The notes under the pieces were generated by a model. That model was not told the DNA's origin. It worked only from the letters and a program-made list of their open reading frames with translations, and made no database searches. Shown one piece after another: positions 1 to 40,920 of a stretch of DNA of 40,920 nt; position 1 is the stretch's first letter, and every line of letters starts with the position of its first letter. Source of the DNA: an uncultured Clostridia bacterium (GTDB taxonomy: Bacteria; Bacillota; Clostridia; Christensenellales; Borkfalkiaceae); NCBI GenBank assembly GCA_947631195.1, contig CANRKK010000021.1, positions 1 through 40,920 of the forward strand. The letters are read 5' to 3'. A program made the translations under genes and the position numbers.

Positions 1-30
1 AAGCCGGCAAGCAGATGCGGAGGTAAATAT

Positions 31-180
31 ATGGTAAAACAACAACCAACAAAAAGCGCGACATACTATGCACGCGGCAAAAAGTGTTATAAGCAGCCTG
101 CGAATAGCACCATCGAACGGCTTAAGGCAGCTGGCTATAAACAGATAGTTTGGCAGAACGGCGATTTTATAGTTATTTAA
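31..180 (+). CDS. small hypothetical protein, 49 aa
   Basis: A 49-codon frame starts at an ATG preceded by GGAGG (19-23) and ends in TAA at 178-180. The product is basic, with a YYARGKKCYKQP stretch and a C-terminal GYKQIVWQNGDFIVI that looks like a short beta segment. I do not recognise a family. It is the first of nine compact plus-strand genes that share very similar GGAGGTAAA ribosome binding sites, so it is probably part of one transcript whose promoter lies outside the window or across a circular junction. Confidence 0.6.
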   Translation: MVKQQPTKSATYYARGKKCYKQPANSTIERLKAAGYKQIVWQNGDFIVI

Positions 181-220
181 ATAGTTATTTAAATGGAATG
201 GAGGTATAAAGAGGTATAAA

Positions 221-412
221 ATGGATACATTTACAAGACTAAAAGAAGCCGCGATTGAATATGGTCGCGCCATGCAAGAATATTGGAGGCATAGCGAATT
301 AATTCCCGCTGAGGACATTCAATATAAATGCGCATATATAGAGCAGGCTATAAGCTTGCTTGAGCGTGGTTGGATTACTGATCAAGAAGCGATCAAATTA
401 TTTTGGAGGTAA
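221..412 (+). CDS. small hypothetical protein, 63 aa
   Basis: GGAGG at about 201-205 lies some distance upstream, and a weaker GAGG sits close to the ATG. The protein looks mostly helical, with a C-terminal segment AISLLERGWITDQEAIKLFWR. No family is recognised. The stop codon is followed within a few bases by the next start, whose ribosome binding site (TTTTGGAGGTAA) overlaps this gene's last codons. That supports translational coupling in a single operon. Confidence 0.6.
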   Translation: MDTFTRLKEAAIEYGRAMQEYWRHSELIPAEDIQYKCAYIEQAISLLERGWITDQEAIKLFWR

Positions 413-417
413 AACAA

Positions 418-576
418 ATGCAACAACAAACAACCAACAACAAGCCCGTTTATATTAACGGGACACAAGCAAGCCGCGCGGATCTTATACGGCTTGAACG
501 TGACGCAACTAAAAAGCTCGGAACGATTCGCCGCGCGTACTGCACTAACAAAGCTATTTATTATGAAACAATATAA
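418..576 (+). CDS. small hypothetical protein, 52 aa
   Basis: The ATG at 418 follows TTGGAGGTAAAACAA and the frame closes at TAA 574-576. The product starts MQQQTTNNKPVYINGTQASR and continues with a basic helix-like segment (RADLIRLERDATKKLGTIRR). The Gln/Thr-rich N-terminus resembles that of the 49-aa gene upstream (MVKQQPTK). No known family. Its tight spacing between two genes with the same style of ribosome binding site is the main support. Confidence 0.6.
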   Translation: MQQQTTNNKPVYINGTQASRADLIRLERDATKKLGTIRRAYCTNKAIYYETI

Positions 577-593
577 CGGAGGTAAAAAACATT

Positions 594-854
594 ATGCCAA
601 CAGTTTCTGAATTAATCCCAAATGACAGCCATAAAAGCTTTTATGGCAAAGCAAAAATTTCCTTTAATAATGACGGATCTAAAATATTATATAGCTATAA
701 TACGCCGGTTATGTTAGAAGCCGCCGACGGTACACTTCATCGTTTATGGGCAGGCTATAGCGCAACTACTGGAAGGCACATCCGCGCTTTTTGCGGAGTT
801 GATAAAAAAACTTGGGAAAATATGGAGGTTGAAAAATATGAAAATCATAGCTAA
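594..854 (+). CDS. hypothetical protein, 86 aa
   Basis: The start follows CGGAGGTAAAAAACATT. The middle of the protein (KISFNNDGSKILYSYNTPVM) looks like a beta sheet, followed by LHRLWAGYSATTGRHIRAFCG. Its C-terminal codons contain the ribosome binding site (ATGGAGGTTG) and start of the next gene, which overlaps it by 17 nt. Proteins of this style (a short beta-rich domain with YSATTGRHIRAF) are, from memory, common in Firmicute mobile elements, but I cannot give a function. Confidence 0.65.
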   Translation: MPTVSELIPNDSHKSFYGKAKISFNNDGSKILYSYNTPVMLEAADGTLHRLWAGYSATTGRHIRAFCGVDKKTWENMEVEKYENHS

Positions 855-1482
855 ACAAGTAGACCCAGAATGTCAAGATAGCAATTTTGATTCCGTTATC
901 ACTTTTATGAATAATGACATTGTATTTGTTGGCAATCGGGATTATAGAAGCCACACAACGCCCGAATACGATCTTTTAATAAAGTATATAGGAAATGCCG
1001 CATATGATTATGCATATAATATAACAAATATAAATGACACGTTGCTAAATTATGGATTTACTAACCCGACGGGCAAAAATTGGAGCAAACCAAAGCTCCA
1101 TCAATGGCGCGGAATCCTGGAAGCCGATAACCTGGAAGATGACGAAAATATAATAAAGGCTTTAAACCTTTTAACCGGCGGCAATTGGGAATTTACCAAA
1201 ATACGCGGATATTGTCAAAGCGATTGGCAAGGCGTTTATTACGATTCTAGCAAATGGAGCAAAGACGATATAAAAGCTCTTGAGATAGATTATTTCAACC
1301 TTGGAACTGGCTATGATTGTTACCCCGCCGACGATCCGGAAGATACAACTTATATATATGTATATTATGATGACGCGAAAAAAGAAATATCCGACTGTTA
1401 CGGAGTAAAGCCCGATGAAGTTGTTATATACCAATTTGACGGATACACAAAAACACCTAAATATAAACTTGTGGAGGATTAA
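838..1482 (+). CDS. hypothetical accessory protein, 214 aa
   Basis: The frame is open from 799, but the ATG at 838 is preferred because GGAGG lies at 823-827 and the gene then overlaps its neighbour only slightly. The acidic product has a C-terminal half with GGNWEFTKIRGYCQSDWQG, then EIDYFNLGTGYDCYP and a YIYVYYDD segment. I recall IRGYxQxDWQ-type proteins from Firmicute plasmids and conjugative elements, where they lack a known function. The high acidic content made me consider an ArdA-type DNA mimic, but no ArdA motif is evident. Confidence 0.75.
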   Translation: MKIIAKQVDPECQDSNFDSVITFMNNDIVFVGNRDYRSHTTPEYDLLIKYIGNAAYDYAYNITNINDTLLNYGFTNPTGKNWSKPKLHQWRGILEADNLEDDENIIKALNLLTGGNWEFTKIRGYCQSDWQGVYYDSSKWSKDDIKALEIDYFNLGTGYDCYPADDPEDTTYIYVYYDDAKKEISDCYGVKPDEVVIYQFDGYTKTPKYKLVED

Positions 1483-1485
1483 GAA

Positions 1486-1899
1486 ATGAATAACAACGAA
1501 TTACATTGTAAACAAATAGCCGAAGACCTTGCAACCATAGCAAACGGGAATATGTATAAATGCCCTGAATGCGGCGAATTAATCGATATAAACGATTTAG
1601 CCGATCAAGAGCATTTTGAATGCAAATGCGGGTATAAATGCCTTGTTGAGGAATTAGAGCCGTTAGATTTTGGCAAGTACTTCGAGGACAATTTATTTGA
1701 TATTGAATATGCCGTTGACGCTCAAAAAAAATATAAGTCTGCTGCTGCTTGCGTTGCCTTTGGCGGCCCTACTATTTATATTGATACAAAAACTTGCGCC
1801 GTTCGCCTTTGGTGGTGGCAAGATTACGCCGAATATCCTCTTGACGAATATACAGTTGACGCCATAGATGAATTTTTTGAAGAGCTTTATAATTGTTAG
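1486..1899 (+). CDS. zinc-ribbon hypothetical protein, 137 aa
   Basis: Starts 4 nt after the previous stop, with its ribosome binding site (GGAGG) inside that gene's last codons. Residues 25-52 contain two Cys knuckles (KCPECGE and ECKCGYKC), a likely structural zinc ribbon. The rest is acidic and aromatic (AVRLWWWQDYAEYPLDEY). No enzyme motif is visible. It could bind nucleic acid or protein. Comparable proteins occur in Clostridia mobile elements, from memory only. Confidence 0.75.
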   Translation: MNNNELHCKQIAEDLATIANGNMYKCPECGELIDINDLADQEHFECKCGYKCLVEELEPLDFGKYFEDNLFDIEYAVDAQKKYKSAAACVAFGGPTIYIDTKTCAVRLWWWQDYAEYPLDEYTVDAIDEFFEELYNC

Positions 1900-1915
1900 G
1901 AGGTTTAGATTAGAA

Positions 1916-2077
1916 ATGACCAATCACGTATTAAAAACATACATAAAGTACTTAGCCGCCGCGCCAGACTTAGCCGCCGCCGCTGCTATGCAAGAACTAA
2001 GCAAGCAAGAAGACAAAGACGAATTAAAAAGAGTTTTACAAGCACTTAAAAAGGGAGGACAAAAAAGCAATGGATAA
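1916..2077 (+). CDS. small Ala-rich helical protein, 53 aa
   Basis: The frame opens earlier, but ATG 1916 has AGGAGG at about 1899-1904 and begins just after the preceding stop. The product has an Ala-rich segment (YLAAAPDLAAAAAMQEL) followed by a charged helix (KQEDKDELKRVLQALKK). It is predicted to be entirely helical. The local DNA is rich in GCCGCC repeats, unlike the minus-strand genes. The stop overlaps the next start by 8 nt. Confidence 0.55.
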   Translation: MTNHVLKTYIKYLAAAPDLAAAAAMQELSKQEDKDELKRVLQALKKGGQKSNG

Positions 2078-2234
2078 AGAAAAAGACAAAGATAGAGAAA
2101 TTGATGAACTTTACTGGTTCTTATATACTAACTGGGGCGATACACTAACAAGTGCCGGTGCAAAAAGTATAGCTTATTGGTTACATAAAGAAGGCTATCG
2201 ACGCATCGCGAATAAGGGAGGTAAAAAAGAATGA
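2070..2234 (+). CDS. small hypothetical protein, 54 aa
   Basis: The ATG at 2070 follows GGGAGGACAAAAAAGCA and overlaps the previous gene's 3' end. The product has a charged N-terminus (MDKEKDKDREIDELYWFLY) and then GDTLTSAGAKSIAYWLHKEGYRRI, which could form a small helix-turn-helix-like fold, although I see no specific family. The 3' end contains the ribosome binding site AAGGGAGG of the next mini-gene, and the two overlap as ATGA. Confidence 0.55.
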   Translation: MDKEKDKDREIDELYWFLYTNWGDTLTSAGAKSIAYWLHKEGYRRIANKGGKKE

Positions 2235-2317
2235 TTGCATTTATCTTGTATATCTTATTCAAGTTTGAGTGTATGGATTCTATATTAACAAGTATAAGCA
2301 GCTTTTTTAAAAAGTAA
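2231..2317 (+). CDS. possible 28-aa membrane peptide
   Basis: An ATGA overlap with the upstream gene and an AAGGGAGG site support translation of a 28-residue peptide. Its first half is hydrophobic (MIAFILYILFKFECM) and its end is basic (SSFFKK). It is the last gene of the plus-strand series; a rho-independent terminator follows about 85 nt later. It could be a small membrane peptide or chance. Confidence 0.35.
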   Translation: MIAFILYILFKFECMDSILTSISSFFKK

Positions 2318-2400
2318 CAAGCAACAATTTAATAAGCCGCGTAAGATCCGCGCCGATAAGCAAGGACAGCGGCAACCAAAAAGCAAAAAGCAACAAGCAA

Positions 2401-2434
2401 AAAGCAAGCTCATTTATTTGAGTTTGCTTTTTTT
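2401..2434 (+). terminator. rho-independent terminator of the plus-strand operon
   Basis: A 10-bp stem (AGCAAGCTCA paired with TGAGTTTGCT, one G-U pair) is followed by a T tract. It lies downstream of the last plus-strand gene and so ends that transcript. Confidence 0.75.
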
Positions 2435-2728
2435 GTATCCGTTCTAACGCCCTCGCCGCCGGTCCTCAGGCAAGCAAGCCCGCGCCGGTAAGCTAAAACC
2501 CCGCTATTAATTAAAGGGCTTTAAAAGCCGCTTAAACAGCTAAACACTCAACCCCGATTAAATACCCGACTAAGCCATAAAAGCCGCTATAAGGCTAAAA
2601 TAAACCGCTTAAAATAAGCAAGCTATAAAGGATAGTAAAAGCAATGCACAACCAAAAAGCAAGCAAGGCAAGCCGCCAAAAATCAATTGTAAAACTTTTT
2701 TCACCATTCCGTCACCGAGTTAGTTATG

Positions 2729-2758
2729 AAATGATGACAATTTAAAACATCATTTTTT
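2729..2758 (+). terminator. strong hairpin with T tract
   Basis: AAATGATG and CATCATTT form a perfect stem around an 11-nt loop, continued by a T tract on the plus strand. It reads as a rho-independent terminator, yet no plus-strand gene lies between it and the terminator at 2401-2434. It is therefore either a backup terminator or belongs to an unannotated transcript. Confidence 0.5.
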
Positions 2759-2881
2759 AGTTTTTAGGCGAGCTAATTTTTTTAACCCAAAAATTTGCAA
2801 AATTCCTCAGGAATTTGACCTTTTTTGAGAATTAAAGAACTTGTAAGAATTTTTTACAAGTTAAAAATCTTAAAATAAATT

Positions 2882-2920
2882 AAAAACGGAAAACGGCAAG
2901 TAACTTCTACTCACCGTTTT
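2882..2920 (-). terminator. hairpin terminator after orphan promoter
   Basis: Arms AAAACGG (2890-2896) and CCGTTTT (2914-2920) pair perfectly, with a second 4-bp stem inside after a 2x2 internal loop. Read on the minus strand it is followed by TTTTCCGTTTTT. Confidence 0.5.
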
Positions 2921-2964
2921 GCGAAGGTAAAATGTTGAATAAAATGAGAACCAATTAAATCAAC
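2882..2964 (-). ncRNA. candidate small RNA of about 80 nt
   Basis: The minus-strand promoter at 2971-2999 would start a transcript near 2964. No gene follows. About 45 nt later comes a stem (AAAACGG...CCGTTTT, extended internally by TACT/AGTA) followed by CCGTTTTT, which looks like an intrinsic terminator. A promoter plus terminator around a non-coding stretch suggests a small RNA. No covariance or expression evidence is available here. Confidence 0.3.
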
Positions 2965-2970
2965 GATAAT

Positions 2971-2999
2971 AGTATAGAATAACTAAAAGAATTTGTCAA
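2971..2999 (-). promoter_or_regulatory. consensus sigma-A promoter with no gene downstream
   Basis: On the minus strand, TTGACA (2994-2999), exactly 17 nt, then TATACT (2971-2976). The core equals the gene-linked promoters elsewhere in the window, but the -35 upstream flank is TTCTC instead of AAACG. It points toward lower coordinates, where no minus-strand gene is found. Confidence 0.65.
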
Positions 3000-3225
3000 G
3001 AGAAAATCCAGAAATTCCGAATAATTATTTTTAGCGAATAAGAATCCGCCTCGTCCCCGCCATTCTTTCCTTGCTAAAAAAGTAGCCTTAAAATCAAAGC
3101 CTTAAAAAATAATGAGGCTTTTTTATTTTGCGGCAGGTAGGGGGGGGGTATCAAATAAGGGCAAGAATAACTCCTGCCCCTACTTACAGTTATGCGAACA
3201 ACCCAAAAGCATAACTATTTGTAAG

Positions 3226-3600
3226 CTATTTAGCAATCCAAAAACAAGTTATATCCTCTCTATCCCAACTGTCGAAAAGGTCTTGCACTACCCCATTAAC
3301 GGCGCATACAAGGTGACCCTCAAGCCGTATAATAAGCGTATTGTTTGGGAAACGGTCTATTACGTCCTCGACATTCTCCCCTCTTCTTGGATAGAATAAA
3401 GGCAATAAGAATACGTCGGTAAGCAAGTAGCCGTAAGAGTCAATAGATATACGATTATAGCCTGTATGCTCCGAAGCAAGGTCAAGTAGATTGCCCGCTA
3501 CGTTATAGTCTACACCCAATCCTAAACTAATTGCCCTACAAACGCAGTCAGATATGCGATCCTTGTTTATGTTTGCGTTGTAATAGTGGAAGTCTGCCAT
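3226..3600 (-). CDS. putative papain-fold cysteine peptidase-like phage protein, 124 aa
   Basis: The N-terminus has YYNANINKDRISDCVCRAIS and the C-terminal half has GHLVCAVNGVVQDLFDSWD, giving a Cys, then His, then Asp order expected of a papain- or C39-like fold. From memory, many Clostridia phages encode a protein with DCVVRAI and GHVV...DSWD motifs and no assigned role. It is the last gene of the minus-strand late region, 4 nt after the Arg-rich protein gene, with only a weak ribosome binding site, so coupling is likely. It might process virion proteins or cut peptidoglycan; neither is shown by sequence. Confidence 0.6.
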   Translation of the reverse strand: MADFHYYNANINKDRISDCVCRAISLGLGVDYNVAGNLLDLASEHTGYNRISIDSYGYLLTDVFLLPLFYPRRGENVEDVIDRFPNNTLIIRLEGHLVCAVNGVVQDLFDSWDREDITCFWIAK

Positions 3601-3604
3601 AGGC

Positions 3605-4321
3605 TTACTCTGGGTCTACAATAGCCATAAAGTAAGCTGCAAGCTTTTCTCTACCCTTTACGGAAGCGTCGGGATCTTCAAGGAAAGCCTTTGCAAACTT
3701 AGCATAGATATGCGGCTCTTTCTCGCGAGGAATAAGAGCTTTGAATACGTCGCAGTAGTCAGAATAAAGCATATTCATAGTCATACAAAGTTCTTTCTCA
3801 TCGTAGTTATCCATACGAAGTCCGGCACTTTGTGCAGCTTGCTGTACTTGAGACATTGTGAAGTGTTCGCCTTGAGTACCGTCGGCATTACGAAGCATAC
3901 GTTTCCATTCGTCCATTTCGCGACTTGTAAGCCTTACTTCTTCGCCGTAGTCTCTACCGTAATCGCCCCTATCCTCGTAATCACGGTCTCTGCGCAGGTA
4001 GTAGTCTCTGCCACCTATACCGTAGCGACCTGTGCCCTTTACACCTCTTCTGCCGTCAGTCTCTTCGTAGTCTCTATCACGACGATAATACCTGCGACCG
4101 TCCATTTCGTAGTCGTTTTCGTAATTGCCGCGAAACTCGCCCTCGTATTCGCCACGACCTCTATCATAACCTCTGTCGTAGTTCCTATCGTAGCCGCGTC
4201 CGTCACGGTATCTCATATCTTCGTGTTCGTAGTCTCTGTTGCGACCGTCCATACGCTCGTCTCTTTCGCGTTCTCTGCGACGACGATCCATAATCATTCT
4301 TGTAACAAAACTATTCGCCAT
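3605..4321 (-). CDS. Arg/Asp/Tyr-rich low-complexity protein, 238 aa
   Basis: Residues 12-130 are dominated by Arg, Asp, Glu, Tyr and Gly in degenerate repeats such as YDRNYDRGYDRGRG and YRRDRDYEETDGRR. This stretch should be disordered. The last 100 residues (from VRLTSREMDEWKRML) look like a folded helical domain with MNMLYSDYCDVFKALIP. AAGGAGG precedes the ATG. The composition resembles RNA-binding or phase-separating low-complexity domains, but that is inference only. It sits in the late accessory module between the jelly-roll-like protein and the peptidase-like protein. Confidence 0.75.
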   Translation of the reverse strand: MANSFVTRMIMDRRRRERERDERMDGRNRDYEHEDMRYRDGRGYDRNYDRGYDRGRGEYEGEFRGNYENDYEMDGRRYYRRDRDYEETDGRRGVKGTGRYGIGGRDYYLRRDRDYEDRGDYGRDYGEEVRLTSREMDEWKRMLRNADGTQGEHFTMSQVQQAAQSAGLRMDNYDEKELCMTMNMLYSDYCDVFKALIPREKEPHIYAKFAKAFLEDPDASVKGREKLAAYFMAIVDPE

Positions 4322-4335
4322 TGTCGTGTGCCTCC

Positions 4336-4776
4336 TTATCTGATTTTCCTAACAATCAGGTTAGATACACCTGCAGTAAGAGTATTAGCCGTCAAAAGCA
4401 CTTGGATAGTAGACGGTACGTTTGCTACCGAAGCGCAAGCGGGAAGTACGCGAACTATATACGTTAAGGTGATATTCTCCGTATCTCCAGCTGCAGTTAC
4501 TGTTTCAGTTGCCGTAAGCAATGTTGCGCCGTCTTGCAAAAGATTGATAGTCGCTGCTCCTGTCCCGCCGAATACGCCGCTCAAAGTGTACTGCACTTCG
4601 TAGAAGCCAGCTTCATTGATAGTGACTGTGTTATTGCCTGTTGTGCTTGCAGTGAGTACAGGCTGATTGCAACCGCCGCAAGCGTATCGGCGTGTTACTG
4701 AACCAAGAGGTATAAGCCCGCCTTGCGCTACTGCTCCGACATTCTGATTGGTTAATTGTATAAATTGAAATGCCAT
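4336..4776 (-). CDS. beta-rich, BclA-C/TNF-like virion-associated protein, 146 aa
   Basis: After a short N-terminus (MAFQFIQLTNQNVGAVAQGG) the protein is a Thr/Ala/Val-rich beta sandwich: NNTVTINEAGFYEVQYTLSG, then alternating strands to the end. The INEAGFYEVQYTLSG motif is typical of BclA C-terminal or C1q/TNF-like jelly rolls found on spores and phage virions. A CGGCN pair of cysteines lies near residue 35. AAAGGAG precedes the start. Probable role: surface-exposed trimeric decoration or adhesion domain. No catalytic motif. Confidence 0.7.
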   Translation of the reverse strand: MAFQFIQLTNQNVGAVAQGGLIPLGSVTRRYACGGCNQPVLTASTTGNNTVTINEAGFYEVQYTLSGVFGGTGAATINLLQDGATLLTATETVTAAGDTENITLTYIVRVLPACASVANVPSTIQVLLTANTLTAGVSNLIVRKIR

Positions 4777-4797
4777 TTTTATTATTCTCCTTTATAT

Positions 4798-4897
4798 AAA
4801 ATCAAGGCAGGAAAATTACTTATCCCACCTCGATTTTTTGTTATTACGTTAGCGAGATAAGTAATCTCCTTAAAGTTTAGTTATGTCAGCATAACTA
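4798..4897 (-). promoter_or_regulatory. structured leader with three hairpins, two mutually exclusive
   Basis: The intergenic stretch upstream of the jelly-roll gene contains: a perfect 8-bp hairpin TAGTTATG/CATAACTA with a CTGA loop (4878-4897); a perfect 10-bp pair ATTACTTATC (4856-4865) with GATAAGTAAT (4815-4824); and a hairpin AAAATCGAGG.../...CTTGATTTT (4824-4837 with 4798-4811) whose loop contains most of the GATAAGTAAT arm. The last two cannot easily form together. It could be a processing site, an attenuator or a translational control element. Confidence 0.45.
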
Positions 4898-4971
4898 TTC
4901 GCAAATAATAACCCCGAATATCCAATGTGTTTGAGTGGTATTTTGAGAAATGTTATGCATTTATAACTAAA

Positions 4972-5995
4972 TTAGAGCGAGCTTCCGCAACCGCAACCTG
5001 TGTTGCAACCGCAACCACAGTTAGAATAGCCGTAACCGTAGTATGCGCCTGTTACAGGGTTCGGTACGATAAACGAAGCCGTCGGGTAAGGACGAATAGC
5101 GTTTATGATATTTGTAGTCTGTGCTTGCTGACTAAGCTGATTGGTAAGTTGCAAGTTCTCGGTACGAAGCGCGTCGATTTTCTCGTTGCACAAGTAATCA
5201 AGAACGCGTTGGGTATTCATATTACCAGCCTGTATGATAGCAGCGGTGTTAGAAGCCGACTGACAAGCTACGTCCTTTATGTCGCCCTCGAGGGTGCAGC
5301 AGCATTGTGCAAGCTGAGACGAAAGTCCCTGTGTCGCAAGACGGCTTTCGTAACCGTTAGTGGTTATGCCTTGCTGTACGCCGAAGAAGCCCTGACACAA
5401 AGTGGATTGAAGAGCAGCATTACCGCTCGTAATAGTGTTGTTAAGAGCGTAAGTGCTATCGCAAATACCCTGCGAAATACCTCTTACAGCATTTTCAAGA
5501 TTGTTGAAATTCATATCTTGGCATAAGTCGCCACGTGTTAAAGCTCCTTGCATACCTGCACCTCCATTGCCGCCGTTGCCCCAGCCGCCATTGCCCCAGC
5601 CAAATACAAGGGCAATAACAATAATCCCAAGTATGTTATCGTAAAGGCTTTTTATCCTCTACTTCTATCACTTCATTTTGTGATAGTTCAGCATAGCTTT
5701 TCAAGTACTTGTAACTTAGCAAGTTAGTCAAGTATTTGTGCGGTCTCGTGGGTAGATTATATCTTTTCACTACCTATGCGTTGCCCCTGACTATACTTTG
5801 TATAGCCTTCGGTTCGGATTAGCCTCTCAGCCTTCCCGTTTAATACCGCATTTTTCAATATTAGTCACCTAATAAAGTGGCAGATGTCTACCATAGGAAA
5901 CTACCGTCGCCCCAACCATTGTTAGCATTGCCATTTCCGTTACCATTGTTGTTCATAGCAAGACCCGTAGCGAGGCCATCACTGTATCCTTCCAT
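4972..5995 (-). CDS. Cys-rich phage protein, 253 aa, interrupted by an intron
   Basis: Exon 1 is 5995-5890 and exon 2 is 5627-4972. The start has GGAG (6007-6010). Exon 1 gives a Gly/Asn-rich N-terminus; the unspliced frame ends in TAG one base past the splice site. Joined, codon 36 becomes TGG and the protein continues with IIVIALVFGWGNGGWGNGG, then MQGALTRGDLCQDMNF. Total coding length is 762 nt with no internal stop. The join rebuilds a hydrophobic segment (FLWWIIVIALVFGW), probably membrane-inserted. The end is Cys-rich (NCGCGCNTGCGCGSSL). From memory, uninterrupted homologues occur in gut Firmicute phages. The function is unknown; a virion or envelope-associated role is a guess. If unspliced, only the 193-aa part from 5553 would be read. 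Confidence 0.8.
5628..5889 (-). ncRNA. ORF-less group I-like self-splicing intron, 262 nt
   Basis: Removing it restores an exact reading frame. P1 is GGU|AG with CUGCC, with the last exon U in a U-G pair. The intron ends in G (5628). P2 is ATTAG-GTGA-CTAAT (5873-5860), with a GNRA loop. P3 pairs ATGCG (5851-5847) with CGCAT (5780-5776). P4 pairs CGGG (5838-5835) with TCCG (5818-5815); P5 is a 3-bp stem inside it. P6 is an 8-bp stem (5807-5789). P8 is GGTAG/CTACC (5774-5751), P9 TACTTG/CAAGTA (5734-5706), and a further hairpin is at 5686-5665. I could not assign P7, the guanosine-binding helix, with confidence. No homing endonuclease is encoded. Confidence 0.75.
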
Positions 5996-6031
5996 AGTTT
6001 TTTATTCTCCTTTATAAAATATATTTATACT

Positions 6032-6130
6032 TTACTTGCTTTTGCGCGCATTAAGCAAGGTAGTATCGTTATACTGATAGTTTGAGATAGTGTCATTTTT
6101 ACCAAATATCGCTAATATAGTTATCAGCAC
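6032..6130 (-). CDS. possible small membrane peptide, 32 aa, GTG start
   Basis: A frame opens with GTG overlapping the end of the preceding gene (GTGCTGA) and runs to TAA at 6032. The product begins with a hydrophobic stretch (MLITILAIFGKND) and ends polar and basic (LLNARKSK). No clear ribosome binding site; it would depend on coupling to the upstream stop. It fills an otherwise empty gap, which supports it weakly. Confidence 0.35.
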   Translation of the reverse strand: MLITILAIFGKNDTISNYQYNDTTLLNARKSK

Positions 6131-6387
6131 CCAAAAAAACCGTTATCCCAACTATCCCCCTGTTTGATAGGTTCAACGGGTTTATTTTGTACTTTCATCA
6201 TTTCCATTGTCTTTGTAAGCATATCCGAATAGCTCTCAATGTTATGGGAAAGAATATCACCAGCTTGAGCATAAGCCAAAGCTTCTTCGCTCGATATTTT
6301 ATCTGCGTTTTCCAAAGAAGCCGATATTTTCTCTGCAAGCTTAACTTTCATCTCATTGATTTTTGTTCTTAATTCTATAGTTTCCAT
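6124..6387 (-). CDS. small helical late protein, 87 aa
   Basis: Predicted to be alpha-helical (MKVKLAEKISASLENADKI, then SYSDMLTKTMEMMKV), ending in a short Gly/aromatic tail DSWDNGFFGC. A GGGAGAATTAAC site precedes the ATG. The aromatic Gly/Asn/Asp tail resembles the N-terminal composition of the Cys-rich protein downstream. It belongs to the late accessory block transcribed with the Gln-rich proteins. No family recognised. Confidence 0.65.
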   Translation of the reverse strand: METIELRTKINEMKVKLAEKISASLENADKISSEEALAYAQAGDILSHNIESYSDMLTKTMEMMKVQNKPVEPIKQGDSWDNGFFGC

Positions 6388-6399
6388 TGTTAATTCTCC

Positions 6400-6669
6400 C
6401 TATTTTATCATTGACATTAATTGATTAATATCTATGCCTCGTTGCTTCATCATAGATTGTGCTATTTCTTGAGGATTCCCGCCCGATTGCATAAGTGCTT
6501 GAAATTGCTGTGCTGCTTGCGGGTTCTTTTGGCTCAACTGCGCTATAAGTGCTTGCGGATTCTGTACGCCCTTGAATTGATTTATCATATTTGCAAGCTG
6601 TTGAGTGGGATTTACATTGTTTTGTATATTCGGTGTCGGAGTCTTGCCGTGATTAAGATAACTTGCCAT
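6400..6669 (-). CDS. Gln/Asn-rich late protein, 89 aa
   Basis: The frame opens at 6690, but the ATG at 6669 (MASYLNHGKTPTPN) is chosen because TTGGAGGATAAATAAT lies just upstream. The product has repeated Gln/Asn/Pro segments (QALIAQLSQKNPQAAQQFQ) and ends QRGIDINQLMSMIK. The pattern NPQ-x-IAQ resembles small Gln-rich helical linkers. Its start falls just past the stop of the next gene upstream, so the two are coupled. No function can be assigned. Confidence 0.65.
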   Translation of the reverse strand: MASYLNHGKTPTPNIQNNVNPTQQLANMINQFKGVQNPQALIAQLSQKNPQAAQQFQALMQSGGNPQEIAQSMMKQRGIDINQLMSMIK

Positions 6670-6670
6670 A

Positions 6671-7240
6671 TTATTTATCCTCCAAGTCATCGATTATATC
6701 AACATCATTCTCTTTTTCAGCAGTCGCCCTTAACTTAGGTTTTACAATAGGCGACTTATTCTGCTTGATATACTGCGCTATCTTGCTTTCCAATTCCTCT
6801 AAGTCTTTCTTTGTTGCAAAGCCCGCAAGATCGGAAGTCTTTACTCCCTTTATCTCACTTTCCATTTCCTCGATTGTGCAAGGAACTATACGGAACGGGT
6901 GAACTTCTTTTCGCCCCTGCGGGTCAGTTATTACTTCAAAGCCGAAATCTGCGTCTTGGTGAAAATATACGCATTCGCTATTGAATGGTACAGCTCGGTC
7001 TCTCGCCGCTTCCCAACTCGGTACAAGTATCTTGTTTGTCTGCGGGGGAATAGCCATTTGTGGCTGTTGTTGAGCCTGTACAGGCTGTTGCTGTGGCATT
7101 TGAGTATTTGCCTGTTGCATAGGCATTTGACCGTTAGACTGCATTTGTGGCGGCATATACTGCATAGGATTAGGGTTGTTAAAGCTATTATTGAAACCGC
7201 CAACAGGGTTTGGTGAATATACACCTGCGTTGTAATTCAT
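6671..7240 (-). CDS. Gln/Pro-rich late protein with coiled coil, 189 aa
   Basis: First gene of the last late transcript. Residues 1-65 are a disordered Asn/Pro/Gln/Met-rich region (QQQPVQAQQQPQMAIPP). Residues 70-120 form a compact domain (PSWEAARDRAVPFNSECVYF, then EVHPFRIVPC). Residues 130-160 are a coiled coil (ATKKDLEELESKIAQYIKQ). It ends VDIIDDLEDK, almost the same as the end of the holin-like protein at 11650-12099. TAGGAGG precedes the start. It may be a virion accessory or anchoring protein; uncertain. Confidence 0.7.
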   Translation of the reverse strand: MNYNAGVYSPNPVGGFNNSFNNPNPMQYMPPQMQSNGQMPMQQANTQMPQQQPVQAQQQPQMAIPPQTNKILVPSWEAARDRAVPFNSECVYFHQDADFGFEVITDPQGRKEVHPFRIVPCTIEEMESEIKGVKTSDLAGFATKKDLEELESKIAQYIKQNKSPIVKPKLRATAEKENDVDIIDDLEDK

Positions 7241-7274
7241 AATAATATATCCTCCTACGATTTATTACAGGTAG

Positions 7275-7331
7275 ATAATATCATAAAAGGTATGTCCCTG
7301 CACGGACATCTTTTGAACAGACATCTTTTGA
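7275..7331 (-). promoter_or_regulatory. extended -10 promoter with upstream repeats
   Basis: An extended -10 (TGATATTAT, TATTAT at 7275-7280) lies 35 nt upstream of the 7240 gene. The -35 position (GTGCAG) does not match consensus. Instead the upstream DNA has an inverted repeat TGTCC-N6-GGACA (7293-7308) and two copies of GACATCTTTTGA (7305-7316 and 7320-7331). This differs from every other promoter in the window and suggests activator-dependent transcription. Confidence 0.5.
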
Positions 7332-7334
7332 GTA

Positions 7335-7375
7335 TAAAAAAAGAGAGCCATAACAATTAAGTTATGAACTCTCTT
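7335..7375 (-). terminator. rho-independent terminator after the regulator gene
   Basis: On the minus strand GAGAGTTCATAAC pairs with GTTATGGCTCTC, followed by seven T. It lies 20 nt past the stop of the sigma-region-4-like gene and separates the fibre/holin transcript from the last late transcript. Confidence 0.85.
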
Positions 7376-7394
7376 TATGGAGGTATAATGGAAC

Positions 7395-7613
7395 TTATGG
7401 CAATAATTTGTAGATTTTCTTCCTTGCGGATTTGAGGAATCTTTGGATTTGCTTATCGCTATAATTCTCAAGTTGAGCAATACGATAAATAGGTAAGTTA
7501 TCAAAGTAATAAAGAGTAAAGACCGAAATCTCTGTCGGTGTTAGATGTTGCTTCCAAAAATCAAATCTCGGTGTTGCGTATTCCTTGATTATCTTATTCT
7601 CTAAATTGTCCAT
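7395..7613 (-). CDS. sigma-70 region 4-like HTH protein, 72 aa
   Basis: The sequence LTPTEISVFTLYYFDNLPIY, then RIAQLENYSDKQIQRFLKSARKK fits the helix-turn-helix of sigma region 4 or of ArpU-type phage late regulators; the -10-binding region 2 is missing. AAAGGA precedes the start. It is the last gene before a terminator, just upstream of an unusual promoter at 7275-7331. A plausible role is activating that promoter by contacting the repeats or replacing region 4 function. This is inference; an autoregulatory role is also possible. Confidence 0.7.
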   Translation of the reverse strand: MDNLENKIIKEYATPRFDFWKQHLTPTEISVFTLYYFDNLPIYRIAQLENYSDKQIQRFLKSARKKIYKLLP

Positions 7614-7629
7614 TTTTCAATTCCTTTAT

Positions 7630-10089
7630 TTATTTTAATTCTTCTAATCCGGCAAGTTTTGCTGCAAGTGCTTCTACTTTTTGTGCCATATATTGGAAAG
7701 CCGCCCATAAAGTAGGTATAGCAAAGTCTTTATCAAGATATTTTATTCCTTTTATGACCTCGCCTTTTGGTTTTTTATATGTACTCCCTTTTTCGTCAGT
7801 TGCTTCTTCGTAAATAGGTTTATCATTTTCATCTAATTCTAATTTTTGTCTGCTTGTAATGTGTACTGCTTTCGGGAATACTTTTTCTACTTCTTGCGCA
7901 AGAAAACCTGTTTGATGTTTATCAAGGACATTAGGATTAAATTCCTTCTTGAATTGAAATCTATGTACAGGGAGTCTTAATACATCGTTGTAACACATTT
8001 CAAGATTGGCAAGTTCTATATTTTCCTTTGTGCGTTCATCGGAAAGTGTAGTAACAGAACCTGCATTACATATTAGAGCCTGCGTCTGGTCATCTCCTAA
8101 TACTACCGTGTAAGCGTCCGCTATCACCTGAGAACCTAAAGCGTAGCCGTGCTCCATAGTGGCACTCATAAACCCTATCGCAACCCCCATATATGAATTA
8201 GAGCCCGGACCTATCGAAATTCCCATAGTCGTTGTTGCTTCGGCCCCTATTGCAACTGAACCTGAACCATTCTCCACGTACGCGTTATGCCCTATCACTA
8301 TGCAGTCACCAAGTGAGCCTGTATCTGCTCTATATCCTATCGCTATAGAGTTATCTCCAATTTGATCAATTTCATATCCTATCGCTACAGATTCACTTCC
8401 AACCAAAGAGGGAGTGTTATCAGTATTTAAAATCGCTATACTATATCCATTCACTTGCGAGTAAACTTTATCAGCATTTAGTGCAATTTTAATATTGTCT
8501 GTACCTATATATATCTTATTATCTAAATCACTGCCCCCACCACCCCCGCTCGCAGTCGAAGCAATTGTTATAGTGTTCCCGCTTTGTGATAATGTGATAT
8601 TAGACCCCGCATTAAGTGATATATCGCCTGTTAGGTACGAGTTAGTATTGCTTCGTAATCTTACAGCATCAGGTATTGTCGGTTTCTCGTATAAATCTTC
8701 ATAATAGCCGCTAAATAAATATGGGGTATTAGATAGACTGTAATAGTCCCCGTCAAAGTTGCTTGTGCCCGCTCCTATGTTACTTCGCGCTTGCGCCTTT
8801 TGAGTGGCTGTAAGCGATTGAGATGTGAATAATACTGAATTATTGAGCACATTTTGCACTTCAGTTGATAGGTCATTTTTGGGTATACCACCACTTGGTT
8901 TGGTATACTTACTTTGTGCTGTAGATAAGGCTGTTGCCGCCTCACTTGCCGCTGCATCTATGCCAAGATTTGTTTTCACTGTCGAGGACGGAACATAGTA
9001 TGTTTTCCCCCCTTGTGCGAACGGTTCAATAACCAAAAAGAAATCAGATGTCAAGGTATCTGGAAGGCTGGCACTATTCCAAGAAACTTGACCTGTAAAT
9101 TGACCACCACTTTTTGGCATTGCATTATTAGCAGTAGTTTGTGCTTGCGATATAGCCGTATCTATTGCAGTAATCTTTTCTGCTGTAATATTGCTATTCA
9201 AAGCCGCCCATTGCGCCGCTGTAAACGGTGAGTTATTGACTACATATTGAAATTCCCAGCCGCCGTTATTATATCTATATCTTGTCGTGGGTGAAACGCC
9301 TGTTACTGCGTCCTTATGGCTTTCATCTGCTATTACTATGCAATAGTCATTAGTAGTAGGCTGGCGCACTACTCCACCCGAATAATACTCTAAGGCATTG
9401 TCCAATTCCGCTTTAGTGGCAAATGGGTCTCTCGCCGCATTTTTCGTTATATAATAAGCCGCTAAATTGTTTATAGAACTGTTTACAAAGTCTTTATCGG
9501 CAAGTTGATTGTTTGCCGTTGCCTGTGCCGGTATTTTATCATTAATCGCTTTAATAATATTTGTAAGTTCAGTCTCTTTAGTAGTCGCGCGTGTTGCTTC
9601 GTCTATAATATTCTGATTTAAAGTTGCTTCTGCCTCTTGCGCTCTTGTAACTTCTGCTCTAATTGCCGATTCCGCTTCAGATAGTCTATCAAGCATTGCC
9701 TGTGTGGGGGAAATAGATTGCTTTACCCAATCAGGGTTGGTATTATAAACCTTGAGTTTTATCGGTGTCCATAACACTCTTTTCTCTTCGCCGTTAACAC
9801 ACTCAAAGACAAGCGAGGAATAGCCCGCTATGGCCATTCCTACGGGCAAAGTAAAGGTACCGCCCTTGCTTACAGGGTCAAATGTAACTACTTGTTTACC
9901 CGCATTATAGCCCGTTATAGTGAACGTTACATTCTCGTACTGTTTAGGTACATTTGTAAGTTCAAATTGAGTTGCGGCATTTTCACCCGCTATAATCCTA
10001 TAGCCGCCCTCGTATTCGATCGGACGACCATTCCATAACGCTTGCGCTGTCTTATTCTCTAATAGATTAATTTGTACTATATTAGCCAT
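7630..10089 (-). CDS. tail fibre/receptor-binding protein with S74 self-cleaving chaperone, 819 aa
   Basis: The N-terminus (1-120) resembles the baseplate-attachment domain of BppU-type proteins. Residues 130-200 are an Ala/Glu/Thr coiled coil. Around 545-670 are YadA-head-like repeats (SVAIGYE, NSIAIGYRA, GSVAIGAEA). The last 137 residues are a peptidase S74 intramolecular chaperone: SDERTKENI (Ser683 and Lys688 form the expected dyad) and QTGFLAQEVEKVFPKAV. In this family the chaperone trimerises the fibre and then cuts itself off. Overlaps the coiled-coil gene upstream by 8 nt. Probably the main host-recognition protein. Confidence 0.9.
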   Translation of the reverse strand: MANIVQINLLENKTAQALWNGRPIEYEGGYRIIAGENAATQFELTNVPKQYENVTFTITGYNAGKQVVTFDPVSKGGTFTLPVGMAIAGYSSLVFECVNGEEKRVLWTPIKLKVYNTNPDWVKQSISPTQAMLDRLSEAESAIRAEVTRAQEAEATLNQNIIDEATRATTKETELTNIIKAINDKIPAQATANNQLADKDFVNSSINNLAAYYITKNAARDPFATKAELDNALEYYSGGVVRQPTTNDYCIVIADESHKDAVTGVSPTTRYRYNNGGWEFQYVVNNSPFTAAQWAALNSNITAEKITAIDTAISQAQTTANNAMPKSGGQFTGQVSWNSASLPDTLTSDFFLVIEPFAQGGKTYYVPSSTVKTNLGIDAAASEAATALSTAQSKYTKPSGGIPKNDLSTEVQNVLNNSVLFTSQSLTATQKAQARSNIGAGTSNFDGDYYSLSNTPYLFSGYYEDLYEKPTIPDAVRLRSNTNSYLTGDISLNAGSNITLSQSGNTITIASTASGGGGGSDLDNKIYIGTDNIKIALNADKVYSQVNGYSIAILNTDNTPSLVGSESVAIGYEIDQIGDNSIAIGYRADTGSLGDCIVIGHNAYVENGSGSVAIGAEATTTMGISIGPGSNSYMGVAIGFMSATMEHGYALGSQVIADAYTVVLGDDQTQALICNAGSVTTLSDERTKENIELANLEMCYNDVLRLPVHRFQFKKEFNPNVLDKHQTGFLAQEVEKVFPKAVHITSRQKLELDENDKPIYEEATDEKGSTYKKPKGEVIKGIKYLDKDFAIPTLWAAFQYMAQKVEALAAKLAGLEELK

Positions 10090-10321
10090 TTCTACCTCTC
10101 AATAACGATATTATTTCTTCATTCTGCTTTCTAAGCTCTTCATTCTGTTTAATGATTGTTTGTAAGTAGTCATTGTCTTGCGTTTCCAAATGTTTGTTCA
10201 AGTCGTTGACTTGTTGCTCATTGAGTTGTAAGTTCTTAATCTGCAAATAAAGGGACAATAATTGGAGAAAATCGTTCGTCAATATCCCGTTATTCTCTTC
10301 ATTGTCCCTTGTATTGTTCAT
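10082..10321 (-). CDS. small coiled-coil protein, 79 aa
   Basis: Mostly heptad-like: LQLLSLYLQIKNLQLNEQQV, then a polar second helix rich in Gln, Asn and Glu that ends IISLLRGRNG. Its start follows AGAGAGGGTAAA. It overlaps the fibre gene's start by 8 nt, suggesting coupled expression. Such small coiled-coil proteins before receptor-binding fibres can be adaptors; no family match is recognised. Confidence 0.65.
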   Translation of the reverse strand: MNNTRDNEENNGILTNDFLQLLSLYLQIKNLQLNEQQVNDLNKHLETQDNDYLQTIIKQNEELRKQNEEIISLLRGRNG

Positions 10322-10322
10322 T

Positions 10323-10457
10323 TTACCCTCTCTTTGATTTCTGCACCGAAGTCCTCATCTTGACGGTGTAATTCTGCACCTTCCGCTTCGCCTCTTTTCC
10401 CGCTTCGTCCTTATTTCTTATGCGATTACCTATAAAGCTATTGTTACCGATTTCAAT
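10323..10457 (-). CDS. possible 44-aa basic protein with an ATT start
   Basis: The gap between two genes is fully open in one frame ending TAA at 10323, but holds no usable ATG, GTG or TTG near its 5' end. ATT at 10457 has AGGA 8 nt upstream. The product starts EIGNNSFIGNRIRNKDEAGK, and its first 10 residues closely resemble KLGDNSYIGNDI in the neighbouring membrane protein, so the frame is probably real or a gene remnant. A +1 frameshift at AAAAAGG near the end of the upstream gene could also reach it. Confidence 0.4.
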   Translation of the reverse strand: MEIGNNSFIGNRIRNKDEAGKEAKRKVQNYTVKMRTSVQKSKRG

Positions 10458-10458
10458 A

Positions 10459-10875
10459 TTAATCGTCCTTTTTATTGTGATTGGCAATTATAATCCCTCC
10501 GACTACTAATATTACTGCTGATAAGATAATTGTCACGCAAATAATAGGCGTATAATCAACTTTGGTTACAGTTCCTTCTACTTCGGCATTATCACCACCT
10601 ACTGTAATATTGCCTTCTATATCAACATTGCCGCCCTCATTCTGTATATCGTTACCAATATAAGAATTATCACCTAACTTTATGTTCGTTTCAGTAACGA
10701 CCGCTCCGCTTGTAAAATAAAGAATAGCGAGGACTATCGCTATTGCCAAGAAGCAGATACATAGGATTTTCCATACGTAGTCGTTCCTATGTTTCTCCTT
10801 CATAAGCATTTGACAAACCTCGCATTCTGTGCGTTTAGGCGAGGCTTCGGTCTTTACCTCGTCCTTATTGCTCAT
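10459..10875 (-). CDS. membrane protein with two TM segments, 138 aa
   Basis: Two hydrophobic segments (about 35-58, IVLAILYFTSG; and about 110-132, AVILVVGGIIIANH) flank an outer loop with repeat-like glycines (NVDIEGNITVGGDNAEVEG). A CEVCQML pair lies near residue 20. AGGAG precedes the start. Located between the coiled-coil protein and the fibre, near the holin-like gene. It could belong to the lysis cassette or to superinfection exclusion; the sequence does not decide. Confidence 0.65.
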   Translation of the reverse strand: MSNKDEVKTEASPKRTECEVCQMLMKEKHRNDYVWKILCICFLAIAIVLAILYFTSGAVVTETNIKLGDNSYIGNDIQNEGGNVDIEGNITVGGDNAEVEGTVTKVDYTPIICVTIILSAVILVVGGIIIANHNKKDD

Positions 10876-11653
10876 TCTCTACACTCCTGTAAAACTCTAC
10901 AAAAGCTCTTACTGCTTCTTTCAGCTCGTCAAGCTTTTCAATTGCATTCTCTTCCTCTTCGTCAAGGTCATTAGCGCGTTTCTCTGCTTCTGCTAATCTC
11001 TTTTTCAAGTCAGCAATTACTTTGTCCTTCTCTGCGCTTCTGTGTCTTTCCGCTTCAAGCTCGTTACAAGTGTTGGTATACTTGCTTATCATATCGGCAA
11101 ATACAGCCGTGGTCTCTTCTGCGCTCTTCTTTATATTCTCTATCGGTGCAATGTTGGGTTGCTCGTCAACTACCTTGATTTCTTCTTTCGGCTGTTCTAC
11201 TACCCTTACAGGCTCTACAACGGGTGTAGGCTCTGCTTCGTTTCCCCCATTATCATAGACGGGTGCATTCTCTTCTTGGTACTCGGCATTAATGAACCAT
11301 ACTTGTTCACCGTCTTTGTAAATCATTTCGGGGTAAAGTTCCTCTGCCTTTTCAGCAGAAATGAAACGATTGGAAGGCACGTGCCAACCTATAATCTTGC
11401 CGGACGCTGTTATGCAACGGTAATACTTCTTGTTGTTAGCGACCACTTCTTTGTATGCCTTTTCAATATCCGTAGCCGCCGAAACGTTTAACTTTTCGTA
11501 ATAAAGTGAGTTGTTCATTTTTCTTTTATCTCCTTTAATAAATAATTTTTTCAATTCAGATATGTTTGTTGGCAAATTCAATAACGACAAAAACGGTTTA
11601 ACTATTTTGTCCCAATTCTTAATAAGGAATAAGACGATCTCGCCTATATTCAT
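10865..11653 (-). CDS. coiled-coil protein, 262 aa (or 217 aa from internal start)
   Basis: The longest frame starts at 11653 with ATGA overlap to the holin-like gene. However, an internal ATG at 11518 has a much better site (AAAGGAGATAAAAGAAAA), like other genes here, so two products or the shorter form are possible. The shorter form starts MNNSLYYEKLNVSAATDIEK. Middle: Pro/Glu/Val-rich linker (PTPVVEPVRVVEQPKEEIK). C-terminal 90 residues: long charged coiled coil (VIADLKKRLAEAEKRANDLD). The longer form adds a hydrophobic N-terminal helix that might anchor it. Function unknown. Confidence 0.65.
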   Translation of the reverse strand: MNIGEIVLFLIKNWDKIVKPFLSLLNLPTNISELKKLFIKGDKRKMNNSLYYEKLNVSAATDIEKAYKEVVANNKKYYRCITASGKIIGWHVPSNRFISAEKAEELYPEMIYKDGEQVWFINAEYQEENAPVYDNGGNEAEPTPVVEPVRVVEQPKEEIKVVDEQPNIAPIENIKKSAEETTAVFADMISKYTNTCNELEAERHRSAEKDKVIADLKKRLAEAEKRANDLDEEEENAIEKLDELKEAVRAFVEFYRSVENEQ

Positions 11654-12099
11654 TTATCGTCCTTAGGTAAATCGTCTATTATATCAATGTTTTCATCATC
11701 ATTCGTTGTGTTTTTATCGGTGTTATCGTTATCGCTTTCTTTCGTTACGAGCCTTTTTACAAAGTCCCATACTATATCTAAGCCTTTATTTACTACATCT
11801 CTTATTCCTAAATTCTCGAATAATGCGTATGCTGTCTGATTCAGCATTAATATACCAACAAACAATATCGCGAACTTGCCGAACTCAAACCTATCTACTA
11901 CCAAAAGATAAATCAAAGATACGAGAATAGAAAACGCCGAAGATATGCCTTCAAAAATAGCCTTGCGTTTTGTGTTATTCTGTATACCGTCAAACAAATG
12001 TGCCCTCTTCAGTATGCCTAAAAAGGGTATGCCGCTCAATGCTAATAATGTAAGTTTCCAACCGTGTTCAAGAAAAAAACTCCATAACATATCTTCCAT
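11650..12099 (-). CDS. holin-like membrane protein, 149 aa
   Basis: First gene after a consensus promoter. Three likely membrane segments: LTLLALSGIPFLGIL (about 16-31), AFSILVSLIYLLVV (about 55-70) and FAILFVGILMLNQTAY (about 76-92). A charged C-terminal tail follows, typical of holins, ending ENIDIIDDLPKDDK. The position before the fibre genes fits a holin, but no lysin gene is adjacent, so the call rests on topology. The DIIDDL tail recurs in the 7240 protein. GGAG precedes the start. Confidence 0.6.
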   Translation of the reverse strand: MEDMLWSFFLEHGWKLTLLALSGIPFLGILKRAHLFDGIQNNTKRKAIFEGISSAFSILVSLIYLLVVDRFEFGKFAILFVGILMLNQTAYALFENLGIRDVVNKGLDIVWDFVKRLVTKESDNDNTDKNTTNDDENIDIIDDLPKDDK

Positions 12100-12119
12100 A
12101 AACTATTCTCCTTATTTTA

Positions 12120-12148
12120 ATTATACTACTAAATTATAGCTGTGTCAA
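12120..12148 (-). promoter_or_regulatory. consensus sigma-A promoter for holin/fibre transcript
   Basis: TTGACA (12143-12148), 17-nt spacer, TATAAT (12120-12125), preceded by TATGC. Transcription would start about 15 nt upstream of the holin-like gene's start codon. Confidence 0.85.
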
Positions 12149-12163
12149 GCATATAAACAAAGT

Positions 12164-13075
12164 TTATCTATTTATTTTCCAACCTGAAATATTTTCTGCT
12201 CCACTACCAGATTTAATTATTGTACGTAATGTTGTGTAAGTAGATGAATTAGATAATTGAATATATTCGACAGGTATATACATAATTTCTGTCCCTCTAA
12301 ATTGTTCGGGCATTTCTTCTGCTAAATCTATTCTATCTTCACCTTCCAAACTTACGTCCCAAGTTGATGTGCTTGTTCTGGTAGCCGTTGCTATGACATA
12401 ATTTGCCTTCCTTTCTAATTTTATCGTCCCTACGTCACGCTCATATTTCCCACTTCTATTATATACACCATATTTTACTTCTGCCGTTTCATACCCTATT
12501 AGTTCTTTTACTGCCTCATTGACAAAGCCTGTGGAAGCAACTCTTTTATCATACATTAAAGGTGTTGTAGGTATATCACCCTCTATTTCTACATCTGCCG
12601 CTATTGTGCCATTATCAACAAGATGTTCAGCTGTATCGGAATACACCGCATTCTCGGGGTAATTACGATCTACTTTACTTTTTAAGTTCTCATATAGCAA
12701 AAGCCAATATTCGCCTTGTTTGTGCAATATATCATCTTGTCGTATAGCACTTTCTGCAGGGTCAGTTTCGATATAAAAATAATCTAAATCCGTTTCACTG
12801 TGATTTATTACAAATCGCCCATATATCTTTGTAGGTGCAGGGTCATTATTTATTCCAAAGCGTATTAGGTCCTTTAATTCGCCTACAAAGCCCTTGCACA
12901 AACAATGACCTGATGATAGACTTAAGCCGTCAGCACCTAAATATAGCCCGTCTAATATACAATCTTTGCCTACAATGAATTGTCGTACAACAGCGTCAAA
13001 ATACGGATATATTACATTCGCATTTGTAGGTCTATCACCTATACCTGCTATAACATCTTGTTTTAATTCTGCCAT
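12164..13075 (-). CDS. putative baseplate/tail fibre protein, 303 aa
   Basis: The N-terminus (IAGIGDRPTNANVIYPYFDA) and KDCILDGLYLGADGLSLSSG resemble appendage proteins encoded just after the tail hub in Clostridia phages. A middle linker with TPLMYDKRVASTGFVNEAVK resembles the end of the 838-aa neighbour (TVATREWVE), suggesting a shared docking motif. The C-terminus is beta-rich (TSTWDVSLEGEDRIDL) and may be a small carbohydrate-binding or tip domain. 3 nt separate it from the upstream gene. Followed by a promoter. Confidence 0.65.
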   Translation of the reverse strand: MAELKQDVIAGIGDRPTNANVIYPYFDAVVRQFIVGKDCILDGLYLGADGLSLSSGHCLCKGFVGELKDLIRFGINNDPAPTKIYGRFVINHSETDLDYFYIETDPAESAIRQDDILHKQGEYWLLLYENLKSKVDRNYPENAVYSDTAEHLVDNGTIAADVEIEGDIPTTPLMYDKRVASTGFVNEAVKELIGYETAEVKYGVYNRSGKYERDVGTIKLERKANYVIATATRTSTSTWDVSLEGEDRIDLAEEMPEQFRGTEIMYIPVEYIQLSNSSTYTTLRTIIKSGSGAENISGWKINR

Positions 13076-13078
13076 ATT

Positions 13079-15595
13079 TTATCTCCTTATTTCCTGCATT
13101 ATTCTTGCTTCTACCCATTCACGAGTAGCTACTGTCTTATCGTTTGTATCAACAGGTTTCATATCGCCTCTTACTTGGGTATCAGGTACTATTGTTCCAC
13201 TTATACGTTTTATATTATCGCTATAAGCAACGTGGTCTATATACTTTCGTAACGGCCTTATATCGATAAGTTCTTCAATGCCTTTGTTAGATAGTTTTAC
13301 AAACCAAAGAGGGACTTGGAATTTACCCGTCTTAATGACCGATAGTGCGTCCTGTCTAAAGGTGTTAAGTAATACTTTATTACTGCCTTGATTATTCTTT
13401 GTCTTTATGCTTATTTTATTCGGTATTACGCTCCTGTCTATTTCGGCATAAATGGCTTGGTACTGTTCTACAGCAGGTGGGAAGAACGTTATTTCGCGGC
13501 CTTGACAATATCCTACGTAGCCGTAACCAAAGCACATACCACTGTCTATTCTTACAGTAGTAGTACCCGTCTTTATAGCGGCAAAGTTACTCCCTTCTAT
13601 GTCCAATACTCCACCAATATTCTGCGTTTCGCTATTAAAGCCTAACGCGAAATTACGGAATATAGCGACATTATCCGGTGTTATCTCATTTATCCTTGTA
13701 ACCTTTTCACCTATACCGCTTACAGAATTAGAATATTCTTCAGCTGGAAGAGTAGGGGTTGTTGAACTTTCCATATGCCCAATTCCACTAACTATTGTAT
13801 TATCAAATTCCATTGGGGGTGGTGGAGCATATATTTTATTGGTAAATTCAACTAAAATATGACCCCCTGTTGAGGCTGCTGGTAGAGTCCCGCGCCTTAT
13901 CCTATTAGCTGGGTCAACAGGACGAAATTGCATTGGATCCATTTCGGTTTCGGTAATTTGATAAGTACCGTTAGATAAGTCTCCATAATCAGATAGATTA
14001 TATGTTTGCGAACCACCGCCTTGAAGCCTAAATGTTGCTTTATGGTCAGGGTCTCTATTAGTGCCACCAATTTGATTCCATAATTCTAACATAAACTGAA
14101 ACCAATACGTATTATCAGTTACTTCGTTCCCTTCAGAGTCTAATAATGTTTTCTTTATCTCTAAAAGAAAATCGGGTGGTGGTATTATTGGTCTATCTTT
14201 ACGGTTAATAAATTCTACAACTGTTGTGCCTGTTTGTGTGATTTCACCCGTAATTGGATTAGAATCGGGAGTATAACCTTTTTCCTTTGCGGCTACTGCG
14301 TCCTCTCTTATAGAATATTTATCACCAATTTGACAATCGTATGTTGCTACTCCCCCTGTTTTAAGAGTAGCACTCTTTTCTGCACCCCCATTTATTGAGG
14401 TATAGAGTGTAAATGATGTCCCGTCATCTATCGAAGTTCCATCGTATTCTACCGTTCTTTTCTTTACTTGTAATTTAATTTCAGGTGGGACATAATCTGT
14501 TAATCTGTTTGTTATGGTAAATTTATATACATTGCCGTTGGCAGCATTTAATTGATATTGGCTTGATGATATATTGCTCGGACTTCCAAAGGAATAAGTA
14601 CCGTCAGATAGTATTACACCCTTTGCTAACTCCACTTTAGACATTTCATACTTTGCGCTCGATGTTGTAGGTTCTGATATAGTTACTAAATAGAAAGCAG
14701 CACTTCTTTCATCAATAATTGTCGTTGACTCAGATGTTGCAAGAGAATATTTTTCATCAAATACATAACTTCTACCCCCGCTTGCATAACCGTATAAATT
14801 TATATCAAATTTAAACCCTGCGCCTAATTCACTATCTACAACCTCTTGCGATACTGCAGCTCCATTGCTTGCTACTACTTTTTTCTCTAAAACTATATCT
14901 ATTCCGGGTATTGCTTGCCCCGCCCACGGGTCAGACTCATAATATTTAACGCCTGAATTACTGTTGTTCGCATCGCAATTAGCTAAGAATACGCAGAAAT
15001 TAGCATAATGTATTGAATTTTTGGCATCGGTGGTTAGTAAATAATCATTACTAGTGGTATAGTTAGTGCAATCTAATTCTAAATCAGCTGGAATATATAT
15101 ATATTTATAACGTTCTCCTAACAAATCAAGTTTGTATTCTGGATTTACCCTGCCGTTTTCATCGAATGATACATATTTCGCTATCTTACGACCAGAAGCC
15201 AAGGCGTAGTATACACTAAATTCAGCATTAGCATAACTAGATATATAATAATAGTTGAATCCTCTAAAATTTTCCACAGATCTCAAATATACATTTTTAA
15301 GATAATTAGAATAATAAAATTGAATAAGAGATTTAGGAATATACCCTACAGCCTCTCCATCAGGCCTGCTGCTTATAGTAAGATGATTAGCGCTATAAAT
15401 TCTATATAAACTACTAATATAACTTTCATTAGTCCTAGTGCCAATAGGACTAATAGAATAAGGAAATTCATAATATCCTGCTCTTAATGTTACTATTCCC
15501 CCATTACCGGTAGTCCTAATTTGTCTAATAAAACTTGCATTAGAAAATTTATTTTTAATTGTATCCCAAGACATTGTGTTTGAACTAAATGCCAT
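13079..15595 (-). CDS. large baseplate/tail protein with three Cna-B-like domains, 838 aa
   Basis: Residues 1-225 are a Tyr/Ser-rich domain of unknown fold. Three Cna-B/SpaA-like beta domains follow at about 232-364, 372-466 and 476-588. Each begins with a Lys pair (VLEKKV, LQVKKR, LEIKKT) and ends with Asn (TITNRL, EFINRK, EFTNKI); Glu in SIRED and ITETE are candidate catalytic acids. Such Lys-Asn pairs form isopeptide bonds in surface adhesins. Residues 640-838 form a phage appendage domain with FFPPAVEQYQAIYAEID. Probably a protease-resistant extension of the tail tip for binding the host surface. Confidence 0.75.
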   Translation of the reverse strand: MAFSSNTMSWDTIKNKFSNASFIRQIRTTGNGGIVTLRAGYYEFPYSISPIGTRTNESYISSLYRIYSANHLTISSRPDGEAVGYIPKSLIQFYYSNYLKNVYLRSVENFRGFNYYYISSYANAEFSVYYALASGRKIAKYVSFDENGRVNPEYKLDLLGERYKYIYIPADLELDCTNYTTSNDYLLTTDAKNSIHYANFCVFLANCDANNSNSGVKYYESDPWAGQAIPGIDIVLEKKVVASNGAAVSQEVVDSELGAGFKFDINLYGYASGGRSYVFDEKYSLATSESTTIIDERSAAFYLVTISEPTTSSAKYEMSKVELAKGVILSDGTYSFGSPSNISSSQYQLNAANGNVYKFTITNRLTDYVPPEIKLQVKKRTVEYDGTSIDDGTSFTLYTSINGGAEKSATLKTGGVATYDCQIGDKYSIREDAVAAKEKGYTPDSNPITGEITQTGTTVVEFINRKDRPIIPPPDFLLEIKKTLLDSEGNEVTDNTYWFQFMLELWNQIGGTNRDPDHKATFRLQGGGSQTYNLSDYGDLSNGTYQITETEMDPMQFRPVDPANRIRRGTLPAASTGGHILVEFTNKIYAPPPPMEFDNTIVSGIGHMESSTTPTLPAEEYSNSVSGIGEKVTRINEITPDNVAIFRNFALGFNSETQNIGGVLDIEGSNFAAIKTGTTTVRIDSGMCFGYGYVGYCQGREITFFPPAVEQYQAIYAEIDRSVIPNKISIKTKNNQGSNKVLLNTFRQDALSVIKTGKFQVPLWFVKLSNKGIEELIDIRPLRKYIDHVAYSDNIKRISGTIVPDTQVRGDMKPVDTNDKTVATREWVEARIMQEIRR

Positions 15596-15597
15596 AC

Positions 15598-17856
15598 TTA
15601 TTTACCCCCTTGATTAAATAACTCGGTATATCTTTGTTTCCTATTTCGTATAGCGATAATATCAGTATATTTTTGCCTACCTAAGCCAAATAACAAAGTT
15701 ATCCACTTCTCGCTACTATCGTACTTCTTGCCTGTGAATACGCTATCAATCGTGCCGTTAGAATTGATTATCTTGTATTGGTCACCGAACTGCGCATATT
15801 GGAAGTCAAACATCTTGCTATCAGCGTTTATTCGTATCTCTACGGCTTGATTGAACTTAGACGGTATAAGTTTTGCCTTAGCTGTTTCTTCAGGCGTAGT
15901 GTCACCGCTGCCCTCGTCAGATGTATTGTAAGAAGCAATTACCTTTTTCGCGGGCAATACTCGTATGCCTATCTCGCTGTCGTTTATTTTTTTGCTTATA
16001 ACGTATTCGCCGTTATTATCGTATAAATAGTAAATAGCTGGCTCTGTAAAGCCGCTGTATTTCATATACCCGCCCTCATTGAGTTGCACTAACTGCTCAT
16101 AGTCTTGAGCATTGTAGGTCTTGTCGGGAATGCAAATGCGAATATACTTTACAAGCTTTGCAATACGCTCTTCGGCTTCTTCTTCTGTTTCAAGTCTCTT
16201 ATTACCGTCAGCGTCTGTTACTTCTTGCAAGATGAGTTGTGCGACCTTTTCACCGTTCTCATTTTCTATTTCCTTAGCATATTTGCTGTTTATTACAGTA
16301 CGAGCTTGTATCAAGCCTAAAGCCGTAAAATTAATAGAAAACGCCTTATCTCCGCTTTTATTAGTATATTGTTCATCTGTTATTTGTTTGGCTGCCTCTG
16401 TACTTATTATAATGCCACTTTGTAATATCCTATAAGGGAAACCCGCGATTCTTGTCTTATCTTTATCGTAGCACCATATCCAACGTCTGTAATTGTCGTA
16501 AGGGTGCCAAAAAGACAAAGTATATGGTTGCCACTTATCATTGCCCCTTTCCTTATAAGTGGCTGTAATTCGCACGTAGTCGCTTAAAGTATAAGCCCCC
16601 TCATCATTGCCCGAAAAGGTATTATTTGAGCCGTCAAGGCGCGTGCTGGCTGTCATAGTAGCAGGATTGAGCAAGTTTCCCTCGCTCTCCATTAAAACCT
16701 GTTTACTTTCGCTATCTATTACATAGCAAACCGTTGCGTCCGGTATTGCTCTTTCGGTATAAGTTATTTTTTGCAAAGCAACATTATCCTTTATAATGCC
16801 GCCCGCGTTTGTTATAGCAGAGAATGTAACAATATACCTTGGCTGCCTATTAGCCAATCTCTCTTTTGAAGTATCAAAGTCTATCTGCCAACTTAATACA
16901 AGGTTGTACTTCTCGAATAAGTCAGTAAGCCAATCCACTAAGTTTATGCTATCTTCTTTCCACGTCCATAGCATACGAGGATTGCCGTCTTTATCCACAA
17001 CATCACCGTTTGCTTCAAATGCAAGTGGCAAGATTGAAAACGGATCAACGTATTCCTCTTTCATATACTTATTTGTAAAGTACGTTTCAAGCAATCTTAT
17101 AACATCATCTACACCGAATGCCCTCGCTACCTCTATCTCTTCTTCCCCACTTTCCGTAACAAATTCCGCAGCTAAAGGATTAGGTATATTATCATTAAAA
17201 AGCTCTTTGTCGCTACGATATGAAATAGTCAATGCAACGGGGTCTATTGCCGTTATAACGCCCTTATGGTACGCTCCGCTGTTTTCTATCAAGCCGATTA
17301 TATCGCCCGTTGTAACATTGCTTAAATACTCTACATCGGTAGGACGCGGAGCAACTATCTTTCGATTGCTATTGAATAGCTCTTCTGCACTTCCAAATTC
17401 TGATAATCGATATAAATTATTCGTAACCTCACTACCGTACGGCATACTATATAGATTGTTACTATAGTAATACGTTATACCGTTTACAGTAAATGTACGA
17501 TCATCTTCTTTAGTTGCCGAAGCATAGAAATGCGTATCATCATAGTCAGTATAGTATTCTACTGCCTTCGGATTAGTAGACACTAAAAGAATATTAAGCC
17601 AATCGCCCTCGCTATTGGTATAATGTATTAAGCCCCAATAAGCAGTGGAATCCGTTGCATAGCAATAGTAATTCCTACCGTTTATTGTAACTATCCTTTT
17701 TGCTTCTACATTTTCCGAAGCAAGGGTAGACTTAGGCTTAACAATCTTGATAGTAGAGTTATTATTGACAATGTAATCATCGTCAATCTTATAACTTGCT
17801 ACGTAACCGCCAGCCTTATATTCAAGTGTCTGTCTGTTTAGAATACGATATTGCAT
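15598..17856 (-). CDS. tail hub / tail-associated protein, 752 aa
   Basis: Encoded directly after the distal tail protein, with 1-nt overlap, where siphophages of Firmicutes place the Tal or baseplate hub protein. N-terminal LNRQTLEYKAGGYVASYKI and a DIIGLIENSGAYHKGVITAID segment fit a hub-type beta barrel. The C-terminal part has SKMFDFQYAQFGDQYKIINSN. I cannot see a peptidase or lysozyme motif, although such domains often occur here. Role: closes the tail tube and links to the fibres. Confidence 0.7.
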   Translation of the reverse strand: MQYRILNRQTLEYKAGGYVASYKIDDDYIVNNNSTIKIVKPKSTLASENVEAKRIVTINGRNYYCYATDSTAYWGLIHYTNSEGDWLNILLVSTNPKAVEYYTDYDDTHFYASATKEDDRTFTVNGITYYYSNNLYSMPYGSEVTNNLYRLSEFGSAEELFNSNRKIVAPRPTDVEYLSNVTTGDIIGLIENSGAYHKGVITAIDPVALTISYRSDKELFNDNIPNPLAAEFVTESGEEEIEVARAFGVDDVIRLLETYFTNKYMKEEYVDPFSILPLAFEANGDVVDKDGNPRMLWTWKEDSINLVDWLTDLFEKYNLVLSWQIDFDTSKERLANRQPRYIVTFSAITNAGGIIKDNVALQKITYTERAIPDATVCYVIDSESKQVLMESEGNLLNPATMTASTRLDGSNNTFSGNDEGAYTLSDYVRITATYKERGNDKWQPYTLSFWHPYDNYRRWIWCYDKDKTRIAGFPYRILQSGIIISTEAAKQITDEQYTNKSGDKAFSINFTALGLIQARTVINSKYAKEIENENGEKVAQLILQEVTDADGNKRLETEEEAEERIAKLVKYIRICIPDKTYNAQDYEQLVQLNEGGYMKYSGFTEPAIYYLYDNNGEYVISKKINDSEIGIRVLPAKKVIASYNTSDEGSGDTTPEETAKAKLIPSKFNQAVEIRINADSKMFDFQYAQFGDQYKIINSNGTIDSVFTGKKYDSSEKWITLLFGLGRQKYTDIIAIRNRKQRYTELFNQGGK

Positions 17857-18809
17857 TATATCAATTCCTTCTGCTCTTGGAAATATACTTCTATATCAGC
17901 GTCTTGCGTCAAATAGAATACTAATCTATTGCTTCCGTGTTTTATTCTTATGAAGTTTATATAGTCAAATGACGGCTCTTGCCAATTCACTACCGATTGA
18001 CTTGTTCCGTCCGGATATATAACCTTTGCTTCCTGCGTAGTGGCATTGCTGTCTACGTACAAAGTATAGTTTTCTTGCAAGGTTACTTGTACGTTACTAT
18101 CGGTAAAGTACCAAGCCGATCGCTGTACTGTTTCTTGCTCTATACCGTAAGCGTCAATGAATTTATTCTCAATAAACCATTCAACCTTATTCATAGCTGC
18201 ATTAGATTTATTTGTTATTTTTATAACGCAGCCCGACTCCCTCCCGTCATTCGGTATATCTATGCTATATACGTTTCTGCCGCCGTAAGTGTATTCGTAA
18301 GTATACGGATATACAAGAGCTTCGCCTACGTCCTTTTTTATATCTGTTGCAAGGCTATAATATATATCCCTTTTCCAAACGTCACTTTGAGTAGTGAATG
18401 TTGCGGAGCAATCATACCAACCAAACTCGTTCTTTTCCGTCTTTTCTACTTGCGATATAACAACGGGTTTATGATATATAGACGATAAAGCGTCGTAAGG
18501 CTCAAACTCTCCGTCGGGCGAATAGTACAACTCAAATTGCCGTCTAAAATCGCCTATATAGGCTTGAAAGGCTTGTAAGTGTTTGCCACCGTTAAAATAC
18601 AAAATGCCCGTTATAGACTTGTTTGCGCTTGATATAGCGGATATAAAGTAGTCTACTTCGACCTGTTCCTGTGTTACATTTTGTTGATAGCCCATTCCCT
18701 TTATCCCCAAAAAGGCGCAACCTTGTTGTTCGGAATCATAAGGGTTATCGGGAAGCAAGTCCCATATCTCCTTTGTTTCAGGATTTTGCAACCACATTCT
18801 TCTTTTCAT
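17856..18809 (-). CDS. distal tail protein (Dit-like), 317 aa
   Basis: Length, position after the tape measure and motifs such as GIKGMGYQQNVTQEQVEVDY, then ITGILYFNGGKHLQAFQAYI fit the phage distal tail family. The N-terminal half would form the ring at the tail end; the C-terminal half (QVTLQENYTLYVDSNATT) resembles the galectin-like domain. It overlaps the tape measure gene by 4 nt and the hub gene by 1 nt. It connects the tail tube to the baseplate. Confidence 0.8.
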   Translation of the reverse strand: MKRRMWLQNPETKEIWDLLPDNPYDSEQQGCAFLGIKGMGYQQNVTQEQVEVDYFISAISSANKSITGILYFNGGKHLQAFQAYIGDFRRQFELYYSPDGEFEPYDALSSIYHKPVVISQVEKTEKNEFGWYDCSATFTTQSDVWKRDIYYSLATDIKKDVGEALVYPYTYEYTYGGRNVYSIDIPNDGRESGCVIKITNKSNAAMNKVEWFIENKFIDAYGIEQETVQRSAWYFTDSNVQVTLQENYTLYVDSNATTQEAKVIYPDGTSQSVVNWQEPSFDYINFIRIKHGSNRLVFYLTQDADIEVYFQEQKELI

Positions 18810-20548
18810 TTTACTAAGTCTCCCATTGTTCTTTGGAGTTCGTCTATTGTAAGCTGTGCTACATTCATAGCCGCCTCGTCACTTATTGCCGTATCGCCGT
18901 GACCATACATATCCACGTTGACATTTATACTACGCTCGGACATTGATGTTGTTACGCTTTCGACATTTGCTCCATAATCCGAGCCTGCACCCTCTAAATC
19001 TTGTAAAGCCTTATTTAATTCTTCCGTGGATTTTTTTGCCTCATCTGCTGCCGAAGCCGCCGACAAAAAGCCAGCTGCCAAAGAAACCACTATGCCTACA
19101 CCGCCTGTTACTATTGAACCTACGGCTATTTTAGTAGCGTTTGCCTGTGTCTCAAGTTGTTTTAGTTCGTTTTTCTCCATTGCAGTTGCTGCTTGCATTT
19201 TAGCAAAACCAATAATCCATTTTGGCACTACAGATATTAAAAGCAACAATATAACAAAAAGTGTCTGTCCGCCTTTCCCTAATCCGCTAAAACCCTTTGC
19301 TACAAATGATATAAACTTCGATAAGTTCTTTAATAAATCGCCTAAGGCTTCAAAAGCAGGAGCAAGAGCAACTGTTATTTCTGCTGCAGCTACCGACATA
19401 GTGCTTTTAGCCTCGCCCAAAGCAAAAGTCATCTCTGTGAGTTTTTCGGCGTTTTCTTGCGTTACAACCGCATAATTCGACGCTTTTTCTTTTAATGCGT
19501 CAAGGTCAAACCCCTCTTTTTCAAACATTTGTGCTATTGCTACGCCCTCGTCACCTAACAATGTACGAGCCGCAGAAAGCCTTGCCGTAGCGTCGGTCAT
19601 TTCGCCAAACCTATCTATTATTGCTTCAAATTGCTGTGTTGTATCTAAGCCTGATAGATCTTGATAAGATAATCCTATATTGGCTAACGCTCTTTTATAT
19701 TCTACGCCTCTGCCTGCTCCAATACTTGCAAAACCTTCTACTATTCTTTTAAGAGAAGCAGTAAACAAGTCATTTTGACCAGTAGCAAGCTCTAACGTTC
19801 TATTCCACCTTTGAATATCCTCTGCATTAGAATTATAGCGAACCGATAAATTATAAAGCTCTCTGCCTTGTTCTAACGCCGATTGAGTTAGTCTAACCAA
19901 ATCACGCCCTACGCTCAATATTACGGTTTCTACTTTTGCAAATGTACTGCGCATTTTATCTAACCGCTTTATATAGGCTTCAGTGGCTTTTTCCGTTTCT
20001 TCTAATTGTTTCTTATGTTGTTCTTCTGCTTCTTTTTGTAACCTTGTTGCTCTTGCTGCGGCTTCTCTTTTTAATCTTGCCCTTTCTGTCTCTTTCGCAT
20101 TTTGACGAGTTGCAGCTTCTTCTTCTCTTAAAGTATTAACTTGTTCTTTTCTATTCCGTGCCTCTGCTTTTAATTTTACTAAAGAATTTGTAAGATTATT
20201 TACAGTGCTAACTATTCTTTTTAATGTGTTTTCAGAATTAGTTAAAGTTTCGGATTCTTCAGCAGTTAATCCTGTCGTCTTTTGTTTTTGAGTAAGTTCG
20301 TCTATAGCAGCTTGAGTTGTCTTTTGCAACTCTTCAAATTGTTTTAATGCGTATGCAGTATCTCCTATCTGCTTGGTTAATGCTTTCCATTTCCCCGCCG
20401 CTAAATCTACATTTTTAGGATCCCAACGCAATTGAACGCCAACATTCTTAACTTCAGCGGCGGCCTGCGCAGCTGTCGCTTTCAGTGTTTTTATTTTATC
20501 GTTTATTTCGTCTAAATCTATAGTTGCGACAACTCCGGTATCTGCCAT
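18806..20548 (-). CDS. tail tape measure protein, 580 aa
   Basis: Long helical protein. Residues 1-200 are Ala/Lys/Glu-rich coiled coil (KRLDKMRSTFAKVE). The central part has tape-measure motifs (YKRALANIGLSYQDLSGL, then ARLSAARTLLGDEGVAIAQM). Two hydrophobic segments (about 430-450, LFVILLLLISVVP; about 470-495, GVGIVVSLAAGFLSAA) would help DNA ejection across the membrane. At 580 aa it is short; by the usual rule of about 0.15 nm per residue the tail would be roughly 85-90 nm. Its place upstream of Dit supports the call. Confidence 0.9.
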   Translation of the reverse strand: MADTGVVATIDLDEINDKIKTLKATAAQAAAEVKNVGVQLRWDPKNVDLAAGKWKALTKQIGDTAYALKQFEELQKTTQAAIDELTQKQKTTGLTAEESETLTNSENTLKRIVSTVNNLTNSLVKLKAEARNRKEQVNTLREEEAATRQNAKETERARLKREAAARATRLQKEAEEQHKKQLEETEKATEAYIKRLDKMRSTFAKVETVILSVGRDLVRLTQSALEQGRELYNLSVRYNSNAEDIQRWNRTLELATGQNDLFTASLKRIVEGFASIGAGRGVEYKRALANIGLSYQDLSGLDTTQQFEAIIDRFGEMTDATARLSAARTLLGDEGVAIAQMFEKEGFDLDALKEKASNYAVVTQENAEKLTEMTFALGEAKSTMSVAAAEITVALAPAFEALGDLLKNLSKFISFVAKGFSGLGKGGQTLFVILLLLISVVPKWIIGFAKMQAATAMEKNELKQLETQANATKIAVGSIVTGGVGIVVSLAAGFLSAASAADEAKKSTEELNKALQDLEGAGSDYGANVESVTTSMSERSINVNVDMYGHGDTAISDEAAMNVAQLTIDELQRTMGDLVK

Positions 20549-20551
20549 TTT

Positions 20552-21037
20552 TTATCTCCCTTTTAACTTATTTACTTCTTTATGGAATTTTCTGTTCCTC
20601 GCACCTTTCCAACCCCTAAATCGTCGCCAAGCATTAGCTATAAAATACGTACCCGCTATACCGTCGTGTCCATAATTTATAATATAAGCAAGGTCGTGAT
20701 AAGTCGCTGGACGGAGCGAAAAGTTTCTTTTCCCAGCCGCTCTCTTTTTTTTGCGTCCCCATTCACTGCCCCATTTTTTATCTACTATTTCACTTGTCCA
20801 ATCAGTACGCCTAACATATACTTTGCCTTTTGCATATATAGGAGGATATGGCACTCTTTTATCTGCTAAAGTTTTACCGCCTTTTTGGTCTAATTCTCTT
20901 TCCATTCTATCAAAATATTTATTGACAGTATCTATGGTAATTCTTTCATAAAGGTCTTTTATTTCATCTGGCAACAAATTAAGAGTATTGGCAATATCTA
21001 CAAATACACTTGTTTTTGATTCTACTTTTTTTGCCAT
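20552..21037 (-). CDS. HK97 gp10-like neck/tail completion protein, 161 aa
   Basis: N-terminal helices (LLPDEIKDLYERITIDTVNK), a basic middle and YHDLAYIINYGHDGIAGTYF fit the gp10-like family, whose members normally sit between the connector and major tail protein genes. Here the gene lies between the tail-assembly chaperone and the tape measure, an unusual place. Start follows TAGGAGGGGAT. If the assignment is right, its product helps join head and tail; the alternative is a tail-specific protein with similar fold. Confidence 0.65.
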   Translation of the reverse strand: MAKKVESKTSVFVDIANTLNLLPDEIKDLYERITIDTVNKYFDRMERELDQKGGKTLADKRVPYPPIYAKGKVYVRRTDWTSEIVDKKWGSEWGRKKKRAAGKRNFSLRPATYHDLAYIINYGHDGIAGTYFIANAWRRFRGWKGARNRKFHKEVNKLKGR

Positions 21038-21045
21038 ATCCCCTC

Positions 21046-21692
21046 CTACAATACACTACCAAGTGAACTTAACGGAACAGCTTCTTGCATATCCGTTTTA
21101 GCCTTGCCACTCATTACACTTGCCGCATAAGAATTTACGTCAAGCAAGGTATGCAACGCCATATCATCAATATCAACGTGCATACCTATTTGACAAGCTC
21201 CGTAAATAAGCATAGACGTAAAATCAGTAAGTTTAGTATTTCTAAACTGCGAATTGCTACTCTTTACACTACTTATTTTTTTTTAAGTCCAAACGTGATA
21301 AGTTGCATTATATCACTCATAAACTCGCCGTCCATAAGAATACTCATCGGCAAGCTATCAAGCACTTCCTCAAAGTCAAGGTTTTCATTACGACGCGCCG
21401 TGCAAATCATAGCGGCGAGCAACTGCGCATAAAAGGTTATAGTCGGTGTCATATTCGCCATAACGTCTAAATCGCTATCGGCTATATCTGCTACCGTACT
21501 ATCAGCCGTTATGTTAGTTTGTCCCGCTGCCTTAGCTATGTTTGCCATATCTGCAAGCAAATCCGTGCCGACGTAATTCTTATAGATTTTAAGCGTAAGG
21601 AACGAGCATTTGAAAGTCAAGGTCTTTTCGACTTCTTGCCCGTTTTCGTCTACTTCCTTATAGGTGTACTTTTTAATCATTCCGTAATCCAT
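21046..21692 (-). CDS. tail assembly chaperone fusion through -1 frameshift, 215 aa
   Basis: At 21276-21284 the message reads CTT AAA AAA AAA TAA. Slipping back one base avoids the stop and opens 77 codons to TAG at 21046-21048, adding 76 residues (ISSVKSSNSQFRNTKL, then IGMHVDIDDMALHTLLDV). No independent start site or ribosome binding site is obvious for this downstream frame, and the next gene's site follows immediately. This G/GT-type frameshift is a conserved feature of siphophage tails. Confidence 0.85.
21273..21692 (-). CDS. tail assembly chaperone, zero-frame product, 139 aa
   Basis: Located between the major tail protein and the tape measure, as expected of gpG-like chaperones. Contains YKEVDENGQEVEKTLTFKCS, then a helical region, and ends FGLKKK at an A9 run. 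The protein should bind the tape measure and recruit tail tube subunits. A fraction of ribosomes probably slip at the A9 run to make the longer product given separately. Confidence 0.85.
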   Translation of the reverse strand: MDYGMIKKYTYKEVDENGQEVEKTLTFKCSFLTLKIYKNYVGTDLLADMANIAKAAGQTNITADSTVADIADSDLDVMANMTPTITFYAQLLAAMICTARRNENLDFEEVLDSLPMSILMDGEFMSDIMQLITFGLKKK

Positions 21693-21705
21693 AGTACACC
21701 TCTAA

Positions 21706-22344
21706 TTAAACAGTCTTAAAGGACGGTATATACATCTTGTAATCCGTACCTTCGCCACCTTTGCCTATAAGATAATTAAAGTTCTCTGAATCTGTTGCGC
21801 TGTTTACGCAAGCATAAGTGATTTTATGCTCTTTGTCATCATCAGCAGTAAGTATTCTCGGGTTTGCCGTAAACGAAAGTTCAAAGGGACGGATAGTCGT
21901 ATCATCTTCGGCAATAGTCGTAGTAGTTATGTTTGGCAAAGAGAATGTAGCATTATAGAATACGTGTGCGTTTTCGCTCTGCGTATCTATTCCCTCATCA
22001 CTTATATTATGCTCGGTGTTAAGGAATACAAAGCCGATCTGCTTTGCCGTATTCTCGCCGTAAACTATTGCTCCCTTTTGGTCGGTTATAGCCCCCAAGA
22101 ACGCCTTATAGTCATCTGCCGAAAGCCCTACAAAAGTTATAGTACCTTCTATTGTGACCGGCGAACGCCTTATAAGATAAGCTATATCGTCGTCAGCCGC
22201 CGTTTTGCTCTCTGTTTGACTTACGGTACCTTCGAGAGAAATCAAGCCTCTAATAGCCGTTGCGCTCGTTGCGTAGCCATCGCCCGAAAACTCGTAAATC
22301 AAGAATCCTTTGTTACCTTCTTGGTATATTTTAGTATCTGCCAT
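21706..22344 (-). CDS. major tail protein, phi13-like family, 212 aa
   Basis: The sequence GFLIYEFSGDGYATSATAIR, LEGTVSQTESKTAADDD, then TIEGTITFVGLSADDYKAFL matches the phi13-type tail tube protein pattern, as does the beta-rich ending with RPFELSFTANPR. The gene follows the tail-terminator-like gene and precedes the chaperone. It should form stacked hexamer rings around the tape measure. Strong GGAG site before the start. Confidence 0.85.
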   Translation of the reverse strand: MADTKIYQEGNKGFLIYEFSGDGYATSATAIRGLISLEGTVSQTESKTAADDDIAYLIRRSPVTIEGTITFVGLSADDYKAFLGAITDQKGAIVYGENTAKQIGFVFLNTEHNISDEGIDTQSENAHVFYNATFSLPNITTTTIAEDDTTIRPFELSFTANPRILTADDDKEHKITYACVNSATDSENFNYLIGKGGEGTDYKMYIPSFKTV

Positions 22345-22358
22345 TTTTATTTACTCCT

Positions 22359-22784
22359 TTACATTATTACTCTTTTTTCTGCTTCAAAATTGCAGTAGTA
22401 GACGGGTGCGTTTTCATCAATACTTGTATCAATGCCCTCGCCCTCAAAATTAAAAATGAAGCCGAGTTCACAGCATTCCCTCTCAATAGCATTTGCTAAA
22501 TCTTGAAAGTTTGCATTTGAGAACCCACTTCTTGTATAAAGCTGTCCGTTTATAAATACTTGCCTACGGAAAGATTTATTATCTGCCGCTTCAAGTTCGA
22601 GATTATCGGTAACGGTATATAAGAAGAATAAGTCCTCTACCATTCCCGAACTCTCTACCCTACCGCGCCAATACTTAGGTTTTTCAGGGTCAGTCCCTGT
22701 CCACCTTTGCATACCCGCATTCCGTAATGCAAGCTCAAAAGAGGCAACGACATTTTCCCTTAATTGAAACTTCGTATTACTCAT
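22359..22784 (-). CDS. putative tail terminator / neck protein, 141 aa
   Basis: The longer frame begins at a GTG at 22799, but ATG 22784 has GGAG about 9 nt upstream and overlaps the preceding gene, so it is preferred. The protein is mixed alpha/beta: FELALRNAGMQRW, LFFLYTVTDNLELEA, then FQDLANAIERECCELGFIF. Position between the head-closure protein and the major tail protein suggests the tail terminator or tail-completion role. The family itself is not certain from sequence. Confidence 0.65.
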   Translation of the reverse strand: MSNTKFQLRENVVASFELALRNAGMQRWTGTDPEKPKYWRGRVESSGMVEDLFFLYTVTDNLELEAADNKSFRRQVFINGQLYTRSGFSNANFQDLANAIERECCELGFIFNFEGEGIDTSIDENAPVYYCNFEAEKRVIM

Positions 22785-23160
22785 CGAATAAATCTCCACT
22801 GTATTTAAGTGTATCGCCCGATTTTACGGCTGTAAAGCTCATTTCAGGCTTTCGGAAGTCTAACTCATCAAGCGAGTTAATGTCGTAAACGTCGCCCCTA
22901 TAAATCGCCTTACAGTCGGTGTTTATCCTATCATAGCGATTGACAGTAAACTTGACGTTGAGCCTATCAATAGATAGACCGCCCGTTGCAATCTCCGTCA
23001 TTGTCAACGTACGAGCATTCGCCCATAAGCCGCCTCGTTCGAAAGTGTCATTATCGTATATGAATTGCCGATAATTACTCTCTCGGGTAGTCCCTTCTTC
23101 TTCACGGACAACTGTCCTATAAATCTGTATCTTTTCGTCTTTTCTATGATTAAGTGCCAT
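22777..23160 (-). CDS. head closure / head-tail adaptor protein, 127 aa
   Basis: The open frame begins at 23178, but ATG 23160 overlaps the previous stop (TAATG) and gives the typical start MALNHRKDEKIQIYR. Beta-rich sequence (LNVKFTVNRYDRINTDCKAI, YDINSLDELDFRKPEMSF) fits SPP1 gp16-like or head-tail joining proteins that close the connector after packaging. It lies between the connector and the terminator-like gene, the normal order. Confidence 0.75.
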   Translation of the reverse strand: MALNHRKDEKIQIYRTVVREEEGTTRESNYRQFIYDNDTFERGGLWANARTLTMTEIATGGLSIDRLNVKFTVNRYDRINTDCKAIYRGDVYDINSLDELDFRKPEMSFTAVKSGDTLKYSGDLFDE

Positions 23161-23453
23161 TATGAAATCACCGCCCAATATTGGAGTTGCTTCATTATGG
23201 CTATAAGGCGTTGATCGTTTATTTCGTCGTGCGCCATATAATAATCAAGATAGACTTTAAGATAAATGTATTCTTGTGCTAACGCTTTGACTTTTTCGTT
23301 GACTTCTTCGCCCTCAAAGTCCTCTGCCGTCAGCCCTGAACCTAAATAAAGATAGCCTTCAGCAGAATTTATCAACGCTTGTATTTCGTCATCTTTTGTG
23401 GAAAAGTCCACCGATAACCTATTCTTTGTATCTTCAAGTGTAACTAAACTCAT
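23160..23453 (-). CDS. head-tail connector, gp6-like, 97 aa
   Basis: LEDTKNRLSVDFSTKDDEIQ, then ALINSAEGYLYLGSG is the standard start of HK97 gp6/SPP1 gp15-like connectors, followed by helices ending QLQYWAVIS. AAAAGGAGATAG precedes the start. It should form a ring under the portal to which the closure protein binds. Confidence 0.85.
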   Translation of the reverse strand: MSLVTLEDTKNRLSVDFSTKDDEIQALINSAEGYLYLGSGLTAEDFEGEEVNEKVKALAQEYIYLKVYLDYYMAHDEINDQRLIAIMKQLQYWAVIS

Positions 23454-23477
23454 ACCGAAAGCTATCTCCTTTTAGAA

Positions 23478-23849
23478 TTAGTTTTTAAGTAACGTTGCCT
23501 TTGCAAAATTCAAAGTGACAACGGGTTCATCATCGACAAGTATCTCAAACTTATCGGAAGCGGATACTCTCAATACTATTTCGGGGTCAAACTCTATGTG
23601 GTCTCTTATCGTGCTACCATTCTTTTTGATAGTAAGTGTAGAACCTATCTTTTCAATGTGCAGCGGGAAGAAGTTTCCTTTTTGCTCCGCCGCTACATTT
23701 GAAAATTGTTTGTACCCCGTAACGTACTTGATTGTTCCCATCACGCTTCCGTCTTTCAATACGTAGCAATCGCTACCTATCAAATCGTTAGAACGCTTGC
23801 CGAGAATTTGCTTCGCATTATAAGGAACGGTTAAAACGGAAGCGTCAAT
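23478..23849 (-). CDS. capsid-linked accessory (decoration/fibre-like) protein, 101-123 aa
   Basis: The frame after the capsid gene is read through KGNFFPLHIEKIGSTLTIKK and IEFDPEIVLRVSAS, motifs I recall from small proteins encoded right after capsid genes in gut Firmicute phages. The only ordinary start is TTG at 23783. The family's typical N-terminus (xIDASVLTVPYNAKQILGK) is, however, encoded upstream of it, and no ATG, GTG or TTG lies there. The ATT at 23849, overlapping the capsid stop as TAATT, is the likeliest true start; 23849 is used here. Role is probably capsid decoration. Confidence 0.65.
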   Translation of the reverse strand: MDASVLTVPYNAKQILGKRSNDLIGSDCYVLKDGSVMGTIKYVTGYKQFSNVAAEQKGNFFPLHIEKIGSTLTIKKNGSTIRDHIEFDPEIVLRVSASDKFEILVDDEPVVTLNFAKATLLKN

Positions 23850-25129
23850 TATTCCAAGTCGAAGTCCAAGGTAACGAACGAGCCACGCTTAGTCGTGCTA
23901 TGGCGTACACTCCAAGTCTTGTTAAACATAGGCGCGCCGTTCACTCTCATTACGATACGGAAGCATTGCTGGTCGGTCAAGAACTCAACGTGCATAGACC
24001 AATCTTTGCGCTCCTCGCCTTTCTTGATAAGCATATATTGGTCGAAGTTAGCAAGAAGCACCGAGCCGGTCTTATCCTTTTGAGCCATAAACTCATCGAA
24101 TACTACAGGGCGACCAAGGATAGTAGCGTACTGTCCGCCGCTCAAACCGCCCTCAGGCATAAATACAAGATTGGTAGCTCCATCATTGAGAAGCGGAAGC
24201 GACGCTTCAAGGTCGGGGTGGATATACCATACAGCATTATTCCAATCCTTAGGTCTCATAGCCGCTTTCATATTAAGAAAATCCTGCGCCTTTATGGTCT
24301 TACCTTCTTTATCGGTAGGTGCAACTTTTATAATTGCTTTAGAACCAGTAGCGTTCAATACACCGATAGGCTCACTCATATCAAGGTCAGTACCTTTGCC
24401 GTTAAGAATACCGTCAGTAAGCAATCCTGCTACAGCGTCAGAGAAGCTATCCTCAAGCAACTGCGCAAGGAAAGGTATATCTTGTAAACTCTCTTCCGTG
24501 GCATAGGCTATACCCATAATCTTAGAGAGTTTACGCTCAACTGCGCTAAACTTCGGCTTGCTCGTATCTACAGTCTCGCCCTCTTTCGCCCAATAAGCCT
24601 GTACGCCACCTGCAACAACTACACCGTCTTTTTCAGCGTCTGCGCTATCGTCAAGCGTTACATAGTTTACACGATTGCTATTTGCCGATACAGCATAAGT
24701 ACGGCAACGGCTCACTATTTCACTACGCTGAAAAGCACGATCAAGGATATTGCCGATAAAATCAGACTGAATAGCATAGCCGCCGTCTGCTTCTACCGTA
24801 GTGCCAACGCCCTTAATATCGTCTTTTACAAGACGTTTATCAACGTCTTTGCCCTTAGAGATAGCGGCATTTCTTATCGCTCTCAACTGCTCACCAAGGC
24901 TCTTAAACTTCTTGCTGTCCTCTGTAATGGGCTGTGCATTGTTTTGAACCAATACCTCGCCCTTTTCCTCTGCTTCCTGCTTTTCAAGCTCTACAATAGC
25001 GTCATTAATGTTCTTAATGGCTGCATTGTTAGCCCTGAATGTCTCAAGATCCGTAAGCGGATCCAATGCGTTGTTTGCCGAAATGTATTTGTTCTTCTCG
25101 GCTATCAACTTTTCCATTTTTGCCGTCAT
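23849..25129 (-). CDS. major capsid protein, HK97 fold, 426 aa
   Basis: Residues 1-75 are a charged helical delta (scaffolding) domain (EKLIAEKNKYISANNALDPL), likely removed by the protease encoded upstream. The mature part begins near residue 80-110 and has typical HK97 segments: GGYAIQSDFIGNILDRAF, DIPFLAQLLEDSFSDAVAG, then WYIHPDLEASLPLL and LGRPVVFDEFM. AAAGGAG is close to the start. Forms the icosahedral shell. Confidence 0.95.
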   Translation of the reverse strand: MTAKMEKLIAEKNKYISANNALDPLTDLETFRANNAAIKNINDAIVELEKQEAEEKGEVLVQNNAQPITEDSKKFKSLGEQLRAIRNAAISKGKDVDKRLVKDDIKGVGTTVEADGGYAIQSDFIGNILDRAFQRSEIVSRCRTYAVSANSNRVNYVTLDDSADAEKDGVVVAGGVQAYWAKEGETVDTSKPKFSAVERKLSKIMGIAYATEESLQDIPFLAQLLEDSFSDAVAGLLTDGILNGKGTDLDMSEPIGVLNATGSKAIIKVAPTDKEGKTIKAQDFLNMKAAMRPKDWNNAVWYIHPDLEASLPLLNDGATNLVFMPEGGLSGGQYATILGRPVVFDEFMAQKDKTGSVLLANFDQYMLIKKGEERKDWSMHVEFLTDQQCFRIVMRVNGAPMFNKTWSVRHSTTKRGSFVTLDFDLE

Positions 25130-25192
25130 TTTTTTACTCCTTTTTATAAAATATTTTTTATATTGCCACCTTTGCCAACAACGGCAAAAAGG

Positions 25193-26101
25193 TTATGCCA
25201 AACTTAAAAACTTAAACTTTTCTATCTCTGCTTGTACTTCAAGCTCTTTTTGCGCCTTTTCTTCGCCCCTATCAACAAATAAAGGACAGCAACAATCAAT
25301 CATTGCTTGATTTACTTGTTCGGGCGGGATATTCAAAATCCTTGCCACCCGTGCCCTTATTTCGTCCTCTGTCGGCTCTTCCTCTGCCTCTTCGGCTATT
25401 TGCTCAACTTCGGGTTTAGGCTCTTCTATGCGCTGTTCCTGCGCCTTAGGCGGCTTAAACGCCACTTTGTTGTATATTCGCATTTGTTCGCCCTTTATCG
25501 CATTGAGTATCGCCTCATTTGCGAAGTCGGTTTCCTCGCCTATAATGCCGTCTATAAAGCCGTATTGCTTAGCCTCGTTACAATCGAACCACGAGCCTTG
25601 GTTGTCCTTATCCATTAGCTTTTGTATCTCTTCTCGGGACAAGTGCGTTTTGCGCTCGTAGGCGTTTATAATCGTTTCTCCGACAGTTTCCAATACGTGG
25701 ATAGTTGCTTTGAGTTCGTGCTTATCTCCGATCGCCACTGTCCAAGGGTTATGTATCATCATCATTGCCGTCGGGGACATAAGCACTTTATCGCCCGCCA
25801 TTGCTATTATGCTTGCCGCACTTGCCGCTATGCTGGGTATCTTAACAGTGATATTGCCTTTGTACTCAAGCAAGTCGGTGTATATCTCACTTGCAATCGC
25901 CGTATCACCGCCGTAACTATTGATATAAACCGTTATATCCTTGCCTTTGCATTTGTCAAGACTTGCCTTAAACGCCTTATGCGAAGCGCACTCTACGTCA
26001 TTTCCGCTATACCAAGCGGCAGTATCGTCATCGACAATATCGCCTGTTATAAACAGCTCTGCCGGTTCATCGGCTTTGTTTACAAAGTTATAAAATGGCA
26101 T
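25193..26101 (-). CDS. ClpP-like prohead protease, 302 aa
   Basis: The ClpP fold is clear: VYINSYGGDTAIASEIY, then SIAASAASIIAMAGDKV with the probable nucleophile Ser94, MMMIHNPW with His117, and KDNQGSWFDCNEAKQYGFID with Asp166 as likely third residue. The C-terminal 90 residues are Glu-rich and probably act as scaffold or are cleaved. It overlaps the portal stop by 1 nt. Matures the capsid by removing delta domains. Confidence 0.9.
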   Translation of the reverse strand: MPFYNFVNKADEPAELFITGDIVDDDTAAWYSGNDVECASHKAFKASLDKCKGKDITVYINSYGGDTAIASEIYTDLLEYKGNITVKIPSIAASAASIIAMAGDKVLMSPTAMMMIHNPWTVAIGDKHELKATIHVLETVGETIINAYERKTHLSREEIQKLMDKDNQGSWFDCNEAKQYGFIDGIIGEETDFANEAILNAIKGEQMRIYNKVAFKPPKAQEQRIEEPKPEVEQIAEEAEEEPTEDEIRARVARILNIPPEQVNQAMIDCCCPLFVDRGEEKAQKELEVQAEIEKFKFLSLA

Positions 26102-27441
26102 TAGTTATCCTCCTCGTTTTGTTCCGTATTGTTTGCTTGTTCTTCATTGTCGGGGTTTATATCATTCGGTGTAACTTGCCCCGCTGTTTGACCTTGTATC
26201 GCTCTCTCTAACGGTACGGCGTTCGGGCCTATTGTCCTAACGTCGCCAAGTTCGCCTATATCCTCTAAGTCCTCATACGCTCTAATCTCATTGATATTGT
26301 AAACGCCCATGGAACGCATTTTATCGTACCAATTAGCCCTTGTCGTGGTGTCGCCTCTCAATTCCTCATTGAGATTGCCTTTTATAACCCAGCCCTTTGC
26401 CCTCTGCTCTCTCGTAAGAAGTTTGAGCGTAAGTTCCTGCTCCCACTGTCGCAACCTGCCAGATATTGTCTCATTGATATAGCATATCTGCCCTTGCTCA
26501 TTAGAGGAATAGGTTTGCTTGCCTACACCGAGCTTAAACATACAGCTTCCCATACCAAAGAAGCGAGCTATATCTTGTACGTTGACTTCCTTGCTATTGA
26601 CAAACTCCATTTGCTCAGGCGTTATCTGCGGGACAGTGCCATATTCCAAGCCGTTGTCTAATATCGCCGTGAAGAACTTATTATCGCCAGAATGAGCTTT
26701 TCGCCATTCCTCACGTAAAGATTCCTTCAAAGATATTTTGACTGTCTTAGTGCCACCTTTGCCGTCAGGTACTGCCTTTTCTACTTGCTTAGAACTTAGA
26801 TCCGACATTGTTTTCAAGTAATCGAGCGGGCGGCAGTAGTTCCTATAAAAGTATTCTTGCCATTGCTCTTGATTAAGTCCCGAATTAGTCGTATACATTG
26901 CATAGTCGAGCGGGGATATACCTAAAACTCCGTCAAGGGTAAATTCCTTTAAGTGAATTATCTCGTCATAGCGGAACACTCTTTGAGTCTTGTTCTTGTC
27001 GTTCAGGGTTATGACGTAGTATAATTTCCTATCCTCATCGCGCTGTATAGATACATTGAGCGGGTGAATAGGTATAATACTTTCAATCTCAAAAGAGCGA
27101 GGCTTACGATTTATTACAGCATACGCATTACCTTTTGTCAAATCCCATATCCAAAGAAGTTTATGCATAATACTTGCGTTCGCTTCCGGATAAGGCTGCA
27201 TATTGAGCAGATTGTAAAGGTTTTCATTGTCTATATGTTCTTTCGTAAACCTATTCATTACAAAGAACGGTATCTTTGACATAGTAGTAGATATGGTATC
27301 AACACAACCGTAAACGGACGATAACTTGAGTTCATCGTCTCGTTTTGCTGTAAAGTCGGCTCCACTCAAAAAGTCGGAGTTCGACATATTTACTACGGTG
27401 TCATTGATTTTCTTTTTTTTCGATCTACCGAATAAACCCAT
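26101..27441 (-). CDS. portal protein, HK97 family, 446 aa
   Basis: Typical HK97 portal features: DELKLSSVYGCVDTISTTMS near the start, DEIIHLKEFTLDGVLGISPL, QYFYRN-like wing segment (QEYFYRNYCRPL), then DIARFFGMGSCMFKLGVG and a C-terminal LRGDTTTRANWYDKM stem region. The tail of the protein is disordered and acidic. It forms the dodecameric DNA gate. It is the first gene after a consensus promoter at 27474-27502. Confidence 0.95.
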   Translation of the reverse strand: MGLFGRSKKKKINDTVVNMSNSDFLSGADFTAKRDDELKLSSVYGCVDTISTTMSKIPFFVMNRFTKEHIDNENLYNLLNMQPYPEANASIMHKLLWIWDLTKGNAYAVINRKPRSFEIESIIPIHPLNVSIQRDEDRKLYYVITLNDKNKTQRVFRYDEIIHLKEFTLDGVLGISPLDYAMYTTNSGLNQEQWQEYFYRNYCRPLDYLKTMSDLSSKQVEKAVPDGKGGTKTVKISLKESLREEWRKAHSGDNKFFTAILDNGLEYGTVPQITPEQMEFVNSKEVNVQDIARFFGMGSCMFKLGVGKQTYSSNEQGQICYINETISGRLRQWEQELTLKLLTREQRAKGWVIKGNLNEELRGDTTTRANWYDKMRSMGVYNINEIRAYEDLEDIGELGDVRTIGPNAVPLERAIQGQTAGQVTPNDINPDNEEQANNTEQNEEDN

Positions 27442-27473
27442 ATCTAATCCTATATTACTAAAAATACATTATT

Positions 27474-27502
27474 ATTATATCATTACTATTTCCCGTTGTC
27501 AA
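27474..27502 (-). promoter_or_regulatory. consensus sigma-A promoter for head/tail genes
   Basis: TTGACA (27497-27502), 17-nt spacer, TATAAT (27474-27479), with ATAACGC just upstream of the -35. Placed directly after a terminator and about 35 nt before the portal start. Confidence 0.9.
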
Positions 27503-27513
27503 GCGTTATGCAC

Positions 27514-27553
27514 AAAAAAAAAGTCAACCTACAAAATAATATTATAGGTTGAC
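27514..27553 (-). terminator. rho-independent terminator after the terminase unit
   Basis: GTCAACCTA (27545-27553 as read on minus) pairs perfectly with TAGGTTGAC (27523-27531), followed by nine T. It ends the terminase transcript about 10 nt past the small coiled-coil gene. Confidence 0.9.
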
Positions 27554-27562
27554 CATTTGGCA

Positions 27563-27778
27563 TTAATTTACGGAGTTCTCGTCCGAAATTTCAGAATTGT
27601 TCTGCTGTTCAGCGGGTTGTTCTCTCAACTGTGCTTCAAGTTCTTTTACTTTTGTTTCAAGTTCATTGAGATGTTTCAAAGTATCACTCAAAGCGTTAAT
27701 AGTCTCTTGAGCTATTTCTTCTTTGAATGCGTCATTAAGAGCAAAAACAATTCTATTTGCGTGTGTCTGTGTCAACAT
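27563..27778 (-). CDS. small coiled-coil protein, 71 aa
   Basis: AAAGGAGGTATAAATCT before the ATG is one of the best ribosome binding sites in the window. The product is helical (LSDTLKHLNELETKVKELEAQ) with a polar, disordered tail (EQQNNSEISDENSVN). It lies between large terminase and portal and is the last gene before the terminator. No family recognised; it could be a packaging accessory or scaffold-like factor. Confidence 0.75.
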   Translation of the reverse strand: MLTQTHANRIVFALNDAFKEEIAQETINALSDTLKHLNELETKVKELEAQLREQPAEQQNNSEISDENSVN

Positions 27779-27814
27779 AGATTTATACCTCCTTTATAGA
27801 TTTTATATGCGTAC

Positions 27815-29620
27815 CTAAAAATGGTATTCGCCCGAAGCTATTAAATTCAATAAGGTTTGATCGTTAAGTAAGTCTATTCTTCTTATGGCGTTCAGTGCAG
27901 CTGCTAAAAGGTCTATCCTAAATGCGCTGCTTTCATTCTTCTTTGCTACTTTCATTCTACCGCCTTTATCGTACTGTACATAGGCGTTTGCGCAATGGTT
28001 GATAAATAAGTCGTTCTCGCAAATTACGAGCTTTCCTGCCGTAAGCCAAGTCAGAAAATTGATACAAGGCTCGTTGAGTACCGACGTTGTTTGCGGACAT
28101 TCTATTACGTCATAAATCTTGTTATTCGGTGTTCGACCGGCTGTCAAGTCAATAAGTAGTTGTTGGCAATACGCATTATCAGCGCATACGGCTTTAACCT
28201 CTAAGTTGTTATCTCTCTCAAACTCGTATAGGTATTGCTTCAAGTCAAAGTTATCTATGTAAGTACCGTCAATGAAAGATAGATAGCCTTTCCGTTCGTA
28301 ACTTTCATAAGGGAGTTTATCCGTTTTAAGGTGGGTATAAACAGTTTCTTTAGGCATAAAGCCGTGCGCGTAAATACCTATCTTATCATCGGGTAACTTG
28401 AATATAAAGCTCTCGGCGGTCAAGTCAATTACCTTGGAAGCGTCAATGCCGCATACGCACGGACGGTCTTTTATTAGTTTCAAAAATTCGTCTTTCGGCA
28501 TTATGCTTTTCTGCAACATATCTAATTGGTCTTGATTAAGGAACTTTAATTCGCTCCCTACTTGCCAGCGGTTGGTACGCTTGATAAGATATTCTATCTT
28601 TTGTTGCTCGCTCCCGCCCTGAAATGCTTCCTCCCATTCCGATTTTATTTCGGTCAATAATCTTTCCGAATATTCGTTATGCTCCCTTAACATTGGCGTA
28701 CATTTTTCATAAAGGGAAAAGTCAGCGGGATCGTCTTTCTCCCCTAATTCTCTTATTATAATTAAGTATCTATCATCTTGAATGCGCCCGTTAAGAACTT
28801 CCAAACAGCGTTTATAATCGTCGTAAGCGGGCTTAATCAATGCGTCATCACCCGCTGTCGTTATTTTTACGCACATAGATTGTCGCCTTTTGCCGAACGA
28901 ACCCATAAGGGTTGATAGCCTCTTGGTTTCTAAATGTGCGGCATATTCATCACAAATAATAAGATTAAGTTTTTCACCGTCAAGTTTTTTCGTTTCCTTG
29001 CTTATTGCCTTAATTTCGCCGCCTCGTTTTTTCCCTCGAATATATGTTCTCGTACTGTCGCCCTTGCCTACCGACACTTGCTCTTGAAATTGTGTACTAT
29101 TGTTCACCATATCAATTATAGGCTTTCGTACTTGTACTGTTTGGTCTCGGTCATACGCCATAAGACAGATATATTGATTAGGCTCAAAATATCCTTTTTC
29201 GGGGTGAAATGGCGGGTATATCTTGTCTGCTGTAAGTACATAAAGGCTTATCGCCGCACATAATGACGACTTGCCTTGCCCTCTCGCTTCGTAAATAAGA
29301 ACATTACGCCACCGCCTTGCTCCGCTATCTTTCCGAACCCAGCCGAAAATTTGTCCGCAATCATAATATTGAAATTTCGCTAATTTTAATTTTGTATTAT
29401 TCCCCTCTTCTGTGTTAGGACACATTTCAAAAAATTGAAAAAAGCGATCGGCTCTACTGTAATCATAACAATACGGAAAATCGACATCATTCTGTCTTTC
29501 CAAATCACGCAAAAACCGCTTGCAACTCAATATTTCGGGTTGCTCGGCTTTATACTCGCCACTTATGATTTTACGAGCATATTTTATTTCTTCTCGATTT
29601 TCGTCTATGATATACTTCAT
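27815..29620 (-). CDS. terL: terminase large subunit, 601 aa
   Basis: ATPase part: Walker A-like ARGQGKS at about 112-118 and Walker B IICDE at about 221-225, followed by a coupling motif ITTAGDD. Nuclease part starts near 390 with CGIDASKVIDLTAE (Asp393 a likely metal ligand) and continues through VKAVCADNAYCQQLLIDL. The order and motifs fit the phage Terminase_1 family. The start overlaps the preceding stop (TAATG). It packages DNA into proheads through the portal. Confidence 0.95.
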   Translation of the reverse strand: MKYIIDENREEIKYARKIISGEYKAEQPEILSCKRFLRDLERQNDVDFPYCYDYSRADRFFQFFEMCPNTEEGNNTKLKLAKFQYYDCGQIFGWVRKDSGARRWRNVLIYEARGQGKSSLCAAISLYVLTADKIYPPFHPEKGYFEPNQYICLMAYDRDQTVQVRKPIIDMVNNSTQFQEQVSVGKGDSTRTYIRGKKRGGEIKAISKETKKLDGEKLNLIICDEYAAHLETKRLSTLMGSFGKRRQSMCVKITTAGDDALIKPAYDDYKRCLEVLNGRIQDDRYLIIIRELGEKDDPADFSLYEKCTPMLREHNEYSERLLTEIKSEWEEAFQGGSEQQKIEYLIKRTNRWQVGSELKFLNQDQLDMLQKSIMPKDEFLKLIKDRPCVCGIDASKVIDLTAESFIFKLPDDKIGIYAHGFMPKETVYTHLKTDKLPYESYERKGYLSFIDGTYIDNFDLKQYLYEFERDNNLEVKAVCADNAYCQQLLIDLTAGRTPNNKIYDVIECPQTTSVLNEPCINFLTWLTAGKLVICENDLFINHCANAYVQYDKGGRMKVAKKNESSAFRIDLLAAALNAIRRIDLLNDQTLLNLIASGEYHF

Positions 29621-30239
29621 TATCTCATTTTAGGTAATATAGCCTTTTCTATACTCCACCCTTTTTTTAATCGTCCCCAAACTAATTGGTAATCTAAATT
29701 ATACTTTTCTGCTATTTGCCCAATATTTAACCTCTCGCCGTTTATCTCATATATCCTATTCGTAGTTTTATTGTTTGCCTGTTCTTTTCTTGTTGCCCAA
29801 CGGCAATTTTCGGGACAATAACCTTTATAATTATCTATCCTATCAATAGATAAGTCGTCCCTATATCCAGCATTCATTGCCCACTCATAAAAATTTCTAA
29901 AATCTCGCCATTCATTACACATATGTATTCCCCTTGCGCCATATCTTTTATAATTTGGATCATTCTCATTATAACAACGAGAATACATATCACCCCATAT
30001 TGTATATAATCTTGTGTCCTTTTGCCCGTGTTTATAATTGCGTGGTTTTGTTTTAAGCGACTCAATTATATTGCAACCACAAGATTTGGCGTGTCCATTT
30101 TTAATACTATCGCCTCTAATTACGCATTCATTCCTGCAATCACATTTACATTCCCAAAAATACGGTGTCTATCTGTTATGTATGCAATTCCGATCACGGT
30201 CAGTTTATTAAATTTCTTACCTGTTAAATCTATAAACAT
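29620..30239 (-). pseudogene. HNH/AP2-type homing endonuclease with a 1-nt frameshift
   Basis: The intact-looking 122-aa frame (29988-29620) carries YKRYGARGIHMCNEW, then DLSIDRIDNYKGYCPENCRW and an HTH-like C-terminal domain with LNIGQIAEKYNLDYQLVWGR. The missing N-terminus is encoded upstream in another frame: DLTGKKFNKLTVIGIA from ATG 30239, then, after a T5 run near 30158, WECKCDCRNECVIRGDSIKN and KSCGC. Adding one T to the run would give a continuous 206-aa protein. Either a decayed gene, a short active C-terminal product, or a sequencing error. It lies between RusA and terL, a usual place for a homing gene. Confidence 0.75.
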
Positions 30240-30351
30240 ATCTCGTAAATAAAGAAAAGCAACAACTACTCGGTAGTGGTAGTACCTTTCGCCGCTGCTC
30301 TCTGTCGAATATTATTATTTGCAAATTGACTACCACTCAATTTACTTATAT

Positions 30352-30380
30352 AGTATATCATATACAAAGTAAATTGTCAA
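30352..30380 (-). promoter_or_regulatory. consensus sigma-A promoter for terL unit
   Basis: TTGACA (30375-30380), 17-nt spacer, TATACT (30352-30357), preceded by CAAAACGC. It lies between rusA and the broken endonuclease, so it should serve terL. Confidence 0.9.
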
Positions 30381-30395
30381 GCGTTTTGAAAGATA

Positions 30396-30776
30396 TTATT
30401 CTATCTCCTCTAATTCTACTACAATTTTATCGCTATCCGCTTTTGCAAAGTCGTATTGCAACTGCGTGATATACTTCCTGTTATCGTCGGGCAATATTCG
30501 CATTTTGACAAGTGCGTCAAGAATAATCTTTGTCGCAAAGCTCATCACATTGTCTATATCCCGCTTTTGCGTTTTCTCGTAAAAAGTGAACTTCACTCTA
30601 CAAGGCTTTGTAATAGGCTTTAACAGCCCTTTCTGCTTGTATGGGAGAATTGCCCATTCTATACCCGTTTGCGCCTTACGCTTCATTGTGCCGCCTATAT
30701 AGGCATTTGTACGACAAGCAGAGATATATTCGTTCAGCGAGGCGAGCCTACCCTCAAAAACAAAGTAATTAGTCAT
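30396..30776 (-). CDS. rusA: RusA-like Holliday junction resolvase, 126 aa
   Basis: ATG 30776 (MTNYFVFEGRLASLNEYISA) is chosen over an upstream ATG because AAGGAG lies 8 nt before it. KRDIDNVMSFATKIILDALV, then MRILPDDNRKYI contains the Asp residues expected for RusA metal binding. RusA cuts four-way junctions as a dimer, so here it would resolve branches made by ERF recombination or trim DNA before packaging. It overlaps the preceding gene by 8 nt. Confidence 0.9.
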   Translation of the reverse strand: MTNYFVFEGRLASLNEYISACRTNAYIGGTMKRKAQTGIEWAILPYKQKGLLKPITKPCRVKFTFYEKTQKRDIDNVMSFATKIILDALVKMRILPDDNRKYITQLQYDFAKADSDKIVVELEEIE

Positions 30777-30960
30777 TATCTTGCTCCTTATGCGTTGCTC
30801 CAAGCCACTTCGTTTTGCCGTCTATACAACTGCAAGGTTCTAAACATTTATTCCCTTTGTTCCCATCGTATTCGCAAGTCTCGCATTTGCAACCTTCCAT
30901 AAATATAAAATTTGCCAATTCCTCGTCGCTCAAACTTTCGAGCCACTCTCTATTCGTCAT
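30769..30960 (-). CDS. small Cys-rich protein, 63 aa
   Basis: MTNREWLESLSDEELANFIF followed by six Cys, spaced CKCETC, CLEPCSC. The same N-terminal pattern (MTxREYLxSLxDxELA, then a Cys cluster and WL) starts the 206-aa protein at 40084-40704, so they are paralogous domains. Probably a zinc-binding mini-domain. AGGAG precedes the start. Function unknown; placed between small terminase and RusA. Confidence 0.7.
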   Translation of the reverse strand: MTNREWLESLSDEELANFIFMEGCKCETCEYDGNKGNKCLEPCSCIDGKTKWLGATHKEQDND

Positions 30961-30971
30961 TGTTATATCTC

Positions 30972-31490
30972 CTATTCGAACATATCGTCTTTTTGTTCTT
31001 GCTCACCCATAAGGCTTTCGCCTGTCTTTGCTTCCCTCGCCATTCGATATTCGCTTAATACCGTCAAGCCTAAGTCGTCAGCGAACTTGTTTATCGTTTG
31101 GCTTATCTTTTTAAGTTCTTCTGCGACGGGGCTGATTTTCGGATTTCCCTTGAAGTCAATGTAAGTGACCGCCTCGCCCTCGTTATGCCAAGTCTGTATT
31201 AGCCGATCTCGTATCGCTACGGAGATACAATAAGACTTTAACGCCTCTTTATGGCGGTTATTGAGCAGGTGGTATTTAGAGTTCTTGTCAAGTTCCAAAA
31301 CCTCGTTCCAAGCCTTTGCCGCCCCGCCTATACATTGTATCTCTTCGGGCATTACGAGCGGGCTGTCGCTACTCTGCATTATGCCGTGAACTTCCTCTAT
31401 GTCGCTAAACGGTTGCGCTTGCAAGGGCGGGTTTAGCTTTCGCCCTGCGTTCTTTCTTGCGCCGCCGCTTCTACCCTTTTGTCCCGCCAT
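30972..31490 (-). CDS. terS: terminase small subunit, P27 family, 172 aa
   Basis: Starts MAGQKGRSGGARKNAGRK, the typical basic P27-type N-terminus, then AAKAWNEVLELDKNSKYHLL and ALKSYCISVAIRDRLIQ helical core, and FKGNPKISPVAEELKKISQ, all usual for this family. It recognises packaging sites and loads the large subunit. It overlaps the HNH gene by 20 nt. Unusually, RusA, a Cys-rich gene, a promoter and a broken endonuclease separate it from terL. Confidence 0.85.
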   Translation of the reverse strand: MAGQKGRSGGARKNAGRKLNPPLQAQPFSDIEEVHGIMQSSDSPLVMPEEIQCIGGAAKAWNEVLELDKNSKYHLLNNRHKEALKSYCISVAIRDRLIQTWHNEGEAVTYIDFKGNPKISPVAEELKKISQTINKFADDLGLTVLSEYRMAREAKTGESLMGEQEQKDDMFE

Positions 31491-31866
31491 TGTCCTTACC
31501 TCCGTATTTATCCCATAATTGCTCGTTCGTTACCGTTGTATGTATTCGGCTATGACAAGTCGAGCATAACGCTTGCCACTTGCTTACGTCGCAAAACGAT
31601 TGCCAATCTCCATAACCGTGCGTATGGTGTACCGTCGTTGCAAGGGTATGTTTATCTTGCTTCAAGCACTCCTCGCACCATATATGCGAGAGTAGAAACG
31701 CTTTTCTATGCTTCGTCCACCAAGCCGTTTTGTACCAGTCTGCGTGTTCAGAAGTCGTCCCTCGCTTAATATACTGTTTCTTATGCTCCGAGCAGTAGAT
31801 ACAACCGCTTTCGGTGTAGTTGGTACAGCCCGCCGCAGAACAGATCGTTTTACGATAGTAAGCCAT
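31471..31866 (-). CDS. HNH endonuclease, 131 aa
   Basis: Two N-terminal Cys pairs (CSAAGC, CIYC), then CEECL, VHHTHGYGDW, and LCSTCHSRIH: a classic HNH ββα-metal site with zinc-binding Cys. In phages with P27 and HK97-like packaging, such an HNH protein encoded beside the small terminase is needed for DNA cutting by the terminase complex. AAGGAG precedes the start. Confidence 0.9.
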   Translation of the reverse strand: MAYYRKTICSAAGCTNYTESGCIYCSEHKKQYIKRGTTSEHADWYKTAWWTKHRKAFLLSHIWCEECLKQDKHTLATTVHHTHGYGDWQSFCDVSKWQALCSTCHSRIHTTVTNEQLWDKYGGKDNGGTKG

Positions 31867-32138
31867 TATTTATTCTCCTTTAGTCCTGCTAAAAATTCGT
31901 CTGCTTCAGCTTTCGTACATTTGAGTTCATATCCTATTAGTCCGTCCTTTTTGCGCCAAAATATTTGGTAGAAATCTTTGTCGTCATTGTGGACAACACA
32001 AGGCAAATCAAGCATATCGCGTAGTTCTATGTTGCGTCCTCGCAAAATCCTTGTTATTTCCAATAGTGCGAATTGTTCGGATTGTTCTTCTTCAGATACC
32101 ATACCGCACCTAATCTCGCTTAATGTATAATCTTTCAT
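31866..32138 (-). CDS. small early protein of a dispersed paralogous family, 90 aa
   Basis: Starts MKDYTLSEIRCGMV and ends TKAEADEFLAGLKENK. The ends match those of the 109-aa protein at 35047-35376 (MKDYRLSEI, EPEADEFIAKLKEK), and the end matches the protein at 38605-38943 (EAEADKFLAQLKENK). Middle: IELRDMLDLPCVVHND. No known domain. Its stop is adjacent to the HNH start. Possibly a DNA- or protein-binding adaptor. Confidence 0.7.
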   Translation of the reverse strand: MKDYTLSEIRCGMVSEEEQSEQFALLEITRILRGRNIELRDMLDLPCVVHNDDKDFYQIFWRKKDGLIGYELKCTKAEADEFLAGLKENK

Positions 32139-32410
32139 TCGTCCACCTCTACGCCGTCTTGAGCCGCAAAAAATCTAATGTCTTGCTGACTTATATTGAG
32201 CCTATTATTGTAATATTCGCCTGCCTTTTGGTATAATTTGTTCCAAATCTCTTTCGCCGTTTCCTTGCGCACTTCATCGGCTTTACGATAGCCAGTGTCA
32301 ATAAGTTCTTTTGCCAAATATCTAAGCGTGTGCATTGTAAACGGCAAACTTTCTTCCTCATAATTTATGCCCAGCGCACGTTCTATTGCTTCTTCCATTT
32401 TTTTTATCAT
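32135..32410 (-). CDS. hypothetical helical protein, 91 aa
   Basis: GGAGG inside the last codons of the replisome organiser gene precedes the ATG by 9 nt. Helical, with AIERALGINYEEESLPFTMH, then KELIDTGYRKADEVRKETAK. This style of short protein with a YRKxDEVRKETAKE segment is common in early regions of Clostridia phages. No function is assigned. Overlaps the next gene by 4 nt. Confidence 0.7.
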   Translation of the reverse strand: MIKKMEEAIERALGINYEEESLPFTMHTLRYLAKELIDTGYRKADEVRKETAKEIWNKLYQKAGEYYNNRLNISQQDIRFFAAQDGVEVDE

Positions 32411-32411
32411 A

Positions 32412-33350
32412 TCAAATATCCTCCGGATTAATATCGCCCCATATAGCTTGTATCTCTGCTGCTGTTTTCCTTGTTACTTGCTTAGTTGATTCATATTGAT
32501 TTGGCAAGTTGGTACTATTTTCTTTCTCTTCTATCGCTTTGACCTTCTCAATATTGCTCAATACCCAAATAACATCAAGTTGTTGGTAATTCGGAGATAC
32601 TACATAAGTTTTATTCGCGTGTCTGAATAGCTGTCGTATCGCTTCATAGTCATACTGCCCTTGTATATCCTCAAGTATCTGATATAGTTTATTAGCGTAT
32701 TCAAGCTTTCCACCATCTATCTTCCTTTGATAACGAGTATAGCATATAGGGCATTCTACTTTTGCTATTTCAATAACTTTATCATAAGATAAAAGATTTA
32801 AAGAGTTTGAAGAAGTAGATGTATAAGAAGTAGAATAAGAGGTAGACGTTATTCCGTAACGCTCCGTAACGTTATTTTTATCGTTATTCTCGTTACTTGT
32901 TTCATTATTTGCTTTATTATTCTCATTTTGAGAAGGTGATAATTCTTTTTGTCTCTCTCTCCAACGTGCTTGTCTTATACGGTTCTGCTCTCTAATTTTT
33001 GCAAGTCCTTCTTCATTTTGATATTTATTCCAATTAGATAAACAATAAACATCATCAATTATCTCTACCATTTTAGCATTCTCAAAAAACTGCATACAAA
33101 GTGCTACTTCTTCGGTATCACGATCTATCATAGTTGCTATATCCTCATATGAATGATATGGAATTTCGTTTTCATCTATAAGAAAGCCATTTGCATTTGA
33201 TTTTCCCGCAAGGTCTAATAACTCAAACCATACTGCAGTTAGTTTGTCTCTATATGAAACGCCACCTATATTTGCTCTTTTAATTTTCTTAAAACTATTG
33301 CCGTCAAACATTCCGACCATTAATTTTATCCATTTTACACCATCAGCCAT
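32412..33350 (-). CDS. phage replisome organiser, 312 aa
   Basis: N-terminal 110 residues form a winged-helix domain: KWIKLMVGMFDGNSFKKIKR, then ELLDLAGKSNANGFLIDENE and SYEDIATMIDRDTEEV, the known pattern of replisome organiser N domains. Residues 120-140 are basic (RIRQARWRERQKE). A Ser/Thr/Tyr-rich linker (STSYSTSYTSTSS) leads to a C-terminal helical domain. It would bind the origin and recruit the host helicase; no phage helicase or polymerase is present. First gene after a promoter with an operator-like repeat. Confidence 0.85.
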   Translation of the reverse strand: MADGVKWIKLMVGMFDGNSFKKIKRANIGGVSYRDKLTAVWFELLDLAGKSNANGFLIDENEIPYHSYEDIATMIDRDTEEVALCMQFFENAKMVEIIDDVYCLSNWNKYQNEEGLAKIREQNRIRQARWRERQKELSPSQNENNKANNETSNENNDKNNVTERYGITSTSYSTSYTSTSSNSLNLLSYDKVIEIAKVECPICYTRYQRKIDGGKLEYANKLYQILEDIQGQYDYEAIRQLFRHANKTYVVSPNYQQLDVIWVLSNIEKVKAIEEKENSTNLPNQYESTKQVTRKTAAEIQAIWGDINPEDI

Positions 33351-33426
33351 AATAATAAATCTCCTATATAAAACATAAACCCACCGACATCAATACTCGT
33401 GATACAGGCACTTTCTCGACATCAAT

Positions 33427-33519
33427 GGGATTACGGCATATGAAATTATTATCTTGTAAATAAAGCCCTGTATACCTTATCTACTAATCAATTATACGCC
33501 ATAATCCCGTCTTTGTCAA
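33427..33519 (-). promoter_or_regulatory. sigma-A promoter with operator-like inverted repeat
   Basis: TTGACA (33514-33519), 17-nt spacer, TATAAT (33491-33496). The spacer contains GGGATTATGGCGT (33496-33508 on minus), and an imperfect inverted copy GGGATTACGGCAT lies at 33427-33439 on plus. One arm is inside the promoter and the other about 55 nt downstream, which suits repression by a looping or cooperative regulator. The direct repeat CGACATCAAT also occurs twice at about 33384-33426. Confidence 0.75.
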
Positions 33520-33529
33520 GTGTTTTATG

Positions 33530-33730
33530 CTATTTTTTTGCCTTTACCTTGCATTTTTCTAAGTATTCGATTAAATCGCTTTCGGATATATAAACATAAC
33601 CTTGCTTTACAGGATTAGGCTTATAACCCGTTATATCGCCCTTGCGAATACGCATTCTTAAAGCATTTGGCGATATGTGCAATAGCTTTGCTGCTTCTAT
33701 CACTGTGTACATTTTTTCTATTTTGTCCAT
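33530..33730 (-). CDS. excisionase-like MerR-type HTH protein, 66 aa
   Basis: YTVIEAAKLLHISPNALRMR, then IRKGDITGYK and YVYISESDLIEYLEK is the winged-helix layout of Xis/AlpA-type DNA-binding proteins. AAGGAG precedes the start. It is the last gene of its unit, just before the replisome promoter with the inverted repeat, so it is a candidate regulator of that promoter. With no integrase in view, a role in excision is uncertain. Confidence 0.8.
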   Translation of the reverse strand: MDKIEKMYTVIEAAKLLHISPNALRMRIRKGDITGYKPNPVKQGYVYISESDLIEYLEKCKVKAKK

Positions 33731-33741
33731 TTCCTTACTCC

Positions 33742-34461
33742 TTAAAACGGTAACTCATCTGCTTCTTCTTTGGGAAGCGGAGTCATCTCAAGTTGCGAGC
33801 CGCCACTCATTGACTTTTTCATTTCTTGTATGCTGTCGTATACAAGTTTTGCTGCTTTCTTTGTTTTCGCGTTACATTTCGATTCAGAGAATATCCACTT
33901 AAGATTAGGCTCGGACAGCTTATTGAATGGAACATTTGCGTACTTTCCTGTCGTAAAGCAGAATTGTCTTGCCTCTTCAAGTGTCATTTGCACGTCATCA
34001 CTTGTAACGCCGTTATTTGCGTTCTGCGGCTTGTTTGGTTGCGATTGGGCATTTACCCTACTCTGCTGTGCTTTCGGCTCTAACGGGTTAAAGGTCGCGT
34101 CTAAGCCGTCTTTCTCGCCTATATCGAATAAAGCCTGATACAAATATCGTCTTTGGTAGGTTTCTACTGCTCCTACGCATTGTACTTCGTGGCAACCTTT
34201 AAGACTTGCCGAACTAAACGGACTTGTTATTACAAAACGCTCTTCGGGTGCTTCAATGTTGATTGCCGTTAAAGTGGCAACTTCGCTTGTAAAGGAAGCG
34301 ATCGCCGTCATCTTATGCTCTTTCATAAGTCGGTTGAGTTGCGGTAAGAAGTCATCTAACTCAAAGTAACTGTACTTTGCGAACTCGTTTTTGCCGGTAG
34401 GCTTTAAGTTTTGCTCTCTTAATTCTACTCTTATTGCTTGAATTTTCTCAAATAGATTCAT
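33742..34461 (-). CDS. ERF-family single-strand annealing protein, 239 aa
   Basis: N-terminal FEKIQAIRVELREQNLKPTG, KYSYFELDDFLPQLNRLMKE and GCHEVQCVGAVETYQRRYLY are typical ERF/Sak motifs. The last is the core pattern with the aromatic YQRRYL segment. The C-terminal part is a disordered linker then a helical tail with FSESKCNAKTKKAAKL. It anneals single strands during phage recombination, working with RusA and perhaps Gp157. No SSB gene is seen. Overlaps the AbrB-like gene by 14 nt. Confidence 0.9.
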   Translation of the reverse strand: MNLFEKIQAIRVELREQNLKPTGKNEFAKYSYFELDDFLPQLNRLMKEHKMTAIASFTSEVATLTAINIEAPEERFVITSPFSSASLKGCHEVQCVGAVETYQRRYLYQALFDIGEKDGLDATFNPLEPKAQQSRVNAQSQPNKPQNANNGVTSDDVQMTLEEARQFCFTTGKYANVPFNKLSEPNLKWIFSESKCNAKTKKAAKLVYDSIQEMKKSMSGGSQLEMTPLPKEEADELPF

Positions 34462-34651
34462 TGTCTTGTCCCTCCACTACTTTTATTTTATCATCGTAAG
34501 TTTTCTTTGACCGAATAGTTATATGCTCTTCACCTACTTCCATATACACAATAACCTCGCTGTTCGGCTCTATCCCCGCTTCTCTCATAAGAGTTTGCGG
34601 AATATGGAGCCTATTGTGCTGGTCTAACTTTACAATATCGCCTATTTGCAT
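34448..34651 (-). CDS. AbrB/MazE-like swapped-hairpin DNA-binding protein, 67 aa
   Basis: VKLDQHNRLHIPQTLMREAG, then IEPNSEVIVYME is the SpoVT/AbrB fold: a swapped-hairpin beta dimer that binds DNA. No toxin partner is next to it, so a transcription regulator is likelier than an antitoxin. Its start lies inside the 3' end of a 57-aa gene (34642-34815) and follows GAGGAGGAAGAGCA. Confidence 0.8.
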   Translation of the reverse strand: MQIGDIVKLDQHNRLHIPQTLMREAGIEPNSEVIVYMEVGEEHITIRSKKTYDDKIKVVEGQDNESI

Positions 34652-34815
34652 TGCTCTTCCTCCTCACTTTTTATTTGCGAAGCTCTCAAGTCGAAAAAAG
34701 AGTATCCCTTGAAAAAACCTTTTTTTAACACTTCTTGCTTTGCCTTTGCGACTGTTTCAGCTTCGACAAAAACTATTCCACGCTCGTCTGGTACGCTTAC
34801 AAAGTATGCTTTCAT
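34642..34815 (-). CDS. small hypothetical protein, 57 aa
   Basis: A 57-codon gene fills the gap between the Lar-like and AbrB-like genes and overlaps both. GAGGAGGAAGAACA precedes the ATG. The product begins MKAYFVSVPDERGIVFVEAE and TVAKAKQEVLKKGFF, a β-strand/strand/helix pattern reminiscent of small phage domains, and ends with an acidic tail (SEEEEQ). No family recognised. Confidence 0.7.
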   Translation of the reverse strand: MKAYFVSVPDERGIVFVEAETVAKAKQEVLKKGFFKGYSFFDLRASQIKSEEEEQCK

Positions 34816-35054
34816 TGTTCTTCCTCCTCATAAGATAATTTATTCCAATCTTGCAACCTTGCTTGTAAGCCGCAATTCGGGCAACCAATTAAGATTTTTT
34901 GAAATGTAACGTTGCCATTATTGAGGCGGTAAGTTTTTGTTTCGTAGTCTACTAATCTCGGTGTACCGCCGCATATTGGGCAAATCTGTACCTCAACAGG
35001 TTCTTCCACTTCCTTTTTTACCATTATTGTTGTTTTTAATGTTTGCTTATTCAT
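34812..35054 (-). CDS. Lar-like zinc-ribbon protein, 80 aa
   Basis: QICPICGGTPRLVDYETKTY, then GCPNCGLQARLQDWNKL fits the Lar restriction-alleviation pattern: CPxCGG, a second CxxC, and a final WN. In lambdoid phages Lar/Ral proteins modulate host type I restriction; many family members have no proven role. N-terminal 20 residues are extra. Preceded by AGGAGAAAAACA and overlapping the upstream gene by 8 nt. Confidence 0.7.
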   Translation of the reverse strand: MNKQTLKTTIMVKKEVEEPVEVQICPICGGTPRLVDYETKTYRLNNGNVTFQKILIGCPNCGLQARLQDWNKLSYEEEEQ

Positions 35055-35376
35055 TGTTTTTCTCCTTTAATTTTGCTATAAATTCGTCCGCTTCGGGTTC
35101 GGTATTAAAACTTTCAATGCCACAAGCCCCCGAAATATTATCTCGAAATATTACACTCCACACCGTTCTTGGACGAAACGTGCCTTCGTTGACATAAAAT
35201 TGTTGCTTATACGGCAACTCAATCATATCGCGCGGCTCTATGTCCAAATGTTCAAGAGAATACTGTGCTTTACGAAGAAACTCAAATTCAAGTCTTCTTT
35301 TGGCAATATCATCGCTCAAAGCCCATAATTCGTTAAAATTGTGATTTTGTATCTCGCTCAACCTGTAATCTTTCAT
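35047..35376 (-). CDS. small early protein of the MKDY...EAD family, 109 aa
   Basis: MKDYRLSEIQNHNFNELWAL at the start, IEPRDMIELPYKQQFYVNEG in the middle and TEPEADEFIAKLKEK at the end. Start and end match the protein at 31866-32138, and the end matches that at 38605-38943. Acid/base-balanced, mixed helix and strand. No known domain. Sits between Gp157 and the Lar-like gene. Confidence 0.7.
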   Translation of the reverse strand: MKDYRLSEIQNHNFNELWALSDDIAKRRLEFEFLRKAQYSLEHLDIEPRDMIELPYKQQFYVNEGTFRPRTVWSVIFRDNISGACGIESFNTEPEADEFIAKLKEKNNE

Positions 35377-35384
35377 ATTCTACC

Positions 35385-35900
35385 TCACTTTATTTGTATA
35401 TTTTGCTTTTCTTCAATATGCGCCCCGACAAATACCTTGCCATCTGCTTGCGCCTTTTCTATCGCCGCTTTTATGGCTTTCAGATCGGGCTTGCGTTCTA
35501 TCTTGACGTTAAACATATCCTCGTTCAAGAAGCTTTCGTTATCAACTACTACCGAACTTGACTTCCTAAACGATATATTAGCGTAATCGCCTTGTATCTT
35601 CGTTACACCCGACGAAAGACAAGCAGTTGTCAAGTAATCCTTTACAGCTGCTTTCCGCTTCTCTAACCGCTTTTTCTCGGCTGTCAAACGGTCTATAAGG
35701 GCTGTTAGCCTGTCGGTGTCATCATCAAGCGCACGATACAAATAAGCCGTTTTAAGTGCCTTTTCCTCAAACGAGGCTTGTATCTCCCCGAGCCGCTGGG
35801 CTATGTCAATATCGACTTCGCCTGTCTCGCTGTCAATAGAGTTAGTAAACTCTTCATACAGCTTTAAGTATTGGTCTTTCAATTCGTAAAGATTTAACAT
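35385..35900 (-). CDS. siphovirus Gp157-like protein, 171 aa
   Basis: MLNLYELKDQYLKLYE, IAQRLGEIQASFEEKALKTA and a helical coiled coil with LTALIDRLTAEKKRLEKRKA, then VTKIQGDYANISFRKSSSVV and FNVKIERKPDLKAIKAAIEK match the Gp157 family throughout. These proteins usually sit beside ERF or other recombinases and may be nuclease or recombination accessory factors; the first described member was linked to phage resistance. GGAG precedes the start. Confidence 0.9.
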   Translation of the reverse strand: MLNLYELKDQYLKLYEEFTNSIDSETGEVDIDIAQRLGEIQASFEEKALKTAYLYRALDDDTDRLTALIDRLTAEKKRLEKRKAAVKDYLTTACLSSGVTKIQGDYANISFRKSSSVVVDNESFLNEDMFNVKIERKPDLKAIKAAIEKAQADGKVFVGAHIEEKQNIQIK

Positions 35901-35917
35901 TGTTTTATATCTCCTTT

Positions 35918-36199
35918 TTATCCAATTTCGTAATAATCATCGCCATATTGTATCAATTTGGCGTTATAGTCGAATGGGTACATATCCCGATAATCTTGCA
36001 TAATCTGCTTCTTCGCTTTCGCTAACGAAGTAAACCACCTATAATTGTACCAATCATAATCGTATTCCTGTGAATCCTTAACGGTGGCTTTGCAATAGTT
36101 GTCCGTTATGAACGACCGCTCGCCCAAGGCGTATACCTTTTGTGCCTCAAGGCTCCACTCGTATATGCACCATACTGTCCTACCTAATTTTGGTTTCAT
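35918..36199 (-). CDS. hypothetical early protein, 93 aa
   Basis: The frame opens at 36226, but ATG 36199 overlaps the upstream stop (ATGA) and has GAGGAGATACAAGA before it. Product: MKPKLGRTVWCIYEWSLEAQ, ending AKLIQYGDDYYEIG, aromatic-rich with a Lys-rich middle (SLAKAKKQIMQDYRD). Similar short aromatic proteins are frequent in early regions of Clostridia phages; no role known. Confidence 0.65.
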   Translation of the reverse strand: MKPKLGRTVWCIYEWSLEAQKVYALGERSFITDNYCKATVKDSQEYDYDWYNYRWFTSLAKAKKQIMQDYRDMYPFDYNAKLIQYGDDYYEIG

Positions 36200-36795
36200 T
36201 CTTGTATCTCCTCTACATAGCACCACGACTGCGGCGGGCGGCGTATTTTACTATCACAACCGCCAAATTCATCACGTTTATATCTCCGACAAAGGAAACA
36301 ATCTAAAAATCTATCGCACGGCTTCCTAAACTCGCTTAACTCTTTCGGCTTGTCATAGATTTTAAGCTCGGATATGTGCCAGCCATAGAACTTAATTGAG
36401 CCTGCAATATAATTAGAAACTTCGTCAAGCGTTACGCAGGCATTTGACAGAAATTCGCCCACATTAAACTGTTTGCCGTTTTTATCTCTCCAAGCCATAA
36501 AGTGGTTTACATATTCGTCTATTCTGTCGCACACAAACTCACCAATGATCTTACCATTGCTCTCGCCTTCAAACTTTAATGACTTATCGTAAGCCCCATA
36601 TTCCCTGCCGTTATAAATTCGATAAGTTTTATCGGGCATTTGTACAAAATGTTCCCATTTATCTTTCGTGCAATAAATAAACGCCTTAAAAGGTACTTTG
36701 CACGTCGTACGCTTTTTGCGCACCTCAATTCTCTTCCTACCGCTTGTGATATTGACACAATGTTGCGGTTGTATTGATATTAAAACTGCTTTCAT
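36196..36795 (-). CDS. ASCH/PUA-like protein with C-terminal Cys cluster, 199 aa
   Basis: VLISIQPQHCVNITSGRKRI, then EVRKK and, later, KIIGEFVCDRIDEYV are the hallmarks of the ASCH (PUA-like beta barrel) fold, which binds RNA or modified nucleotides. A second part with YNIAGSIKFYGWHISELKIY-like spacing (residues 128-150) is followed by four Cys near the end (CDRFLDCFLC, CYVEE). It lies between a methyltransferase and small early genes, so recognition of modified bases is conceivable. Confidence 0.7.
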   Translation of the reverse strand: MKAVLISIQPQHCVNITSGRKRIEVRKKRTTCKVPFKAFIYCTKDKWEHFVQMPDKTYRIYNGREYGAYDKSLKFEGESNGKIIGEFVCDRIDEYVNHFMAWRDKNGKQFNVGEFLSNACVTLDEVSNYIAGSIKFYGWHISELKIYDKPKELSEFRKPCDRFLDCFLCRRYKRDEFGGCDSKIRRPPQSWCYVEEIQE

Positions 36796-36808
36796 AATTT
36801 ATCTCCTT

Positions 36809-37600
36809 TTACATTGTAAACATACTTGTTTGTCCCGAAGCGGTGATATTGTTTAGCCTGTCTTTGGCTATCTTGTACCACCTCTCGTCAATCTCAAATC
36901 CTATATACCGTCTGCCAAGGTTTTTGGCGGCTACAAGGCTTGTACCACTTCCAGAGAAGCAATCAAGCACTATATCGCCAACTTCCGTGCTATTGAATAT
37001 ATGGTCTTGCACGAACTTTAACGGCTTAATTGTGCTATGCTCGAAACGGTCTTTGTCGGTCTTGTTTGTCGGTGAAATGTAATACTTACTTTTAGTTTCA
37101 AAAGTACCACCTATCTTTGTTTTGCCTTCTTCTCTAAACATAAGGCAATATTCCGTATCGGATAGGTATTTACCGTTGCAAGTCGGTATCGGATTACTCT
37201 TATGCCAAGTTAGCAACTCAAAACGGCAATCGTGCTTACCGACAAAGTATTCCATAAGTGGGAGTATCTGCAACTTACTGCACCATATATAACAGTAAAT
37301 CGCCTTGCATACTCGCACAAACTCATCAAGAATAGAAAAGTCTATGCCGTAAGATATATTATCAAGATTAGTCATACTTTTCATTATAGACTTTGCTTTA
37401 TCCGTGCTTTGTGTATTTGTGCATATTTGCTCATATTCTTTATGATAATCTCGTTTCTTCTCGCCAAAGCAGCCACCGCCGCCGTTATTTTCTATATCAT
37501 AAGGTATATCGCAATACACGAGGTCGATTGACTTATCGGGTATGTCCTTTATAGCCTCGTAACAGTCGGCAAGGTATATGTTGTTAGGTTCGTAGGTCAT
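36809..37600 (-). CDS. beta-class DNA methyltransferase (N4-C or N6-A), 263 aa
   Basis: Motif IV is CDIPY at about 30-34 (Asp-Ile-Pro-Tyr in place of the common Asp-Pro-Pro-Tyr), near the N-terminus, and motif I is VLDCFSGSGTSLVAA near residue 215; this order defines the beta class. IKPLKFVQDHIF and YIGFEIDERWYKIAKDRL support the fold. It would use S-adenosylmethionine to methylate phage DNA, perhaps against host restriction. No restriction enzyme gene is adjacent. Overlaps the upstream gene by 4 nt. Confidence 0.9.
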   Translation of the reverse strand: MTYEPNNIYLADCYEAIKDIPDKSIDLVYCDIPYDIENNGGGGCFGEKKRDYHKEYEQICTNTQSTDKAKSIMKSMTNLDNISYGIDFSILDEFVRVCKAIYCYIWCSKLQILPLMEYFVGKHDCRFELLTWHKSNPIPTCNGKYLSDTEYCLMFREEGKTKIGGTFETKSKYYISPTNKTDKDRFEHSTIKPLKFVQDHIFNSTEVGDIVLDCFSGSGTSLVAAKNLGRRYIGFEIDERWYKIAKDRLNNITASGQTSMFTM

Positions 37601-38220
37601 TCGTCCACCTCGCCTAACGATTCGTAAACGTCCTTAAAGTATTTGCCTAATTCTTTCATCTTGTACTGTCCGTTTCGCTCTGCCTTTTTAGCCATAACGC
37701 TTGCCGTCTTGAGCATATTCTTTGAGGCGTGAATAAGCCTATTTATCGCCTTTTCTACTTCTTCGGCTGTGCAGACGTAGTAGCCGCCATTCGCACTCCC
37801 TATTACCTTTTCAAGCTCGCCACTTCGTCTTATAGCGAGAATATGTTTACGAAGTTGTCTTTGTGATATACCGAACATATCACTCAACGCTTCTGCCGAA
37901 ATAGCGTTTGTTCTGCCAACGTGACTTTTCAACTCGTCATATATACGGTAGGTCAATGGGGAGTGGTGAACGACTTCAAGTTTCGGCTGTTCGATAGGCT
38001 CTAACATATCGTCTGTCCACCCATACATAGGAGCTTCTCCAACATAATATCTATCATCGGAAATGTCATTTATTGTAAAAACTTTTCTGCAATATTGTTT
38101 CATTGCTTTGCTAAAAAGAATATTTCCCATGTCAATATCACCATATTTGTCTATACCGAACTCTCTCGCCATATCGTCCCATTGCCTTACTCTTACTTTA
38201 TCGCCTACTTTGTATTTCAT
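37597..38220 (-). CDS. SH3-like plus winged-helix early protein, 207 aa
   Basis: N-terminal YKVGDKVRVRQWDDMAREFG and VFTINDISDDRYYVGEAPMYGW are the pattern of small SH3-like barrels in phage proteins. Residues 90-155 form a winged helix: ISAEALSDMFGISQRQLRKH, then ILAIRRSGELEKVIGSANGG. A basic helical tail follows. It probably binds DNA; it may regulate early genes or help the methyltransferase encoded next. Not assignable further. Confidence 0.7.
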   Translation of the reverse strand: MKYKVGDKVRVRQWDDMAREFGIDKYGDIDMGNILFSKAMKQYCRKVFTINDISDDRYYVGEAPMYGWTDDMLEPIEQPKLEVVHHSPLTYRIYDELKSHVGRTNAISAEALSDMFGISQRQLRKHILAIRRSGELEKVIGSANGGYYVCTAEEVEKAINRLIHASKNMLKTASVMAKKAERNGQYKMKELGKYFKDVYESLGEVDE

Positions 38221-38222
38221 TG

Positions 38223-38462
38223 TTAATATCCCCCTCTTAATCTAATTATAGGTGTACTATCAATGTATCGTTTTACTTTATTCAAATCGCCGTCGTGCTT
38301 TGCATAACAATTCACTATCCTGTCAAAGTCCAACTTCCTTGCCTTTGTAAGCATATCGCATTCCGACGGACAGTAATAATCGTTGCCTGTACACCTATCG
38401 CAACATATCCGACAAAAAGTATCTATATCGGGTATTTCATCTAATGCTTCTTGTTTATTCAT
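38223..38462 (-). CDS. small Cys-rich protein, 79 aa
   Basis: Cys residues in TFCRICCDRCTGNDYYCP and SECDML suggest zinc binding, followed by helices (LDFDRIVNCYAKHDGDL). It follows the small membrane protein gene and precedes the SH3/winged-helix gene. A GGAG site precedes the start. It differs from the MTxREY family. Function unknown. Confidence 0.65.
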   Translation of the reverse strand: MNKQEALDEIPDIDTFCRICCDRCTGNDYYCPSECDMLTKARKLDFDRIVNCYAKHDGDLNKVKRYIDSTPIIRLRGGY

Positions 38463-38473
38463 TGTCGCTCTCC

Positions 38474-38611
38474 TTAATACTTATCTTGATATTTCGTCAT
38501 TGAGTAGTTCGGATTATCCTGCGGCTTCCTACGCCTTTTGACAAGGTATATGCCGCCGCCGATCGTCCATACTATTAAGGCTACTGCCGATATAATGTGT
38601 AATGCTAACAT
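38474..38611 (-). CDS. small membrane protein, 45 aa
   Basis: AAAGGAGAATAAGCA precedes the ATG. One TM segment, MLALHIISAVALIVWTIGGG, is followed by a basic stop-transfer (YLVKRRRKP) and a polar cytoplasmic tail. It overlaps the preceding gene by 7 nt and fills the gap before the Cys-rich gene. A single-span early membrane protein could act in superinfection exclusion, but this is speculation. Confidence 0.7.
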   Translation of the reverse strand: MLALHIISAVALIVWTIGGGIYLVKRRRKPQDNPNYSMTKYQDKY

Positions 38612-38943
38612 TGCTTATTCTCCTTTAGCTGTGCTAAAAACTTGTCTGCTTCGGCTTCGGTGTAAAATATTTTATCTTCTATCCCACCATACTCATAATC
38701 TCGATAATATACAACCCATGTTTCAACCCATCTATTTGACCTACGCATTTTGCACGGCAATTTAAGTGTATCGTTGTTATCCTCGTGCTTTTCAATGAAG
38801 TTAATCGCCCATTCAAGGCAATCGGGGTCGTGCCACCTGTCCTGTACGGACTTGAACTCGAGGTTGCTATGTACTTCGATAAGGTCGTGCCTTATCTGTA
38901 CAAGCCCCTCTACTACTTGCTGTTTAGTCAGTTTGTTTACCAT
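38605..38943 (-). CDS. early protein with EAEAD tail, 112 aa
   Basis: The open frame extends upstream, but ATG 38943 with TGTGGAGGTAAACAAACA fits, and the promoter at 38977-39005 lies inside the longer frame. Starts MVNKLTKQQVVEGLVQIRHD; residues 50-112 include LKLPCKMRRSNRWVETWVVY and FYTEAEADKFLAQLKENK, the tail shared with two other early proteins. First gene of transcription unit 2. Confidence 0.75.
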   Translation of the reverse strand: MVNKLTKQQVVEGLVQIRHDLIEVHSNLEFKSVQDRWHDPDCLEWAINFIEKHEDNNDTLKLPCKMRRSNRWVETWVVYYRDYEYGGIEDKIFYTEAEADKFLAQLKENKQC

Positions 38944-38976
38944 TGTTTGTTTACCTCCACAAATTATTGTACTCAC

Positions 38977-39005
38977 ATAATAGCACATACGTTTACATAA
39001 GTCAA
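38977..39005 (-). promoter_or_regulatory. sigma-A promoter for the second early unit
   Basis: TTGACT (39000-39005), 17-nt spacer, TATTAT (38977-38982), preceded by TAAAACGC. Slightly weaker than its siblings. It follows a terminator and precedes the gene at 38943. Confidence 0.85.
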
Positions 39006-39042
39006 GCGTTTTACAGGGGTTTGGAAAATTTTTTTGCAAAAT

Positions 39043-39066
39043 AAAAAGCACTCGGTTAGGGGTGCC
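39043..39066 (-). terminator. rho-independent terminator after the PAPS-reductase-like gene
   Basis: GGCAC and GTGCT pair around a 10-nt loop, followed by TTTTTATTTT on the minus strand, directly after the stop codon at 39072. Confidence 0.75.
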
Positions 39067-39071
39067 TTTGT

Positions 39072-40100
39072 TTAGTACCTTATAAAGTCTTTGCCGTATA
39101 GTTCGTTAAGCGTATCAAAGACGTGCTTCATACCTAAGCCTTTTTTGGTCGGTTTCCATAAGCCGTCGCTGTCATACGCTCCACCGCCCAAACAATACTC
39201 GTACTGCCTTGGGTGGGTTTTCTTCAACCGTTCAAAACGTCCCTCGCCTTTCTTTTCCAAGTGCGCTCCAAAAACGCAGAATATACAGCCTGTCCTACTT
39301 GCCCCTGTCGTTTTGAGTTTACAGCCGCAATCGCAAAGTAGATTATCGTACTGTACGCCGTCATTGTCGTAAACCACGTCGCCGTAAACGCTTGCTATTG
39401 GCAAGTTATATTCACGGATATAGGCGAGAACGTCTTGCTCCGTCCAAAAGGAAAGCGGTTTGCTCTTGCCTGCTTCAAAAGCATTACACCCTGTTTTGAG
39501 CCACGCTTGTTGTCGTCTTTCGCTTTCTTCGGCAAGCAAAGCAACAAATGGGACTTTCTCGGTCTTCCGTTCGTGTTCGTCTAACGGCTTTTCTTTCATT
39601 ATTCCGCAACACTTATCACTTATATTAAAATCTACTTCTATCAATGATCGCCACTTTGCGTATCTATCTTCACAATATCCGCACGGCTCGCCTGTCCGAC
39701 AATCTAATCCTTGTATAGCGTTCATAGCCCATTTTCTCTGCTCTTTGACGCTTCGTATCATCTTACTAATATTCTTACTTATAATCGGATAGCCGTACTT
39801 GCTTATAACTTCATCAAAGCGCATTTTAGGTCGGAGTATCGTTACATTATCAAAGGTCTTTACAAACGACTGTATTTCGGGATATTCCAAGCCCGTATTG
39901 ACGAACACTGCTTGTACGTTCGGGTAGAGTTGCCTTACTAAGTGAAGTAAAACCGTGCTGTCCTTGCCACCGCTGAAAGATACGCAAACGCCGTCCTCGC
40001 CGTAGTAGTTCACCCACTCTCTTATACGTTGCTTCGTCTTACCTATCTTAACGTCAAGCGGCAAGGCTTGAAGCATTCTCAATTCATCTATTGTTGGCAT
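39072..40100 (-). CDS. PAPS reductase-like PP-loop ATPase, 342 aa
   Basis: SFSGGKDSTVLL at about 41-52 is the PP-loop (SGGKDS) of PAPS reductase/ATP pyrophosphatases. Further motifs: VNTGLEYPEIQSFV, RPKMRFDEVISKYGYPIISK and a lower domain with Cys groups (KCCGIMKEKP, CDCGC, RTGCIFCVFG) that may hold an iron-sulfur cluster. DndC, which puts sulfur into DNA, belongs to this superfamily, but DndA/B/D/E are missing here. Many phages carry a stand-alone copy of unknown role. AAAGGAAGGTAAGTA precedes the start. Confidence 0.85.
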   Translation of the reverse strand: MPTIDELRMLQALPLDVKIGKTKQRIREWVNYYGEDGVCVSFSGGKDSTVLLHLVRQLYPNVQAVFVNTGLEYPEIQSFVKTFDNVTILRPKMRFDEVISKYGYPIISKNISKMIRSVKEQRKWAMNAIQGLDCRTGEPCGYCEDRYAKWRSLIEVDFNISDKCCGIMKEKPLDEHERKTEKVPFVALLAEESERRQQAWLKTGCNAFEAGKSKPLSFWTEQDVLAYIREYNLPIASVYGDVVYDNDGVQYDNLLCDCGCKLKTTGASRTGCIFCVFGAHLEKKGEGRFERLKKTHPRQYEYCLGGGAYDSDGLWKPTKKGLGMKHVFDTLNELYGKDFIRY

Positions 40101-40704
40101 TACTTACCTTCCTTTTATTTATAAGTTCACCGCATAATGCGATTAGTATTGCGTGCTTGCTGATTTCTTCTCCACATTCTATCGTTTCTGCACAATTTTT
40201 AACCCATTGATAGGCAAATGGGTTATGCGCAGTTTCGATTATTTTTTGCTTTGCTGCCTTTATATTTTCTTCCGTAAATTGCGGTAGAAGGACCCACTTT
40301 CGCTCTATAATACTATCCATACACTCTTTTTCTGTCAAGAACAAATCGCTTTCCTTATTTGTCAATCCACAACGAAAGCCAAACCAGCCGCTATTCCTTA
40401 TTGTTTTATATGAAATAGAGTATTTATTTATGTTTACTTTTACTATCTTACAGGGGATAGGCAAATATCCGTCTATTTCAGTTATACTTCCTATTGCATA
40501 TACAATATCCCCGACTTTATATTTAGGGCATAAACCGCCTCGCTCTGATTTCAACCAAGTTGTAATACAATCATAGCAGTTTTTATACTGCTTGCATTTC
40601 TCATAATCCCTTTGGCATAAATCCTCAATGTTCTCTCCACCGTGTTTTATCACCTTTGCTAACTCAATATCTGTTAGGCTCATAAGATATTCTCTGCCGG
40701 TCAT
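40084..40704 (-). CDS. Cys-rich N-terminal domain protein, first early gene, 206 aa
   Basis: MTGREYLMSLTDIELAKVIK, then CQRDYEKCKQYKNCYDC and TWLKSE, is a copy of the domain in the 63-aa protein at 30769-30960. After it comes an SH3-like strand region (KYKVGDIVYAIGSITEIDGY) and FLTEKECMDSIIERKWVLLP, then a helical end. CGGAGG precedes the start. Being first after a consensus promoter, it is presumably expressed immediately on infection. No assigned role. Confidence 0.7.
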   Translation of the reverse strand: MTGREYLMSLTDIELAKVIKHGGENIEDLCQRDYEKCKQYKNCYDCITTWLKSERGGLCPKYKVGDIVYAIGSITEIDGYLPIPCKIVKVNINKYSISYKTIRNSGWFGFRCGLTNKESDLFLTEKECMDSIIERKWVLLPQFTEENIKAAKQKIIETAHNPFAYQWVKNCAETIECGEEISKHAILIALCGELINKRKVSNANNR

Positions 40705-40722
40705 ACTTTACCTCCGCTTTTA

Positions 40723-40757
40723 TAAAGAAAACCCGCACTTACTTTGCTGGCGGGCAT
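40723..40757 (-). promoter_or_regulatory. attenuator-like hairpin in the early leader
   Basis: Between promoter and first gene, CCCGC (40750-40754) pairs with GCGGG (40732-40736) and is followed by TTTTCTTT, an intrinsic-terminator layout. A short frame (ATG 40757 to TGA 40701, 18 codons starting MPASKVSAGFLYK) spans it and overlaps the first gene as ATGA, though no ribosome binding site precedes it. Confidence 0.45.
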
Positions 40758-40818
40758 TTCAGTACGAGCTTCTGTCAATAGTGTTGTAACGCCGTAGCCG
40801 CCACTACAACGCCCTTTT

Positions 40819-40847
40819 ATTATAACTCGTACATTTCCTCGTGTCAA
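40819..40847 (-). promoter_or_regulatory. consensus sigma-A promoter of the first early unit
   Basis: TTGACA (40842-40847), 17-nt spacer, TATAAT (40819-40824), with AAAACGC just upstream of the -35. It drives the 206-aa gene and the PP-loop gene. Confidence 0.9.
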
Positions 40848-40863
40848 GCGTTTTTGCGCCGTG

Positions 40864-40890
40864 ATTTGATTTTATTTGATTTTATTTGAT
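40864..40890. repeat. AT-rich tandem repeat upstream of the early promoter
   Basis: The 10-bp word TTGATTTTAT is repeated about 2.7 times. It lies 17-43 bp upstream of the -35 of the early promoter, where it may act as an UP element or a binding site, or may be an iteron-like tract at the end of the sequenced molecule. Confidence 0.6.
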
Positions 40891-40920
40891 TGTTTGGCAT
40901 AACGATTTCGTACGTGACAG

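Follow-up and report, generated by a model that had tools for sequence, protein, structure and literature searches.

The window, by which we mean the whole stretch of 40,920 nucleotides analysed here, is one contig of a source genome of 2.34 Mb in 81 contigs. On its minus strand, to which the coordinates of the gene, its insert and their parts refer, lies a Cys-rich phage gene in two exons: exon 1 (5890..5995; 106 nt), whose ATG begins at 5995 and follows, as read from the sequence, a ribosome-binding-like AAAGGAG at 6007..6013; and exon 2 (4972..5627; 656 nt). The same-strand neighbours are phage genes for tail fibre, large terminase, portal, head protease, capsid and tape measure, as well as for small terminase, replisome organiser, ERF and Gp157. 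For exon 2 there is a match to phrog_16490, of unknown function, but none to Pfam at E 0.001; of 4417 candidates, 3767 are its homologues with E 0.001 or better. The sole HNH match in a Pfam scan of 47 window proteins is a protein at 31471-31866 (minus strand; PF01844, score just below the cut-off), whose gene adjoins that of the small terminase and whose role is probably in packaging and not in homing. The window also holds a phosphoadenosine phosphosulfate reductase-like gene (39072-40100, minus strand) and a DNA methylase gene (36809-37600). Just upstream of the Cys-rich gene, a preQ1-II riboswitch match at 5999-6089 (minus strand; 19.3 bits at a cut-off of 47, E 1.9) is most likely due to chance.

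The two exons are separated by 262 nt (5628..5889). As an earlier note on this DNA had it, removing them joins 106 and 656 nt into a single frame of 762 nt, i.e. 253 codons and a stop. Left in place, they end the frame at the 5' splice site, again as that note had stated: the stop is a TAG straddling the exon/intron border (T is the last exon base and AG the first two intron bases), and the only product encoded by the unspliced message is a peptide of 35 residues. The gene also exists in an uninterrupted form. P0002, a predicted homologue of 252 residues on a contig of 1929 bases, matches exon 2 with 91% identity over its full length, aligns with exon 1 at residues 1-35, and reads ...GWGDGSFLWWIIVIALVFGWG... 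unbroken across the W35-W36 junction, to be compared with ...GWGDGSFLW/WIIVIALVFGWG... at the exon joint of the window. The earlier note had named homologues that code for the 262 nt as part of the evidence that would speak against an intron; this close relative is instead without them, and they are therefore an insertion. The insert ends in GAUAACAUACUUG (5628..5640), with a terminal G at 5628 that the note had also recorded, and the exon junction to which it leads is exact and in frame in the uninterrupted homologue.

The stretch 5620-5905 (the insert with short flanks) is predicted to fold at -75.5 kcal/mol, against -56.1 +/- 4.6 kcal/mol for shuffled sequences (z -4.2), and 0 of 200 shuffles fold as well. 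Relatives were compared in alignment A1, made with MAFFT blind to structure from 37 compact introns; its rows were chosen by hand, with L110 dropped, from two selections, one of 82 candidates in 203 sequences (the window and its copy L202 included) and one of 35 (32 without near-duplicates), and comprise only members without an endonuclease in the 5' half. Applied to A1, the structure derived from the window gives standard pairs in 81.8% of 1955 cells, versus 63.4% after shuffling; changes on both sides occur in 44 of 55 pairs, and the covariation score is 0.473 versus 0.161, with 0 of 500 shuffles as high. With slid partners at most 48.0% of cells are paired, and the score is at most 0.178. 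RNAalifold, unprompted, draws P3, P4, P6, P7.1, P8, P9 and P9.1 on A1, with double changes in 38 of the 40 pairs of its structure.

Read from the 5' splice site, the helices are as follows. P1 pairs the exon side UGGU (5890..5893) with the internal guide sequence GCCA (5878..5881), and U5890 takes part in the U.G pair at the splice site that had already been noticed in a P1-like stem; a guide matching the exon and an exon U in a wobble pair are thus both present, and the predicted fold adds 2 intron-internal pairs to the 4 bp of exon:guide pairing. The guide side of P10, AUCU (5882..5885), as read from the sequence, can pair with GGAU at 5624-5627 of exon 2. P2 (5859..5874), a hairpin with a GUGA loop of the GNRA type, is taken from the predicted fold and the sequence and lies outside the alignment. 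P3 joins UGCGGU (5845..5850) to ACCGCA (5739..5744), with changes on both sides in 6 of 6 pairs and 82.1% of cells paired, its innermost pair being unpaired in 22 of the 37 sequences; a P3 drawn as AUGCG/CGCAU was dropped, as it uses a strand of P7 and the covariation among homologues favours UGCGGU/ACCGCA. P4 (CGGG, 5835..5838, with UCCG, 5815..5818) and the P6/P6a hairpin (5786..5812) are seen both in the A1 covariation and in the RNAalifold structure. P5, a predicted hairpin with a GAGA loop (5821..5832), fits A1 weakly and is absent from that structure. P8 is a stem-loop (5702..5738) with RNAalifold pairs; the window's own P8 pairing fits only 38.5% of A1 cells because the length of P8 varies. 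P9 (5665..5686) has 81.1% of cells paired and both-side changes in 5 of 7 pairs, and P9.1 (5641..5662), with the conserved loop region GAUAAAAAGC, covaries in A1. All helices of the earlier note (P2-P6, P8 and P9) can therefore be drawn; covariation bears out P3, P4, P6, P8 and P9, with the reservations just given for P5 and for the window's P8.

Between the 5' strand of P7 and the 3' strand of P3 the window has an extra hairpin, P7.1 (5751..5774), with 99.5% of cells paired and both-side changes in 4 of 5 pairs. Such a P7.1-type hairpin is known from the introns of T4, SPO1, Bastille-type phages and Twort, and marks subgroup IA. The earlier note had left the subgroup open; we place the intron as IA-like on the strength of P7.1, and, as no separate P7.2 is seen in the window, the placement stops at IA and does not extend to IA1, IA2 or IA3.

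The guanosine site of group I introns lies in P7, a helix of six pairs from which a single nucleotide bulges. The earlier note had left this helix unassigned. We now assign it to A-(C)-GCAUA (5775..5781), with the bulged C and with the guanosine-site G at 5779, and to UAUGC-U (5690..5695): six pairs around a single bulge, with the G-C pair of the guanosine site, covarying over 135 sequences. These sequences derive from 158 distinct 3' ends, 7 of which had no P7 3' strand by pattern; of the remaining 151, the window among them, all but 16 could be given a 5' strand. The 5' strand was assigned by its context and the neighbouring P7.1 hairpin, not by P7 pairing, and as the search pattern fixes the guanosine-site G-C and the last A-U, the test bears on the other P7 pairs. 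In 132 of the 135 sequences there is no mismatch in the three inner pairs, the other 3 having mispairs in the inner helix; the outer pair is complementary in all 135, where it is either A:U with a bulged C or G:C with a bulged A. The commonest versions are A-(C)-GCAUA/UAUGC-U (66) and G-(A)-GCAUA/UAUGC-C (40), followed by G-(A)-GCGUA/UACGC-C (10), A-(C)-GCGUA/UACGC-U (6) and A-(C)-GACUA/UAGUC-U (5), with others occurring singly. Since the P7 consensus of Rfam RF00028 is GACUA/UAGUC, the two pairs beside the guanosine site are exchanged in most of these sequences, and this exchange may be the reason why no P7 was found at first reading. In A1 itself P7 is invariant because the rows were picked on its 5' strand. 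With P7 in place, the group I core is complete: the P3/P7 pseudoknot, P4-P6 (P5 being its weak member) and P8.

A covariance model was built from A2, an alignment obtained from A1 by leaving out the window, three loci of the same gene, and five more rows that were long or divergent; none of its 28 rows lies in the Cys-rich gene. The model finds the window intron at 5632-5858 with 174.6 bits and E 2.8e-46, a strong match, although to a model of the intron's own family only. The lack of a covariance match, which the earlier note had listed as evidence that would refute an intron, is thus not what we observe. A second match at 33445-33537 (11.1 bits, E 0.15) was taken as chance. In the source genome 5632-5858 alone was matched, with 150 of 527 candidates scored, and a DNA search likewise gave one copy; under stricter filters 4 of 200 related genomes, the source genome included, have a match. 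The model recognises 10 of 10 other same-site loci and 0 of 27 other loci with homologues of the gene. A distant blastn search with 4900-6100 against phage records returned 24 records, 13 of them Staphylococcus phages, and 19 of the 20 matches listed lie in the intron; of 8 records opened, 6 carry annotation, and 4 of these show an endonuclease next to the match. Pattern scans of viral contigs found the core in 63 stretches and the 3' end in at least 120, and members of the family lie in different genes with the same RNA core.

The Rfam group I model, which the earlier note had proposed as a check, was silent. RF00028 has no match in the window at gathering score, nor at E up to 10 around the insert; the loci of 8 phage relatives are likewise without a match at E up to 1, and at gathering score no family intron is found in 16 loci (L019 belongs to both sets). 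At E up to 1 it also misses the td and nrdB introns of T4, annotated as group IA in the T4 record, and its silence is therefore weak evidence; as both T4 introns contain ORFs, they are an imperfect control. This control likewise weakens the idea, which we had considered, that the silence is the sign of a hidden class: in practice a match to RF00028 is not a defining feature of group I introns, and its blindness is real, yet not peculiar to this family. The T4 td and nrdB introns are not matched by our family model either. The available text of PMC11878797 calls the Rfam group I model incomplete, and that of PMC11835236 describes a large intron database seeded with the same model. On one viral contig of the 16-locus scan (L030, 247-886) a tmRNA gene is directly followed by a group I intron, distinct from the family intron, that RF00028 does match, with 68.7 bits.

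Of immediate interest is the recurrence of the intron at one codon. The same family occurs in the same gene at 12 distinct loci, the window plus eleven other viral or bacterial sequences, and at the same Trp codon wherever the junction is visible. Seven of these (L024, L038, L043, L059, L060, L086 and L125) come from 182 loci collected with DNA patterns of the intron, and L019 from a blastn match spanning the intron 3' end and the start of exon 2, its splice site being set by eye; in all eight the same gene family lies beside the intron (tblastn E 2.9e-4 or better). From 33 loci collected with protein patterns L209 and L216 were added, and from 80 viral loci kept out of 270, L304 and L305, which are identical over the 2 kb compared and count as one; because the 80 are the best protein matches, which disfavours interrupted genes, same-site frequencies are biased. 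Outside the window the 3' junction is in frame in nine loci (L019, L043, L059, L060, L086, L125, L209, L216 and L304), and in L024 and L038 the intron is seen in the gene neighbourhood only. The 5' junction is visible in 11 of the 12 loci, L125 being cut off, and in 11 of 11 a stop codon straddles it, the exon T and the first two intron bases forming TAA, TAG or TGA; a purine-rich intron start could produce such stops without selection. Over the same 11 loci the exon:guide pairing extends from 3 to 7 bp, with 6-7 bp in 8 of them and 4 in the window. Swapping guides between loci lowers the pairing, the observed sum being reached by 50 of 20000 permutations with kinship ignored. In a tree of 63 cores, made without L019, L038 and L125, the same-site introns cluster, since nine of them need 4 label changes versus 8.6 when labels are shuffled (0 of 500 as low), a pattern compatible with one origin as well as with several. 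In L125 a second intron-like match (11131-11328, minus strand of the locus) lies at another point of the same Cys-rich gene, where the protein match breaks near residues 145-153; its P7, by eye, is the canonical GACUA/UAGUC.

Several relatives at this site carry a gene within the intron. HNH_3 (PF13392) was found in 5 of 5 same-site intron ORFs scanned (L024, L038, L086, L209 and L216; E 5.8e-9 or better), all of them in the P8 region; by eye, an ORF like these is also present in L125, and a short remnant in L043. The window, L019, L060 and L059 showed no endonuclease ORF, and the window copy, which the earlier note had rightly described as ORF-less, accordingly has no homing endonuclease gene in its loops.

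Comparative analysis of the sequence thus confirms the 262 nt at 5628-5889 (minus strand) as an ORF-less group I intron, and we are highly confident that it belongs to a mobile family, as an IA-like, predicted self-splicing member that itself lacks an endonuclease gene. The attack of guanosine followed by that of exon 1 is established group I chemistry. In the window, guanosine would dock at the G-C pair of P7 and cut after U5890, at a site held by the guide GCCA; the freed exon 1 would then attack after G5628, with P10 (AUCU:GGAU) aligning exon 2, and the exons would be joined in frame at a Trp-Trp-Ile-Ile site. The stop codon across the junction may keep ribosomes out of the intron. Because same-site relatives have a gene for an HNH endonuclease in P8, we regard the site as a homing site: their HNH proteins most likely cut the uninterrupted site, into which the intron is then copied. 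The window copy would represent an endonuclease-free stage, after loss or before gain of the gene, and may have been inherited or spread in trans.

Some features count against this reading: the P1 of 4 bp, the silence of RF00028, P7 inner pairs unlike its consensus, the poor fit of the window's P8, and the weak P5 and innermost P3 pair. One alternative is that the intron has decayed and no longer splices, the gene of this phage being truncated after W35. Such decay would agree with an exon:guide pairing shorter than in 8 of 11 same-site loci, with the lack of an endonuclease, and with the origin of the window as a contig of a genome bin. We nevertheless consider it unlikely, as the core helices pair in the window sequence, P1 gains its two intron-internal pairs in the predicted fold, and exon 2 is open over 217 residues with 91% identity to P0002, which would be expected if selection acts on the product of splicing. 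The insert could instead be a translational bypass or frameshift element, whereby ribosomes would skip the 262 nt on unspliced RNA; in favour of this there are only the stop at the junction and the structure of the insert. Such an element is at odds with a family that keeps one RNA core across different genes, with a P3/P7 pseudoknot as in group I introns, with a guide sequence matching the exon, and with HNH genes in the relatives, and we give it hardly any credence.

The insert might also be the remnant of a non-autonomous IStron, a group I intron fused to the end of an IS605/IS607 element and moved by transposase. According to the available text of PMC4227781, the IStron ribozymes CdISt1 and BcISt1 are of group IA with P7.1, like the window intron, whose conserved 3' sequence also speaks for this reading. 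The same text describes IStrons with P7.1, P7.2 and a transposon half, whereas here we find one P7.1, 262 nt without a transposase ORF, HNH endonucleases in the same-site relatives, and insertion at one fixed codon of one gene family in 12 loci; its 3' end is CUUG, as against TCAG in group A IStrons, the group that this comparison covers. An IStron remnant is therefore very improbable, if slightly less so than bypass.

As a group I intron of a mobile family, the insert belongs to a kind that is well known. The phage group IA introns (T4 td and nrdB, the DNA polymerase introns of SPO1 and Bastille-type phages, and Twort nrdE) likewise have a group I core, a protein-coding host gene and an endonuclease in a loop, as the T4 record and the available parts of PMC3984707 and PMC11878797 describe. 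Those and the available parts of PMC7886860 place phage introns in polymerase, reductase, terminase, capsid and primase genes. Most known phage group I introns lie in polymerase, reductase and terminase genes, whereas the one in the window interrupts an uncharacterised Cys-rich gene, for which, in line with the earlier note, no intron is named in the literature titles and abstract openings searched (subscription journals falling mostly outside). The family also differs from the known phage IA introns in its P7 inner pairs, which are CA/UG or CG/CG, not AC/GU, in most of the 135 sequences. New in the present case are the gene that hosts the intron, the site at which it recurs, and a P7 with GCAUA/UAUGC in place of GACUA/UAGUC. 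The same covariance family includes introns of Staphylococcus phage 6ec, crAss-like cr6_1, Listeria phage LIS04, Alicyclobacillus phage MMB025, Clostridioides phage pCD1602_4 and bajarodcaudo virus 2 (best match of each at E 9.6e-24 or better). In the last of these (L019) both the gene and the codon are those of the window; in the others the neighbourhood, where annotated, is a different one (by the tape measure gene, in DNA polymerase, or near terminase). For cr6_1, 6ec, MMB025 and LIS04 the annotation shows an endonuclease ORF next to the intron; pCD1602_4 is without annotation.

The host gene has thousands of homologues but no known function, and the recurrence of introns at one of its codons suggests a degree of conservation sufficient for a homing target. 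Rfam-based surveys are likely to miss the family, as RF00028 missed T4 td; counts of phage introns, and likewise calls of split genes, may therefore be too low. The same-site copies with and without an endonuclease form a natural series for homing and loss, and the P7 variant offers a test of what the guanosine site tolerates. Tentatively, and with more doubt than conviction, one may go further: the family would then be a large and widespread clade of phage introns unseen by Rfam-seeded surveys, and its swapped P7 pairs (C-G, A-U for A-U, C-G, with the G-C of the site kept) in most members would define a distinct IA subgroup. The conserved Trp codon, in a hydrophobic segment of a very common phage gene, would serve as a standing homing site, and the stop at the junction would tie expression to splicing.

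Three further loci deserve mention. In a faecal phage contig (L012, 1470-3587) three matches to the family model fall within 2.2 kb and represent several introns or intron halves close together. In Listeria phage LIS04 (L018, 2478-2688) the match lies upstream of an ORF with a Hint domain and of the large terminase gene, with an intein-like ORF still further upstream. In the staphylococcal phage vB-SscS-F1 (L017, 2484-3651) the match falls between two ORFs that are both annotated as major tail protein; the annotated stretches of L017 and L018 list no intron feature at these matches.
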